DNA from: Clostridia bacterium
GTDB lineage: Bacteria; Bacillota; Clostridia; Christensenellales; Aristaeellaceae
Reading direction: 5' to 3'
Length of the DNA: 48,702 nucleotides
Assembly (NCBI GenBank): GCA_017434085.1
Contig: JAFRFY010000174.1
Location: forward strand, 1 to 48,702
The position numbers and the translations under genes are program-made. The notes under the pieces were generated by a model. The model was not told where the DNA came from. It ran no database searches and saw only the letters and a list, made by a program, of their open reading frames with translations. This document shows positions 1-48,702 of the stretch, piece by piece (the stretch's first letter is position 1; each line of letters opens with the position of its first letter).

Positions 1-693
1 CGACGCCCCCGCGGCCACCACCGCGCAGGCCCCGGTGCCGCAGGCGAGCGTCTCGCCGTCGCCGCGCTCCCACACCCGCACATCCACGCCGCCCCGGGGG
101 TCGACGCGGCAGAACTCGATGTTGGCGCGCCGGGGGAACAGCGGGTGGCGCTCCATCATGGGGCCGAAGCGGCGGAAGGCGTCGTCGCCGGGGTAGAGGT
201 CGAAGGTCACCGCGTGGGGATTGCCCATCGACACGCAGAAGAAGCGGGCTTCCGCACCGTCCAGCGGCACGCGCACGGTGTTCTCCGGCGCGTCCACGGG
301 GATCTCGGCGGGGGCGAAGCGGGGGACACCCATGTCCACCGTCACGGCGCAGGCCAGGCCGTCCGCCCCGGGGGTCACCGACAGCGTGAGCACCCCGGCC
401 AGCGTCTCGATGGTCATGGGGTCTTTGCGCGCGATGCCCGCGTCCCACAGGTACTTGCCCAGACAGCGGATGCCGTTGCCGCACATCTCGGGCTCGCCGC
501 CGTCGGCGTTGATGATGCGCATGCGGGCGTCGGCGATGTCGGAGGGCAGCGCCAGTATCAGCCCGTCCGCGCCCACGCCGAAGTGCCGGGCGCACAGCCG
601 CTTCGAAAGGCCCGCGGGGTCGTCCGGGACTTGACGAAAACCGTTTATGATGATAAAATCATTACCGATACCGTGCATCTTTGTAAATTCCAT
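1..693 (-). CDS. dapF: Diaminopimelate epimerase, 3' end cut by window edge
   Basis: Interconverts LL- and meso-diaminopimelate for lysine and peptidoglycan synthesis in the cytosol. Reading the minus strand from the ATG at 693 gives 231 codons with no stop before base 1. The start MEFTKMHGIGNDFI is the family N-terminus. Both catalytic cysteine motifs are visible: MCGNGIRC at about residue 75 and GETLACGTG near the cut end. An AGGGAG ribosome site lies about 8 nt upstream. The family is about 275 residues, so some 40 C-terminal residues lie outside the window. A separate sigma-A-like promoter precedes it. Confidence 0.95.
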   Translation of the reverse strand, partial: MEFTKMHGIGNDFIIINGFRQVPDDPAGLSKRLCARHFGVGADGLILALPSDIADARMRIINADGGEPEMCGNGIRCLGKYLWDAGIARKDPMTIETLAGVLTLSVTPGADGLACAVTVDMGVPRFAPAEIPVDAPENTVRVPLDGAEARFFCVSMGNPHAVTFDLYPGDDAFRRFGPMMERHPLFPRRANIEFCRVDPRGGVDVRVWERGDGETLACGTGACAVVAAGAS

Positions 694-717
694 CGAACAC
701 GCTCCCTTTCAAGAGGT

Positions 718-746
718 ATTATAGCAGATTCGGCGGGGGTTTACAA
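718..746 (-). promoter_or_regulatory. Sigma-A-type promoter of dapF
   Basis: On the minus strand TTGTAA (746-741) is followed after 17 bp by TATAAT (723-718), with an extended TGC just before the -10. The start site would fall near 711, leaving a leader of about 18 nt with the dapF ribosome site. Seen in sequence; not experimentally known. Confidence 0.6.
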
Positions 747-794
747 GGATGGCAAAGACCGGTCGAACGACCGCGAAAACAGGAGGATGGAAAG

Positions 795-2099
795 ATGAAG
801 AAGATCATTGCCCTGCTGCTCTCCCTCGTGCTGCTCTTGAGCGTGGCCGCCTTCGCGGAGGGGGAACCGGACCCCGCGCTGGTGTGCTGCCTGAGCAACA
901 TCGTCATCGAGACCACCACCAACGGCGAGACCACCGCCGTGAACCTGGAGGGACTGGAGACCTACCTGTCCGTTGACACCTCTGACGGCCTTGCGCTGGT
1001 CGCCCAGGCGTTCAACGGCGACGACTCCCTGCTGCTGGCCGTGGCGAAGGTCGTGGGCAGCCAGATGCACTTCGGCATCGAGGGCCTGGACAAGACCTAC
1101 GTGACCGACATACCGAACCTCCAGGGCCTGGATACCGCCGGCATGGGCGATTCCCTTCGCCCGATGCTGCCCGCCCTGCTGAGCCTTGAGCTGCCCATGA
1201 TCGACGTCGGCAGCCTGCCGAAGCTGGACCTCGTGCCCATCGTGAGCATGGTCGGCGCCCAGACCGAGGGCGACATCACCACCTTCTCCGTGCCCTCCCA
1301 GCTCATCGACAGCCTGCTGGACCAGATTCTCGAGGCCGTGAAGGGCATGGATATCTCCGTGCCCGGCATGGAGCAGGCCGTGGCGATGCTGGAGCAGGTG
1401 CGCGCCTCCGGCATGAGCATCGCGCTGTCCGGCCAGGTCGTGAACACGGCCGACGCGCAGACCACCACGCTGGACATCTACCCGGTGACCGGCGGTCAGA
1501 CCGCCGAGGCCGCGCTGCTGACGCTGACCCTCACCTCTGCGCAGGACGACCTCACCCTGGCTGTGGACATGAACACCGGCGAACAGGCGATGAACGTCGC
1601 CAACCTGCAGATCCAGACCGAGGCCGCCACCAAGAGCCTGGTGGGCACGCTGGACATCGCCGGCATGATGAAGTTCAATCTCGCCCTGTTCCAGGAGGAG
1701 GGCCTGCAGAAGGCCGCCCTGACCATGGAGAGCAGTATGGACTCGAGCTTCGCCCTGACGCTGGCCTACGGTGTGGACGGCGGCCGGAACATGCTCGACC
1801 TCTCCTTCGCCGCCGGCGAGGACGCCGCGTTTGAGGTCGTCACCCATTCCGCCGCGGGCTCCGACGGCGCCATCCAGGGCGACATGGAGGTGTCCGCCGC
1901 CAGCAACGGCACCAGCTTCCGCCTGACCGCCAACTTCGAGAAGTTCCTCGGCAGCCTGGACCTGGGCGGCTACGAGCTGCCCGCCGAGACCGCGCCCATC
2001 GAGGAGATCTCCAGCGAGGAGAACAGCGAAGCCCTGCAGACTGCGCTGGCCCCCGCGATTGAGTACTTCACCCAGGTGATGGCCAACGCCGCCGCCTGA
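795..2099 (+). CDS. Secreted protein of unknown function, 434 aa
   Basis: Not recognised. A clear signal peptide (residues 1-21, KK followed by a Leu/Val-rich core, cleavage likely after AFA) predicts export. The mature part is rich in Ala, Leu, Thr and Asp with alternating hydrophobic residues, suggesting extended beta structure; there are no cysteine clusters, sortase motif or further membrane segments. The ATG at 795 is preceded by AGGAGG at 781-786. It stands alone between dapF (divergent) and fucI (convergent) and ends at a strong hairpin. A LolA-like or lipoprotein-like beta fold is possible, but that is a guess. Confidence 0.85.
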   Translation: MKKIIALLLSLVLLLSVAAFAEGEPDPALVCCLSNIVIETTTNGETTAVNLEGLETYLSVDTSDGLALVAQAFNGDDSLLLAVAKVVGSQMHFGIEGLDKTYVTDIPNLQGLDTAGMGDSLRPMLPALLSLELPMIDVGSLPKLDLVPIVSMVGAQTEGDITTFSVPSQLIDSLLDQILEAVKGMDISVPGMEQAVAMLEQVRASGMSIALSGQVVNTADAQTTTLDIYPVTGGQTAEAALLTLTLTSAQDDLTLAVDMNTGEQAMNVANLQIQTEAATKSLVGTLDIAGMMKFNLALFQEEGLQKAALTMESSMDSSFALTLAYGVDGGRNMLDLSFAAGEDAAFEVVTHSAAGSDGAIQGDMEVSAASNGTSFRLTANFEKFLGSLDLGGYELPAETAPIEEISSEENSEALQTALAPAIEYFTQVMANAAA

Positions 2100-2113
2100 T
2101 GACGCGAAACGCA

Positions 2114-2151
2114 ATCCGCCCCGGCGCGACGAATGTCGCGCCGGGGCGGAT
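2114..2151. terminator. Bidirectional hairpin between convergent genes
   Basis: A perfect 17-bp inverted repeat (ATCCGCCCCGGCGCGAC and its complement) with a GAAT loop, 14 nt after the stop of the secreted-protein gene and 21 nt beyond the fucI stop. The T-tract is weak on both sides, but position and stability fit termination from both directions. Confidence 0.75.
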
Positions 2152-2172
2152 TCTATGTTGGGATAATTATAT

Positions 2173-3978
2173 TCAGCGCTTCTTATAGAACGGGCCGTAG
2201 TTGGCGCAGGCGCGATAGTCGGCGCCCTCCTTGTCCATGCCGAAGGCGTTCCAGGCCGCGGGGCGGTAGATCTTCTCCACGGGCACGTTGTGCATCGCCA
2301 CGGGGATGCGCAGCATGGAGGCGAAGGTGATCAGGTCCGCGCCGATGTGGCCGTAGCTGATCGCGCCGTGGTTGGCGCCCCAGTTGCCCATGACCTCATA
2401 CGCGGTCTTGAAGGGGCTGCCCTCTTTGCCGTCGCAGCGGGGGGCGAACCAGGTGCAGGGCCAGGTGTAGTCGGTGCGCTTCCAGAGGATGTCGTTGACC
2501 TCGTCGGGCAGCTCGACCGTCCAGCCCTCGGCGATCTGCAGCATCGGGCCCAGGCCGTCCACCAGGTTTAAGCGGATCATGGTGGCGGGCATCTCGCAGT
2601 CCGTCACGAAGCGGCTGGAGTATCCGCCGCCGCGGAAGTAGCCCAGATCGGCGTAGTTCCAGGTGGTGTGCGCCATGATGGCCTCCTGGTCGGCCTCGGT
2701 GACCTCGTACCAGGGCTTCATCACGCGGTTGCCGTCCTTGTCCCTGGCCTGGCCGTTGGCGTCCAGGCAGCACGCGCCGGAGTTGATCAGGTGGATGATG
2801 CCGCCGTTCTCCTTCGCCTTGCCCTCCAGGTCATAGCCGGTGACGCGCTTGACGGACGCCGGGCTCCAGAAGGTGCGCACGTCGGCGAACATCTGGGCCT
2901 TGTTGGTGAGCAGCTTCATGAACAGCATGCCCAGGCCGTTGAGCACGTCGTTCTCGGTGGCCAGCACGTAGGGCTCGCGCGCGCCGTTGTGGTCGAAGCT
3001 GGTGTTCAGCATGGCCTCGGGGAAGTCGCAGTTCGGATAGAAGTCGGTCCACTGGCGCTGGCCCTGGAAGCCGCCGGCGATGGCGTTGTGGCCCACCATC
3101 TCCTCCTCCGCGCCCTTGGGCAGGTTGGGATTGCCGTTCATCAGGTCCTTGATGATCAGGTACATCTTGAGGGTGAACTCCCAGTCCTTGGCCTTCTGCT
3201 CCTTGGAGCGCTGCATGGCCTCGGGGTTCTTGTCGAAGCCCTCCTTGACGTGCACGTCCGCCCAGGCCTTGAGCTTCTCATACTCCTTCTGGTCGTAGAT
3301 GCCCTCGGTCATGCGGCGGATGATCTCCACCTCGTCCACGGACTCGACGCGCATGCCCAGGTATTCCTCGATGAACTTGGAGTCGATGATGGAGCCGCCG
3401 ATGCCCATGCAGATGGAGCCGATCTGCAGATAGCTCTTGCCCCGCATGGTGGCCACGGCCACGGCCGCGCGGCCGAAGCGGAGCAGCTTTTCCCTGACGT
3501 CCTCGGGGATCACAGTGTCGTCGGCGTCCTGCACGTCATGGCCGTAGATGCCGAAGGCCGGCAGGCCCTTCTGGGCGTGGGTGGCCAGCACGCTTGCCAG
3601 GTACACCGCGCCGGGGCGCTCGGTGGCGTTTAAACCCCACACGGCCTTGATGGTGTTGCGGTCCATGTCCATGGTCTCGGAGCCGTAGCACCAGCAGGGG
3701 GTCACGGTCAGTGTGATGGCCACGCCCTCGCGGCGGAACTTCTCCTCGCAGGCGGCGGTCTCGGCCACGCGGCCGATGGTGGTGTCGGCGATGACCACCT
3801 TCACGGGCTCGCCGTTGGTGTAGCGCAGGTTCTCCTCGAACAGCTTCGCGGCGGACCGCGCCATGTTCATGGTCTGCTCCTCCAGGCTCTCGCGTACCTT
3901 CAGCGGTCCGCGGCGGCCGTCGATGACCGGGCGGATGCCGATGGCCGGATAGCTGCCCAAATACCTGTTCTTTGCCAT
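2173..3978 (-). CDS. fucI: L-fucose isomerase
   Basis: Aldose-ketose isomerase converting L-fucose to L-fuculose (the family also uses D-arabinose), Mn2+-dependent and cytosolic. The 601 residues match the usual length of about 590-600. Family signatures include [13 protein letters not shown], the ATENDVLNG block (metal-ligand Glu), [10 protein letters not shown] (ligand Asp, 24 residues later as in the E. coli enzyme) and the [14 protein letters not shown] block (ligand His). The start is fixed by AAGGAGG upstream of the ATG at 3978. It is divergent from an AraC-type regulator, its likely controller. No fucK, fucA or transporter gene is present, so the rest of the pathway must be elsewhere. 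Confidence 0.96.
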
Positions 3979-4130
3979 AGAAATCAGTCCTCCTTAAAAT
4001 TGCCGTCATTTCTGACAATGCAAATATCGTTTTTACCGTCAACTTTACTATACCATTGATTGTATCGGTTGTATTGTGCTATAATGGCAAAAAATAAAAG
4101 AATTTTCACTTTTATGTATTCGCGGCGTCA

Positions 4131-4159
4131 TTGACTTTGGCGCGGTACTATTATAAAAT
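4131..4159 (+). promoter_or_regulatory. Sigma-A-type promoter reading into the 32-codon ORF and araC-type gene
   Basis: TTGACT (4131-4136), 17-bp spacer, TAAAAT (4154-4159). The start site would be near 4166. The transcript would begin with a GTCCC-GCGA-GGGAC hairpin (4165-4178) and a second stem (about 4182-4212) before reaching the ribosome site of the small ORF. It is also the best candidate for transcription of the regulator gene by read-through. Confidence 0.6.
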
Positions 4160-4236
4160 AAAAGTGTCCCGCGAGGGACCGGGAGCGGGCACAAACGCCA
4201 TGGCGGTTGCTCCATCATCCCTGCGAAGGGAGGTGG

Positions 4237-4335
4237 ATGCATGCGTATATCACATTCCACATCGGGAAATATACGGTGACAATCGTTATATGTGAGACGC
4301 ATCGCACAAAGAACAGCCGCCACTCCGCCAAGTGA
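4237..4335 (+). CDS. 32-codon ORF, putative type I toxin-like peptide
   Basis: Predicted peptide of 32 residues starting MHAYITFHIG, with an alternating hydrophobic/polar core (YTVTIVI) and a basic tail (TKNSRHSAK). It is preceded by a very strong ribosome site, AAGGGAGGTGG at 4226-4236. The spacing to this ATG is unusually short, while the ATG at 4241 has better spacing but opens a different, 12-codon frame. The last codons lie inside a hairpin (4315-4340). A consensus promoter on the opposite strand points into it from downstream. The layout (short ORF, structured 5' leader, antisense RNA over the 3' end) is that of type I toxin-antitoxin loci; the peptide family itself is not recognised with certainty. 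Confidence 0.45.
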   Translation: MHAYITFHIGKYTVTIVICETHRTKNSRHSAK

Positions 4336-4409
4336 CGGCTGCCTTTGCGGTGTAAAACTGCAAACACAGTAACAGCTTGAGGAGCAACCGCGTGTGCGGC
4401 CCGCTCTTC
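4310..4409 (-). ncRNA. Predicted antisense RNA opposing the 32-codon ORF
   Basis: Inferred transcript from the minus-strand promoter at 4416-4444, starting near 4409. Its 5' end would fold into the 4382-4406 hairpin. It would end after the 4315-4340 hairpin, which on this strand is followed by the T-rich GTTCTTTGT. Length would be about 100 nt, complementary to the last 7 or so codons and the 3' untranslated part of the sense mRNA. No homology is claimed; the call rests on promoter and hairpin placement. Confidence 0.4.
4315..4340. terminator. Hairpin over the 3' end of the small ORF, possible bidirectional terminator
   Basis: AGCCGCCACT and AGTGACGGCT pair over 10 positions with one mismatch around a CCGCCA loop. 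It lies across the stop codon (4333-4335) of the 32-codon ORF. T-rich sequence follows weakly on both strands, so it could end both the sense and the antisense transcript. A second hairpin at 4382-4406 is followed by TTCGTCTTT and may be the stronger sense-strand stop. Confidence 0.5.
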
Positions 4410-4415
4410 GTCTTT

Positions 4416-4444
4416 ATTATAACGCGGACCATCGCTTTTGTCAA
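4416..4444 (-). promoter_or_regulatory. Perfect consensus antisense promoter
   Basis: On the minus strand TTGACA (4444-4439), exactly 17 bp, TATAAT (4421-4416). It fires away from the AraC-type gene and into the 3' end of the 32-codon ORF. The -35 box overlaps the ribosome site (AAGGAG, 4443-4448) of the downstream regulator gene, so the two signals share bases. With fucI starting about 440 bp further on, an antisense RNA is a more economical explanation than a distant fucI promoter. Confidence 0.65.
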
Positions 4445-4454
4445 GGAGCAGCGC

Positions 4455-5297
4455 ATGCACTATCTGGACTACAACGAGCAGATACAGCACCGCACGGGGG
4501 ACTTCCCGCTGGCCTACTACCCGGTGGACGAGCATCACGAGCGCTACCGCATGCCGATGCACTGGCACCGGGAGGCGGAGATCATACGGGTGACGCGGGG
4601 GAGCCTGACGCTGTATGTGGACAACCAGTCCCTCGAGCTGCGCGCGGGGGACGTGATGCTGATCGGCGAGGGCGTGCTCCACGGCGGGGAGCCGGAGGGC
4701 TGCGAGTACGGCTGCATCGTGTTCGACCCGGCGCTTCTGACCCGCGAGGACGCCTGCAAGCGGGCCATGAAGCGGGTGCTGGGCCGAAGCGTCTGCCTGC
4801 GCCGGGAGATGCTTCACGCCGACGACCGGCTGACCGGGTCGATCGACGCCCTCTACGGCAGCGTGTCCGCGGGCATCGAGGAAGGCGCGCTGCACGTGAT
4901 GGGGGCGCTGTTCGGCTTTTTTGCCCTGCTTTCGGACCGGGGCGACGCCGCCCGCGCGGACATCGCCGCGCCCCGCTTCCGGCAGAAGGCGGAGCAGCTC
5001 AAGCCCGCGCTGGAGTACATCGAGACCCACTACGGCCAGCCCATCACCCTGGAGGCGCTGGCGCGGCTGTCGGGGCTGTCGCCCAAGTACTTCTGCCGGT
5101 TCTTCCGGGCCATCGTGCACCGTTCGCCCATCGATTACGTCAACTACTACCGCGTCGAGTGCGCCAGCCACTTCCTCACCGCCACCGACATGACCGTGGC
5201 CGAGATCGCCCAGCACTGCGGCTACAACGACTCCAGCTTCTTCATCAAGCAGTTCCGCAAGTACAAGGGCACCACGCCGAAGCGGTACAGGCAATAA
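4455..5297 (+). CDS. AraC-family transcriptional regulator
   Basis: 280-residue DNA-binding regulator with a cupin-like N-terminal sensor domain (about residues 10-100, with MHWHREAEII typical of the sugar-binding barrel) and a C-terminal double helix-turn-helix (about 178-280). The signature IAQHCGYNDSSFFIKQFRKY plus GTTPKRYR is textbook AraC/XylS. The ATG at 4455 has AAGGAG at 4443-4448; an in-frame upstream TTG at 4377 lacks a ribosome site and would run through hairpin sequence. Divergent from fucI, so control of fucose or a related sugar is the natural inference. topB follows 15 bp downstream and may be co-transcribed. Confidence 0.9.
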   Translation: MHYLDYNEQIQHRTGDFPLAYYPVDEHHERYRMPMHWHREAEIIRVTRGSLTLYVDNQSLELRAGDVMLIGEGVLHGGEPEGCEYGCIVFDPALLTREDACKRAMKRVLGRSVCLRREMLHADDRLTGSIDALYGSVSAGIEEGALHVMGALFGFFALLSDRGDAARADIAAPRFRQKAEQLKPALEYIETHYGQPITLEALARLSGLSPKYFCRFFRAIVHRSPIDYVNYYRVECASHFLTATDMTVAEIAQHCGYNDSSFFIKQFRKYKGTTPKRYRQ

Positions 5298-5312
5298 TCC
5301 GAGAGGTTCAAC

Positions 5313-7208
5313 ATGTCCAAGAAACTCATCATCGCCGAAAAACCCTCCGTCGCCCGGGACATCGCCCGGGTGATCGGCGCGAAGTCGAGGGGCGAGGGCT
5401 ATCTGTACGGCGGGCAGTACATCGTCACCTGGGCGGTGGGACACCTGGTTGCGCTGTGCGATCCGGGGGAGACCAACCCCGCCTGGGTGAAGTGGAGCAT
5501 GGCCCAGCTGCCCATGCTGCCGGACCACATCCCGCTGAAGGTGCTGCCCGGGACGCAATCCCAGTTTAACGTCATCAAGGGGCTGATGGGGGATGAGGAG
5601 GTCGCCTCGCTCATCTGCGCCACCGACTCCGCCCGGGAGGGCGAGCTGATCTTCCGCTACATCTACCGGATGGCGGGCTGCCGAAAGCCGGTGGAGCGGC
5701 TGTGGATATCCTCCATGACCGACGCCGCCATCCGCCAGGGCTTCGAGGAACTGAAGCCCGCGTCGTACTACGATTCGCTGTACGAGAGCGCCCGCTGCCG
5801 CTCCGAGGCGGACTGGCTGGTGGGCATGAACGCCTCCCGGGCCTTCTCGCTTCGCTACAACGCCCACCTGTCCATCGGGCGGGTGCAGACCCCCACGCTG
5901 AACCTGATCGTGAAGCGGGATATGGAGATCGAGCACTTCGTGCCCCAGGATTACTGGGAGATCCGGGCCAGCTTCGGCGATTACGAGGGCCTCTGGGTGG
6001 ACCCGAAGACCAACCAGACCCGCTGCACGGACGAGGCGACGGCGCAGATGATCAGGAAGGCCGTCGCGGGCAGGACGGGCGCCGTGACCGAGAGCACCCG
6101 GGAGCGCAAGAAGCTGCCCCCGCCCCAGCTGTACGACCTGACGTCGTTGCAGCGGGAGGCCAACCGGAAGCTGGGCTTCTCCGCAGACAAGACGCTCAAG
6201 GTGGCCCAGGCGCTCTACGAGACCCACAAGCTGGTCACCTATCCCCGCACCGACAGCCGCTACCTGCCCGACGACATGAAGCCGAGGATCGTCCAGACGC
6301 TGAAAAGGCTGCCCGAGCCCTACGCGGGCTTCGTCGGCGCGCCGGAGATGAACCTCGGCATGCACTGGAAGCGGTTCTATGACAACTCAAAGATATCGGA
6401 CCACCACGCCATCGTGCCCACGGAGAAGGTCGCGGACCTCGCAAAGCTCAGCCCGGACGAGCGTATGCTGTACGACATGATCGCCCGGCGGCTGATCGCG
6501 GCGCACTATCCGTTCTACGAGTACGAGTCCGCGAAGGTCATCACCCGGGTGGGGGAGCACGACTTCAAGTCCACCGGCGCGATGCCCTTGGTGGAGGGCT
6601 GGAAGGCGCTCTACCGGGACGACAAGCCCGACAAGGGCGAGGATAAGGAGCCGCCGCTGCCGAGGCTGGAGGTGGGCGATACCCGCACGGTGGAGAAGGC
6701 CTCGGTGAAGGCCTGCAAGACCAAGCCCCCCGCGCCCCACACCGACGCCTCCATACTGAACCTGATGGAGAACGCGGGCCGGGACATCGAGGACGAGGTG
6801 CTGCGGGAGCAGATGAAGTCCTCCGGCCTGGGCACCCCCGCCACCCGCGCGGCCACCATCGAGCGGCTGATCCAGATGGGCTACGCCCGCAGGCGCGGCA
6901 AGACCATCGTGTCCACCGAGAAGGGGCGGCAGCTCATCGCCGTGGTGCCGGAGCAGATCGCCTCCGCCGTCACCACCGGCAAGTGGGAAAAGTTCCTCTC
7001 CGACATGGCCGCCCAGCGGGACGAGGCCGAGCGCGCGCGCAAGTCGAACCGGTTCATGTCCGGCATCCGCAAGTTCTCCGTGTTCCTGGTGGACGCCGCC
7101 CAGAACGCCCCCGCCGACGTGCGCTTCGAGCGGGAGGTGCCCAGGCAGTGGAAAAAGGGCAAGCCGTCCGCCGGCACGAAGCGCCGCGCCTCCCGGCCGA
7201 AGACATAA
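5313..7208 (+). CDS. topB: DNA topoisomerase III
   Basis: Type IA topoisomerase that passes single strands to decatenate replication and recombination intermediates. The Toprim domain starts at residue 2 (LIIAEKPSVARDIA, with the catalytic Glu at 9) and includes CATDSAREGELIFRY. The nucleophile tyrosine lies in TYPRTDSRYLP (Y310). The C-terminal motif SSGLGTPATRAATIERL is also typical. At 631 residues it is shorter than many Firmicute TopB proteins and has no C-terminal zinc ribbons; it ends in a Lys/Arg-rich tail. Ribosome site GAGAGG precedes the ATG. Confidence 0.95.
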   Translation: MSKKLIIAEKPSVARDIARVIGAKSRGEGYLYGGQYIVTWAVGHLVALCDPGETNPAWVKWSMAQLPMLPDHIPLKVLPGTQSQFNVIKGLMGDEEVASLICATDSAREGELIFRYIYRMAGCRKPVERLWISSMTDAAIRQGFEELKPASYYDSLYESARCRSEADWLVGMNASRAFSLRYNAHLSIGRVQTPTLNLIVKRDMEIEHFVPQDYWEIRASFGDYEGLWVDPKTNQTRCTDEATAQMIRKAVAGRTGAVTESTRERKKLPPPQLYDLTSLQREANRKLGFSADKTLKVAQALYETHKLVTYPRTDSRYLPDDMKPRIVQTLKRLPEPYAGFVGAPEMNLGMHWKRFYDNSKISDHHAIVPTEKVADLAKLSPDERMLYDMIARRLIAAHYPFYEYESAKVITRVGEHDFKSTGAMPLVEGWKALYRDDKPDKGEDKEPPLPRLEVGDTRTVEKASVKACKTKPPAPHTDASILNLMENAGRDIEDEVLREQMKSSGLGTPATRAATIERLIQMGYARRRGKTIVSTEKGRQLIAVVPEQIASAVTTGKWEKFLSDMAAQRDEAERARKSNRFMSGIRKFSVFLVDAAQNAPADVRFEREVPRQWKKGKPSAGTKRRASRPKT

Positions 7209-7358
7209 GGCGCGCTTATGATTTCACAAAGATTTAAATTATTTTATGGAACATGCAGGAAAAACCGGATGGACGCAGAATATTAACATTAAGGCGTCGG
7301 CGGCGGAAGCGCACGCGGCGCGCCCCCCGCGCCATTCCGAGATAAAGGAGCGATGAAT

Positions 7359-7877
7359 ATGAAGTTTGTGTATTCCGGCAAGGATGTCTATTCGGACAGC
7401 CTCAAGGACCGTGCGGAGAAAAAGCTGTCCAAGCTGGAGCGCTATTTCAGCCAGGAGCCCGAGGCCATCGTGCGCTTCAAGCAGCAGCGCGGCGGCAGGA
7501 ATATCGCCGAAATCACCATGAGCGTCAACGGCCTGATCCTGCGCGCTGAGGAGGATTCCAACGATATGTACCTGTCCATCGACCGCGCGGTGGACAAGCT
7601 GGAGAGCCAGATTCGCCGCTACCGCACCAAGATGGGCAAGCACCTGCGCGAGGCCCGCGCCGAGGCGCCCGTGGAGCCCGTGTACGAGGAGGCCAGCTTC
7701 GACGTGGTGCGCACCAAGCGCTTCTCCGTCAAGCCCATGGACGTGGACGACGCCATCACCCAGATGGAGTTGCTGGGCCACAGCTTCTTCCTGTTCATGA
7801 ACGCCGAAAACAACACCATGAACGTGCTGTACCGCCGCAACGACGGAAGCTACGGCCTGCTGGTGCCGGAAACCTGA
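7359..7877 (+). CDS. hpf: Ribosome hibernation promoting factor, long form
   Basis: Binds the 30S subunit and drives formation of inactive 100S ribosomes in slow growth. The N-terminal RaiA-type domain (about 1-100: KFVYSGKDVYSDSLKDRAEKK, EITMSVNGLILRAEE) and the C-terminal dimerisation domain (about 118-172: RTKRFSVKPMDVDDAI, GHSFFLFMN) are both present, giving 172 residues. Two in-frame ATGs exist. The second (7359) sits 8 nt after AAAGGAG and is chosen; the first (7353) is only 2 nt from it. The gene is monocistronic with its own terminator. Confidence 0.95.
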   Translation: MKFVYSGKDVYSDSLKDRAEKKLSKLERYFSQEPEAIVRFKQQRGGRNIAEITMSVNGLILRAEEDSNDMYLSIDRAVDKLESQIRRYRTKMGKHLREARAEAPVEPVYEEASFDVVRTKRFSVKPMDVDDAITQMELLGHSFFLFMNAENNTMNVLYRRNDGSYGLLVPET

Positions 7878-7890
7878 TAAATCCTATATA

Positions 7891-7915
7891 AGGAGCGCCG
7901 CGGCGCTCCTTTTTT
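7891..7915 (+). terminator. Rho-independent terminator of hpf
   Basis: A perfect 20-nt palindrome AGGAGCGCCGCGGCGCTCCT (7891-7910) followed directly by TTTTT. Confidence 0.9.
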
Positions 7916-8033
7916 ATGTCCGCCTATTCCTCCAATTATTACGCATTATTCCGAAAAATGCCATAAAAAGACTACAAGCGTATGGTAAAATGGAGACTGG
8001 AAGATTACTGATTAAAAGACAGGAGGCCGCGCC

Positions 8034-8702
8034 ATGCGCAAGGTGATGATCATACTGCTCGCGCTCGTGCTGGCGCTGCCGCTGGCGGCCCGGGGGGAGG
8101 GCGCAGACGTGTTGGTGGAGAGCTTTATACAGCGCACCGGCGTCCGGGCGGATGCCGCGATGCGGGAGAAGATCGGGGCGTTCCTCAGGGAGAAGTCCAT
8201 CAGCGCCCAGGTGCTGGACATGATCGACGACGCCCTGCTTCAGAGCTACGCGCGGCACCTGTCGGAGGACATTCCCATAGACTATGCCGCGCTGCTGGAC
8301 GCGCCGTCCCTGCCCATGCCCGAGGGGGCGAAGGTCCTCCGGCTGGCGGTGCTGCAGCCCGAGGGGGCGGCCATGGAATCGCTGCTGGCGGACTTTGAGC
8401 GCGGCCTGGTGTACTACGACGAGAACTGGCCCGTGCCCGAGGACGTCTGCCGCGCGCAATACGCCGGGACGCTGTCCGACGCGGCGGGGGCGGCGCTCTT
8501 GGAGCGGTTGGACGGCATGACGCTGGAGGACCAGTGCGGCGACATCGCCGGGATGGAATTTGGCGCCATACGGGTGGCCGTGGCCTGGGAGGGCGGCGTC
8601 ACGCGCTGCACGGCGGCGGGCGAGGGCGTATCGGAGGCATTTTTGGACGGCGTTTGCGCGCTGCTGGAGACGGGGCGCGCGGCGGCGCAGGGAGAACTGT
8701 GA
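8034..8702 (+). CDS. Secreted protein of unknown function, 222 aa
   Basis: Not recognised. A signal peptide (RKVMIILLALVLALPLAARG, cleavage near residue 22) predicts export. The mature part is acidic and Ala/Leu-rich, probably alpha/beta, with two cysteines near the middle and two more in the C-terminal third. AGGAGG at 8021-8026 sets the start. Its stop overlaps the start of the next gene (TGATG), so the two are translationally coupled and probably work together at the cell surface. A possible extended -10 (TGGTAAAAT, 7983-7991) lies upstream. Confidence 0.85.
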   Translation: MRKVMIILLALVLALPLAARGEGADVLVESFIQRTGVRADAAMREKIGAFLREKSISAQVLDMIDDALLQSYARHLSEDIPIDYAALLDAPSLPMPEGAKVLRLAVLQPEGAAMESLLADFERGLVYYDENWPVPEDVCRAQYAGTLSDAAGAALLERLDGMTLEDQCGDIAGMEFGAIRVAVAWEGGVTRCTAAGEGVSEAFLDGVCALLETGRAAAQGEL

Positions 8703-11700
8703 TGAAAAAGGATTGTTTGAAGCGGCTGACGGCGTGGCTGCTGGCGGCGCTTTTGATGGCTTCGCCCGCGCTGGCCGAGGCTGACGACGCGCCGGTCGTC
8801 ATGACGGCGGCGGTGGACGCCGAGGTGGCGGAGGCCGACCTGATGGACCTCCCCGATGACGACGACGCGGAGCCCCTCGACGACGCCATCGAAGGGGTCT
8901 GGGAGGCTGTGCCCGCGGAGGCGGCCGCCCTGGAGGTTTCGGCGGAGCCCGCGACCTCCGGAGAGTATGCCGAAGGGACGCCCGGGACGCAGGCCGCGCC
9001 GGAGCCCGCGGCGGACGCCGCTGCGATGGAACCCGTCGCGGAGGAAACTTCCGCGGAGGATGCCGCCGCGGAGGGCGCGGAGAATCCCGCAGCGGAGGGC
9101 GTGAAGAACCCTGCTGAGGAGGGCGTGAAGGACGCCGAAGAGAGCGCCAAACCCGTGTCTGCGGCGCAAACCGTGAAGCCGTCCGAGGCGACGGCGGAGC
9201 AAAAGCCCGTTGAAAAGGCGGGGGAGAAGTCCGGCGAGGATACTGAAGAAGCATCAGAAAAGACTGAGTCAAAATCGGAAAAGGACGAGGCTGCATCAGA
9301 TAAAGACGAGGTTTCATCGGAAAAGGATGAGGATACGTCGGAAGAGGACGAGGTAAAATCGGATAAGGACGAGGATACGTCGGAAAAGGACGAGGATTCA
9401 TCGGAAAAGACTGGGGGAGCATCGGAAAAGGACGAGGATTCATCGGAAAAGACTGAGGGAACATCGGAAAAGGACGAGGATTCATCGGAAAAGGACGAGG
9501 ATTCATCGGAAAAGGACGAGGATACGTCGGAAGAGGACGAGGCTAAATCGGAAAAGGACGAGGATTCATCGAAAAAGACCGAGGCTGCGTCGGATAAGGA
9601 CGAGGCTACATCGGAGAAGGACGAGATTACATCGAAGAAGGCCGAGGCGTCGTCTTCGGAGCCCGCGGTGGCAACACCGGCGGCACCGGCGGCGCCTGCG
9701 GCAGAAGCGGCACCGGCGGCGGAGGAAGCGCCCGCGCCGGCGCTGCTGGAGGCCGAGATCTACATGGGCAAGGGCGAAAAGCGCGTGCTGACGCCCGCCT
9801 GCGACCCGTCGGCGGTCGGCGCGATCACCTGGGCGTCCTCAAAGCCCGGGGTGGTGTCCGTGTCCAGGGCCGGCAAGTTGACCGCCCGCAGGCGGGGCAG
9901 CGCCGTGATCACCGTGGCGACGCAGAGCGGCCTGTCCGCCACCTGCCTGGTGCACGTGAACAAGGCCCCCGCCAAGGTGCGCATACTCCCCGGGAAGAAG
10001 CTGTCCATGGGCGCGGGCGAGACCTTTGTGTTCGGCGCGAAGCTGTCCAAGGGCGCGAGCTCGGCGCTGCGGTGGTCCAGCACCAACCCCGCCGTGGTGT
10101 CGGTGAACGCCCTGGGCGTGGCGACGGCGTCCGCCCCGGGCACGGCGAAGATCGTGGTCAGGACCTTCAACGGAAAGAAGGCCGCCTGCAAGGTCAGGGT
10201 GCATGCCGCGCCCACCGCCGTGGCGCTCTCCGCGGGGGATCAGACGCTGGGCGTGGGTATGACCGTGGACATGAAGCCCATCGTCAACGCGGGCGCGGCG
10301 GCGAACGTCGTGCTGTCCAGCGACAACCTGGGCGTGGCCGTCGTCAACGGCAACAAGGTCACCGGCGTGGCCCCGGGCACCGCGGTGATCACCGCCACGA
10401 CCTACAACGGGCTCGCCGCCGCCGCCACGGTGACGGTGGTGCCCGCGCCCACCGCCGTGGGGCTGGGCTACGCCACGCTGCACATGGGCGTGGGCGAGAA
10501 GCTGACGCTGCGGCCCGCCACCAATCCGGGCAGCTATGCCTCCTTTACCTACAGGAGCAGCAAGAAGAGCGTGGTCAGGGTGTCCGCCGGCGGCGTGATC
10601 AAGGCCCGGAAGCGGGGCAGCGCCACCGTGACCGTCACCACCTACAACGGCCTCAGGACCCGGGTGAAGGTGAAGGTGTACAAGGCCCCCTCCAAGCTGA
10701 CGCTCAAGCCCAAGTCGCTGGCCATGGAGCCGGGCGGCACCTATCAGCTCAAGGCCGTTGTGCCCAAGGGCTCCGCGGCCATGGTGACCTTTGCCAGCAG
10801 CGATCCCGGGGTGGTGTCCGTGGACGCCGCGGGCGTGCTGCACGCCTACCGGATCGGCGCCGCCACCATCACCGGCGTCACCTACAATCACAAGAAGGCG
10901 ACCTGCAAGGTGATCGTGGGGGACTTCTCCGGCGGCGGCACGGTCGGCGCGGACGGCAACGTGCTGACGCTGAGCAGCCAGGGCATGGTGATGCTGGCCA
11001 AGGGCGCGACCTGGTCCCTGACCGCCTCCGCCACGGGAGGATTGAAGGGCATCACCTGGTCCACTACCGCGAAGGCCATCGCCTCGATCAGCGCCGACGG
11101 CGCTTCCTGCACCGTCAAGGGTGCGGGGTCCGGCACGGCCATTGTGGGCGCGAAGCTGCCCGGCGGCGCTACCGCCTCCGTGATCGTCATGGTGGCGGAC
11201 ACCGGCGATCTGTCCACGACCAACTTCAACAACGTCTTAAAGGCGCTGCTGACCCACGAGGAGCTGATCAACAGCGACGCCGGGGGCAATGTGATCTGGG
11301 ACATGGTGTCCGCCAAGCTGCGCAAGGCCGGGATACTGCAGGAGCGCGTGAACAGCCTGATCGCCAGCCTGCGCGGGGCCGACCCCACCTACCGCAACCT
11401 GTACCTCTATTCGCTGGGCACCTACGACATCGTGGCGGAAAAGGCCAGCCTGTCGGCGTCCTACTTCGATCAGGACAGCGACAAGCTCTACCTGAAGCGC
11501 AGCAGCAAGTATGCCTCCGGCACGCTCTACGACTACGTGGTGTTCCACGAATCCGGCCACGCCATCGACTGGAACTACAACGGCGGCGGGCTGGATTCGC
11601 TCAACGATGACGCCACGGCCGCGCTGCTCTCCGACGTGCGCAAGCTGCTGACGGACCGGGTGGCCGCCGCCATCTCCGCCGCGGGGGTGACCTCCGCCGT

Positions 11701-12169
11701 GGATGGCGAAAAGGTGGTCAATGCGCTGATGGACTACCGGACGCTTCTGAACTTCGACGTGGTCCGCAGCGAGCTGGGCCTCACCGACGACGAGGTGACG
11801 GTCTACACCCAGCTGGCAAACAGCATGGGCGCGGAGATGAACACCACGCTGCCCGTCAACAACGGCTGCATGGTGTGGGACGCCGTCGAGGGCGCGACCA
11901 ACTACGCCGTGCACGGCAGCTTCGGCCACTACTACCTGCTCAACAGCACGCAGTACGCCAACGCCGCCAAGACCTACTTCTACAACCTGCAGGGCACGCC
12001 CTCCATCACCACGGAGCCCTGGGCGGAGTTCTTCTCCGCGAACGTCATGGGCGACAGCAATACCCTCCAGAAGAACTGGAGCTACCTGCCCCAGACCTGC
12101 AAGTACTTCGCGGAGAAGTTCGTGCCGAAGCTTGTGGAATACTTTACCGATAAGATCAAGAACGCTTGA
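8702..12169 (+). CDS. Large secreted protein: heptapeptide repeats, six Ig-like (BIG2) repeats, C-terminal HESGH metallopeptidase-like domain
   Basis: 1,155 residues from the ATG at 8702, which overlaps the previous stop; an upstream in-frame start would sit inside the preceding gene. Signal peptide at about 1-27. Residues about 28-180 are acidic, Ala/Glu-rich disordered sequence. Residues 182-314 are 19 tandem heptapeptides of the EDSSEKD type. An Ala/Pro linker follows, then six bacterial Ig-like group 2 repeats (about 350-840) with recurrent GVVSV and G.A.ITV.TYNG motifs. The last 315 residues hold HESGH (H949-H953) and a downstream TEPWAEFF (E1105, E1109), the arrangement of gluzincin zinc peptidases resembling the anthrax lethal-factor fold. 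There is no LPXTG motif or C-terminal membrane anchor, so the protein is secreted or held non-covalently. Peptidase activity and target are inference. Confidence 0.88.
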   Translation: MKKDCLKRLTAWLLAALLMASPALAEADDAPVVMTAAVDAEVAEADLMDLPDDDDAEPLDDAIEGVWEAVPAEAAALEVSAEPATSGEYAEGTPGTQAAPEPAADAAAMEPVAEETSAEDAAAEGAENPAAEGVKNPAEEGVKDAEESAKPVSAAQTVKPSEATAEQKPVEKAGEKSGEDTEEASEKTESKSEKDEAASDKDEVSSEKDEDTSEEDEVKSDKDEDTSEKDEDSSEKTGGASEKDEDSSEKTEGTSEKDEDSSEKDEDSSEKDEDTSEEDEAKSEKDEDSSKKTEAASDKDEATSEKDEITSKKAEASSSEPAVATPAAPAAPAAEAAPAAEEAPAPALLEAEIYMGKGEKRVLTPACDPSAVGAITWASSKPGVVSVSRAGKLTARRRGSAVITVATQSGLSATCLVHVNKAPAKVRILPGKKLSMGAGETFVFGAKLSKGASSALRWSSTNPAVVSVNALGVATASAPGTAKIVVRTFNGKKAACKVRVHAAPTAVALSAGDQTLGVGMTVDMKPIVNAGAAANVVLSSDNLGVAVVNGNKVTGVAPGTAVITATTYNGLAAAATVTVVPAPTAVGLGYATLHMGVGEKLTLRPATNPGSYASFTYRSSKKSVVRVSAGGVIKARKRGSATVTVTTYNGLRTRVKVKVYKAPSKLTLKPKSLAMEPGGTYQLKAVVPKGSAAMVTFASSDPGVVSVDAAGVLHAYRIGAATITGVTYNHKKATCKVIVGDFSGGGTVGADGNVLTLSSQGMVMLAKGATWSLTASATGGLKGITWSTTAKAIASISADGASCTVKGAGSGTAIVGAKLPGGATASVIVMVADTGDLSTTNFNNVLKALLTHEELINSDAGGNVIWDMVSAKLRKAGILQERVNSLIASLRGADPTYRNLYLYSLGTYDIVAEKASLSASYFDQDSDKLYLKRSSKYASGTLYDYVVFHESGHAIDWNYNGGGLDSLNDDATAALLSDVRKLLTDRVAAAISAAGVTSAVDGEKVVNALMDYRTLLNFDVVRSELGLTDDEVTVYTQLANSMGAEMNTTLPVNNGCMVWDAVEGATNYAVHGSFGHYYLLNSTQYANAAKTYFYNLQGTPSITTEPWAEFFSANVMGDSNTLQKNWSYLPQTCKYFAEKFVPKLVEYFTDKIKNA
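9245..9643 (+). repeat. 19-copy 21-nt tandem repeat encoding heptapeptides
   Basis: Nineteen in-frame 21-nt units encode heptapeptides of the pattern E-x-x-S-E/D-K-D/T (EDSSEKD, EDTSEED, EAASDKD and so on). A degenerate twentieth follows at 9644. The unit is visibly more A-rich (TCGGAAAAGGACGAG) than the flanking GC-rich coding sequence. Copies differ by few bases, as expected for expansion by slippage or unequal recombination. The encoded segment should be a highly charged extended spacer. Confidence 0.95.
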
Positions 12170-12187
12170 CGAATGGAGGCGTGTGCC

Positions 12188-12634
12188 GTGAAGAGCATTT
12201 TCGCGCTCATACTGGCCCTCGCGCTGCTGACGTCCGCCGCCCTCGCGGAGGGTCGGGAGCTGTCGGGCTACTTTGGAAAGGACATCAAATCGGCGGCCGA
12301 GGAGATCGGCGGGCTGACGTATGCCGAGGGCACCGAGTTCAAGGACAACTACACCGGCGACGCGCTGGCGCTTCGGGGCGACGGCACGGTGCGCGTGATC
12401 GAATTGAAGGACGCCCCCGGCGGCGATTCGCTGTGCGGCGTGTCCGTGGGCATGGCGCGCAAGGACGTGCAGGCGCTGATGGCGGGCTGTCCCATGCCCT
12501 GGGAATACGACGAGGAGATCGCCTGGATCATCCGCCCGGACGAAAAGGACGAGCTGAACAGCGAGACGCTGGTGGTGTTCTTCGGCGAGGACGGCAGGGT
12601 CAACGGCGCGTGGTACCGCACGTCGGGGGTGTAA
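12188..12634 (+). CDS. Small secreted protein of unknown function, 148 aa
   Basis: Not recognised. A GTG start at 12188 is preferred because GGAGG (12175-12179) lies about 8 nt before it; the ATG at 12173 overlaps that ribosome site. The result begins MKSIFALILALALLTSAALAEG, a clean signal peptide. The mature part is about 127 residues and may be a small alpha/beta domain. It lies 18 nt behind the Ig-repeat protein and before a strong terminator, completing a three-gene set of exported proteins. Confidence 0.8.
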   Translation: MKSIFALILALALLTSAALAEGRELSGYFGKDIKSAAEEIGGLTYAEGTEFKDNYTGDALALRGDGTVRVIELKDAPGGDSLCGVSVGMARKDVQALMAGCPMPWEYDEEIAWIIRPDEKDELNSETLVVFFGEDGRVNGAWYRTSGV

Positions 12635-12664
12635 AAGGCCATATTTAACAGAAAATGGCCTTTT
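12633..12664 (+). terminator. Terminator of the secreted-protein operon
   Basis: AAAAGGCCAT (12633-12642) pairs with ATGGCCTTTT (12655-12664), a 10-bp stem ending in T residues. Its first bases overlap the stop codon of the preceding gene. Confidence 0.85.
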
Positions 12665-12681
12665 CAAAGGGCTTGCGCGCG

Positions 12682-12690
12682 TGGTATAAT
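12682..12690 (+). promoter_or_regulatory. Extended -10 promoter of rplS, with about 70-nt leader
   Basis: TGGTATAAT (12682-12690) is a perfect -10 with the TG extension; the -35 region is poor. The start site near 12697 leaves a leader of about 70 nt. In it an ACAAG (12693-12697) is complementary to CTTGT (12744-12748), and a ribosomal-protein leader structure of the L19 type is possible but not established. Confidence 0.55.
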
Positions 12691-12768
12691 AGACAAGTTG
12701 AAATCGGGCGGTCCTCTGTTTGCGCACGCAATCCATGAACGTCCTTGTGAGGAAAGGAGGAAAATCCC

Positions 12769-13113
12769 ATGAATGAGATCATCCGTTCCATCGAGAGCGC
12801 CCAGCTCAAGAGCGACATCCCGGAGTTCGCCGTCGGTGATACCGTGCGCGTTCAGGTAAAGGTTGTCGAAGGCTCCCGCGAACGTCTGCAGGCCTTTGAG
12901 GGCGTGGTCATCGCCCGCCGCAACGGCTCTGTCCGCGAAACGTTCACCGTTCGCCGCACCTCTTACGGCGTCGGTGTCGAGCGCACGTTCCCGCTGCACA
13001 GCCCCCGCGTGGATTCCATCAAGGTCATCCGTCGTGGTAAGGTTCGCCGCGCGAAGCTGTACTATCTGCGCGAGCGCAGCGGCAAGGCTGCCAAGGTCAA
13101 GGAAAGGACTTAA
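12769..13113 (+). CDS. rplS: 50S ribosomal protein L19
   Basis: Sits at the 30S-50S interface. The 114 residues match the family: [45 protein letters not shown], and the C-terminal [29 protein letters not shown] precedes the ATG. It heads the conserved order rplS-rbgA-rnhB-yraN, though a terminator separates it from rbgA. Confidence 0.98.
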
Positions 13114-13129
13114 TTTCTTTGCGCCGAAT

Positions 13130-13164
13130 CCGGGAATCGCACTTATGCGCGGTTCCCGGTTTTT
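13130..13164 (+). terminator. Terminator after rplS
   Basis: CCGGGAA (13130-13136) pairs with TTCCCGG (13153-13159), with an inner CGC/GCG pairing, followed by TTTTT. Confidence 0.85.
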
Positions 13165-13167
13165 ATG

Positions 13168-13226
13168 CTTGGGAATGGCGGCGGCATTCTTTAATTCACA
13201 ATTCCCAATTCCCCATTCCCAATTCC
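13168..13226. repeat. Heptamer inverted-arm repeat, copy A (rplS-rbgA gap)
   Basis: Short left arm TTGGGAATGG (13169-13178), core GGCATTCTTTAATTC (13183-13197), then a right arm of CCCAATT/CCCATT words up to 13226, directly before the rbgA ribosome site. The same core occurs as GGCATTCTATAATTC in the copies at 18033 and 18919. Confidence 0.8.
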
Positions 13227-13243
13227 TCCGAAGGAGACTGATC

Positions 13244-14170
13244 ATGCCTGATAAAATCAACTGGTATCCCGGACACATGGCGAAATCGCGGCGGCTGCTT
13301 ACAGACCAGCTGCGCTCGGTGGACGCGGTGATCGAGCTGTGCGACGCCCGCGCGCCGCTGGCCACCCGAAACGGCGACCTGGCGAAGCTGACCCGGGGCA
13401 AGGCGCGCATCCTCGTATTGAACAAGGCGGACCTGGCCGACGACGCGGAGACCGCGCGCTGGCTGGAGCGCTTTCGCCGGGAGGGCCTGGAGGCCATGCG
13501 CTTTAATTCCAACGGCGGCCGGACGAAGGAGATACTGCAGCGCATCGAGGCGGCGTCCCGGCCCGCGCTGGAGCGCTTCGCGGCGCGGGGGGTCAAAAAG
13601 ACCGTGCGCTTCATGGTCACGGGCATCCCCAACGTGGGCAAGTCCACCTTCATCAACCGCCTGCACGGCTCCGCCATCGCCAAGGCCTCGGACCGGCCCG
13701 GCGTGACGCGCTCCAACCAGTGGGTGAAGCTGAATCCCTATCTGGAGATACTGGACACTCCCGGCATGCTGCCGCCCCGCATGGACGATCAGGAGGGCGC
13801 GCGGCTGCTGGCGTACCTGGGGTCCATACGCGACGAGATCATGGACACCGAGGACCTGGCGGGCGGGCTGCTCCAACTGCTCTACGGCATCGCGCCCGAC
13901 GCCGTCGCCCGGCGCTTCAAGCTGCCCGTGGACGTGGAGAACACCCCCCACGCCCTGCTGGAGGCCGCCTGCAAGGGGCGCGGCTGGCTGTTGTCCGGCG
14001 GGCGCTTCGACACCGACCGCGCCGCCGCGCTGGTGCTGGACGAGTTCCGCGCCGGAAAGGTCGGAAAGATCACTATTCAGGGGGCTCTGCCCCCTGAGAC
14101 ACCCGCTCAGGGGACTGAGCCCCCTGAGAACCCCCAGTCGCGCCGCTTCGCGGCGCAGGGAGAACGATGA
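13244..14170 (+). CDS. rbgA: Ribosome biogenesis GTPase RbgA (YlqF)
   Basis: Circularly permuted GTPase required for late 50S assembly. Motif order G4-G5-G1-G2-G3 is visible: NKADL (about residue 60), then GIPNVGKSTFINRL (about 128) and DTPGML (about 168). The conserved opening INWYPGHMAKSRR fixes the start at 13244 with AAGGAG upstream. The protein is 308 residues. Its last 30 or so (after GKITI) are encoded by a repeat and look foreign (Pro/Glu/Arg-rich), replacing the usual short C-terminus. rnhB begins 1 nt after the stop. Confidence 0.95.
   Translation: MPDKINWYPGHMAKSRRLLTDQLRSVDAVIELCDARAPLATRNGDLAKLTRGKARILVLNKADLADDAETARWLERFRREGLEAMRFNSNGGRTKEILQRIEAASRPALERFAARGVKKTVRFMVTGIPNVGKSTFINRLHGSAIAKASDRPGVTRSNQWVKLNPYLEILDTPGMLPPRMDDQEGARLLAYLGSIRDEIMDTEDLAGGLLQLLYGIAPDAVARRFKLPVDVENTPHALLEAACKGRGWLLSGGRFDTDRAAALVLDEFRAGKVGKITIQGALPPETPAQGTEPPENPQSRRFAAQGER
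14075..14160. repeat. Palindromic GC-rich repeat fused to the 3' end of rbgA
   Basis: Three successive hairpin-forming segments: GGGGGCTCTGCCCCC, then CTCAGGGG/CCCCTGAG arms, then GCGCCGCTTCGCGGCGC. They lie inside the open frame and supply the tail of RbgA up to the stop at 14168. No second copy was seen in this window. Confidence 0.6.
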
Positions 14171-14171
14171 T

Positions 14172-14798
14172 ATGAAGAGAGAGACCGCAGAACAAAAGCT
14201 GCTCAGGCTCACGCAGATCGAGCGCGGCCTGTGGGATGCGGGGCATGTCGTGGCGGGCATCGACGAGGTGGGCCGCGGGCCGCTGGCGGGACCTGTGGTG
14301 ACGGCCTGCGTCTGCATCGCCCCGGACAGGCTGGTGCCGGGGGTGGACGACTCCAAGAAGCTCAGCGAGAAGCGGCGGGAGGCGCTGTACCCGCTGCTCA
14401 TGGCGGCGGCGGACTACGCCGAGACCTGCTTCGTCTGGCCGGAGGAGATCGACGATATCAACATACTCAACGCCACGAAGCGGGCCATGGAGACCTGCGC
14501 CGCGGGCTTTTCGGGCGATGTCATACTGGTGGACGCCGTGCAGGGCCTGAGGCTGCCCTGCGAGGCCCGGGCGCTCATACACGGCGACGCGCTGAGCTAC
14601 ATGATCGGCGCGGCGTCGGTGGTGGCGAAGGTCACCCGCGACCGCTACATGATCGATATGGACGCGAAATACCCGATGTATGGCTTTGCCCGGAACAAGG
14701 GCTACGGCACCGCCGAGCACATCGCGGCGATACGCCGCTTCGGCCCCTGCCCGCTGCACCGGCGCAGCTTCATCGGGAAGATACTGGGGGAAGCATGA
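14172..14798 (+). CDS. rnhB: Ribonuclease HII
   Basis: Removes RNA from RNA/DNA hybrids and misinserted ribonucleotides. 208 residues with GIDEVGRGPLAGPVV (catalytic Asp-Glu), DDSKKLSEKRRE, the ILVDAVQGL region with the third Asp, and ARNKGYGTAEH. The stop overlaps the yraN start (ATGA). Confidence 0.97.
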   Translation: MKRETAEQKLLRLTQIERGLWDAGHVVAGIDEVGRGPLAGPVVTACVCIAPDRLVPGVDDSKKLSEKRREALYPLLMAAADYAETCFVWPEEIDDINILNATKRAMETCAAGFSGDVILVDAVQGLRLPCEARALIHGDALSYMIGAASVVAKVTRDRYMIDMDAKYPMYGFARNKGYGTAEHIAAIRRFGPCPLHRRSFIGKILGEA

Positions 14799-15154
14799 GC
14801 AGGCGCGGCTTTGGATCGGAGGGCGAGCACATCGTCCGGGACTACCTGACCGGACAGGGCTATGTGGTGCTGGACATGAACTACCGCCGCGGCCCCGGGG
14901 AGATCGACGTGATCGCGCGGCAGGGCGACACGCTGGTGTTCGTCGAGGTCAAGCGCCGCACGGACGACCGCTACGGACGCCCCGCGGAGGCCGTCACGCC
15001 GCAAAAGCGCGAGCGCATCGTGCACACCGCCCTGCTCTACATGCAGGAAAAACAGTGCGACGACGCGCCCGCGCGCTTTGACATCGTCGAGCTCACCCCC
15101 GGACGGATCAACCATATCGAGGGCGCGTTCGACGCGAGCGATATATTCTTCTGA
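14795..15154 (+). CDS. yraN: UPF0102 family protein YraN, nuclease-fold
   Basis: 119 residues with the restriction-endonuclease-like core: GEHIVRDYLTGQGYVVL, GEIDVIARQGDTLVFVEVKRR (the D and E-x-K of a PD-(D/E)XK fold). Its role is unknown, though it is nearly always next to rnhB. The ATG at 14795 gives a 4-nt overlap with rnhB. It is convergent with hisIE, with only 2 bp between the stop codons and no terminator visible. Confidence 0.92.
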   Translation: MSRRGFGSEGEHIVRDYLTGQGYVVLDMNYRRGPGEIDVIARQGDTLVFVEVKRRTDDRYGRPAEAVTPQKRERIVHTALLYMQEKQCDDAPARFDIVELTPGRINHIEGAFDASDIFF

Positions 15155-15156
15155 AA

Positions 15157-15810
15157 TTATACCATTTTTTCCTGCTTGACCTTGTGGTCGATCACGTGGC
15201 GGGAGGCGAGCTCCTTATGGATGTCCTCGAGGGAGATGCCCATCTGGATCATCAGCACCATCACGTGATAGGTGAGGTCGGCGATTTCGTAGACGGTCTC
15301 GGCCACGTCCCCGGCCTTGCCCGCGATGATGACCTCGGTGGATTCCTCGCCCACCTTCTTGAGGATCTTGTCGATGCCCTTTTCAAACAGGTAGGTGGTG
15401 TAGCTGCCTTCCTTCTTCTCGGTCTTGCGGCCCCGGATGAGATCCATCAGCCCCTCCAGCGTGAAGGCGTGGTTCTCTTCGGACTCAAACACCGGGTTGG
15501 TGAAGCAGGAGTCCGTGCCCAGGTGGCAGGCGGGGCCGTCCTTGAGGACCTCGACCACCAGCGCGTCCCTGTCGCAGTCCGCGGTGATGGACACGATGTG
15601 CTGGTAGTTGCCGCTGGTCTCGCCCTTGAGCCACAGCTCCTGCCGCGACCGGCTCCAGAAGCAGGTGAGCTGCTTTTTAATCGATATTTCAAGGCTCTCC
15701 CGGTTCATGTAGGCCAGGGTGAGCACTTTTTTGGTCTCCGCGTCCACCACGATGGCCGGGATCAGGCCCTTTTCGTCGAATTTCAGGGTATTCAAATCAA
15801 TCATGGTCAT
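15157..15810 (-). CDS. hisI: Bifunctional phosphoribosyl-AMP cyclohydrolase / phosphoribosyl-ATP pyrophosphatase
   Basis: Steps 2 and 3 of histidine synthesis in one chain (hisIE). N-terminal cyclohydrolase (about 1-115) has [19 protein letters not shown] and the metal site [13 protein letters not shown]-terminal pyrophosphatase (about 125-217) has [12 protein letters not shown]. Last gene of the operon. ATG at 15810 overlaps the hisF stop (ATGA); an ATG at 15804 has better ribosome-site spacing and is an alternative. Confidence 0.96.
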
Positions 15811-16565
15811 AACCTCACAGTGATGTCGTTGTCGCGCAGTACGCGCTTCAAGTCGTGGATATCCACCTCGCCGAAGTGGAATATGGAGGCCGCCAGCCCC
15901 GCGTCCACCCGGGGCAGCGCCTTGAACAGCCGAACGAAGTCCTCAATGCGGCCCGCGCCGCCGGAGGCGATCACCGGCACGCTGACCGCGTCGCACACGG
16001 CGGAGAGCATTTCCAGGTCGAAGCCGCCCTTCACGCCGTCGGTGTCGATGGAGTTCAGCACCACCTCGCCCGCGCCGTTGTCCACGCAGCGCCTGATCCA
16101 GGACACGGCTTCGAGCCCGGTGTCCTCGCGCCCGCCCTTGGCGAACACGCGGAAGCCGCCGTCCACCCGCTTTACGTCGGCGGAGATCACCACGCACTGG
16201 CTGCCGTAGCGCTTCGCCGCCGCGGGGATCAGCTCCGGGTTGCGGATGGCGCCGGAGTTCACGGACACCTTGTCCGCGCCGCAGTTCAATACCCGGGCGA
16301 AGTCGTCCACGGTGTTGATGCCGCCGCCCACGGTCAGCGGTATGAACACCTTCGAGGCGACCTTACGCAGTATGTCGGTGAACAGCGCCCGGCCCTCGGC
16401 GGAGGCGGTGATATCGTAGAACACCAGCTCGTCCGCGCCGCATTTGGAGTAGTATTCCGCCAGCTTCACCGGGCTGGACACGTCCTGGAGGCCCAGGAAG
16501 TTGACCCCCTTCACCACCCGGCCGTCCTTCACGTCCAGGCAGGGGATGATGCGTTTGGTGATCAT
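15807..16565 (-). CDS. hisF: Imidazole glycerol phosphate synthase, cyclase subunit
   Basis: Uses ammonia from HisH to form imidazole-glycerol phosphate and AICAR. 252-residue (beta-alpha)8 barrel. The opening [19 protein letters not shown] carries the first catalytic Asp; [12 protein letters not shown] carries the second. The start at 16565 overlaps the hisA stop (ATGA); a longer frame running upstream through hisA is an artefact. Confidence 0.97.
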
Positions 16566-17278
16566 CGGGACGCCTCCTCTATGGCCTGCCTGAGATCGAT
16601 GGCCCCGGTGTAGTACGCCTTGCCGATGATGGCGCCGTAGAGCTTCATGCGCGCCAGCGCCCGCACGTCCTCCAGCGTGGACACCCCGCCGGAGGCCACG
16701 ATGTTCATGGCGCACTTCTTTTGCAGATCGGCGTAGAGCGCCCGGTTGGTGCCGCGCATGGCGCCGTCCCGGGAGATGTCGGTGCAGATCACGGTGGTGA
16801 CGCCCATGTGCTGGAAGCGGTCCATGAACGCCTCGAGGGTCATGTCGCAGAGCTCCGTCCAGCCCTTGATGGCGATGCAGCCGTCCCGCACGTCCGCGCC
16901 CACGGCGATGGCGGGGCCGTACTGATCCACCGCGCGCTGCACGAAGTCGCCGTCGGTGATGGCCGCCGTGCCCAGTATCACCCGGCGCACGCCGATGGAG
17001 AGGTACTTCCGCACCGCGTCCATGGACCTTATGCCGCCGCCCAGCTCCACGAACAGGCCGGTGTTCTCGACGATTTTGCGCACCGTGTCGGCGTTGGGCG
17101 TGCCGCCGGTCTTGGCGCCCTCCAGGTCCACCATGTGCAGGTACTGCGCCCCGGCGGCCTCGAACTTTTTCGCCGTGTTCAGCGGCTCCGGGTCGTAGAC
17201 GGTCATTTGCCGATAGTCGCCCTTGTAGAGCCGGACCGCCTTGCCCTCGTACAGGTCGATGGCGGGGAATATGTTCAT
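16562..17278 (-). CDS. hisA: ProFAR isomerase HisA
   Basis: Amadori isomerase, step 4 of histidine synthesis. 238-residue barrel starting MNIFPAIDLYEGKAVRL with the catalytic Asp in PAIDL and the second in VGADVRDG. The start at 17278 overlaps the hisH stop (ATGA) and is served by GGGAGGGG inside the end of hisH. An ATG at 17293 overlaps that ribosome site and is unlikely. Confidence 0.97.
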   Translation of the reverse strand: MNIFPAIDLYEGKAVRLYKGDYRQMTVYDPEPLNTAKKFEAAGAQYLHMVDLEGAKTGGTPNADTVRKIVENTGLFVELGGGIRSMDAVRKYLSIGVRRVILGTAAITDGDFVQRAVDQYGPAIAVGADVRDGCIAIKGWTELCDMTLEAFMDRFQHMGVTTVICTDISRDGAMRGTNRALYADLQKKCAMNIVASGGVSTLEDVRALARMKLYGAIIGKAYYTGAIDLRQAIEEASR

Positions 17279-17895
17279 GTCGTCCCCTCCCATTCACAGA
17301 ATGCTTTGAGTATCTTTAAACCCACGTCGCCGGACTTTTCCGGGTGGAACTGGCAGCCGACCACGTTGCCCCGGCCCACGGCGGCGGTCAGGTGCGCGCC
17401 GTACTCGGCGGTGGCCAGCAGCGCCGTGCCGCAGCCCGCGCCGTAAAAGGAGTGCACGAAGTACACGCAGTCGCCGGGCCTGATATCCCGAAAGATGGGG
17501 TGCGGCCGGGCGATCTCCAGCGCGTTCCAGCCGATGTGGGGGATCTTGTAGTCCGGCGGTATGACCTCCGCGATGGGCTGCACCTCGCCGGGGATGAGCC
17601 CCAGCCCCTCGTGCTCGCCGAACTCGTAGGACTTTTGAAGCAGCAGCTGCATGCCCAGGCAGATGCCCATGATGGGCGTGCCCCGCGCGGCGATGGCCTT
17701 CACCGCGCCGTCCAGGCCCGTGGCCCTGAGCTTCGCCGCCGCGTCGCCGAAGGCCCCGACGCCGGGCAGTATCACGTGGTCCGCGCGCCGGATGGCGGCA
17801 TCGTCGCCGGTGACGACGACCTCCGCGCCGATGTGCGTCAGGCTGTGGGAGAGCGAAAACAAATTGCCCACGCCGTAGTCGATGATTGCGATCAT
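17275..17895 (-). CDS. hisH: Imidazole glycerol phosphate synthase, glutaminase subunit
   Basis: Class I glutamine amidotransferase feeding ammonia to HisF. 206 residues; nucleophile Cys in GICLGMQLLL, catalytic His-Glu in CQFHPEKSG. AAGGAG precedes the ATG. A repeat-filled gap of about 190 bp separates it from hisB upstream, unlike the 4-nt overlaps downstream. Confidence 0.97.
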   Translation of the reverse strand: MIAIIDYGVGNLFSLSHSLTHIGAEVVVTGDDAAIRRADHVILPGVGAFGDAAAKLRATGLDGAVKAIAARGTPIMGICLGMQLLLQKSYEFGEHEGLGLIPGEVQPIAEVIPPDYKIPHIGWNALEIARPHPIFRDIRPGDCVYFVHSFYGAGCGTALLATAEYGAHLTAAVGRGNVVGCQFHPEKSGDVGLKILKAFCEWEGTT

Positions 17896-17916
17896 GTCGG
17901 TACGCTCCTTGGGGGG

Positions 17917-18089
17917 GATTTGGAATTTGGAATTGGGAATTTGGAATTGGGAATTGGGAATTGCGGTGGAAATCCTGACGGATTTCTTTTGATTACAGGG
18001 CTACGGATCACCTTACTGACATAGATCGGGAAGGCATTCTATAATTCCCCATTCCCAATTCCCCATTCCCAATTCCCCATTCCCAATTA
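17917..18089. repeat. Heptamer inverted-arm repeat, copy B (hisB-hisH gap)
   Basis: Left arm of GGAATTT/GGAATTG words (17917-17963), a core of about 75 bp, then GGCATTCTATAATTC (18033-18047) leading into a right arm of CCCCATT/CCCAATT words ending at 18089. The hisB stop (18087-18089) lies inside the right arm, so in the transcribed direction the gene ends TAA and continues TTGGGAATGGGG. Confidence 0.88.
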
Positions 18090-18674
18090 AAGTATGCCCT
18101 TCGTCGACGGTATTTCCCCGTTCAACGCGGGGTCGACCGTGCACGCGGCGCTCAGGGCGCGGGCGGCGGCCTTGAACATGCCCTCGACGATGTGGTGGCT
18201 GTTTTCCCCGGCGAGGGAACGGATGTGCAGCGTGACGTTGGCCTTGCGCACGAAGCCCAGCCAGAACTCCTTGACCAGCTCGGTGTCGAAGCCGCCGATC
18301 TTCTGGGTGGGGATGGCGGCGTCATAGGACAGGTGCGTGCGCCCGGAGACGTCCACCGCGATAAGCAGCAGCGCCTCGTCCATCGGCAGGATGATGTGGG
18401 CGTAGCGGGCGATGCCGGCCATGTCGCCCAGCGCCTGCGCGAACGCCTGGCCCAGGCAGATGCCGATGTCCTCCACCGAGTGGTGGTCATCCACGTCCGT
18501 GTCGCCCACGCACTTGACCTCCAGGTCGAACCGCCCGTGCCGCGCAAACAGCGTCAGCATGTGGTTCAAAAACCCGCAGCCCGTGTCGATCTCCGATTTG
18601 CCCGTGCCGTCCAGTTTGAGCGACAGCCGGATGTCCGTCTCCGCCGTGCGGCGGATGATCTCTGATTCGCGCAT
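18087..18674 (-). CDS. hisB: Imidazoleglycerol-phosphate dehydratase
   Basis: Step 6 of histidine synthesis, Mn2+-dependent. 195 residues, monofunctional (no phosphatase domain). Signatures DVDDHHSVEDIGI and GENSHHIVEGMFKA carry the metal histidines. GGAGG precedes the ATG at 18674. The stop codon is supplied within repeat copy B. Confidence 0.97.
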   Translation of the reverse strand: MRESEIIRRTAETDIRLSLKLDGTGKSEIDTGCGFLNHMLTLFARHGRFDLEVKCVGDTDVDDHHSVEDIGICLGQAFAQALGDMAGIARYAHIILPMDEALLLIAVDVSGRTHLSYDAAIPTQKIGGFDTELVKEFWLGFVRKANVTLHIRSLAGENSHHIVEGMFKAAARALSAACTVDPALNGEIPSTKGIL

Positions 18675-18696
18675 GGTTTATGTCCTCCGTTTAAGT

Positions 18697-18960
18697 GAAT
18701 TGGGAATGGGGAATGGGGAATTGGGAATTGGGCAACCCCTCCGGCCCTGCGGGCCACCTCCCCTTGCACAGGGGAGGCTGGGCTGCCGTGTTGTTTTCGT
18801 TGTATCAGGGAAAGATGGTTTCGCATAAGGCTAACTGTCATTTCCCATTGCCCATTTATTAAGAGGCTGGGCTGCCGCGTTGTTCCCGTTGCGGAAGGGA
18901 TCATTGGTTGGGGGTGAGGCATTCTATAATTCCCAATTCCCCATTCCCAATTCCCAATTA
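18697..18960. repeat. Composite repeat, copy C (hisC-hisB gap)
   Basis: Heptamer left arm (GGGAATG/GGGAATT, 18697-18732), then a hairpin of the clostridial CCTCCGG...GGGGAGG kind (18736-18777), a 29-bp direct duplication (18774-18802 and 18863-18891, three mismatches), and the GGCATTCTATAATTC core with right arm (18918-18960). The hisC stop (18958-18960) lies in the right arm. Confidence 0.85.
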
Positions 18961-20013
18961 TCTCAGTATCTCCCTTATCTTCGAAACAAGAATCGCCATC
19001 TGTTCCTCCGTCCCGATCGTAATCCGGTTATAGTCGCGGATGCGGGGGGTATCGAAGTGGCGGACGAGCACGCCGCGCTTTTTGAGTTCGCGGTAGAGCT
19101 CGCCTCCGCCGACGCGGTCGGACTTGGCGAACAGGAAATTGGCACTGGAGGGCAGCACCGTAAAGCCAAGCGCCCGGAGCCGTTCGGCGGTGTCCTCGCG
19201 GGTGGCCTCGATTTTGCGGCAGTTGGCCATGTAGTAGGCGTTGTCGGCGATCGCTGCCGCGCCCGCCGCGCAGGTCATCAGGTTGACGTTGTAGGGGTTG
19301 GTGGAATACTTGATCCTGTCCAGATCGGCGATCAGCCCGGCGCTTGCGAACGCGAAGCCCAGCCGCGCCCCCGCCATGCTGCGGGACTTGGAGAAGGTCT
19401 GCACCACCAGCAGGTTGTCGTACTTCGCCGTCAGCTCGACGCAGGACTCCGCGCCGAAATCGACGTAGGCCTCGTCGATCACCACCACGTGGTCCGGGTT
19501 GGCGCGCACGATGCCCTCGATCTCGCCGACCGACAGCGCGAGGCCCGTGGGGGCGTTGGGGTTGGCGATGACGATCAGCCCGTCGAGGCCGTGGTACTTC
19601 GCGGGGTCGACGGAGAAGTCCGCCTCCAGCGGGATGGTGCGGTAGTCGCAGCCGTACAGGTCGCCGAACACCCTGTAGAAGCCGTAGCTGATGTCCGGGA
19701 AGTACGCCCGCCCGCCCCGGCCCGCGAAGGCCATGAAGGCGAAGTTGAGTATGTCGTCGGAGCCGTTGGAGACGTAGACGTTCTCCCGCTTCACGCCGTA
19801 GAGCCCGGCGATGGCGTCCCGAAGCGCCGCGCACACCGGGTCGGAGTAAAGCTGCAAGCGCCCCGCCTCCCGCGACGCCGCCTCGATCACGGCGGGCGAT
19901 GGGGGATAGGGGTTCTCGTTGGTGTTCAGCTTCACATACTGCATGTCCTGCGGCTGCTCGCCGGGGACGTAGGCTTCGAGGGAATGGTAGGTGTTGATGA
20001 GGTAGCGGGACAT
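18958..20013 (-). CDS. hisC: Histidinol-phosphate aminotransferase
   Basis: PLP enzyme, step 7 of histidine synthesis. 351 residues with KLNTNENPYPPSP near the N-terminus, the PLP-lysine motif TFSKSRSMAGARLGF, VIANPNAPTG and VIDEAYVDF. The ATG at 20013 has CGGAG about 8 nt before it; a GTG at 20022 lies too near that site. Confidence 0.97.
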   Translation of the reverse strand: MSRYLINTYHSLEAYVPGEQPQDMQYVKLNTNENPYPPSPAVIEAASREAGRLQLYSDPVCAALRDAIAGLYGVKRENVYVSNGSDDILNFAFMAFAGRGGRAYFPDISYGFYRVFGDLYGCDYRTIPLEADFSVDPAKYHGLDGLIVIANPNAPTGLALSVGEIEGIVRANPDHVVVIDEAYVDFGAESCVELTAKYDNLLVVQTFSKSRSMAGARLGFAFASAGLIADLDRIKYSTNPYNVNLMTCAAGAAAIADNAYYMANCRKIEATREDTAERLRALGFTVLPSSANFLFAKSDRVGGGELYRELKKRGVLVRHFDTPRIRDYNRITIGTEEQMAILVSKIREILR

Positions 20014-20032
20014 AGGTATCACTCCGTTGTCA

Positions 20033-20126
20033 GAATTGGGAATTAGGAATTAGGAATGAGGAATGAGGAATGGGAGTCAGCGGCACTCTGCAATTCCTCA
20101 TTCCTAACTCCTCATTCCTAATTCAT
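20033..20126. repeat. Heptamer inverted-arm repeat, copy D (hisD-hisC gap)
   Basis: Left arm of GGAATTA/GGAATGA words (20033-20074), short core with GGCACTCTGCAATTC (20082-20096, a variant of the common core), right arm of CTCATTC/CTAATTC words to 20126. The hisD stop (20123-20125) is within the arm. The words differ from copies B and C while the architecture is the same. Confidence 0.88.
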
Positions 20127-21394
20127 TCAAATCTCTTCAAAACGCTCCTCGCGTGCCCCTCCAGCCCCTCCTTGCGGGCGAAGAGGGCGATCTGGTCGCG
20201 CACGGCGGCGAGGGCGTCGCGGGTGAAGTAGGTGTACTGGGACTTCTTGACGAAGTCGTCCACCGACAGCGGGCTGTAGAAGCGGGCGGTGCCGCCGGTG
20301 GGCAGGGTGTGGTTGGGCCCGGCCAGGTAGTCGCCCAGCGCCTCAGGGCAGTTGCGGCCCATGAAGATGGACCCGGCGTGCCTGACCTTGTCCAGGTAGT
20401 CGAAGGGATTGTCCACATGAAGCTCCAGGTGCTCCGGGGCCAGGTCGTTGGCGATATCAATGGCCTGGTCGAGGCTGTCCGCCACGATGATCTTGCCGTT
20501 TTTGTCGATGGAGGCGGCGGCGATGTCCACCCGGGGCAGCGCGCGCACCTGGCGCTCCACCTCGGCCTGCACCGCCTCGGCAAGCGCCATGGAATCGGTC
20601 ACCAGCACCGCGCTGGCCAGCCTGTCGTGCTCGGACTGACTGAGCAGGTCCGCGGCCACGTGGACGGGGTCGCTCTTCTGGTCGGCGACGATCAGTATCT
20701 CGCTGGGGCCGGCGATCATGTCGATGGCCACCAGGCCGAACACCTGCTTCTTGGCCTCGGCCACGAAGGCGTTGCCGGGGCCGACGATCTTGTCCACGCA
20801 GGGGATCGACGCGGTGCCGTAGGCCAGCGCGGCCACGGCCTGCGCCCCGCCCACCTTGAACACGCGGTCCACCCCGGCGACCTTCGCCGCGGCGAGTATG
20901 GCGGGGTTGACCCTGCCGTCCTTCCCCGGCGGGGTGGTGATGACGATCTCGCCGCACCCGGCGATCTTGGCGGGGATGGCGTCCATCAGCACCGTGGAGG
21001 GGTACGCCGCCGTGCCGCCGGGCACGTACAGGCCCACCTTATCCAGCGGGGTCACCTTCTGGCCCATCACCACGCCCGCGCGCTCGGTGATGATGAAGCT
21101 CGTGCGCACCTGCTTTTCGTGAAACTGCCGGATATTCTGCGCGGCGGTCTCCAGCGTCTCGATGAAGGCGGGCTCCATTTCCCACATCGCCGCGTCGATC
21201 TCGTCGGAAGTGACCTCCAGGCGGTCGAGTTTTACCTTGTCAAACCTTTCGCAGTAGTCGAACAGCGCTTCGTCGCCGCGCGTGCGCACATCGGATAGGA
21301 TGTCCGATACGATCTTCTGCACGTCCACCTCGGGTGTAACCCGGGCGAATATGTCCGTGTTGGCGACGGCGCCGTATTTCATGATCCTAATCAT
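20123..21394 (-). CDS. hisD: Histidinol dehydrogenase
   Basis: Zn2+/NAD+ enzyme for the last two oxidations of histidine synthesis. 423 residues with VGLYVPGGTAAYPSTVLM, VGGAQAVAALAYGT, GPGNAFVAEAK, the metal/catalytic LSQSEHD and APEHLELH. The ATG at 21394 overlaps the hisG stop by 8 nt; an ATG 12 nt further in is possible. Confidence 0.97.
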   Translation of the reverse strand: MIRIMKYGAVANTDIFARVTPEVDVQKIVSDILSDVRTRGDEALFDYCERFDKVKLDRLEVTSDEIDAAMWEMEPAFIETLETAAQNIRQFHEKQVRTSFIITERAGVVMGQKVTPLDKVGLYVPGGTAAYPSTVLMDAIPAKIAGCGEIVITTPPGKDGRVNPAILAAAKVAGVDRVFKVGGAQAVAALAYGTASIPCVDKIVGPGNAFVAEAKKQVFGLVAIDMIAGPSEILIVADQKSDPVHVAADLLSQSEHDRLASAVLVTDSMALAEAVQAEVERQVRALPRVDIAAASIDKNGKIIVADSLDQAIDIANDLAPEHLELHVDNPFDYLDKVRHAGSIFMGRNCPEALGDYLAGPNHTLPTGGTARFYSPLSVDDFVKKSQYTYFTRDALAAVRDQIALFARKEGLEGHARSVLKRFE

Positions 21395-22013
21395 ATTTGA
21401 TCTGTCCTTTCAGCCCTTCGGCGATGGTCTCGATGCGCCCGGAATTGAACTTGAAGCTGGCCTTGTTGGCGATCAGCCGCGCCGATATGGGCACGATGGT
21501 CTCCACCGGCTCCAGGTTGTTCTCCAATAGCGTCTTGCCGGTCTCCACGATGTCCACGATCACGTCAGACAGGCCTAAAATCGGGGCCAGCTCGATGGAG
21601 CCGTTCAGGTGGATGATGTCGATGTCCCGGCCCAGCCCGGCGTAGTACTCCCGGGCGATGCGGGTGAACTTGGTGGCCACGCGCAGCGTCTTTTCGACGT
21701 CGTCGTGGAAGCCCACCTTCGCGGCCACGGCCATGCGGCACCTGCCGATGTTCAAATCCAGCAGCTCGTACACGTCCGGGCGGTACTCCAGCAGTATGTC
21801 CTTGCCCGCCACGCCCACGTCCGCCGCGCCGCGCTCCACGTAGATGGCCACGTCCGAGGGCTTCACCCAGAAGTAGCGCACCCCGGAAGCGGGGTTTTCA
21901 AAGATCAGCCTGCGGTTGTTTTCCAGTATGGAGGGGCACTCGTAGCCCGCGGCGGCGAACATGCCGTAGACCTTCTCGCCCAGCCTGCCCTTGGGCAGCG
22001 CCACGTTAATCAT
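21387..22013 (-). CDS. hisG: ATP phosphoribosyltransferase, short-form catalytic subunit
   Basis: Commits PRPP and ATP to histidine synthesis. 208 residues, the short HisG that lacks the regulatory domain and needs HisZ. Opening INVALPKGRLGEKV and the PRPP-loop region LSDVIVDIVETGKTL. The ATG at 22013 has GAGGAGGTGG 7-8 nt upstream and overlaps the hisZ stop by 8 nt. Confidence 0.96.
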   Translation of the reverse strand: MINVALPKGRLGEKVYGMFAAAGYECPSILENNRRLIFENPASGVRYFWVKPSDVAIYVERGAADVGVAGKDILLEYRPDVYELLDLNIGRCRMAVAAKVGFHDDVEKTLRVATKFTRIAREYYAGLGRDIDIIHLNGSIELAPILGLSDVIVDIVETGKTLLENNLEPVETIVPISARLIANKASFKFNSGRIETIAEGLKGQIKYD

Positions 22014-23088
22014 GGGCGTCCACCTCCTCAAGCCGCACCAGCCGCCGGTATTTGAGCTTGTCGGGGATCGCCCGCTGGGCCAGCACGCTGCCCTCGCGGG
22101 AGAGCCGCTCCACCGCGCGGTTCAGCGTCGGCACATCGGCCCTGTCATCGTAGAGCAGCAGGGTGTCCACGTCGTAGGCGCGGCCCTCGCCGCCCAGGCG
22201 CTCCAGCAGGTCCATGTAGATGGCGAAGCCCACGGCCCGGGATTCGCGGCCCATGCGCTGCATCAGCTTGTCGTACTGGCCGCCGGAGAGCACCCCCTCC
22301 GGGATGGCGCGGATGTAGCCCTGGAACACGATGCCGTTGTAGTAGTTCATGTCGTTGACGGTGGAGAAGTCGATCTGCACGTTGGGCAGGTTCAGAAGCC
22401 CGGTCACCGTCTCCAGCTCATAAAGCGCCGCCTTCGCCAACCCCTGTCGGCAGTAGGGCCGCAGCGCCGCGATCACCTTTTCGGGGTCACCGTGGGCCGA
22501 GATCAGCCGAAGCACGCCGCCGATGTCCTTCCCCGGGCACAGCTTGCGCACGCCGTCGGCATTCTTTTCGCCGATACACTGAAGCACCGCCGCCGCCGCG
22601 TCCGGCTCCAGCTCCAGCGCGTTCACCAGCGCCGCGATCACGCCGAGGTGCGACAGCTCCAGCACGTTGTCCGGGTCGATGGCATCCAGGCTCCGCGCCG
22701 CCAGCGATATCACCTCGCACAGGCTGTACAGGTCCACGTCGCCGATGCACTCCAGCCCCGTCTGCATGATCTCCTTGAACTGCCGCGTGGAGCCGGAGAT
22801 GCGGTAAACGTTTTCCGAGTAGTACACCTTCTGCACGCAGTTTTCACGGTCCCGGGTGTTCTTGATGATCGACAGCGTCACGTCCGGCTTTAAGGCCATC
22901 AGGCGGCCGTCCGTGTCCGTGAAGGTGATCACGCCGTCCGAAACCAGGAAGTCCTTGTTGCGCACGTACAGGTCGTATTCCTCAAACTTGCCCATCTTGT
23001 AGCGGGCGTAGCCGTATTTCTGGTAGAGCGAGCGCAGCTCAAACAACACGCGCTCCTCCCGCTTGAGCGGGTATTGTGCGGGATTCAT
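22006..23088 (-). CDS. hisZ: ATP phosphoribosyltransferase regulatory subunit HisZ
   Basis: Class II histidyl-tRNA-synthetase-like protein without charging activity; binds histidine and completes short-form HisG. 360 residues; LMALKPDVTLSIIKNT and KVYYSENVYRISG match motif 2 of the fold. First gene of the operon, with GGAGG about 10 nt before the ATG. Confidence 0.94.
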   Translation of the reverse strand: MNPAQYPLKREERVLFELRSLYQKYGYARYKMGKFEEYDLYVRNKDFLVSDGVITFTDTDGRLMALKPDVTLSIIKNTRDRENCVQKVYYSENVYRISGSTRQFKEIMQTGLECIGDVDLYSLCEVISLAARSLDAIDPDNVLELSHLGVIAALVNALELEPDAAAAVLQCIGEKNADGVRKLCPGKDIGGVLRLISAHGDPEKVIAALRPYCRQGLAKAALYELETVTGLLNLPNVQIDFSTVNDMNYYNGIVFQGYIRAIPEGVLSGGQYDKLMQRMGRESRAVGFAIYMDLLERLGGEGRAYDVDTLLLYDDRADVPTLNRAVERLSREGSVLAQRAIPDKLKYRRLVRLEEVDAHD

Positions 23089-23120
23089 GGTGATGGGATG
23101 CCTCCGTCTGTCACTTTTAC

Positions 23121-23155
23121 TTTATCAGTTTATCACTTTACTATACTAAAGTCAA
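23121..23155 (-). promoter_or_regulatory. His operon promoter with overlapping direct repeats
   Basis: Minus-strand TTGACT (23155-23150), 17 bp, TAAACT (23132-23127). The leader to hisZ is only about 30 nt, too short for a T-box. Two TTTATCA copies (plus-strand 23121-23127 and 23129-23135), 8 bp apart, sit over the -10 and may be an operator. Confidence 0.65.
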
Positions 23156-23189
23156 GGAAGATACGGTTAAAACTGTCATGTGCCGGGGG

Positions 23190-24152
23190 TCAGGCGGTGA
23201 ACACGGTGCACAGCAGCACGATGTACACCGCGTAGGTCACCAGCATGGCGACGCCCTGGAGCTTGTGGAACTTGCCGGTGATCAGCGGCGGCAGCACCGC
23301 GAGCAGCACCAGGCCCAGGCAGAAGGGCATGTCGAGCAAGATGTTCTGCCTTAATATGGGCAGGGCCTTGCCGGAGATCACGCTGCACAGGGGCAGTATG
23401 AGGGTGAGGTCGATGATGTTCGCGCCCACGATGTTGCCGATGGACAGGCTGGACTGCTTCTTGACGATGGCGGTGACGGTGGTGACCAGCTCCGGCAGCG
23501 AGGTGCCCACGGCCACCAGCGTGGCGCCGATGATGCTCTCCGGCACGCCCATCAGCCGCGCCAGCGCGGTGCCGTTATCCACCATCAGCCGGGCGCCGAT
23601 GATGATGCCCGCGATGCCGGCGATGAACTTTAATACGTTGACCGTCACGGTCCTGCGGTCCGTCGGGGGCTTGGGGGCGTCGCTGTCGGCCCGCATGGCC
23701 TTGCGGGCGCTGACGACGGACTCGGCGATGTAGGCGGCGCACATGAGCAGAAGCACGACGGAGCCCGCTATCGACAGGCTGCCGCCCAGCGAGAACAGCA
23801 GCAGAAGCACGATGGCGGCGGCCATCATGACGAACTTGAAGGCCTGCTCCCGGCGGTTGACGGCCGCGGCGATGCACACCACAGAGATGCCCATGATCAG
23901 GCCCACGTTGGCCGTCACTGAGCCCACCGCGTTGCCCACGGCGATGCCTATGGAGCCCTCCGCCGAGGCCATCAGCGATACCAGCAGCTCCGGCATGGTG
24001 GTGCCCAGGCTCACGACCGTCGCGCCGATCAAAAACTTCGGCACGCCCGACGCCTCCGCGATCCAGGAGGCGGCGTCCACAAAGTAGTCGCCGCCCTTGA
24101 TGATCAGTACAAGCCCCAGTAAAAACAGCAGTACGATGACGATTGCGCTCAT
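23190..24152 (-). CDS. Calcium/sodium antiporter, CaCA family
   Basis: Inner-membrane cation exchanger of the YrbG type. 320 residues, about ten membrane helices, and the two alpha-repeats with their acidic ion-binding motifs: GATVVSLGTTMPELLVSL (about 43-60) and GATLVAVGTSLPELVTTV (about 215). GGGAGG precedes the ATG. It is upstream of the his operon on the same strand, with no clear terminator between them. Confidence 0.94.
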   Translation of the reverse strand: MSAIVIVLLFLLGLVLIIKGGDYFVDAASWIAEASGVPKFLIGATVVSLGTTMPELLVSLMASAEGSIGIAVGNAVGSVTANVGLIMGISVVCIAAAVNRREQAFKFVMMAAAIVLLLLFSLGGSLSIAGSVVLLLMCAAYIAESVVSARKAMRADSDAPKPPTDRRTVTVNVLKFIAGIAGIIIGARLMVDNGTALARLMGVPESIIGATLVAVGTSLPELVTTVTAIVKKQSSLSIGNIVGANIIDLTLILPLCSVISGKALPILRQNILLDMPFCLGLVLLAVLPPLITGKFHKLQGVAMLVTYAVYIVLLCTVFTA

Positions 24153-24176
24153 GGGTATCCTCCCGAATGGAATCGT

Positions 24177-24518
24177 TTAATCCTTGACGATGCAGGCCAG
24201 CAGCACCAGGTTGGTGTCGCCGGTGTTCTCCACTGCGTGGCCGTGGCCGGAGAAGGTGGCGGTGGAATCGCCCGCGGAGACGTCGAAGGTCTGGTCGTCG
24301 TCGCGGAAGCGGCCGTTGCCCTCCAGGAAGTAGAACAGCTCCGTCTCGTTTTCGTGGACGTGATAGCCGATCGAGGCCCCCGGGATCAGCGTCAGCACGG
24401 AAAAGACGCGCACCCGCTCCGGAAGGGCCGCCGAGAGGTCGTCAAACTGCACGTGTTTCATGCCGCCGCGCATGTATTCGCGGACGCTGTGGGCCTGCTG
24501 CTCCTTGCGTGTAATCAT
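24177..24518 (-). CDS. Single-domain cupin protein
   Basis: 113-residue double-stranded beta-helix protein. Motif 1 is GYHVHENETELFYFLEGNG (metal His, His, Glu) and motif 2 carries GHGHAVENTG. Such proteins are often metal-binding isomerases or sensors; the substrate cannot be told. The ATG at 24518 follows GGAGG by 8 nt; an in-frame extension upstream lacks a ribosome site. Confidence 0.88.
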   Translation of the reverse strand: MITRKEQQAHSVREYMRGGMKHVQFDDLSAALPERVRVFSVLTLIPGASIGYHVHENETELFYFLEGNGRFRDDDQTFDVSAGDSTATFSGHGHAVENTGDTNLVLLACIVKD

Positions 24519-24648
24519 AGAGGTACCTCCTTTATACGTATGGATGTTGATCCTATTATAGTCCAACGCGCGGGGGGTGACAAGTAAAGATTTGATGGGG
24601 GAGGCGCCCGGTATTTAACACAACATGCGCACAGTTACCGGTGAAATA

Positions 24649-24657
24649 TGCTATAAT
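24649..24657 (+). promoter_or_regulatory. Extended -10 promoter of the ECF S-component gene
   Basis: TGCTATAAT at 24649-24657, perfect -10 with TG extension; no good -35. Transcription would begin near 24663, at the foot of the folded leader. Confidence 0.6.
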
Positions 24658-24662
24658 ACCCC

Positions 24663-24742
24663 CGTCGGTATCCTAGGAGCCGAACATGGGCAACCCGGAA
24701 CCTGTTTTTCGTAGGGTATCTCTTGAGAACTCGAACGGAGGA
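24663..24742 (+). ncRNA. Structured leader, candidate riboswitch upstream of a pantothenate-type transporter gene
   Basis: GGTATCCTA (24667-24675) pairs with TAGGGTATC (24712-24720), 9 pairs including two G-U. Inside, GG-CC (24676-24677 with 24701-24702) and CCG-CGG (24680-24682 with 24696-24698) form an inner stem interrupted by purines (A24678/G24679 opposite A24699/A24700), capped by a loop containing ATGGGCAACC. UCCU (24671-24674) in the outer stem could alternatively pair with the ribosome-site AGGA (24739-24742), suggesting translational control. It could be the pan motif or another known class; no assignment is made from memory. Confidence 0.5.
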
Positions 24743-24748
24743 ATGAAA

Positions 24749-25345
24749 ATGAAGAAGCTGTCCACCCGTGAATTTGTGCTGCTGGCGCTGCTGGTGGCCG
24801 TACTGATCGTGCTCGCGTATGTGAACATCCCCCAGCCCGCGGGCCTGTCCATCACCTTCAACATGATCCCCGTGGCCATCGCCGCCATCGCCGTCGGGCC
24901 CTTGGGGGGCGCGATCATCGGCGGCGCGTTCGGCCTCATCAGTTTTTTGCAGTGCTTCGGCATCTGCGGCTTTTCCGGCATGGGCGCGGCGCTGGTCGCC
25001 GTGAGTCCCCTTTTATCCTTCATACAGCGCTTCGTGCCCAGGCTGCTGGACGGCTTGATCCTGGGCTATCTCTACCGATTCATCCACAATAGGGCCAACG
25101 CCTACGTCGGCTGCGCCGTGACGGGCTTCATGGCGGCGTTTTTGAACACGCTGTTCTTCATGACCGCGCTGGTGTGGCTGTTCGGTTCGACCGAGTACAT
25201 GCAGAATTCCATGGCAGGGCGCGGCATGCTGACCTACATCGTCGCCGCCGTGGGTCTAAACGGCGCGGTGGAGATGCTGGTGTCCACCGTGCTCACCGGC
25301 GCCATCGGCGCGGCGCTGTACAAGGCAGGATTGATCAAGAACTGA
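24749..25345 (+). CDS. ECF transporter S component, probably pantothenate (PanT-like)
   Basis: 198-residue membrane protein with about six helices; the N-terminal LALLVAVLIVLAYVNIP and the GPLGGAIIGGAFGLISFL segment are typical of ECF substrate-binding subunits. It would join a shared EcfA/A'/T module encoded elsewhere. Pantothenate is inferred from coaX 39 bp downstream. The second ATG (24749) is chosen because it lies 7 nt after GGAGGA; the ATG at 24743 is too close. Confidence 0.82.
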   Translation: MKKLSTREFVLLALLVAVLIVLAYVNIPQPAGLSITFNMIPVAIAAIAVGPLGGAIIGGAFGLISFLQCFGICGFSGMGAALVAVSPLLSFIQRFVPRLLDGLILGYLYRFIHNRANAYVGCAVTGFMAAFLNTLFFMTALVWLFGSTEYMQNSMAGRGMLTYIVAAVGLNGAVEMLVSTVLTGAIGAALYKAGLIKN

Positions 25346-25370
25346 CACTCCCCTACTGCCTACTCCCTAA
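25346..25370. repeat. Short heptamer array after the S-component stop
   Basis: CCCCTACTGCCTACTCCCTA, the pyrimidine-strand form of the AGGGAGT/AGGCAGT words seen at 40404 and 44899. It begins within a few bases of the stop codon (25343-25345). Confidence 0.7.
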
Positions 25371-25384
25371 ACTGGAGGCCCCCC

Positions 25385-26158
25385 ATGATACTGACGCTTG
25401 ATATCGGCAACACCAACATGAAGACGGCGCTCTTCGAGGATATGGAGATGCGCCAATACTGGCGGCTGTCCACCAACCGCAACCGCACCTCCGACGAGTA
25501 CGGCATGGCGCTGATGAACCTGCTCAACCACCACGGCATCGACAAGGGGGCCGTGGAGGGCATCATGATGTCCTCGGTGGTGCCGCAGATCAACTTCACC
25601 ATCGAGCACATGTGCCGCAACTACTTCGGCATGGAGCCCATGAAGATCGAGCCCGGCGTAAAGACCGGCATCAACATCAAGTATGAGAACCCCCGGGAGC
25701 TGGGCAGCGACCGCATCGCCAACGCCGTGGCCGCCTACGAGCTCTACGGCGGGCCCTGCATCACCATCGATTTCGGCACCGCCACCTCCTTCGGCGCGAT
25801 CTCCGCGAAGGGCGAGTTCCTGGGCGGCGCGATCTGCCCCGGCCTGCGGCTGGCCGCCGACGCCCTCACCGAGCGCACCGCCAAGCTGCCCCGGTTCGAG
25901 CTGGTCAAGCCCGAGGCGGTCATCGGTCGCAACACCGTCAACAACATGCAGGCGGGCATCGTGTACGGCTACATCGGCCAGATCAACTACATCGTCAACC
26001 GCATGAAGCGGGAGATGAACGTGCCCGACGTCAAGGTCATCGCCACCGGCGGCCTGGCCGTGCTGGTGGCCGGGGAGAGCCGCGTGATCGACGTCATGGA
26101 CGGCCTGCTGACGCTGAAGGGGCTTTGCCTGATCTACAAGAAGAACGCGGGGAACTGA
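25385..26158 (+). CDS. coaX: Type III pantothenate kinase
   Basis: First step of coenzyme A synthesis (pantothenate to 4'-phosphopantothenate), ASKHA fold, usually needing a monovalent cation. 257 residues with ILTLDIGNTNMKTALFE, the middle DFGTATSFGAI and ATGGLAVLVA near the C-terminus. CTGGAGG precedes the ATG. Its place behind an ECF S component couples uptake and phosphorylation. Confidence 0.96.
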   Translation: MILTLDIGNTNMKTALFEDMEMRQYWRLSTNRNRTSDEYGMALMNLLNHHGIDKGAVEGIMMSSVVPQINFTIEHMCRNYFGMEPMKIEPGVKTGINIKYENPRELGSDRIANAVAAYELYGGPCITIDFGTATSFGAISAKGEFLGGAICPGLRLAADALTERTAKLPRFELVKPEAVIGRNTVNNMQAGIVYGYIGQINYIVNRMKREMNVPDVKVIATGGLAVLVAGESRVIDVMDGLLTLKGLCLIYKKNAGN

Positions 26159-26174
26159 AAGCGAGGTTCGCCTG

Positions 26175-28382
26175 ATGGCTCAATTCGTGGGCACTGTGGA
26201 CAGCATCGTCTACCGGAACGATACCAACGGCTGGACGGTGGCGTCGATCCGGCTGGACGGCAGCCGCACCGCCATCGCCGCGGTGGGGCTGATGCCCTTT
26301 CTGCCCGCAGGGGAACACGCGCGCTTCGAGGGGGAGATCGTGGAGCACCGGGACTACGGGCGTCAGATCAAGGTGACCCGCTACGAGACCATACGGCCCG
26401 AGACGAAATCGGACATCGAAAAATACCTGGCCTCCGGGCTGGTGAAGGGCGTGCGCGAGGCCACGGCGAAGCTGATCGTGCGTTACTTCGGCGAGCGGAC
26501 GCTGGACGTGCTGGAAGCCGAGCCCGAGCGGCTCACGGAGGTGCCCGGCATCGGCAAAAAGCGCGCGGCGATGATCGCCCAGTCCTTCGCCGAAAAGAAC
26601 GGCATGCGGAGCACGCTGATGTTTTTGCAGGGGCAGGGGCTGACGGCGGCGCTGTCGATGAAGGTCTGCCGGGCCTACGGCGACATGGCCGAGCGGGTGG
26701 TGCGGAAAAACCCCTACCGGCTGGTGGACGAGATCCAAGGCATAGGCTTCCACACCGCCGACGGCATCGCCATGTCCCTGGGCTTCGGCCGGGAGTCGGC
26801 GTTCAGGGTGCGGTCCGGCATCAAATTCGTGCTGTCGGAGGCCGCGGGGAGCATGGGCCACATGTACCTGCCCCGGGAAAAGCTGACGGAACAGGCGTGC
26901 GGTCTGCTGGGCGCGGAGCGCGCGCTGGTGGATCGGGAGCTGCGGGCGCTGCTGATGGAGGACCAGCTGGTCGCCGAGCGCGTGGCGGAGGACGACGCCG
27001 TCTACCTGCCCCGATATCACCGCGCCGAGTGTGATACGGCGCGGCTTATGCTGGCGCAGTTAAAGAGCATACGCCCCGCCCGGGTGTCCGGGGCGGAGCT
27101 GATGGAGCAGATCGCCGATTACGAGGCCGCCGAGGGCGTCGAGCTGTGCGCCCAGCAGCGCGAGGCGGTGCTGGCGGCGGCGCGGGAGGGCGTGTGCATC
27201 ATCACCGGCGGCCCGGGCACCGGCAAGACCACCTCCATCAACCTCATCATACGCATCATGCGGCAGATGGGCGCGGTGGAGCTGTGCGCGCCCACGGGCC
27301 GCGCCGCCAAGCGCATGAGCGAGGCCACCGGCTGTCCGGCGCGGACGATCCACCGGCTGCTGGAGTACTCCGGGGAGGCCCAGGGATTTGCCAGGGACGC
27401 GGACGACCCGCTGGACGCCGACGTGGTGATCGTGGACGAGATGTCCATGGTGGACATCTTCCTGATGCGGGCGCTGCTGGAGGCGCTGCGCCCCGGCGCG
27501 CGGCTGATCCTCGTGGGGGACGCCGACCAGCTGCCCAGCGTGGGCGCGGGCAACGTGCTGAGGGACCTCATTGCCGCCGAGGCCCTGCGCGTGGTGCGGC
27601 TCACGGAGATCTTCCGCCAGGCGGGGGAGAGCCAGATCGTGGTCAACGCCCACCGCATCAACCGGGGCGAGTACCCCGTGATACGCAACCGGGACACCGA
27701 TTTCTTCCTCGAGCGCCGGGACAATCCCACCCAGGCGTCCCAGTCCGTGGTGGCGCTGGTCAAGACCCGGCTGCCCGGCTATATGGGCCTCGACGCCCTG
27801 CGGGACATCCAGGTGATGGCCCCCATGAAGCGGGGCGAGGGCGGCGTGTTCGCGCTGAACGCGCTGCTGCAGACGGCGCTCAACCCGCCCCGGCACGACG
27901 CGCCCGAGATCGTCCGCGGCCAGACCGTGTTCCGCCGGGGCGACAAGGTGATGCAGGTGCGCAACAACTACGACCTCGCCTGGGAGCGGGACGGCGAATC
28001 CGGCGAAGGCGTGTTCAACGGGGACATCGGCTACATCGAGGCCGTGGATAAGCGGGAGCGCGCCCTGGTGGTGGCGTTCGACGACGGCCGGGTGGCCGAA
28101 TACGACGAGACGCTGCTGGACGATTTAGAGCTTGCCTACTGCATGTCCGTCCACAAGAGCCAGGGCAGCGAGTTCGACGCCGTGGTGCTGCCGCTGACCG
28201 GCGGCCCGCCCATGCTCATGACCCGGAACCTGCTCTACACCGCCGTCACCCGCGCCAAGCGGCTGGTGGTGATCGTCGGGCGCGAGAGCTGCGTGCGCCA
28301 GATGGTGGACAATAACCACATCCTCACCCGGTATTCCGCGCTGGACTGGAGGCTGAGCGGCGCTTCGCGCCGCAAGTGTTGA
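26175..28382 (+). CDS. recD2: RecD2-type ATP-dependent 5'-3' DNA helicase
   Basis: 735 residues. The N-terminal RecD2-specific part (about 1-340) contains helix-hairpin-helix segments (VPGIGKKRAAMIAQSF; YRLVDEIQGIGFHTAD). The helicase core has Walker A GGPGTGKTTS (K351), DEMSMVD, the LVGDADQLPSVGAGN motif and the C-terminal SVHKSQGSEFD with YTAVTRAKRLVV. It acts in DNA repair independently of RecBC. The stop TGA (28380-28382) is the first codon of a repeat element. Confidence 0.95.
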   Translation: MAQFVGTVDSIVYRNDTNGWTVASIRLDGSRTAIAAVGLMPFLPAGEHARFEGEIVEHRDYGRQIKVTRYETIRPETKSDIEKYLASGLVKGVREATAKLIVRYFGERTLDVLEAEPERLTEVPGIGKKRAAMIAQSFAEKNGMRSTLMFLQGQGLTAALSMKVCRAYGDMAERVVRKNPYRLVDEIQGIGFHTADGIAMSLGFGRESAFRVRSGIKFVLSEAAGSMGHMYLPREKLTEQACGLLGAERALVDRELRALLMEDQLVAERVAEDDAVYLPRYHRAECDTARLMLAQLKSIRPARVSGAELMEQIADYEAAEGVELCAQQREAVLAAAREGVCIITGGPGTGKTTSINLIIRIMRQMGAVELCAPTGRAAKRMSEATGCPARTIHRLLEYSGEAQGFARDADDPLDADVVIVDEMSMVDIFLMRALLEALRPGARLILVGDADQLPSVGAGNVLRDLIAAEALRVVRLTEIFRQAGESQIVVNAHRINRGEYPVIRNRDTDFFLERRDNPTQASQSVVALVKTRLPGYMGLDALRDIQVMAPMKRGEGGVFALNALLQTALNPPRHDAPEIVRGQTVFRRGDKVMQVRNNYDLAWERDGESGEGVFNGDIGYIEAVDKRERALVVAFDDGRVAEYDETLLDDLELAYCMSVHKSQGSEFDAVVLPLTGGPPMLMTRNLLYTAVTRAKRLVVIVGRESCVRQMVDNNHILTRYSALDWRLSGASRRKC

Positions 28383-28522
28383 GAGTGGGGTGTGGAGTTG
28401 AGGTACAAATCCTTCGGATTTGTTTGATTGAAAAATGCTGTCGCCGTAACCTTATTATCAAAAGAAACCCGTAGGGTTTCAACCAGAACTCCACACTCAA
28501 CACTCCACACTCCACACTCTGA
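28380..28522. repeat. Heptamer inverted-arm repeat, copy E (recD2-comF gap)
   Basis: Left arm of GTGTGGA/GAGTGGG words starting in the recD2 stop (28380-28402), a core with two small hairpins (ACAAATCCTTCGGATTTGT at 28404-28422 and GAAACCCGTAGGGTTTC at 28464-28480), and a right arm of CTCCACA/CTCAACA words (28489-28520). It fills the whole 148-bp gap; comF has no visible ribosome site beyond it. Confidence 0.85.
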
Positions 28523-28530
28523 TTAACGCT

Positions 28531-29202
28531 ATGTCGATAACGATGAACCTACAAATCGCACTGTCCGCCCTCCGCAACCTCCTCTTCCCCCTCCGGGCGA
28601 ACTGCCTGGGGTGCGGGGCGGCGACGGGGTGCCGGGAGGACTGGATCTGCCCGGCGTGCCGGAAGGCGCTGACCCGGGGCTGGGTGGGCGCGTCGCCGCC
28701 GCCGAAGGGCATGGATGCCGCGGCCTTCGCCTATACGTATCACGGCGCGGCGGTGGGCATCGTGTCACAGCTCAAGTACAGGGGCGTGACCCGGCTGGCG
28801 GGGTTCATGGGCGGGGACATGGCCCGGGCGTACCGCTTCATCGAGCCCACCGGGGCGGACTGCGTCACCTGCGTGCCCATGCACCCGAAGCGCCGGGCCC
28901 GCCGGGGCTACAACCACGCCGAGCTGCTCGCCCGGGAGCTGGCCGCGCGGGTCGACCTGCCCTTTGAGGCGCTCCTGGAGCGCGTGCGGGACACCCCGCA
29001 GCAGGCCAGGCTGGACGCCGACGCCCGGCGCTCGAACGTGTCCGGCGCGTTCCGGGCGCTGGATGCCGCCGGGGGACGCCGCGTGCTGCTGGTGGACGAC
29101 GTGTGCACCACTGGCAGCACCGCCACCGCCTGCGCCCGCGCCCTCCGCGCCGCCGGGGCCGAGGCTGTCTGTCTGGTGTGCTATGCGAGGGCGATGAAAT
29201 GA
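28531..29202 (+). CDS. comF: ComF-family protein
   Basis: 223 residues. N-terminal zinc-binding cysteines (CLGCG...CREDWICPAC) and a C-terminal phosphoribosyltransferase-like domain with the PRPP loop VLLVDDVCTTGSTA. ComF supports DNA uptake and strand handling in competent bacteria. No ribosome site precedes the ATG at 28531; an in-frame ATG lies 12 nt later. Confidence 0.9.
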   Translation: MSITMNLQIALSALRNLLFPLRANCLGCGAATGCREDWICPACRKALTRGWVGASPPPKGMDAAAFAYTYHGAAVGIVSQLKYRGVTRLAGFMGGDMARAYRFIEPTGADCVTCVPMHPKRRARRGYNHAELLARELAARVDLPFEALLERVRDTPQQARLDADARRSNVSGAFRALDAAGGRRVLLVDDVCTTGSTATACARALRAAGAEAVCLVCYARAMK

Positions 29203-29226
29203 TTCAAGCGCATTGAGAGGTGTAAC

Positions 29227-29985
29227 ATGAACACGATCACCAGCCTCCACAACCCCCTGATCCGCGACATGAAGGCGCTGAACCAGCGCAAGGGCCGCCT
29301 GGAGCAGGGGCGGTTCCTGGTGGAGGGGGAGAAGATGATCCGGGAGGCGCTGTCCTGCGGGCTCGCCGTACGGGACGTGCTGGCGCTGGAGGACCACGCC
29401 TACTTCGCGGGGCGGCTGAAGGCCCGGGCGTTCGTCGTGCCCGAGGGGGTCCTGCAGGCGGTGTGCGACACCCGGTCGCCCCAGGGCATATGCGCGTCCT
29501 TCGACCTGCCCGAGCCGACGCCCCTCTCCGCCGCCCCGGACAGGATCGTGGCCCTGGACGGCGTGCAGGACCCCGGCAACCTGGGCACCATATGGCGCAC
29601 GGCGGACGCCGCGGGGTTCGGCGCCATACTGCTGGGCGGGGGGTGCGCCGACCCGCTCTCGCCCAAGGTGCAGCGCGCCGCCATGGGCTCCGGCTTCCGC
29701 GTGCCCTTCATGACCGTGGACGATCTGCCCGACGCCCTGCGGAGCATGAAGGCCATGGGCTGGACGGTGATGGCCTCCGATTTGCACGGCATGGACTTCT
29801 ACCGCCGCCCCAACCCCGGCAATCGCTACGTGCTGGTGATCGGCAACGAGGCCCGGGGCATCTCCCACGGCACAAAGCTGGTGGCGGACATGCTGCTCAA
29901 GCTGCCCATGCGCGGCGGGGCGGAATCCCTCAACGCCGCCGTCGCCGCGGGGATCATGATGTACGGGCTGACGGAGGAAAAATAA
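29227..29985 (+). CDS. TrmH/SpoU-family RNA 2'-O-methyltransferase
   Basis: SAM-dependent trefoil-knot methyltransferase, 252 residues. N-terminal substrate-binding domain (about 1-95: LIRDMKALNQRKGR, FLVEGEKMIREAL) and SPOUT domain with the motifs LDGVQDPGNLGTIWRTADA, VIGNEARGIS and LPMRGGAESLNAAVAAGI. Target rRNA or tRNA site unknown. GAGAGG precedes the ATG. Confidence 0.93.
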   Translation: MNTITSLHNPLIRDMKALNQRKGRLEQGRFLVEGEKMIREALSCGLAVRDVLALEDHAYFAGRLKARAFVVPEGVLQAVCDTRSPQGICASFDLPEPTPLSAAPDRIVALDGVQDPGNLGTIWRTADAAGFGAILLGGGCADPLSPKVQRAAMGSGFRVPFMTVDDLPDALRSMKAMGWTVMASDLHGMDFYRRPNPGNRYVLVIGNEARGISHGTKLVADMLLKLPMRGGAESLNAAVAAGIMMYGLTEEK

Positions 29986-29997
29986 ACAAAAAAACAT

Positions 29998-30025
29998 CGG
30001 ACCCCGGGAGCGTACCCGGGGTCCG
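29998..30025. terminator. Bidirectional terminator between convergent genes
   Basis: CGGACCCCGGG (29998-30008) pairs perfectly with CCCGGGGTCCG (30015-30025). A-rich sequence before it and AT-rich sequence after it give U-rich tails in both directions. Confidence 0.88.
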
Positions 30026-30039
30026 AAATTATATTATAT

Positions 30040-31119
30040 TCAGCTCAGCTGCAGCAATCCGTTCACGCCGCCGAGGATCAGGCGGTAGATATCGTGGAAG
30101 GTCAGCAGCACGAACAGCCCGAGCACCAGCACCAGCCCGATGCCGTGCACCATGCCCTCCTTTTCCGGGGGGATGGGCTTTCTGCGGATGGCCTCGACGA
30201 TCAGGAACACCAGCCGTCCGCCGTCCAGCGCGGGCAGGGGGAGCAGGTTCATGATGCCGAGGTTCAATGAGATCACGAACATCAGCCAGAGCACCTCGTA
30301 CCAGCCGTCCCGGGCGTACTGGCTGACCACGGCGATCACGCCCACGGTGCCGGTGATCTGGCCCACGCCCTCGCCGTGGAAGAACAGCCGCCGCAGGCTG
30401 TCCAGCATGGTCTTTGTGGTGCCGACCATGTAGGCCCCGGCGTAGCGCAGGGCCTCGGGCACGGTGAACGTGCGCCGGGAAAACTCGATGCCGATCATGC
30501 CGTGGGTGACGCCGTTTTCGGTGGTGACGGCGGCCGTCTGCATCTCCAGGGGGATGCGCTGCCCGTCGCGCTCCACGACCAGCTTCACGGTGCTGCCGGG
30601 CTCCACGCCCTGTATGGCGCGCACGATCTGCGCCACGCCCGCGCCGCCGTACTCGATGTCATCGCCGTTGACCTGCACGATCACGTCGCCCTTCTCGACC
30701 CCCGCGGCGACGGCGGGCATGTCGGGCGACAGGTTCTCCACGGCGGGGAAGGATTCCGCCACCGTGAACAGCGCCAGCATGGCGGTGCAGGTCACGAACG
30801 CCAGCACGAAGTTCATGAAGGGCCCCGCCAGCACGGTCAAAAAGCGCTTCCACACCGGCTGGTTGTTCATGGCGCGGGGGTCGTCGTTGCGCTCGTCCTC
30901 GCCCACGAAGGCGCAGTAGCCGCCCAGCGGTATCGCCCGGAGCGAATACTGTATGCCCTTGCGCTTCCAGCCCAGCAGCCGGGGGCCGAAGCCCACCGAG
31001 AATTCCACGATGCCGATGCCGCACAGGCGTCCGACGAGGTAGTGGCCGAATTCGTGTACCGTGACGATGATGCCCAGCATCACGATGGCCAGCAGGATGT
31101 AGAGTATGTTGGTCAGCAT
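30040..31119 (-). CDS. rseP: Site-2 zinc metalloprotease RseP
   Basis: Intramembrane protease that clips anti-sigma factors and signal-peptide remnants. 359 residues with HEFGH (22-26) in the first membrane helix, a PDZ domain (about 115-200: VEKGDVIVQVNGDDI), and LPLPALDGGRLVF carrying the third metal ligand. Last gene of frr-uppS-cdsA-dxr-rseP; its ATG overlaps the dxr stop by 7 nt. Confidence 0.96.
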   Translation of the reverse strand: MLTNILYILLAIVMLGIIVTVHEFGHYLVGRLCGIGIVEFSVGFGPRLLGWKRKGIQYSLRAIPLGGYCAFVGEDERNDDPRAMNNQPVWKRFLTVLAGPFMNFVLAFVTCTAMLALFTVAESFPAVENLSPDMPAVAAGVEKGDVIVQVNGDDIEYGGAGVAQIVRAIQGVEPGSTVKLVVERDGQRIPLEMQTAAVTTENGVTHGMIGIEFSRRTFTVPEALRYAGAYMVGTTKTMLDSLRRLFFHGEGVGQITGTVGVIAVVSQYARDGWYEVLWLMFVISLNLGIMNLLPLPALDGGRLVFLIVEAIRRKPIPPEKEGMVHGIGLVLVLGLFVLLTFHDIYRLILGGVNGLLQLS

Positions 31120-32267
31120 GCGAGCCTCCGAATGGTTTTTTCCGCGTCCGCGCGGGCGGCGGCGTCGGCGGCGTACACGTCCGGTATGGAGGTGATCGCC
31201 GTCGCGGGCACGTGCGCCAGCGCGTGGCCGATGATCTCCGGGATGCGCCCGAAGGGGATCTGCTCCCTGAGGAACGCGCCCACGGCGGCCTCGTTGGCGC
31301 CGTTTAATATCACCGGCATGCTGCCGCCGGCCTTCAGCGCCTCGATGGCCATTTTCAGCGCGGGAAAGCGATCGTAGTCCGGCGCGGCGAAGTCCAGGTG
31401 CCCCAGCGCATAGAAGTTCACCGGCTTGGCGTCGTAGGGCAGGCGCTCCGGCCAGCCCATGGCGTAGCCGATGGGCCCGCGCATGTCCGGCATGCCCAGC
31501 TGCGCCAGCACCGCGCCGTCCTCAAACTCGATCATCGAGTGGATCACGCTCTGGGGGTGGATGACCACGTCGATCCTTTCCGCGGGCATTGAGAACAGGT
31601 GGTGGGCCTCGATGATCTCTAGCCCCTTGTTCACCATGGACGCGCAGTCCACCGTGATCTTGCCGCCCATATTCCATGTGGGGTGCTTGAGCACGTCCCG
31701 CACCGTGGCGTCATACATGGCGGACTTCTCCCAGGTCCGGAGCGCGCCGCCCGAGGCGGTCAGCAGGAGCCGTTTGACCGGGTTGCCTTGCCGCGCCTGC
31801 AGGCACTGGAATATGGCCGAGTGCTCGCTGTCCACCGGCAGCATGGGGATATGCCGCTCGGCGGCCTTGCGCATCACCAGGTCGCCGCCGGTGACCAGCG
31901 CCTCCTTGTTGGCCAGCAGCACGCGCTCACAGACGTCCAGCGCGGCCCAGACCGCGTCCAGCCCCGCGATGCCCACGATGGCGCACAGCGCGTCCTGCGC
32001 CTTTGAGGCGAGGAGCGCCCTGACCGTGGCGTCCGGGCCGAAGAACCACTCGCAGAAGCGCACGTCCTCCGGGAGCTCGGCGGGCTCCGCGTTCAGCGCC
32101 GCGCAGCGCGGGCGGAAGCGGCGCACCAGCTCAAACAGCTTTTCCGAGGAGGCGTGGGCCGTCAGGCAGGCGGCGTCGAAGCGGTCGGGATAGCGCGAGA
32201 CGATGTCCAGCGCCTGCGACCCGATCGAGCCCGTCGCGCCGAGTATGGCTATTGTTCGCTTTTCCAT
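31113..32267 (-). CDS. dxr: 1-deoxy-D-xylulose 5-phosphate reductoisomerase
   Basis: Makes MEP in the non-mevalonate isoprenoid route that feeds UppS upstream. 384 residues; AILGATGSIGSQALDIV (NADPH site), the metal-site region MLPVDSEHSAIFQCL and VILNGANEAAVGAF. The ATG at 32267 has no Shine-Dalgarno; instead TATAAT ends 6 nt before it (32279-32274 on the minus strand), so a leaderless transcript is possible. Confidence 0.96.
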   Translation of the reverse strand: MEKRTIAILGATGSIGSQALDIVSRYPDRFDAACLTAHASSEKLFELVRRFRPRCAALNAEPAELPEDVRFCEWFFGPDATVRALLASKAQDALCAIVGIAGLDAVWAALDVCERVLLANKEALVTGGDLVMRKAAERHIPMLPVDSEHSAIFQCLQARQGNPVKRLLLTASGGALRTWEKSAMYDATVRDVLKHPTWNMGGKITVDCASMVNKGLEIIEAHHLFSMPAERIDVVIHPQSVIHSMIEFEDGAVLAQLGMPDMRGPIGYAMGWPERLPYDAKPVNFYALGHLDFAAPDYDRFPALKMAIEALKAGGSMPVILNGANEAAVGAFLREQIPFGRIPEIIGHALAHVPATAITSIPDVYAADAAARADAEKTIRRLAC

Positions 32268-32319
32268 GGCTTGATTATACCGCTTTCTTATGAAGTGGGT
32301 GTGAACACAATAATAATTA

Positions 32320-33192
32320 TTATAATCCGGCGATCTTGAAGAACACGTAGCACGCCACGCCGCAGAACAGTATGCCGTCCATGCGGTCGAGCATGCCGCC
32401 GTGGCCGGGGAATATGGTGCCGAAGTCCTTGATGCCGCAGTGGCGCTTGACCAGGGAGGCCACCAGGTCGCCGATCTGGGAAAGCGCCCCGGCCACCAGG
32501 CCCAGCAGGGCAAAGGTCCAGAGCGGGGGATAGTGGGAGACGGAGAGGTCCGCGGCGATGGCGGGCACCGTCTTTGCCAGCCGGAAGGCCACCCAGGGCA
32601 CCAGCATGGCGAAGATCGTGCTGGACACGAGCCCCGCCACCGCGCCCTCGACGCTCTTCTTGGGGCTGATCTCGGGGGACAGCCGGTGCTTGCCGTACTT
32701 TAGGCCGATGAACAGCGCGAAGGTGTCGTTGACGGAGGCGATGAAGAACGTCAGTATCAGCGCCAGCGTGGAGGCCAGGCGGGTGTTCAGATCCTGCAGC
32801 GGTATGATCAGCGAGAAGAACAGCCCGGGGTAGAGCATGGGGAACACCGTGGACATCATGCTGTCAAAGGCCACCTTGCCCTTTAGGATGATGTTGGTCA
32901 TGCCCAGCAGCAGGCCGACCACCAGCGCGAACATGGCGGGGCTGATGGAGCTGAACAGCGTGCGCTCGGTCAGGCTGGCGTAGAACGCCTGGGCCAGCAC
33001 CGCCAGCACGCAGTAGACGTAGCCCGCCCAGCGCACCGGGTCGTAGCCGATCTTGCGAAAGGCGCGGTACATCTCGCTTAAGCTCATCACCATGCCGGCC
33101 AGCAACAGCGCCCGCAGAGGCCAGCCCTGCAGCCATATGCCCGCCGCCATGACCAGTATCAGCGCGATGGCGGTAATGATACGCTTGATCAA
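32320..33192 (-). CDS. cdsA: Phosphatidate cytidylyltransferase
   Basis: Makes CDP-diacylglycerol for phospholipid synthesis. 290 residues, about eight membrane helices. The family signature lies near the C-terminus: SLVKRHCGIKDFG then GHGGMLDRMDG. The most likely start is a TTG at 33192 overlapping the uppS stop; a longer frame upstream only reads through uppS. Confidence 0.94.
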   Translation of the reverse strand: MIKRIITAIALILVMAAGIWLQGWPLRALLLAGMVMSLSEMYRAFRKIGYDPVRWAGYVYCVLAVLAQAFYASLTERTLFSSISPAMFALVVGLLLGMTNIILKGKVAFDSMMSTVFPMLYPGLFFSLIIPLQDLNTRLASTLALILTFFIASVNDTFALFIGLKYGKHRLSPEISPKKSVEGAVAGLVSSTIFAMLVPWVAFRLAKTVPAIAADLSVSHYPPLWTFALLGLVAGALSQIGDLVASLVKRHCGIKDFGTIFPGHGGMLDRMDGILFCGVACYVFFKIAGL

Positions 33193-34037
33193 GGCTGCAC
33201 CCCCCCGTTGGCGTCGGTCTTGACCCCGCCGAAGCGCCGGTCGCGGTCGGCGTACTCCCTTAGGCACTTCATGTAGCGCGCCCGGTTGAACTCCGGCCAG
33301 TTGATGGGGTCGAATATGAACTCGGCGTAGGTGGTCTGCCAGGGCAGGAAGTTGGAGAGCCGCTGCTCGCCGCTGGTGCGGATCAGCAGGTCCACGTCCG
33401 GGGACTCCCGGGTGTAGAGCTGCTGCTCGAACAGCATGTCGTCGATGTCCTCCGGGTCGATCTGCCCGGCCTTCACCTGTTCCGCCAGCCTCTGCGCGGC
33501 GCGCACCAGCTCGGCGCGGCCCCCGTAGTTGAGGGCGATGTTGAGCTTTAAGCCGGTGTTGTCCTTCGTGCGCGCCATGGCGTTTACGACCGCCTCGCGC
33601 TGGGGCTCGGGCAGGCCGTCCACGTCGCCCAGTATGGTGATGTGGACGTTCTTTTCGTCCAGCTCGTCGATCTCGGAGTTGAAGTACTTGAGCAGCAGCG
33701 ACATCAGCGCGCTGACCTCCTCCTTCGAGCGGGCCCAGTTTTCCGTGGAGAAGGCGTAGAGGCTCAGGGCCTCGATGCCCCAGTCGTCGCTGGCGCGTAT
33801 GATGTCGCGCAGCGCCTCGGTGCCCGCGGCGTGGCCCGCGGAGCGCGGCAGGCCCCGGGCGTTGGCCCAGCGGCCGTTGCCGTCCATGATGATGGCGACG
33901 TGCCGGGGCAGCTTGCTCGGCGGCAGCGCCGCGGCGGGCTGGGAGACCGATTGCGCCTCCGCCACGGAGACCGTGATGTACTGCGGCGTCCTGTGAAAGG
34001 CGCTGTTGAGCAGCTTGGAGAGCTTTTCAAAAAACAC
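33189..34037 (-). CDS. uppS: Undecaprenyl diphosphate synthase
   Basis: Cis-prenyltransferase making the lipid carrier of cell-wall synthesis. VAIIMDGNGRWA (catalytic Asp), YAFSTENWARSKEEV and LLIRTSGEQRLSNFLPWQ are all present. A GTG start at 34037 follows AGGTGA. The 282 residues include about 45 before the usual beginning, an Ala/Ser/Pro-rich extension. Confidence 0.96.
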   Translation of the reverse strand: MFFEKLSKLLNSAFHRTPQYITVSVAEAQSVSQPAAALPPSKLPRHVAIIMDGNGRWANARGLPRSAGHAAGTEALRDIIRASDDWGIEALSLYAFSTENWARSKEEVSALMSLLLKYFNSEIDELDEKNVHITILGDVDGLPEPQREAVVNAMARTKDNTGLKLNIALNYGGRAELVRAAQRLAEQVKAGQIDPEDIDDMLFEQQLYTRESPDVDLLIRTSGEQRLSNFLPWQTTYAEFIFDPINWPEFNRARYMKCLREYADRDRRFGGVKTDANGGVQP

Positions 34038-34070
34038 GCGGCGTCACCTGCTTTCGGGATTTATTGTGCC

Positions 34071-34096
34071 AAAAAGGGCAGCTGTTCCGGCTGCCC
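34071..34096 (-). terminator. Hairpin with T-tract between frr and uppS
   Basis: In the transcribed direction GGGCAGC, 7-nt loop, GCTGCCC, TTTTT. It would end frr transcripts or reduce flow into uppS-cdsA-dxr-rseP, since no strong separate uppS promoter was seen in the 33 nt between it and the start. Confidence 0.8.
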
Positions 34097-34124
34097 GTAG
34101 ATATTGGGAGAGGGGGAGGGAAAA

Positions 34125-34682
34125 TCAGACGGACATGATCTCCTTTTCCTTGTCCGCGCCGACCTTTTCGATCTCCTCGATGCGCTGGTCGGTGACCTTC
34201 TGGAGCTCCTTCTCGGCGACCTTCTGGTCGTCCTCGGTGATGACGGAGTCCTTCTTCATCTTCTTGATCTGCTCCATGGCGTCGCGGCGGATGGAGCGTA
34301 TGGCCACCTTGCCCTCCTCGATCATCTTCTTGACCTGCTTGCACAGCTCCTTGCGGCGCTCGCCGGTGAGCTCGGGCACCACCAGGCGGATGACCTTGCC
34401 GTCGTTGGAGGGATTGATGCCGATATCGGACTTCTGGATGGCCTTTTCGATGGGCCCGATCATCTTCGGCTCCCAGGGCGCGATGACCAGCAGCCGCGGC
34501 TCGGGGGAGGAGATGTTGCCCACCTGGTTCAATGCCGTGGGGGTGCCGTAATAGTCCACGGTGATCTTGTCCAGGATCTGGGGGTTGGCGCGGCCCGCGC
34601 GCAGGGTGTTCAGGTCCTTCTGGACCACGGCAATCGTCTTTTCCATCTTGGTGCCGGCGGTTTTAATGGTCTCCTTGTACAT
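34125..34682 (-). CDS. frr: Ribosome recycling factor
   Basis: Splits post-termination ribosomes with EF-G. 185 residues; LNTLRAGRANPQILDKI, VDYYGTPTALNQVGNIS and RRDAMEQIKKMKKD are diagnostic. GGAGG before the ATG. Heads the lipid-carrier operon. pyrH and tsf, its usual upstream neighbours, are absent and replaced by a divergent GGDEF gene. Confidence 0.98.
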   Translation of the reverse strand: MYKETIKTAGTKMEKTIAVVQKDLNTLRAGRANPQILDKITVDYYGTPTALNQVGNISSPEPRLLVIAPWEPKMIGPIEKAIQKSDIGINPSNDGKVIRLVVPELTGERRKELCKQVKKMIEEGKVAIRSIRRDAMEQIKKMKKDSVITEDDQKVAEKELQKVTDQRIEEIEKVGADKEKEIMSV

Positions 34683-34735
34683 AACACTACCTCCACTGCT
34701 GTTGAGCGCCTCACAGCACTAAATTTCTGATTAAT

Positions 34736-34764
34736 ATTGTATCGTAAAATGTAGGAAAAGGCAA
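34736..34764 (-). promoter_or_regulatory. Promoter of frr
   Basis: Minus-strand TTGCCT (34764-34759), 17 bp, TACAAT (34741-34736); start near 34729. Confidence 0.55.
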
Positions 34765-34789
34765 GAACTATTTTTATATGATGGACATA

Positions 34790-34818
34790 GTGACAGGACA
34801 GCGGTTTTGTGATATAAT
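34790..34818 (+). promoter_or_regulatory. Promoter of the GGDEF gene
   Basis: GTGACA (34790-34795), 17 bp, TATAAT (34813-34818) with a TG extension at 34810. It lies back to back with the frr promoter. Confidence 0.7.
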
Positions 34819-34886
34819 TGCATGTAAGTTGTGATGATAATATGGTGGATAATGGGCTTTTTAAAGCGGAAGGGAATACAATATCG

Positions 34887-36260
34887 ATGGAAAACAGGAA
34901 AAAAAGGACCCGGGGCATACCGATCAACGCGGTCACGGTGCCGGTGGCGATCACGCTGGCGGTGCTGCACGTGCTGATCGTGGTGTCGATTTTGATGGTC
35001 AACCGCGCCAGCGGCGACATTTCGGACACCATGTCGAACACCTCCATGTACCTTGAGGACGCCACCGCGCTCCAGGCGGGCTCGAGCGTGATGTCGGAGA
35101 CCTCCTCCGCCTTCGTGCTGACCCCGGTGCTGGAGGACGGCACGGTGAACACGGGGCCGCTGATGAGCTACATCGCCGAGCTGGGTGTCCCCCGCCGGGG
35201 CGACGACGTGCTTAAAAAGTTCGAGGACCGGGAGATCAGCGACGCGGGCCGGGAGGCGCTGGAGTTGGCCGCAGAGACCGCCGATCACATGTACGAGACG
35301 CAGATCCACGCCATATCGCTGATCCGGTCGGTGTACCCGCTGCCGGACGCGCCCCAGTTCGCCCCGCTGCCGGAGGTTCAGCTGACCGCCGAGGAGCTGG
35401 CCATGCCCGACGCGGCCCGGCTGGAGCTGGCGGCCAATATGATGATCAGCATGGACTACGCGCGCTCCAAGCAGATCATCTCCGAGAGCATCAACGCCTG
35501 CGTGGCGGAGATCCGCAGCGCCGCCTACGCCAAGGCCGCCGTGATGGGCCGCAGGCTGGGCATACTGCGCACGATACTGTGGGTCGTCACCGGGACCATC
35601 GTGCTTTTGCTGGCGTGCTTCTTCCTGACGCTGTATCTGGAGCTGGTGTTCCCCCTCAACAGGTGCTCCCGGCTGATCGCCTCCAACGATTCGCTGGACG
35701 AGGGCAAGGGCCTGCGGGAGGTGCGGGTGCTGGCCTCCGCCTACAACGCGCTGCTCAAGCGCCGCGACGCGCTGGACGCCATACTGCGCTCCGCCGCCGA
35801 GACCGACGCGCTGACCAACCTGCCCAACCGCTACCGCTTTGAGCAGTACCTGCTGGAGTCCGGCGAGCGCGGCTACTCCATGGCGGTGTTCCTGTTTGAC
35901 ATCAACTACCTCAAGCAGACCAACGACAGCCAGGGCCACCTGGCCGGGGACAAGCTCATCCGCGACGCCGCGGAGTGCATCTCCACCTGCTTCGGCAGCG
36001 GCCCCGACGAGAACTGCTTCCGCTTCGGCGGGGACGAGTTCGCCGCCATCATCAAGAACTGCGACGAGCAGGTCATCCGCGGGAAGATCCGCCGCTTCGA
36101 GGAGATGCAGCTGGAGAAGGGCGTCAGCATCTCCATGGGCTACGCCTACGCCAAGGATGTGGGCGAGACCACCTTCAAGAAGCTGCTCGACGAGGCCGAC
36201 CAGAAGATGTACACCCGGAAGAAGGCGTATCATCAGGAGTGCGAGGAGCACAGGGAATAA
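34887..36260 (+). CDS. Membrane diguanylate cyclase (GGDEF)
   Basis: Predicted to make cyclic di-GMP. 457 residues from the ATG at 34887: membrane helix 1 (about 12-34), an extracytoplasmic helical sensor of about 175 residues, membrane helix 2 (about 222-246), then GGDEF. Key motifs: LTNLPNRYRFEQYL, VFLFDINYLKQTND and FRFGGDEFAA (GGDEF at 381-385). The product-inhibition RxxD site is not present before GGDEF (GPDENC instead). The start is uncertain: an in-frame ATG at 34842 is also possible, and the ribosome site is weak for both. Confidence 0.9.
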   Translation: MENRKKRTRGIPINAVTVPVAITLAVLHVLIVVSILMVNRASGDISDTMSNTSMYLEDATALQAGSSVMSETSSAFVLTPVLEDGTVNTGPLMSYIAELGVPRRGDDVLKKFEDREISDAGREALELAAETADHMYETQIHAISLIRSVYPLPDAPQFAPLPEVQLTAEELAMPDAARLELAANMMISMDYARSKQIISESINACVAEIRSAAYAKAAVMGRRLGILRTILWVVTGTIVLLLACFFLTLYLELVFPLNRCSRLIASNDSLDEGKGLREVRVLASAYNALLKRRDALDAILRSAAETDALTNLPNRYRFEQYLLESGERGYSMAVFLFDINYLKQTNDSQGHLAGDKLIRDAAECISTCFGSGPDENCFRFGGDEFAAIIKNCDEQVIRGKIRRFEEMQLEKGVSISMGYAYAKDVGETTFKKLLDEADQKMYTRKKAYHQECEEHRE

Positions 36261-36298
36261 CAGTTACGTCACAGTGACGATATCGAGGAGTGAAGCAA

Positions 36299-38566
36299 AT
36301 GATCAAGCTGTACGATGGCGGCATCTACCTCGTCAACGGCGCGGACATCTGCGCGGACCCTGCGGAGGTCCGGCAAAAGACCGGCGTGGCGCCGGACAGG
36401 GCTTCGGCGGTCAGGGGCACCATGGCCTACGGCATCCTTGAGGCCCACAACACCTCCGGCGACATGGACAACCTGCGCCTGAGGTTCGATTCCATGACCT
36501 CCCACGACATCACCTACGTGGGCATCATACAGACCGCCCGCGCCTCGGGCATGACGGCCTTCCCGCTGCCCTACGCGCTCACCAACTGCCACAACAGCCT
36601 GTGCGCGGTGGGCGGGACCATCAACGAGGACGACCACAAGTTCGCGCTGTCCGCGGCGCACAGGTACGGCGGCATCTACGTGCCCACCAACCTGGCCAAC
36701 ATCCACTCCTACAACCGGGAGACCATGGCCGGGTGCGGCCGGATGATACTGGGCTCCGACAGCCACACCCGCTACGGCGCCATCGGCACCATGGCCGTGG
36801 GCGAGGGCGGCGGCGAGCTGGCCAAGCAGCTCGTGGGCCGGACCTACGATTTCGCCCGCCCCGGCGTGGTTGCCGTGTACCTGACCGGGTCTCCCCGGCC
36901 CGGCGTGGGGCCGCACGACGTGGCGCTGTCCATCGTGGGCGCGGTGTACAAGAACGGCTACGTCAAGAACAGGGTGATGGAGTTCGTGGGCCCCGGCGTC
37001 GCCGGACTCTCCATGGAGTACCGGAACGCCGTGGACGTCATGACCACCGAGACCACCTGCTGGTCGTCGATCTGGGTCACGGACGACAAGACCAGGAATT
37101 ATCTGACGATCCACGGGCGTCCCGAGGCTTATAAGGAATTGAAGCCCGCGGATGTCGCCTGGTACGACGGCTGCGTGTACGTGGACCTGTCCCGAGTGGA
37201 GTGCACCGTCGCCATGCCGATGCACCCGTCGAACACCTTCACCATCCGGGAGCTGCTCCAAAACGCCGCCGACATACTCCACGAGGTGGAGGACGCCGCC
37301 AACCGGCAGATCAAGGGCGCGCGGATGGACATCGCCTCGAAGTATCACGACGGCGGCATCTGGGTGGAGCAGGGCGAGATCGCGGGCTGCGCCGGGGGCA
37401 CGTTCGAGAACATCTGCGCCGCGGCGGACATACTGCGGGGGCAGAGCACCGGCAACGGGGCCTTCTCGCTGAGCGTGTACCCGGGCTCCATGCCCGCGCT
37501 GGCGGAGCTGATGCGCAACGGCCGCGCCGCCGACCTGATCGCGGCGGGGGTCATCATGCGCGAGTGCTTCTGCGGGCCGTGCTTCGGCGCGGGCGACTGT
37601 CCCGCCAACGGCGAGTTCTCCATACGCCACACCACCCGCAACTTCCCCAACCGCGAGGGCAGCAAACCCGGCGAGGGGCAGATGAGCGCCGTGGCGCTGA
37701 TGGACGCCCGGTCCATCGCGGCCACCGCCCGAAACGGCGGCAGGCTGACCGCGGCGACCGACATCGACGTTAAATACACCGACCCCGAGTACCACTACGA
37801 CGCCGGCATCTACGCAAAGCGCGTGTACAACGGCTGGGGCCATCCCGAGCCGGAGCACGCATTGAAGTTCGGCCCGAACATCAAGGACTGGCCCGACATG
37901 CCCGCGCTGACCGACGACCTGCTGGTGAAGATCTGCAGCTACATCACCGACCCGGTGACCACCACCGACGAGCTGATCCCCTCCGGCGAGACGTCGGCCT
38001 ACCGCTCCAACCCCGAGCGCTTGAGCGCGTTCGCGCTGTCCCGCCGCGACCCGCAGTACGTGCCCCGGAGCAAGGCGATGCGGCAGATCGAGCGCGACCG
38101 CCGCGCCGGGAAGGGCCTGCCGGAGGAAGTGAAGGCCGTGTACGCCGCGCTGACCAAGGCCGGGATCGCCACCGACCCCGAACACACCGACATCGGCTCC
38201 GCCATATTCGCCAACATGCCCGGCGACGGCTCCGCCCGCGAGCAGGCGGCCTCCTGCCAGCGCGTGATGGGCGGAAGCGCCAACTTCGCCAAACAGTACG
38301 CCACCAAGCGGTATCGCTCCAACTGCATCAACTGGGGCATGACGCCGTTCCTGATGGCGCATCCCGAGGTATTCGAGCTGGGCGACTACATCTTCGTGCC
38401 CGGCATCCGCAACGCCGTGCTGGAGAACGCCGACCGCATCCTCGCCTACGCCGTCAAGCCCGACGGCGCCGTGACCGCCTTTGAGGTGTCCACCGGTCCC
38501 CTGACCGAGCCCGAGCGGCAGATCATCGCGGACGGGTGCCTGATCAATTATTATCGGGACAGGTGA
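36299..38566 (+). CDS. Aconitase-family hydratase, YbhJ type
   Basis: 755-residue homologue of the uncharacterised E. coli YbhJ branch of the aconitase superfamily. Visible marks are ALTNCHNSL, ILGSDSHTRYGAIGTMAVGEGGGEL and ECFCGPCFGAGDCPANGEFS, whose cysteines could hold the 4Fe-4S cluster. The final region (GSANFAKQYATKRYRSNCINWGM) corresponds to the swivelling domain. Substrate unknown. GAGGAG is 8 nt before the ATG at 36299; a GTG at 36290 overlaps it. It follows the GGDEF gene by 38 nt and may share its transcript. Confidence 0.9.
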   Translation: MIKLYDGGIYLVNGADICADPAEVRQKTGVAPDRASAVRGTMAYGILEAHNTSGDMDNLRLRFDSMTSHDITYVGIIQTARASGMTAFPLPYALTNCHNSLCAVGGTINEDDHKFALSAAHRYGGIYVPTNLANIHSYNRETMAGCGRMILGSDSHTRYGAIGTMAVGEGGGELAKQLVGRTYDFARPGVVAVYLTGSPRPGVGPHDVALSIVGAVYKNGYVKNRVMEFVGPGVAGLSMEYRNAVDVMTTETTCWSSIWVTDDKTRNYLTIHGRPEAYKELKPADVAWYDGCVYVDLSRVECTVAMPMHPSNTFTIRELLQNAADILHEVEDAANRQIKGARMDIASKYHDGGIWVEQGEIAGCAGGTFENICAAADILRGQSTGNGAFSLSVYPGSMPALAELMRNGRAADLIAAGVIMRECFCGPCFGAGDCPANGEFSIRHTTRNFPNREGSKPGEGQMSAVALMDARSIAATARNGGRLTAATDIDVKYTDPEYHYDAGIYAKRVYNGWGHPEPEHALKFGPNIKDWPDMPALTDDLLVKICSYITDPVTTTDELIPSGETSAYRSNPERLSAFALSRRDPQYVPRSKAMRQIERDRRAGKGLPEEVKAVYAALTKAGIATDPEHTDIGSAIFANMPGDGSAREQAASCQRVMGGSANFAKQYATKRYRSNCINWGMTPFLMAHPEVFELGDYIFVPGIRNAVLENADRILAYAVKPDGAVTAFEVSTGPLTEPERQIIADGCLINYYRDR

Positions 38567-38569
38567 GTT

Positions 38570-38629
38570 AACACAGGGGACGGTTCTATGCGTCCAAGGA
38601 TTTGGACACATGGAACCGTCCCTTGTGTT
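38570..38629. repeat. Imperfect palindrome 1, GGGACGGTT type
   Basis: A 60-bp near-perfect inverted repeat (AACACAGGGGACGGTTC with GAACCGTCCCTTGTGTT, inner TATG/CATG and GTCC/GGAC) immediately after the YbhJ-type gene. It resembles REP-type palindromes moved by TnpA-REP transposases. It may also act as a terminator, though there is no T-tract. A diverged relative is at 40291-40344. Confidence 0.75.
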
Positions 38630-38639
38630 CATATGCCGG

Positions 38640-38858
38640 TCAGACCGGAGGCTTGGGGTTATTTGTTCGGCCAAGCAGATAATCGATTGAGGTATTATAT
38701 ATATCAGCCAATTGTATGAGAATATCCGTGGGTATGTCCCGATAACCCTGTTCATATCGAAAGTACTGAGGCTGCTTCATGCCCAGCTTTTCTGCCACAT
38801 CTTTTTGAGTCAAGTCATGGTCTTCTCTCAGTTCTCGAATACGCCGATAATACGCCAT
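38640..38858 (-). CDS. Small XRE-family transcriptional regulator
   Basis: 72-residue lambda-repressor-like helix-turn-helix: IRELREDHDLTQKDVAEKLGMKQPQYFRYEQG, then PTDILIQLADIYNTSIDYLLGRT. The ATG at 38858 follows GGGGAG; the longer frame upstream runs through the operator region. It probably represses itself and the divergent small membrane-protein gene through the paired 16-bp palindromes. Visibly less GC-rich than the flanking core genes. Confidence 0.9.
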   Translation of the reverse strand: MAYYRRIRELREDHDLTQKDVAEKLGMKQPQYFRYEQGYRDIPTDILIQLADIYNTSIDYLLGRTNNPKPPV

Positions 38859-38874
38859 GCAATTATTCTCCCCA

Positions 38875-38945
38875 ATTACCGATTGGTTATATTGACAATA
38901 GCGTAAAAAGGGATTATAATGTCCTTGATATAACCATATGGTTAT
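38875..38945. promoter_or_regulatory. Divergent promoter region with two 16-bp operators
   Basis: Plus-strand promoter TTGACA (38892-38897), 17 bp, TATAAT (38915-38920), a perfect consensus. The overlapping ATTATAAT also reads as a minus-strand TATAAT (38918-38913) towards the XRE gene. O2, ATAACCATATGGTTAT (38930-38945), is a perfect palindrome. O1, ATTACCGATTGGTTAT (38875-38890), matches it at 11 of 16 positions. O1 abuts the -35 and O2 lies just past the plus-strand start, 55 bp centre to centre. Confidence 0.75.
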
Positions 38946-38987
38946 TGATAAGAACGGCATGATATGATTTTGGGAGGGCAAAGAAGA

Positions 38988-39251
38988 ATGAACAATAAGT
39001 ATGGATATGAAGGCAGCGAATCTTTTCGTCCCTTGTCACCCTGGGCGTATGTAGGGTATGCGCTGCTATTCTGTATACCCCTCGTTGGACAAATCTTCCT
39101 CATAGTTTTTTCATTCAGCGACAAGAACATCAACAGGCGCAACTATGCTCGTTCCTATTGGTGTATGCTGATCATTGCCCTGATAATCTATGCTGTCGCT
39201 CTTGCTGCTGGTTATAGAAGATTCCCGACTTTGTACAGTCGCTATTTTTAA
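38988..39251 (+). CDS. Small two-helix membrane protein
   Basis: Not recognised. 87 residues with two membrane helices (about 21-42 and 60-78) joined by a polar loop (SFSDKNINRRNYAR) and an aromatic-rich basic C-terminus. GGGAGG lies about 10 nt before the ATG at 38988. Transcribed from the consensus promoter between the two operators, so probably under XRE control. Confidence 0.75.
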   Translation: MNNKYGYEGSESFRPLSPWAYVGYALLFCIPLVGQIFLIVFSFSDKNINRRNYARSYWCMLIIALIIYAVALAAGYRRFPTLYSRYF

Positions 39252-39360
39252 TATACACACTTATGACGCATCGCTTATTCTGTTAACCGGCGGGAATAAG
39301 AAGCCGGGTTGAACAGTAAGATCTTATCTGACAACTATTGTTGGAAGGGAGACTCCCGCA

Positions 39361-40260
39361 ATGAAGAGAATGCTTGTGGTTATTATCATGATGGCATTGA
39401 TGCTGTTTTCACTTGTCCAGGCCTCTGTCACCGCCCTTGCGGAAGACTGGACCTGCCCTGCCTGTGGTTCGGCGACATCCGGCAATTTCTGCAGCAACTG
39501 TGGAACGGCAAAACCCTCTGCGGAATGGGCCTGTCCCAATTGCGGAACCACCACGACCGGCAATTTCTGCAATAATTGCGGTACAGCAAGGCCGACGGGT
39601 GAGGCGAAGACCGTCAGAAAGAGCAGCGGCACCGTCATTGCCAAGAAGGGGGACAAGAGCGACACCGTGAAGATAATTCAGGAGGCGCTCGTCCATTTGG
39701 GCTATTTCAAGGGAAAGGTTGACGGTCAGTACGGCAAGAAACTGAAAGCGGCGGTGAAGAAATACCAGCATGATAACTACCTGGAAGAAACAGGCATCGT
39801 TGACAGTATCACCTTCGATGAACTCAAGGCCGTCTATGATTCGCTGAATGGCGGCTCAAATCAGGCCTCTGAACAGAAGTCAGGCGCCGGGCGAAACACC
39901 GGCTCTGCCGAAGAGATATCCCTGCGGGAGGGCAAGTACGTCATTGGCAAGGAGATCGCCGCGGGCATATACAAACTGACCTGCACAGGAACCGCCGGAT
40001 CGGATATGAAGGACGCTTATGGCGCGATAGGCGGTGCGCTGGACGCTCTGGACGGTAATCAGGGCTATGGCTCCATGCTCGACGCCTATGGCAGTATGTT
40101 CGAAGCGCTTGGAGGAATGACGGTTCAGATATTGGGGGACTTTGGAGACGTGCTGAATACCTGGACGCTGAAAGTCGGCGATAGCATGAACATAACGCTG
40201 GAAGAAGGGACGGCGCTGTCAATCAGTGATGGGAGCTGTCGTATAAGTCTGGCAGGATAA
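39361..40260 (+). CDS. Exported protein with two zinc ribbons and a peptidoglycan-binding-like domain
   Basis: 299 residues. Signal peptide to about residue 27. Two CxxC-x8-CxxC zinc ribbons (C32/C35/C44/C47 and C58/C61/C70/C73). A peptidoglycan-binding type 1 domain (about 97-150: GDKSDTVKIIQEALVHLGYFKGKVDGQYG). A C-terminal beta-rich domain (about 180-299) with GKEIAAGIYKL and a Gly/Asp/Tyr-rich loop. Zinc ribbons are normally cytoplasmic, so their place after a signal peptide is unusual. GGGAG precedes the ATG. Confidence 0.85.
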   Translation: MKRMLVVIIMMALMLFSLVQASVTALAEDWTCPACGSATSGNFCSNCGTAKPSAEWACPNCGTTTTGNFCNNCGTARPTGEAKTVRKSSGTVIAKKGDKSDTVKIIQEALVHLGYFKGKVDGQYGKKLKAAVKKYQHDNYLEETGIVDSITFDELKAVYDSLNGGSNQASEQKSGAGRNTGSAEEISLREGKYVIGKEIAAGIYKLTCTGTAGSDMKDAYGAIGGALDALDGNQGYGSMLDAYGSMFEALGGMTVQILGDFGDVLNTWTLKVGDSMNITLEEGTALSISDGSCRISLAG

Positions 40261-40290
40261 AAGAGGAAGGGAAAACTACGGTATTCAAAT

Positions 40291-40344
40291 GCAAGGGACG
40301 ATTTTGTGTGTGCTAAGATACAGACACACAAAACAGTCCCTTGT
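40291..40344. repeat. Imperfect palindrome 2, diverged copy of the one at 38570
   Basis: CAAGGGACGATTTTGTGTGT (40292-40311) faces ACACACAAAACAGTCCCTTG (40324-40343). It shares the outer GGGACG...GTCCCTTGT with palindrome 1. It follows the zinc-ribbon gene, so the two palindromes bracket the 1.7-kb island. Confidence 0.7.
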
Positions 40345-40360
40345 ATTCTGTCAACAGGGC

Positions 40361-40439
40361 GGACGCCATGAACGGCGTCCCTACGGAGGGATTTGTACCG
40401 ACATAGTCCCTACTCCCTACTGCCTACTCCCTACTCCCT
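40361..40439. repeat. Stacked repeats: GGACGCC hairpin and AGGGAGT heptamer array
   Basis: A GGACGCC-ATGAA-CGGCGTCC hairpin followed by CTACGG (40362-40386), then pyrimidine-strand heptamers CTACTCC/CTACTGC (40404-40439). With palindrome 2 just upstream, three unrelated repeat kinds lie side by side. Confidence 0.7.
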
Positions 40440-40443
40440 CCAA

Positions 40444-40480
40444 AAAACCGCCGCACCCCGGCCAGGGGTGTGGCGGTTTT
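40444..40480 (-). terminator. Terminator of the secreted-protein gene
   Basis: AAAACCGCCGCACCCC pairs with GGGGTGTGGCGGTTTT with one G-U-type mismatch; on the minus strand it is followed by TT. It lies 10 nt past the stop of the 40491-41339 gene. Confidence 0.85.
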
Positions 40481-40490
40481 CGTTCATCGT

Positions 40491-41339
40491 TCAATCCGCG
40501 TACGGCACGAACTCGAATACGTCGCTCTCGGGGATGTCGTTGACCTTCCAGCCCCAGTCGTCGTAATTCCAGTCGATATCCAGCGTGCCGGCATGGCCGT
40601 CGGGGGTTACGAAGGCGGCCTGTTGCCGCTTATCTGAGCCGGTGATGAATATCCGGTCGCCGGGCTCGAGGGTGGCGGGCTTGCCGTCGAGAGTGCAGGG
40701 CACCTCGGCCTTGAGGGTCAGGCCGGTGTATTCGTCCCATTCCTCGCCGGGGGCGGGGGCCTCGCGTGTCCACCAGCCGTCGTCGGCGATCTCGAACAGC
40801 CCGTCCGGGGAGAGCTTCAGCGTGCGCTCGACGAAGTACGTGCCCAGCACGTCCTGGGTGCCGCACAGCGTCACCGTGCCCGCGTCGGGGTCCGCGGCGG
40901 TCAGGGAGCCGTAGCCCCACTTGTAGTAGCCCTCGCCGTTCTCACCGCGCTCGATGTCCCGAAACAGCGCCGGGGCGAGCCGGTCGCCCATCCAGTGCAG
41001 GCACCAGGTGTAGTAGTCGTCGGACATCACGTCGCCCCAGGCGAATATCTCCATCCGCCCGTCGCCGTCCAGGTCCGCCACCCAGCCGTTGCCGCCCCAG
41101 GCGATGCCGGTCTCGAAGCGGACCGTCGCGCCGTCCGCGCCGGTGACCTCCACCACCAGCGCGCCGTAGTCGCCGGGGGTCATGACCCAGCGGACCTCCT
41201 CCGCCGCGCCGTCGCCGTCCAGGTCGACGGAGGCCGCCTCGCCCTCCTTGAGCGTCACGCCGCCCGGCAGCGCCGCCTCCGCCGACGCGCACGCGCAGAG
41301 GATCAGCATGAGGGTCATTATCCATGACAGTTGCTTCAT
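40491..41339 (-). CDS. Secreted protein with calcium-loop-like DLDGDG motifs
   Basis: Not assigned. 282 residues; signal peptide of about 20 residues, with Cys at positions 15 and 17 (LILCACASAEA), so a lipoprotein is possible but the lipobox is poor. Two DLDGDG motifs (VDLDGDGAAEEV at about 38 and ADLDGDGRMEIF at about 88) are the FG-GAP/VCBS-type calcium loops seen in surface proteins. The C-terminal part has an SH3-like look (LDGKPATLEPGDRIFI). Confidence 0.82.
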   Translation of the reverse strand: MKQLSWIMTLMLILCACASAEAALPGGVTLKEGEAASVDLDGDGAAEEVRWVMTPGDYGALVVEVTGADGATVRFETGIAWGGNGWVADLDGDGRMEIFAWGDVMSDDYYTWCLHWMGDRLAPALFRDIERGENGEGYYKWGYGSLTAADPDAGTVTLCGTQDVLGTYFVERTLKLSPDGLFEIADDGWWTREAPAPGEEWDEYTGLTLKAEVPCTLDGKPATLEPGDRIFITGSDKRQQAAFVTPDGHAGTLDIDWNYDDWGWKVNDIPESDVFEFVPYAD

Positions 41340-41404
41340 GGGAATCCCGCCTTTCGTTTTTATATTGGACGGTTAACATGGCAAAAGGTTCCATGGGCGC
41401 GGGG

Positions 41405-41995
41405 TCAGCCGCCGAACATGCCTTTGACGAAGATCTCGATGCCTATGGCGATCAGTATCACGCCGCCCAGTATGGAGGCCCTGCCGGCGAGCCGCGTGCC
41501 GAAGCGCTGGCCGATGCGCAGGCCGACGGCGCAGATGGCGAAGGTCACCCCGGCGATGATGAGGCTGGCGGAAAAGGCCTGGGCCGCGTGGTACTCCGCG
41601 ATGGTGAAGCCCACCGACAGCGCGTCGATGGAGGTGGCCACGCCCTGCATCGCCAGTACGCCGGGGCTGAGGGCGATGTCCTCCTCCGAGGCTTCGCCGC
41701 CGCGGATGCCCTCGATGAGCATCTTGCTGCCGATCAAAGCCAGAAGCGCCAGCGCGATCCACGGTATCGCCCTCTGGAACGCCGTGAACGCCTCCGCGAT
41801 GGCGTGCACGCAGAACCACCCGATCATGGGCATCAGAAACTGGAAAAACGCGAACGTCAGCGGTATGGCCAGGCGCTGGCCGCGGGACATCCGCGGGGCG
41901 TTCAGCCCGTTGGCCATCGATACGGAAAAAGCGTCCATGGCCAGGCCCACGCCCAGCAGGACGCTGTTGATGATGAATGCCGCCAGCTTGCCCAT
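41405..41995 (-). CDS. mntP: MntP-type manganese efflux pump
   Basis: 196-residue membrane protein of the DUF204/MntP family, with the duplicated motifs GLAMDAFSVSMANG (about 17-30) and ATSIDALSVGF (about 118) whose Asp residues line the transport path. About six helices. No yybP-ykoY riboswitch could be fitted in its leader of about 55 nt; a palindrome at the predicted start site suggests a protein repressor or activator instead. Confidence 0.9.
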   Translation of the reverse strand: MGKLAAFIINSVLLGVGLAMDAFSVSMANGLNAPRMSRGQRLAIPLTFAFFQFLMPMIGWFCVHAIAEAFTAFQRAIPWIALALLALIGSKMLIEGIRGGEASEEDIALSPGVLAMQGVATSIDALSVGFTIAEYHAAQAFSASLIIAGVTFAICAVGLRIGQRFGTRLAGRASILGGVILIAIGIEIFVKGMFGG

Positions 41996-42040
41996 GCGTT
42001 TTCCCCCGATCCTCCCCCGCGGCGGGGCTGTCGCGGAGGG

Positions 42041-42086
42041 TATGGCATACCAAAGATTATAAACCGTACCGGGGGAAAATGCAAGG
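42041..42086 (-). promoter_or_regulatory. mntP promoter with palindrome at the start site
   Basis: Minus-strand TTGCAT, 17 bp, TATAAT (42063-42058). The predicted start near 42051 falls in GGTATGGCATACC (42041-42053), a 13-bp palindrome well placed for a metal-sensing regulator of the MntR/DtxR kind; that link is inference. Confidence 0.5.
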
Positions 42087-42142
42087 CAAATCGGGGTGAA
42101 ATGTGCAGGCCGTATCGGGGTGAAATGTGCAGGCCGTAGCCC
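42067..42142. repeat. 24-bp tandem duplication plus heptamers
   Basis: TCGGGGTGAAATGTGCAGGC-type units at 42091-42114 and 42115-42138 are identical over 24 bp. A degenerate third lies at 42067-42090. They run straight into CCCCTACTCCC heptamer sequence that supplies the last codons and stop of the next gene. Confidence 0.85.
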
Positions 42143-42964
42143 CTACTCCCTAACAATATGCACCGTACACGCGGTGTCGCCGGTATAGTTGCGGTCGGCG
42201 TCGAAGTCGTCGAGGGAGGAACAGACGAAGGCGGTGAGCCAGATCTCGTCCACGTCGGCGATCTTACTGCCGCAGGTGAGCTTGATGGAGGTCATCAGCG
42301 TGTCCTTCTTCACGCCCTTCAGGTGGGAGTAGGACTCGTGGGGCTTGCGGTGGTAGTCGTCGTAGAGCCAGCACTCGATGTACTCGGTGTGCTGTATGTG
42401 CTTGGGGGACAGCATGGTGTATTTGACCTCGCCGCCGTCCTTGAGGGTGTAGCGCAGCGTGTAGCCGATCTTGCACTGGTCGGACTTGGGGAAGGACTTC
42501 CACACCGAGCCGAAGATGTCCCCGAAGAAGTCGCCGGGCAGCTCGTCCTGCGCCGAGGCGATCACCTCGAAGCTGCCGATGTCCTCGCCCTTCTTCCACT
42601 TCGCGGCGTACTCGTCGCCCAGTTTAACGCGGGGGGAGTAGCTCTTGCCCTTGGGTTGGTAGAACGACAGCGCGTTGGGGATCTCCCCGGGCTCGAAGGT
42701 CGGGGCGGGCGTCGGCGTCGCGGTGACCTCCGGCGTGGGTTCGGCGGTGGCGGTGGCCGTGGGGACGGCGGTGGCCCGGACCGTGGGCGCGGGGGTGTCT
42801 GTGGGCGCGGCGGCGGGCGCCGGGGCGTCCCCGTGGGGCCTGAGGATCAGTATGACCGCGACGGTCAGTATCACCGCGATCAGCGCCATCGCGCCGATGG
42901 CCAGCATGTTCCTGCGCTGCCGCATCCGGCGGCGCTGCGACCGGTTGATATGCCTGTTCGCCAT
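42143..42964 (-). CDS. Membrane-anchored extracytoplasmic protein with Pro/Thr stalk
   Basis: Not recognised. 273 residues: basic cytoplasmic start (ANRHINRSQRRRMRQRR), one membrane helix (about 19-41), a Pro/Thr/Ala stalk (about 48-92), then a globular domain of about 175 residues facing outward. GGAG lies 7 nt before the ATG at 42964. The last residues Arg-Glu and the TAG stop are spelled by AGGGAGTAG of a heptamer repeat, so the original C-terminus may have been replaced. Confidence 0.82.
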   Translation of the reverse strand: MANRHINRSQRRRMRQRRNMLAIGAMALIAVILTVAVILILRPHGDAPAPAAAPTDTPAPTVRATAVPTATATAEPTPEVTATPTPAPTFEPGEIPNALSFYQPKGKSYSPRVKLGDEYAAKWKKGEDIGSFEVIASAQDELPGDFFGDIFGSVWKSFPKSDQCKIGYTLRYTLKDGGEVKYTMLSPKHIQHTEYIECWLYDDYHRKPHESYSHLKGVKKDTLMTSIKLTCGSKIADVDEIWLTAFVCSSLDDFDADRNYTGDTACTVHIVRE

Positions 42965-43080
42965 GATGATCTCCTTTGATGGTGGTATCACGGGTATTAT
43001 AGCGTAAATCCCGAAAAAAGAAAAGTGGGAATAATAGCATGCGACCCCCTGTCCGGTCGTGGGCGGGGGGCCGCGGAGGA

Positions 43081-44439
43081 TCATCCGATGTGCAGTATCA
43101 TCGAGGCGAACGAGAAGTAGATCAGCAGGGACAGCACGTCGACGATGGTGGTGATGAAGGGCGAGGCCATCACCGCGGGGTCGAGCCCGGCCCGCTTGGC
43201 GAGCATCGGCAGGGTGCAGCCCACCATCTTGGCGATGATGATGGTGCACAGCATGGTGATGCACACGGTCAGCGCCACCGGGGCGGTGAGCTTGTCGAAC
43301 AGCAGAAGCTTCACGAAGTTGGCTGCCGTCAGGGTCACGCCGCACATGATGGCCACCCGGAACTCCTTCCAGATGACTCGGAACAGGTCGGCGAACTCCA
43401 CCTCGCCCAGCGACAGCGCGCGGATGACGGTGACCGACGCCTGGGAGCCGGAGTTGCCGCCGGTGTCCATCATCATGGGGATGTAGGCGATGAGCATCGG
43501 GAACAGGGCCAGCGCGTCCTCAAACCGGGTGATGACGATGCCGGTGAACGTGGCCGAGACCATCAGCAGAAGCAGCCACGGGATGCGGTTTTTCCAGATC
43601 TCGAGCACGCTGGTCTTGAGGTAGGGCTTGTCCGACGGCGTGATGGCGGCCATCTTTGCGATATCCTCGCTGGCCTCCTCCTCCATGATGTCCATGGCGT
43701 CGTCGACGGTGATGATGCCCACCAGGCGGCCCTCGCCGTCCACGACGGGCAGCGACGAGAAGTCGTACTTGGACATGGTCTGCACGGCGCTCTCCTGGTC
43801 GTCCCGGGTGTTGACGCTGATGACGTTGGGGGACATCAGGCTCTCGCACTTTTCGTCGGGCTTGGCCAGTATCAGCTGGCGGATGGTCACCGTGCCCAGC
43901 AGGTGGTACTTGTCGTCGGTGACGTAGCAGGTGTTGATGGTCTCCTTGTCCACGCCCGTGGCCCGGATCAGCGCGATGGCGTCGGAGGCGGTCATCTCGG
44001 GCCTCAGGGACACGAACTCCGTGGTCATAACGGAGCCGGCGGAGTCGTCCGGGTACTTCAGGATCTCGTTGATGCGCTTGCGGGTGTCGGCGTCCGCCTG
44101 CTGCATGAGCCTGCGCACCAGGCCCGCGGGCATCTCCTCGATCAGGTCCACCGTGTCGTCCATGTACAGCTCGTCCAGCACGTTTTTCAGTTCGTTGTCG
44201 GAAAAGCTCTTGATCAGCGCCTCCTTGATGTCGCCGTCCATCTCCACGAAGGTGTCCGCCGCCAGGTCCTTGGGCAGGAGCCTGAACAGCGCCGGGAGCA
44301 TGTCCTTGGGCAGGTCGGACAGTATGGAGGCCACGTCCGCGGGGTACATGGTGGCCATCAGGTCGCGCAGCGATGAAAACTTTTTCTCTTCCACGAGCTT
44401 GCGGAAGGTCTCTTCGAGGATTTCGGTTCTCTCCTTCAC
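43081..44439 (-). CDS. mgtE: Magnesium transporter MgtE
   Basis: 452 residues: N-terminal helical Mg2+-sensing domain (about 1-130: LRDLMATMYPADVASIL), two CBS domains (about 130-255), a plug helix, and five membrane helices with the pore motif MDTGGNSGSQASVTVIRAL. A GTG start at 44439 lies 6-7 nt after GGAGGAG; the longer frame to 44511 lacks support. Preceded by an M-box riboswitch, so Mg2+ represses it. Confidence 0.96.
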   Translation of the reverse strand: MKERTEILEETFRKLVEEKKFSSLRDLMATMYPADVASILSDLPKDMLPALFRLLPKDLAADTFVEMDGDIKEALIKSFSDNELKNVLDELYMDDTVDLIEEMPAGLVRRLMQQADADTRKRINEILKYPDDSAGSVMTTEFVSLRPEMTASDAIALIRATGVDKETINTCYVTDDKYHLLGTVTIRQLILAKPDEKCESLMSPNVISVNTRDDQESAVQTMSKYDFSSLPVVDGEGRLVGIITVDDAMDIMEEEASEDIAKMAAITPSDKPYLKTSVLEIWKNRIPWLLLLMVSATFTGIVITRFEDALALFPMLIAYIPMMMDTGGNSGSQASVTVIRALSLGEVEFADLFRVIWKEFRVAIMCGVTLTAANFVKLLLFDKLTAPVALTVCITMLCTIIIAKMVGCTLPMLAKRAGLDPAVMASPFITTIVDVLSLLIYFSFASMILHIG

Positions 44440-44630
44440 GGGTATCTCCTCCAAATCGTTGAAATTCGGGACGGGCGCCGCCCGACCGCAGTCAAGACAG
44501 GAGCGTGACACGGCAGGAGAATGGGATGTCTATCGGCGTAAAACGGACGCCGACGGGCATCGTTCAGGTCCTGCGCCAGTGTCGCATCTACTGCCAGCGT
44601 CCATTTTGTTCACCTCACTCATATTGGAAT

Positions 44631-44659
44631 AAAAATCCGCACCCCGGACGGATGCGGAT
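44631..44659 (-). terminator. Riboswitch-controlled terminator before mgtE
   Basis: In the transcribed direction ATCCGCA, loop, TGCGGAT, TTTTT. It sits about 190 nt upstream of the mgtE start, directly after the M-box aptamer. Confidence 0.85.
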
Positions 44660-44832
44660 GAAGGCATATGGAGTTCACCTGCACCGTTCGAGCTTCAGCT
44701 TCGCAGGGCGGTGTAATTGCGTTAGACGGTACCTTGTGCTTCGATATCGCCTGTTCAAACCATCTGATGGTGTCTCCACCACTTCGCGGCAGCAATCCAT
44801 ATCCCTGCGGTAGCCTTACTTACCGGATATCA
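44631..44832 (-). ncRNA. M-box (ykoK) magnesium riboswitch with terminator
   Basis: The minus strand shows the conserved M-box segments: TAAGTAAGGCTACCGCAGGG near its start (about 44820-44800), ATTGCTGCCGCGAAGTGGTG, the ACACCATCAGATGGTTTGAA hairpin, CAGGCGATATCGAAGCACAA and GGTACCGTCTAACGC. The expression platform is the terminator at 44631-44659. High Mg2+ would favour termination before mgtE. Recognised by pattern; exact edges are approximate. Confidence 0.88.
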
Positions 44833-44839
44833 CGCTTCT

Positions 44840-44868
44840 ATTGTAGAACACCGCCCGGCGTTTGTCAA
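44840..44868 (-). promoter_or_regulatory. Promoter of the M-box/mgtE transcript
   Basis: Minus-strand TTGACA (44868-44863), exactly 17 bp, TACAAT (44845-44840). Confidence 0.8.
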
Positions 44869-44898
44869 CCGTGCCGTAAAAATTAACCGGGGGGCGGC

Positions 44899-45069
44899 AA
44901 TAGGGAGTAGGGAGTAGGCAGTAGGGAGTAGGGAGTAGCCAATAGGCAATAGGGAATAGGCAATAGGGAATAGGCAATAGGAATGGCCGGGGAGGGAACA
45001 GGGAACAGGGAACAGGGAACAGGTATAGCCGGGAATGGGAAATTGGAAATGGGAAATGGGAAATGGGGG
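44899..45069. repeat. 170-bp array of four successive heptamer words
   Basis: Block 1, AGGGAGT/AGGCAGT (about 44901-44936). Block 2, AGGCAAT/AGGGAAT (about 44940-44982). Block 3, GGGAACA (about 44994-45021). Block 4, TGGGAAA/TGGAAAT (about 45031-45068). All have a 7-nt period and a purine-rich plus strand. Only one arm orientation is present here. It lies between the divergent mgtE and ruvC promoters. Confidence 0.92.
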
Positions 45070-45083
45070 GCGAAGCGGCGTGG

Positions 45084-45122
45084 TTCGTAGGAGCGATACC
45101 CTCATCGCCCGGCGCCCCTACG
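45084..45122. repeat. GTAGGAGCG...CGCCCCTAC hairpin element
   Basis: An imperfect inverted repeat (GTAGGAGCGAT, then CGCCCGGCGCCCCTACG) directly after the heptamer array, similar in kind to the GGCGTCCCTAC element at 40370. From 45123 to 45234 I see only AT-rich sequence without clear signals. Confidence 0.55.
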
Positions 45123-45234
45123 CATTGATGGGTAACGTATAGGTGAATGATGGCGGGAAGACAAGGAATAATGTTCGGAAATACCTGGGTTTCTTCCTAT
45201 TATATAAAGTATATTGTTCGTAAATAGCATCACG

Positions 45235-45264
45235 TCGACAAATTAACAGGGGATGTGGTATGAT
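45235..45264 (+). promoter_or_regulatory. Promoter of ruvC-ruvA
   Basis: TCGACA (45235-45240), 18 bp, TATGAT (45259-45264) with TG extension at 45256. The leader downstream is made of ATTGGAA/ATTGGAAATGAGGG words that also provide the ruvC ribosome site. Confidence 0.6.
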
Positions 45265-45294
45265 GGATTGGAAATTGGAAATGAGGGATTGTTC

Positions 45295-45789
45295 ATGATC
45301 ATACTTGGCATCGATCCGGGGCTGGCGACGCTGGGCTACGGCGTGATCGAGGCGGTGAACGACAAGCGGCGGCTTATACAGTTCGGCACGCTGACCACCC
45401 CGGCGGGGGAGCCCATGCCCCAGAGGCTCCGGGCGATCTTTCAGGGCATGAACCAGCTGATGGACATCTATAAGCCGGACGATGTGGCCTTCGAGGAGCT
45501 GTTCTTCTCCAAGAACATCACCACGGGCATGGCGGTGTCGGCGGCGCGGGGCGTGGCGCTGGTGGCGGTGGTGCAGCGCACGGACAACCTCTACGAGTAC
45601 ACCCCCATGCAGATCAAGCAGGCGGTCACCGGCTACGGCGGCGCGGACAAGCACCAGGTGCAGCAGATGGTGAAGATGCTTTTGAACATGAAGGAGATCG
45701 CCCGCCCCGACGACGCCGCCGACGCCCTGGCCGTGGCGCTGACCCACGCCAACTCCATACACATGAAGAAGATGTTCAGGATCAATTAG
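45295..45789 (+). CDS. ruvC: Holliday junction resolvase RuvC
   Basis: Endonuclease cutting four-way junctions. 164 residues; IILGIDPGLATLGYGVIE (first catalytic Asp), FEELFFSKN (Glu) and the C-terminal DDAADALAVALTHAN (Asp pair). The ATG at 45295 follows GAGGG at 45283-45287, a site lying within heptamer-like sequence; longer in-frame starts are unsupported. Confidence 0.96.
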   Translation: MIILGIDPGLATLGYGVIEAVNDKRRLIQFGTLTTPAGEPMPQRLRAIFQGMNQLMDIYKPDDVAFEELFFSKNITTGMAVSAARGVALVAVVQRTDNLYEYTPMQIKQAVTGYGGADKHQVQQMVKMLLNMKEIARPDDAADALAVALTHANSIHMKKMFRIN

Positions 45790-45801
45790 GAGGATATACA
45801 C

Positions 45802-46392
45802 ATGTTTGCGCATTTTGACGGCATCGTGGCCGAGAAGGCGTCGGATTCCATCGTGCTGGACGTGGGGGGCGTGGGCTATCTGCTCTACGTCAGCGGCGCG
45901 ACGTTGCAGATGTGCCCCGCGGTGGGCCAGCGCTTCAAGGTCTACAGCATACTGAACGTGCGGGAGGACGCCATGGAGCTCTACGGCTTCTACAGCCGGG
46001 AGGAAAAGGCCATGTACGAGCGGCTCAGGGGCGTCAACGGCGTGGGCTCCCGCACCGCGCTGCAGATACTGTCCGCCATGAGCGTGCGGGACCTGTCCAT
46101 CGCGCTGGTGTCCGGCGACGCCGCCGCGCTGACCCGGGTGCCCGGCATCGGCAAGAAGATCGCCCAGCGGCTGGTGCTGGAGCTCAAGGACAAGGTGGAC
46201 GACGCCCAGCTCACCGGCAGCGGGGCCTCCGTCGCGCCGAAGCAGGCCGACGGGCCCGAGGGCGAGGCCGTCGCCGCGCTGGTGGCCCTGGGCTACAGCG
46301 CCTCCGAGGCCGCCAAGGCCGTGTCCAGGGTGGCCGGAAAGACCGACAAGACCGACGAGATGATCTTCCTGGCTTTGAAGAGCCTGGGGTGA
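45802..46392 (+). CDS. ruvA: Holliday junction branch-migration protein RuvA
   Basis: Binds four-way junctions and loads RuvB. 196 residues; OB domain (1-63), tandem helix-hairpin-helix with LRGVNGVGSRTALQIL and LTRVPGIGKKIAQRLVLELKDK, and domain III with VAALVALGYSASEAAKAV. AGGAGG before the ATG, 12 nt after ruvC. The usual partner ruvB does not follow. Confidence 0.97.
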   Translation: MFAHFDGIVAEKASDSIVLDVGGVGYLLYVSGATLQMCPAVGQRFKVYSILNVREDAMELYGFYSREEKAMYERLRGVNGVGSRTALQILSAMSVRDLSIALVSGDAAALTRVPGIGKKIAQRLVLELKDKVDDAQLTGSGASVAPKQADGPEGEAVAALVALGYSASEAAKAVSRVAGKTDKTDEMIFLALKSLG

Positions 46393-46406
46393 ATGTACGG
46401 ATAATT

Positions 46407-46436
46407 GTCATATCCGCGGCCCCGCGGGCATATACC
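46407..46436 (+). promoter_or_regulatory. Sigma-E-like (mother-cell sporulation) promoter
   Basis: GTCATATC (46407-46414), 14-bp spacer, CATATACC (46429-46436). The B. subtilis sigma-E consensus is about GTCATATT, 14 bp, CATACAnT. The start would be near 46443, just before the ribosome site of the kinase gene. The match is good but short motifs occur by chance. Confidence 0.45.
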
Positions 46437-46455
46437 TGTCACAGAGGTGACGGAT

Positions 46456-47088
46456 ATGGATGTGGAACTGCTGCACGATTTGAGGCTCTCGCTTCAACTG
46501 ATACAGGCCAGCGCGCAGATGCTGCAACTCTCCGGGAATGGCGGGGAGGCGCGGGGCTACCTGGACGCGCTCCTGGAGGGCGCGGCGCAGATGGGGCAGC
46601 TGCTGGACGGCGCGCTTAAGCGCCGTGAGGCGCGCGAGACCGGTCCGGTGGAGCTGATGGGCTGCCTGCGGGCGCTGTGCCGGCGCTGCCGGGACTACGC
46701 CGCCGCCCGCGGGGTGGATGTGACACTTTCCGGCAATGTGGACGCGCTGACGCTGGCCTCGGACGGCGACGTGCTTTCGCGGGTGATACTGAACCTCGTC
46801 ATGAACGCTATACGCTTCTCGCCCCCGCGGGGCAGCGTGGCGGTGCGCTGCACGGCGCTGGGGGACTTCGCGGAGATTGCCGTGACGGACGTCGGCCCGG
46901 GCATCGCCCCCGAGCGCCTGCCCTACATCTTCCTGCGCGGCGAGACCGACGGCGGCCAAGGCTACGGCCTGCCCGCCGCCATGGAGGGCGCGCGGAGGCT
47001 GGGCGGCAGCCTCTCGGCGTGCTCCCGCCCCGGAGAGGGCAGTACCTTCACCCTGCGGCTGCCGGTGCGCGGCAGGATGGTCTCCTGA
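46456..47088 (+). CDS. Orphan sensor-less histidine kinase
   Basis: 210 residues: a short dimerisation/phosphoacceptor helix pair (His6 in LLHDLRLSLQLIQ) followed directly by a HATPase domain with N-box NLVMNAIRFSP, G1 DVGPGIAPERLP and G2 GGQGYGLPAAMEGAR. There is no membrane segment, PAS domain or adjacent response regulator. The ATG at 46456 follows GAGGTG by 6 nt. Its place before dpaA-dpaB and behind a sigma-E-like promoter suggests a sporulation role, which is inference. Confidence 0.88.
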   Translation: MDVELLHDLRLSLQLIQASAQMLQLSGNGGEARGYLDALLEGAAQMGQLLDGALKRREARETGPVELMGCLRALCRRCRDYAAARGVDVTLSGNVDALTLASDGDVLSRVILNLVMNAIRFSPPRGSVAVRCTALGDFAEIAVTDVGPGIAPERLPYIFLRGETDGGQGYGLPAAMEGARRLGGSLSACSRPGEGSTFTLRLPVRGRMVS

Positions 47089-47118
47089 CAGTCCCGATAT
47101 GGGGCTGTTTTCTTTTGC

Positions 47119-47146
47119 ACTCCGTTTTCCCGCGGCGCATAGTATG
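47119..47146 (+). promoter_or_regulatory. Possible sigma-K promoter of dpaA-dpaB
   Basis: AC (47119-47120), 17 bp, CATAGTATG (47138-47146), against the sigma-K consensus AC, about 16 bp, CATAnnnTA. B. subtilis spoVF (dpaAB) is sigma-K-dependent, which fits. Weak motif, one -10 mismatch. Confidence 0.35.
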
Positions 47147-47170
47147 CCGCGTGAAAGGGAGGCGGTTTCA

Positions 47171-47935
47171 TTGGATTTCATCGTATTGGGCGGCGACGCG
47201 CGGATGCCCGCCCTGGCGAAGCGCCTGCGGGAGGGCGGCTTTGAGGCGCGGCACATGGCCAAGCCCACGGCGGAGGCGCTGGCGGGCGCGAAGGGCATCG
47301 TGGTCAACTGTCCGCCGAAGTGCGGCTTTACCATGGAGGATATACTGGCGCTGGCCTCGCCGGAGGCGCGGGTCTACCTGTGCGGGCCGGTGCACTGGGA
47401 GGACGCGCGGATCACCGACCTGTGGAAGGACGAGGCGCTTCAGAAGGAAAACGCCTGGCTCACCGCCGAGGGCGCGCTGTGCGCCGCCATGCGGGCGGGG
47501 GACAGATGCCTGCGCGACGCCCGCGTGCTGGTGATCGGCTGGGGACGCATCGGCGGCGCGCTGACCGAGATGCTGGTGGCGCTGGGCGCGAGGGTGATCG
47601 TGGCCTCCCGGACGCAGGCGCACCGGCATCGCGCCATCGAGCGCGGCGCGGAGGCGATATCACCGGAGCAGCTGCCGGAGGTGCTGCCGGGGATCGATAT
47701 CCTGTTCAACACCGCCCCGGCCATGGTGCTGGACGCGGAGACGCTTGCGCATGCGAACCGGGAGACGCTGATCATCGACCTGGCCAGCCTGCCCTACGGC
47801 GTCGACCTGCGCGCGGCGTGGGCGCTGGGTTTGCGGGCCTGGCGGGAGCCCGGACTGCCCGGGCGGTACTGTCCCGAGAGCGCGGCGGCGGCGCTTTACC
47901 GGGCGATGCGGCGGGGAGGTGCGGCGCATGACTGA
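47171..47935 (+). CDS. dpaA: Dipicolinate synthase subunit A
   Basis: Makes dipicolinic acid in the mother cell from the dihydrodipicolinate-pathway intermediate, with DpaB. 254 residues from a TTG start at 47171 placed about 9 nt after AAAGGGAGG: DFIVLGGDARMPALAKRLRE, then a Rossmann domain with VLVIGWGRIGGALTEML and IIDLASLPYGVD. Longer frames upstream lack a ribosome site. Confidence 0.93.
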   Translation: MDFIVLGGDARMPALAKRLREGGFEARHMAKPTAEALAGAKGIVVNCPPKCGFTMEDILALASPEARVYLCGPVHWEDARITDLWKDEALQKENAWLTAEGALCAAMRAGDRCLRDARVLVIGWGRIGGALTEMLVALGARVIVASRTQAHRHRAIERGAEAISPEQLPEVLPGIDILFNTAPAMVLDAETLAHANRETLIIDLASLPYGVDLRAAWALGLRAWREPGLPGRYCPESAAAALYRAMRRGGAAHD

Positions 47936-48512
47936 TCTGCGGGGCGTTCGCGTGGGCTGCGCCATGACCGGGTCCTTCTGCACCTTCGCCCGGGCGTTTC
48001 GGGTGTGGCGGGCGCTCAAGGCGGCCGGGGCTGAGCTTTACCCGATCATGTCCTTCAACGCGGCGAACATTGACACGCGCTTCTTCGAGGCGGCGACAGC
48101 GCGGGGCATGTTTGAGGAGATCTGCGGAAAGCCGCTGATCCAAACCATCGACCAGGCCGAGCCCATCGGACCGAAAAAGCTGCTGGACGTGCTGGCGATC
48201 ATGCCCTGCACCGGCAACACGCTGGCGAAGCTGGCGGCGGGCGTCGCGGACACGCCGGTGACGCTGGCGGCGAAGTCCCACCTGCGCAACGGCAGGCCCG
48301 TGGTGCTGGCGGTGTCCAGCAACGACGCGCTGGGGCAAAACGCCCGCAACATCGGGCAGCTGATGGCGGCGAAGCACTTCTATTTCGCGCCGCTTCGGCA
48401 GGATGACGCCGGGGAGAAGCCCAACTCCATCGTTGCGGACTTTGAGCGCCTGCCGGAGACCCTCGCGCTGGCCCTCGAGGGACGGCAGATTCAGCCCGTG
48501 ATCGGTAAATGA
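47928..48512 (+). CDS. dpaB: Dipicolinate synthase subunit B (flavoprotein)
   Basis: 194-residue flavoprotein-fold partner of DpaA; GCAMTGSFCTFARAFRVW, YPIMSFNAANIDTRF, MPCTGNTLAKLAAGVADTPV and NIGQLMAAKHFYFAPLRQDD match the family. The ATG at 47928 overlaps the dpaA stop by 8 nt and has GGGGAGGTG before it. With dpaA it shows that the organism makes calcium-dipicolinate spores. Confidence 0.95.
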   Translation: MTDLRGVRVGCAMTGSFCTFARAFRVWRALKAAGAELYPIMSFNAANIDTRFFEAATARGMFEEICGKPLIQTIDQAEPIGPKKLLDVLAIMPCTGNTLAKLAAGVADTPVTLAAKSHLRNGRPVVLAVSSNDALGQNARNIGQLMAAKHFYFAPLRQDDAGEKPNSIVADFERLPETLALALEGRQIQPVIGK

Positions 48513-48544
48513 TGTTAATTCGGGGTAATTTGCAAAAAAGTGTA

Positions 48545-48702
48545 TTGACAAACAAAAATGTGTTTGATATACTGATCAAGCTGTCAGCGAGAGACACCCT
48601 TGCGGGGGGCTCACGAAGGCGGCGCGAACCTTGAAAACGATACAGAGAAGAGAGAAAAAGGACATCGAGCCGAGATGCGAAGAGCCGGGGAACCGGGGAG
48701 CG
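48545..48702 (+). promoter_or_regulatory. Strong promoter and leader, probably of an rRNA operon
   Basis: TTGACA (48545-48550), 17 bp, TATACT (48568-48573), preceded by A/T-rich sequence. The downstream GAACCTTGAAAACGATACAG (48627-48646) is like the boxA-type CTTTGAAAA segment found before 16S rRNA in Firmicutes. No ORF or SD follows up to the window end. The 16S gene itself is not in the window, so the identity is inferred. Confidence 0.6.

What the first reader, a model, noticed from the sequence alone, without database searches (positions are those of the whole stretch)
4131..4444. Probable type I toxin-antitoxin module of unrecognised family between fucI and its regulator
Seen: a sense promoter (TTGACT-17-TAAAAT), a hairpin-rich leader, an AAGGGAGGTGG ribosome site, a 32-codon ORF with a hydrophobic beta-like core and basic tail, a hairpin over its stop codon, and a perfect TTGACA-17-TATAAT promoter facing it on the other strand. 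Known: TxpA/RatA, BsrG/SR4 and Fst/RNAII loci have this convergent plan with a short hydrophobic peptide and a 3'-overlapping antisense RNA. Inference: the locus is such a system, with a peptide (MHAYITFHIG...) not obviously Fst, TxpA or a holin-like toxin. The overlap of the antisense -35 with the regulator's ribosome site could also tie it to fucI control.
Basis: partly seen in the sequence, partly recalled or inferred. Interest (0 to 1): 0.85.

Follow-up and report, generated by a model that had tools for sequence, protein, structure and literature searches.

The report
New family of antisense-guarded peptide genes
A tiny unannotated gene next to a sugar-use gene belongs to a family of peptide genes in gut Clostridia that no library searched here knows, each facing its own antisense RNA gene, and it looks like a new kind of toxin with an RNA antidote, although poisoning has not been tested.

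Summary
Window 4131-4444 is one copy of a dispersed family that runs from one promoter to the other. The family occurs in 18 of 28 genomes of the genus (the window's counted), in other Clostridia named in public records, and in IMG/VR contigs. Conserved: a peptide of about 28 residues (M-R-I-T-F-H-I-G-K/R-Y-T-V-T-I-I-V, basic tail) with synonymous-biased change; a sense promoter usually one base off consensus; a facing antisense promoter, 12/12 in 51 of 60 copies; a stop-codon hairpin with a T-run on the antisense side in 39 of 39; a ribosome-site hairpin; and a covarying 5'-3' clamp in the mRNA. Best reading: a new type I toxin-antitoxin-like family with a locked mRNA and an antisense RNA of about 105 nt. 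The peptide has no transmembrane-like stretch and looks beta-amphipathic, unlike known membrane type I toxins. Transcription and toxicity are untested, and what would unlock the mRNA is not shown. The link to fucI is incidental: two relatives have the same intergene without the element.

The parts
4131..4159 (+). Sense promoter TTGACT-17-TAAAAT (10/12)
   Evidence: a sense promoter of >=10/12 in 49 of 60 copies
4166..4179 (+). 5' hairpin at the start of the mRNA (GTCCC-GCGA-GGGAC)
   Evidence: first 24 nt fold with E <= -3 in 38 of 40 copies, mean z -2.1; several single copies are near z 0
4183..4190 (+). Outer 5' arm of the 5'-3' clamp (GAGCGGGC), pairs with 4399-4406
   Evidence: helix 1, all 6 pairs have double changes; held in the window's minimum-energy fold
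4203..4213 (+). Inner 5' arm of the clamp (GCGGTTGCTCC), pairs with 4381-4391
   Evidence: helix 2, 96.4% of cells paired; in the window the minimum-energy fold prefers another partner, ensemble probability 0.77
4212..4236 (+). Hairpin that holds the ribosome site GGGAGGTG (4228-4235)
   Evidence: (helix 3, family); the window's own hairpin is in a shifted register
4237..4335 (+). Peptide ORF, MHAYITFHIGKYTVTIVICETHRTKNSRHSAK, in frame with the family
4241..4243 (+). Family start codon; out of frame here because of a 2-nt insertion in the following TATATA
   Evidence: alignment with 34 other copies
4314..4341 (.). Hairpin over the stop codon = predicted terminator of the antisense RNA
   Evidence: (T-run on minus side 39 of 39, plus side 9 of 39)
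4344..4364 (.). Spacer hairpin of very variable sequence inside the antisense RNA; candidate specificity element
   Evidence: 36% mean identity against 61-86% in the other segments downstream of the 5' hairpin
4381..4391 (+). Inner 3' arm of the clamp (GGAGCAACCGC)
4399..4406 (+). Outer 3' arm of the clamp (GCCCGCTC)
4306..4409 (-). Predicted antisense RNA (antitoxin), about 105 nt, ending in the T-rich stretch 4313-4306 (5 T in 8)
   Evidence: promoter and terminator; transcription not tested
4416..4444 (-). Antisense promoter TTGACA-17-TATAAT (12/12)

Best explanation
This is a type I toxin-antitoxin-like module of a new family. Shown by sequence: a conserved short peptide gene; a facing antisense gene with, as a rule, the better promoter and a terminator-like hairpin at the peptide's stop codon; and an mRNA with a ribosome-site hairpin and a covarying 5'-3' clamp. 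Inferred: (1) the antisense RNA (about 105 nt) pairs with the 3' half of the mRNA (stop codon, variable hairpin, 3' clamp arm) and blocks it or marks it for cleavage; (2) the full-length mRNA is inert until its 3' end is trimmed or antisense RNA runs out, which frees the 5' arm as a landing site for ribosomes; (3) the peptide, a beta-amphipathic basic peptide, then harms or stalls the cell, perhaps by aggregating or at the membrane; (4) copies serve as addiction or stress modules. The window copy is partly decayed by a 2-nt insertion at the start codon.
For: Conservation at many loci and in several copies per genome (up to 5 peptide matches in a genome of the genus, G022, and 8 in G915). Codon-level selection in copies found by DNA alone. 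Both promoters in place; the antisense one scores better in 50 of 60 copies. Antisense-side T-run in 39 of 39 copies against 9 of 39 on the sense side. Covariation of clamp, ribosome-site hairpin and stop hairpin: 94.2% of cells paired, 83 double-change cells against 22.8 shuffled, 0 of 500. Clamp cells that are not Watson-Crick: 45 G-U in the sense RNA against 11 that would be G-U in the antisense RNA, 22 neither (a looser count gave 84 against 15, with 97 transversions). Minimum-energy folds hold at least half of the outer clamp in 31 of 38 copies, inner clamp in 35, ribosome-site hairpin in 32, stop hairpin in 27. Decay: 11 of 35 copies scored as altered or without a start (at least 2 over-called). 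Genes beside 17 of 61 loci, scanned for families, are varied.
Against: No transcript or toxicity data. No transmembrane-like stretch (best 19-residue hydropathy 0.31-1.05 in 4 peptides), unlike known membrane type I toxins. The promoter asymmetry is not universal: equal in 9 of 60 copies, including both cultured carriers (L060, L109: 12/12 each), reversed in 1; among 8 copies from another class the antisense is better in 4, equal in 2, worse in 2. The antisense T-run lies in lysine-rich tail codons, so it could partly be a by-product of the basic tail. Predicted folds do not show that 3' trimming opens the ribosome site: unpaired fraction 0.00-0.14 after removal of the last 45 nt against 0.01-0.16 before, in 6 copies. 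No intrinsic terminator for the sense RNA (3 of 38, 3.2 expected), so its 3' end is unknown. In the window copy the canonical start is out of frame and the minimum-energy fold lacks the inner clamp. Spread outside the genus is thin in the draws.
Confidence: 0.68

Rival explanations
1. A non-toxic regulated small-protein gene: the same RNA architecture controls a benign peptide (for example a membrane or enzyme-binding regulator) rather than a toxin.
For: Conservation of peptide and RNA parts does not prove harm; the peptide lacks the transmembrane helix of known membrane type I toxins.
Against: Several copies per genome, decayed copies, tandem copies, varied neighbours and presence in IMG/VR contigs fit addiction modules better than a single-function regulator.
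Confidence: 0.22
2. A MITE-like mobile repeat with inverted repeats and promoter-like ends, spreading without coding function.
For: Multi-copy, inverted repeats just inside both ends, present or absent as a block at the fucI/araC site.
Against: Promoter spacers vary while hexamers stay; codon-level selection; structural covariation with a sense-strand G-U bias; no target-site duplication was apparent by eye at the fucI site.
Confidence: 0.05
3. A cis-regulatory leader of fucI or of the araC-type regulator, specific to this locus.
For: In this genome and in G003, G005 and G025 the element lies just upstream of araC; in the window the minus -35 overlaps the araC ribosome site and a promoter-like site lies upstream at 4056-4085.
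Against: G021 and G017 keep fucI and araC in the same arrangement without the element; many copies lie elsewhere.
Confidence: 0.03

Closest known systems
TxpA/RatA and BsrG/SR4 (Bacillus type I TA)
   Same: Convergent genes; antisense RNA overlapping the 3' part of the peptide mRNA (architecture recalled; families named in PMC6563280, section 3 of the paper).
   Different: No family-library match for the peptide; no transmembrane-like segment; the antisense terminator lies at the peptide's stop codon and both RNAs share the same 5' sequence.
Fst/RNAII (par) and Fst/Ldr peptides
   Same: Short peptide with basic tail, convergent RNAs, ribosome site held by a 5' structure (recalled).
   Different: No match to any Pfam model; par uses direct repeats so that the RNAs are complementary at the 5' ends (recalled), whereas here the repeat is inverted so the 5' ends are alike.
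AapA/IsoA (Helicobacter) and Hok/Sok
   Same: Full-length toxin mRNA closed by a 5'-3' long-distance interaction, with ribosome-site hairpins; several chromosomal copies in the case of AapA (PMC6733600, passages).
   Different: Here the predicted antisense RNA covers the 3' half of the mRNA and carries a copy of its 5' arm; no library match for the peptide; different phylum. 3' trimming was not predicted to open the ribosome site.
Clostridioides difficile type I TA (CD2517.1-RCd8, CD0956.2-RCd10 and others)
   Same: Convergent plan, small peptides with charged tails in Clostridia, several modules per genome, prophage association (PMC6563280).
   Different: Those toxins are 34-59 residues with a transmembrane domain; this one is mostly 25-32 residues and beta-amphipathic. 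No direct sequence comparison with them was run.

Membership tests
Type I toxin-antitoxin (class) | Short ORF under selection as protein | tested here: met
   synonymous fraction 0.46 vs 0.19 mean, 0.34 max in 300 column shuffles (34 of 35 copies gap-free); one search agrees but its copies were found by a peptide pattern
Type I toxin-antitoxin (class) | Cis antisense RNA gene overlapping the peptide mRNA | tested here: inconclusive
   met at sequence level: promoter and terminator-like hairpin; transcription not testable here
Type I toxin-antitoxin (class) | Peptide is toxic to the host cell | not testable with these tools
   needs induction assay
Type I toxin-antitoxin (class) | Antisense RNA neutralises the peptide mRNA | not testable with these tools
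   needs co-expression assay
Membrane-associated type I toxins | Hydrophobic alpha-helical transmembrane segment | tested here: not met
Fst/Ldr | Match to a Fst or Ldr family model | tested here: not met
   no Pfam family and no NCBIfam family at E <= 10; that these libraries hold Fst/Ldr models is recalled
TxpA/BsrG | Peptide homology to TxpA/BsrG | tested here: inconclusive
   no library hit; presence of a TxpA model in the libraries was not checked
AapA/IsoA-type mRNA control | 5'-3' long-distance interaction in the toxin mRNA | tested here: met
   (covariation and predicted folds; no probing)
AapA/IsoA | Peptide homology; antisense at the mRNA 5' end | tested here: inconclusive
   no library hit for the peptide but no AapA sequence was compared; antisense lies at the 3' half here, the IsoA position being recalled

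The most novel reading that the evidence does not exclude
A new kind of type I module whose poison is a beta-hairpin or amyloid-like basic peptide instead of a membrane helix, and whose antitoxin RNA carries a copy of the toxin mRNA's own 5' arm, so that it invades the mRNA's 5'-3' clamp while terminating inside the toxin's last codons (the basic tail of the toxin being dictated by the antitoxin's terminator).
Probability: 0.3. Interest if true: 0.8.

Novelty: new variant of a known kind. Interest (0 to 1): 0.62.

Why it matters
Type I modules are hard to find because their parts are tiny. A review read here in part says that homology searches found known type I toxins in few clostridial species and that the feature-based search required predicted transmembrane regions (PMC6563280). 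This family lacks such a region and would probably be missed. It offers a large testable set in rumen and gut bacteria, with copies in the named strains Vescimonas fastidiosa MM35 and Pseudoflavonifractor phocaeensis An901. One RNA hairpin seems to serve as peptide stop, peptide tail and antisense terminator.

Tried and rejected
Rfam: one match in the window, an M-box far from the element; none near it at E<=5; three matches in 14 relatives' loci, none on the element. Peptide libraries Pfam, NCBIfam, PHROGs, PADLOC: none. Solved structures: two weak, unconvincing hits, E 0.056 and 0.49. Phage GenBank records: none; plasmids: one record, Vescimonas (one search repeated 23 without gain). DNA search of plasmids and phages: none. 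fucI-specific leader: rejected by empty sites. Stop-codon hairpin as a bidirectional terminator: my first idea, rejected by T-run asymmetry. A sense-strand terminator beyond the clamp: not found. Opening of the ribosome site by 3' trimming: not seen in predicted folds.

Papers: the motif search gave two unrelated hits. Searches listed no report of this family, but the lists were partial (20 of 85, 6 of 6, 15 of 21, 9 of 9, 10 of 7,091 and 12 of 16), and the library holds open-licence papers only. PMC6563280 was seen as outline, abstract and two sections; PMC8309996 as passages and one section; PMC6733600 as passages; all others only as listings.

Selections before counts: I held 62 copies in the peptide-found set (51 + 9 + 1 loci and the window). 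One search used 61 of 62, 54 unique, and is biased because a peptide pattern found them. One search used 60 (2 truncated). One search used 59, 55 unique (antisense promoter >=10/12 required). One search used 49 with both promoters, 40 after removing near-duplicates, and printed 14 folds. A2 used 38 of those 40; I left out L082 (insertion) and L111 (deletion). One search used 39 of 40; one search used 38 of 40. One search looked at 15 loci; my motif was found in 8, and the other 7 (L062, L128, L132, L134, L138, L140, L141) gave no row. The order and class hits besides the window's genome (G049, E 6.2e-4; G522, E 9.5e-5, tail residues only) are among those 7 and may be chance. One search's rule over-calls damage in at least two copies (L021, L026). 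Copies are related, so cell counts are not independent events; the structure tested was derived from the same alignment.

Full report
The finding points at window 4131-4444, between fucI (minus strand, 2173-3978) and an araC-type regulator (plus strand, start 4455; one search confirms both by their homologues in relatives).

It is a family. A blastn of the 482-base intergene against 60 relatives matched in 24 genomes, and showed that window ~4148-4445 recurs at unrelated loci, separately from the fucI upstream part. I fetched 39 loci and aligned 35 near-complete copies, the window's included. The conserved unit runs from one -35 box to the other; promoter spacers and flanks differ, hexamers do not. 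With a peptide profile it appears in 18 of 28 genomes of the genus, the window's counted. A scan of public genome contigs gave 51 loci, partly the same contigs, with titles that include Lachnospiraceae, Ruminococcaceae, Oscillospiraceae and Pseudoflavonifractor phocaeensis. One plasmid record, of Vescimonas fastidiosa, holds three places, the best of which has no annotated gene under it. Nine IMG/VR loci were found, six of them with nearly the same peptide.

Spread elsewhere is thin. Draws from order, class and phylum gave 2 of 297, 2 of 391 and 5 of 398 genomes, each counting the window's own. The single further hits in order and class are weak and unconfirmed; the phylum draw added four genomes, three of one genus outside the class.

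Neighbours, scanned at 17 of 61 loci, include GcpE, GyrB, RelA/SpoT, Obg, solute-binding proteins and a transposase. In 3 of 6 IMG/VR loci scanned they include an integrase, a tape-measure protein or an RNA ligase; several neighbours had no hit. Tandem or close copies occur.

The peptide is real. In the DNA-found set, 57% of differences fall at third positions, and the synonymous fraction is 0.46 against a shuffled mean of 0.19, maximum 0.34. The family mostly begins M-R-I-T-F-H-I-G, some copies M-R-M-R- or other short starts. In the window a 2-nt insertion after the family ATG (4241) shifts that start out of frame; the in-frame start is ATG 4237, three bases after GGAGG. This copy may be weak or decayed, or the indel may be an error in a 76%-complete draft genome. 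Of 35 copies 24 were scored intact; two more (L021, L026) look intact by eye.

The promoters are usually asymmetric, as expected of an antitoxin. Among 60 scorable copies the antisense promoter is 12/12 in 51 and the sense promoter in 5; the sense one is 11/12 in 32, typically TTGACA with TA[C/A/G]AAT. The antisense scores better in 50 of 60, equal in 9 and worse in 1; with both at least 10/12 it is better in 40 of 48 and equal in 8, which include both cultured carriers, L060 and L109. In 8 copies from three genomes outside the class both promoters recur (antisense >=10/12 in 8 of 8, sense in 6 of 8), but the asymmetry does not hold there: antisense better in 4, equal in 2, worse in 2.

The RNA looks built to be shut. 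Inside the promoters lies an inverted repeat. Own-copy similarity of its arms exceeds cross-copy similarity (32.2 vs 23.1, shuffled 14.4). In the clamp columns of the alignment 453 cells are Watson-Crick, 45 are G-U in the sense RNA, 11 would be G-U in the antisense RNA and 22 are neither, so the pairing appears selected in the mRNA, as a 5'-3' clamp. Covariation supports the clamp, the ribosome-site hairpin and the stop-codon hairpin: 94.2% of cells paired, 18 pairs with double changes, 0 of 500 shuffles as high, slid versions 35-54%. Two cautions apply: the structure was derived from this alignment, and the sequences are related.

Predicted folds agree in most copies but not all: at least half of the outer clamp in 31 of 38, inner clamp in 35, ribosome-site hairpin in 32, stop hairpin in 27. 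The window is an exception: its minimum-energy fold pairs the inner 5' arm with the stop-hairpin region instead, though the inner clamp has ensemble probability 0.77. In the window the outer clamp is GAGCGGGC/GCCCGCTC where the common form in the genus is GAGCGAAC/GTTCGCTC, a compensated change. The ribosome site is mostly paired in six predicted full RNAs (mean unpaired 0.01-0.16). Removing the last 45 nt leaves that unchanged (0.00-0.14), while removing the first 55 nt raises it to 0.16-0.38 in five, the sixth not measurable. So trimming the 3' end would free the 5' arm but is not predicted to free the ribosome site itself.

The stop-codon hairpin is followed by at least 5 T in 8 on the antisense side in 39 of 39 copies and on the sense side in 9 of 39: it should end the antisense RNA at about 105 nt, not the mRNA. 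A caution: those T's are the complement of lysine-rich tail codons. The sense RNA shows no intrinsic terminator (3 of 38, 3.2 expected), so its 3' end is open. Between hairpin and clamp lies a spacer, in many copies with a small hairpin, of very variable sequence (36% identity against 61-86% in the other segments downstream of the 5' hairpin), a candidate for cognate specificity.

Mechanism. Shown: conserved parts and their covariation. Inferred: the antisense RNA pairs with the 3' half of the mRNA; the mRNA is inert until something opens it; the peptide harms the cell. The last step is the weakest, as nothing here tests toxicity, and the peptide lacks a transmembrane-like stretch, which the review passages say membrane-associated type I toxins share, RalR and SymE being cytosolic exceptions (PMC8309996, passages and one section). 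It does have alternating hydrophobic residues and a basic tail.

Link to fucI. G021 and G017 have fucI and araC in the same arrangement with an intergene of about 150 bases and no element; G003, G005 and G025 have it. It is present or absent as a block, so it was gained or lost here. Because it sits just before araC its sense RNA could run into araC, but nothing suggests that this is its purpose.

Comparison. It works like type I modules with a convergent plan (TxpA/RatA, BsrG/SR4, C. difficile pairs; PMC6563280) and, for mRNA structure, like AapA/IsoA and Hok with a 5'-3' interaction (PMC6733600, passages). It matched no family model that I could search. I file it as a new variant of a known kind.

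Noticed in passing
L082:2906-2995 (G013) and L146 (G007): The ribosome-site and start region of two copies is replaced or interrupted by a ~90-nt dispersed repeat with matches in 20 of 28 genomes of the genus, 31 matches reported in G013 and 32 in G026; MITE-like or an insertion-sequence end.
   Followed up: partly
window 4056-4085 (+): A TTGATT-18-TATAAT promoter-like site, present by eye also in L010 and L015 that lack the element, lies upstream of the module, so araC transcripts from it would carry the whole module in their leader.
   Followed up: partly
window 44673-44834 (-): M-box (magnesium) riboswitch, 91 bits.
   Followed up: no
L022, L060, L093, L099, L103, L104/L107: Two or more copies in tandem or within a few kb; in L099 and L103 a second antisense half follows the first.
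   Followed up: partly
G915 (L129, L133, L135, L137-L141): A genome outside the window's class has 8 matches, with M-P-[IV]-R-type starts and both promoters in the five copies where my motif was found, which suggests horizontal spread.
   Followed up: partly
window 8534-12169 (+): Large ORF with a long Ser/Glu/Lys/Asp-rich repeat stretch followed by repeated Ig-like-looking segments (by eye).
   Followed up: no
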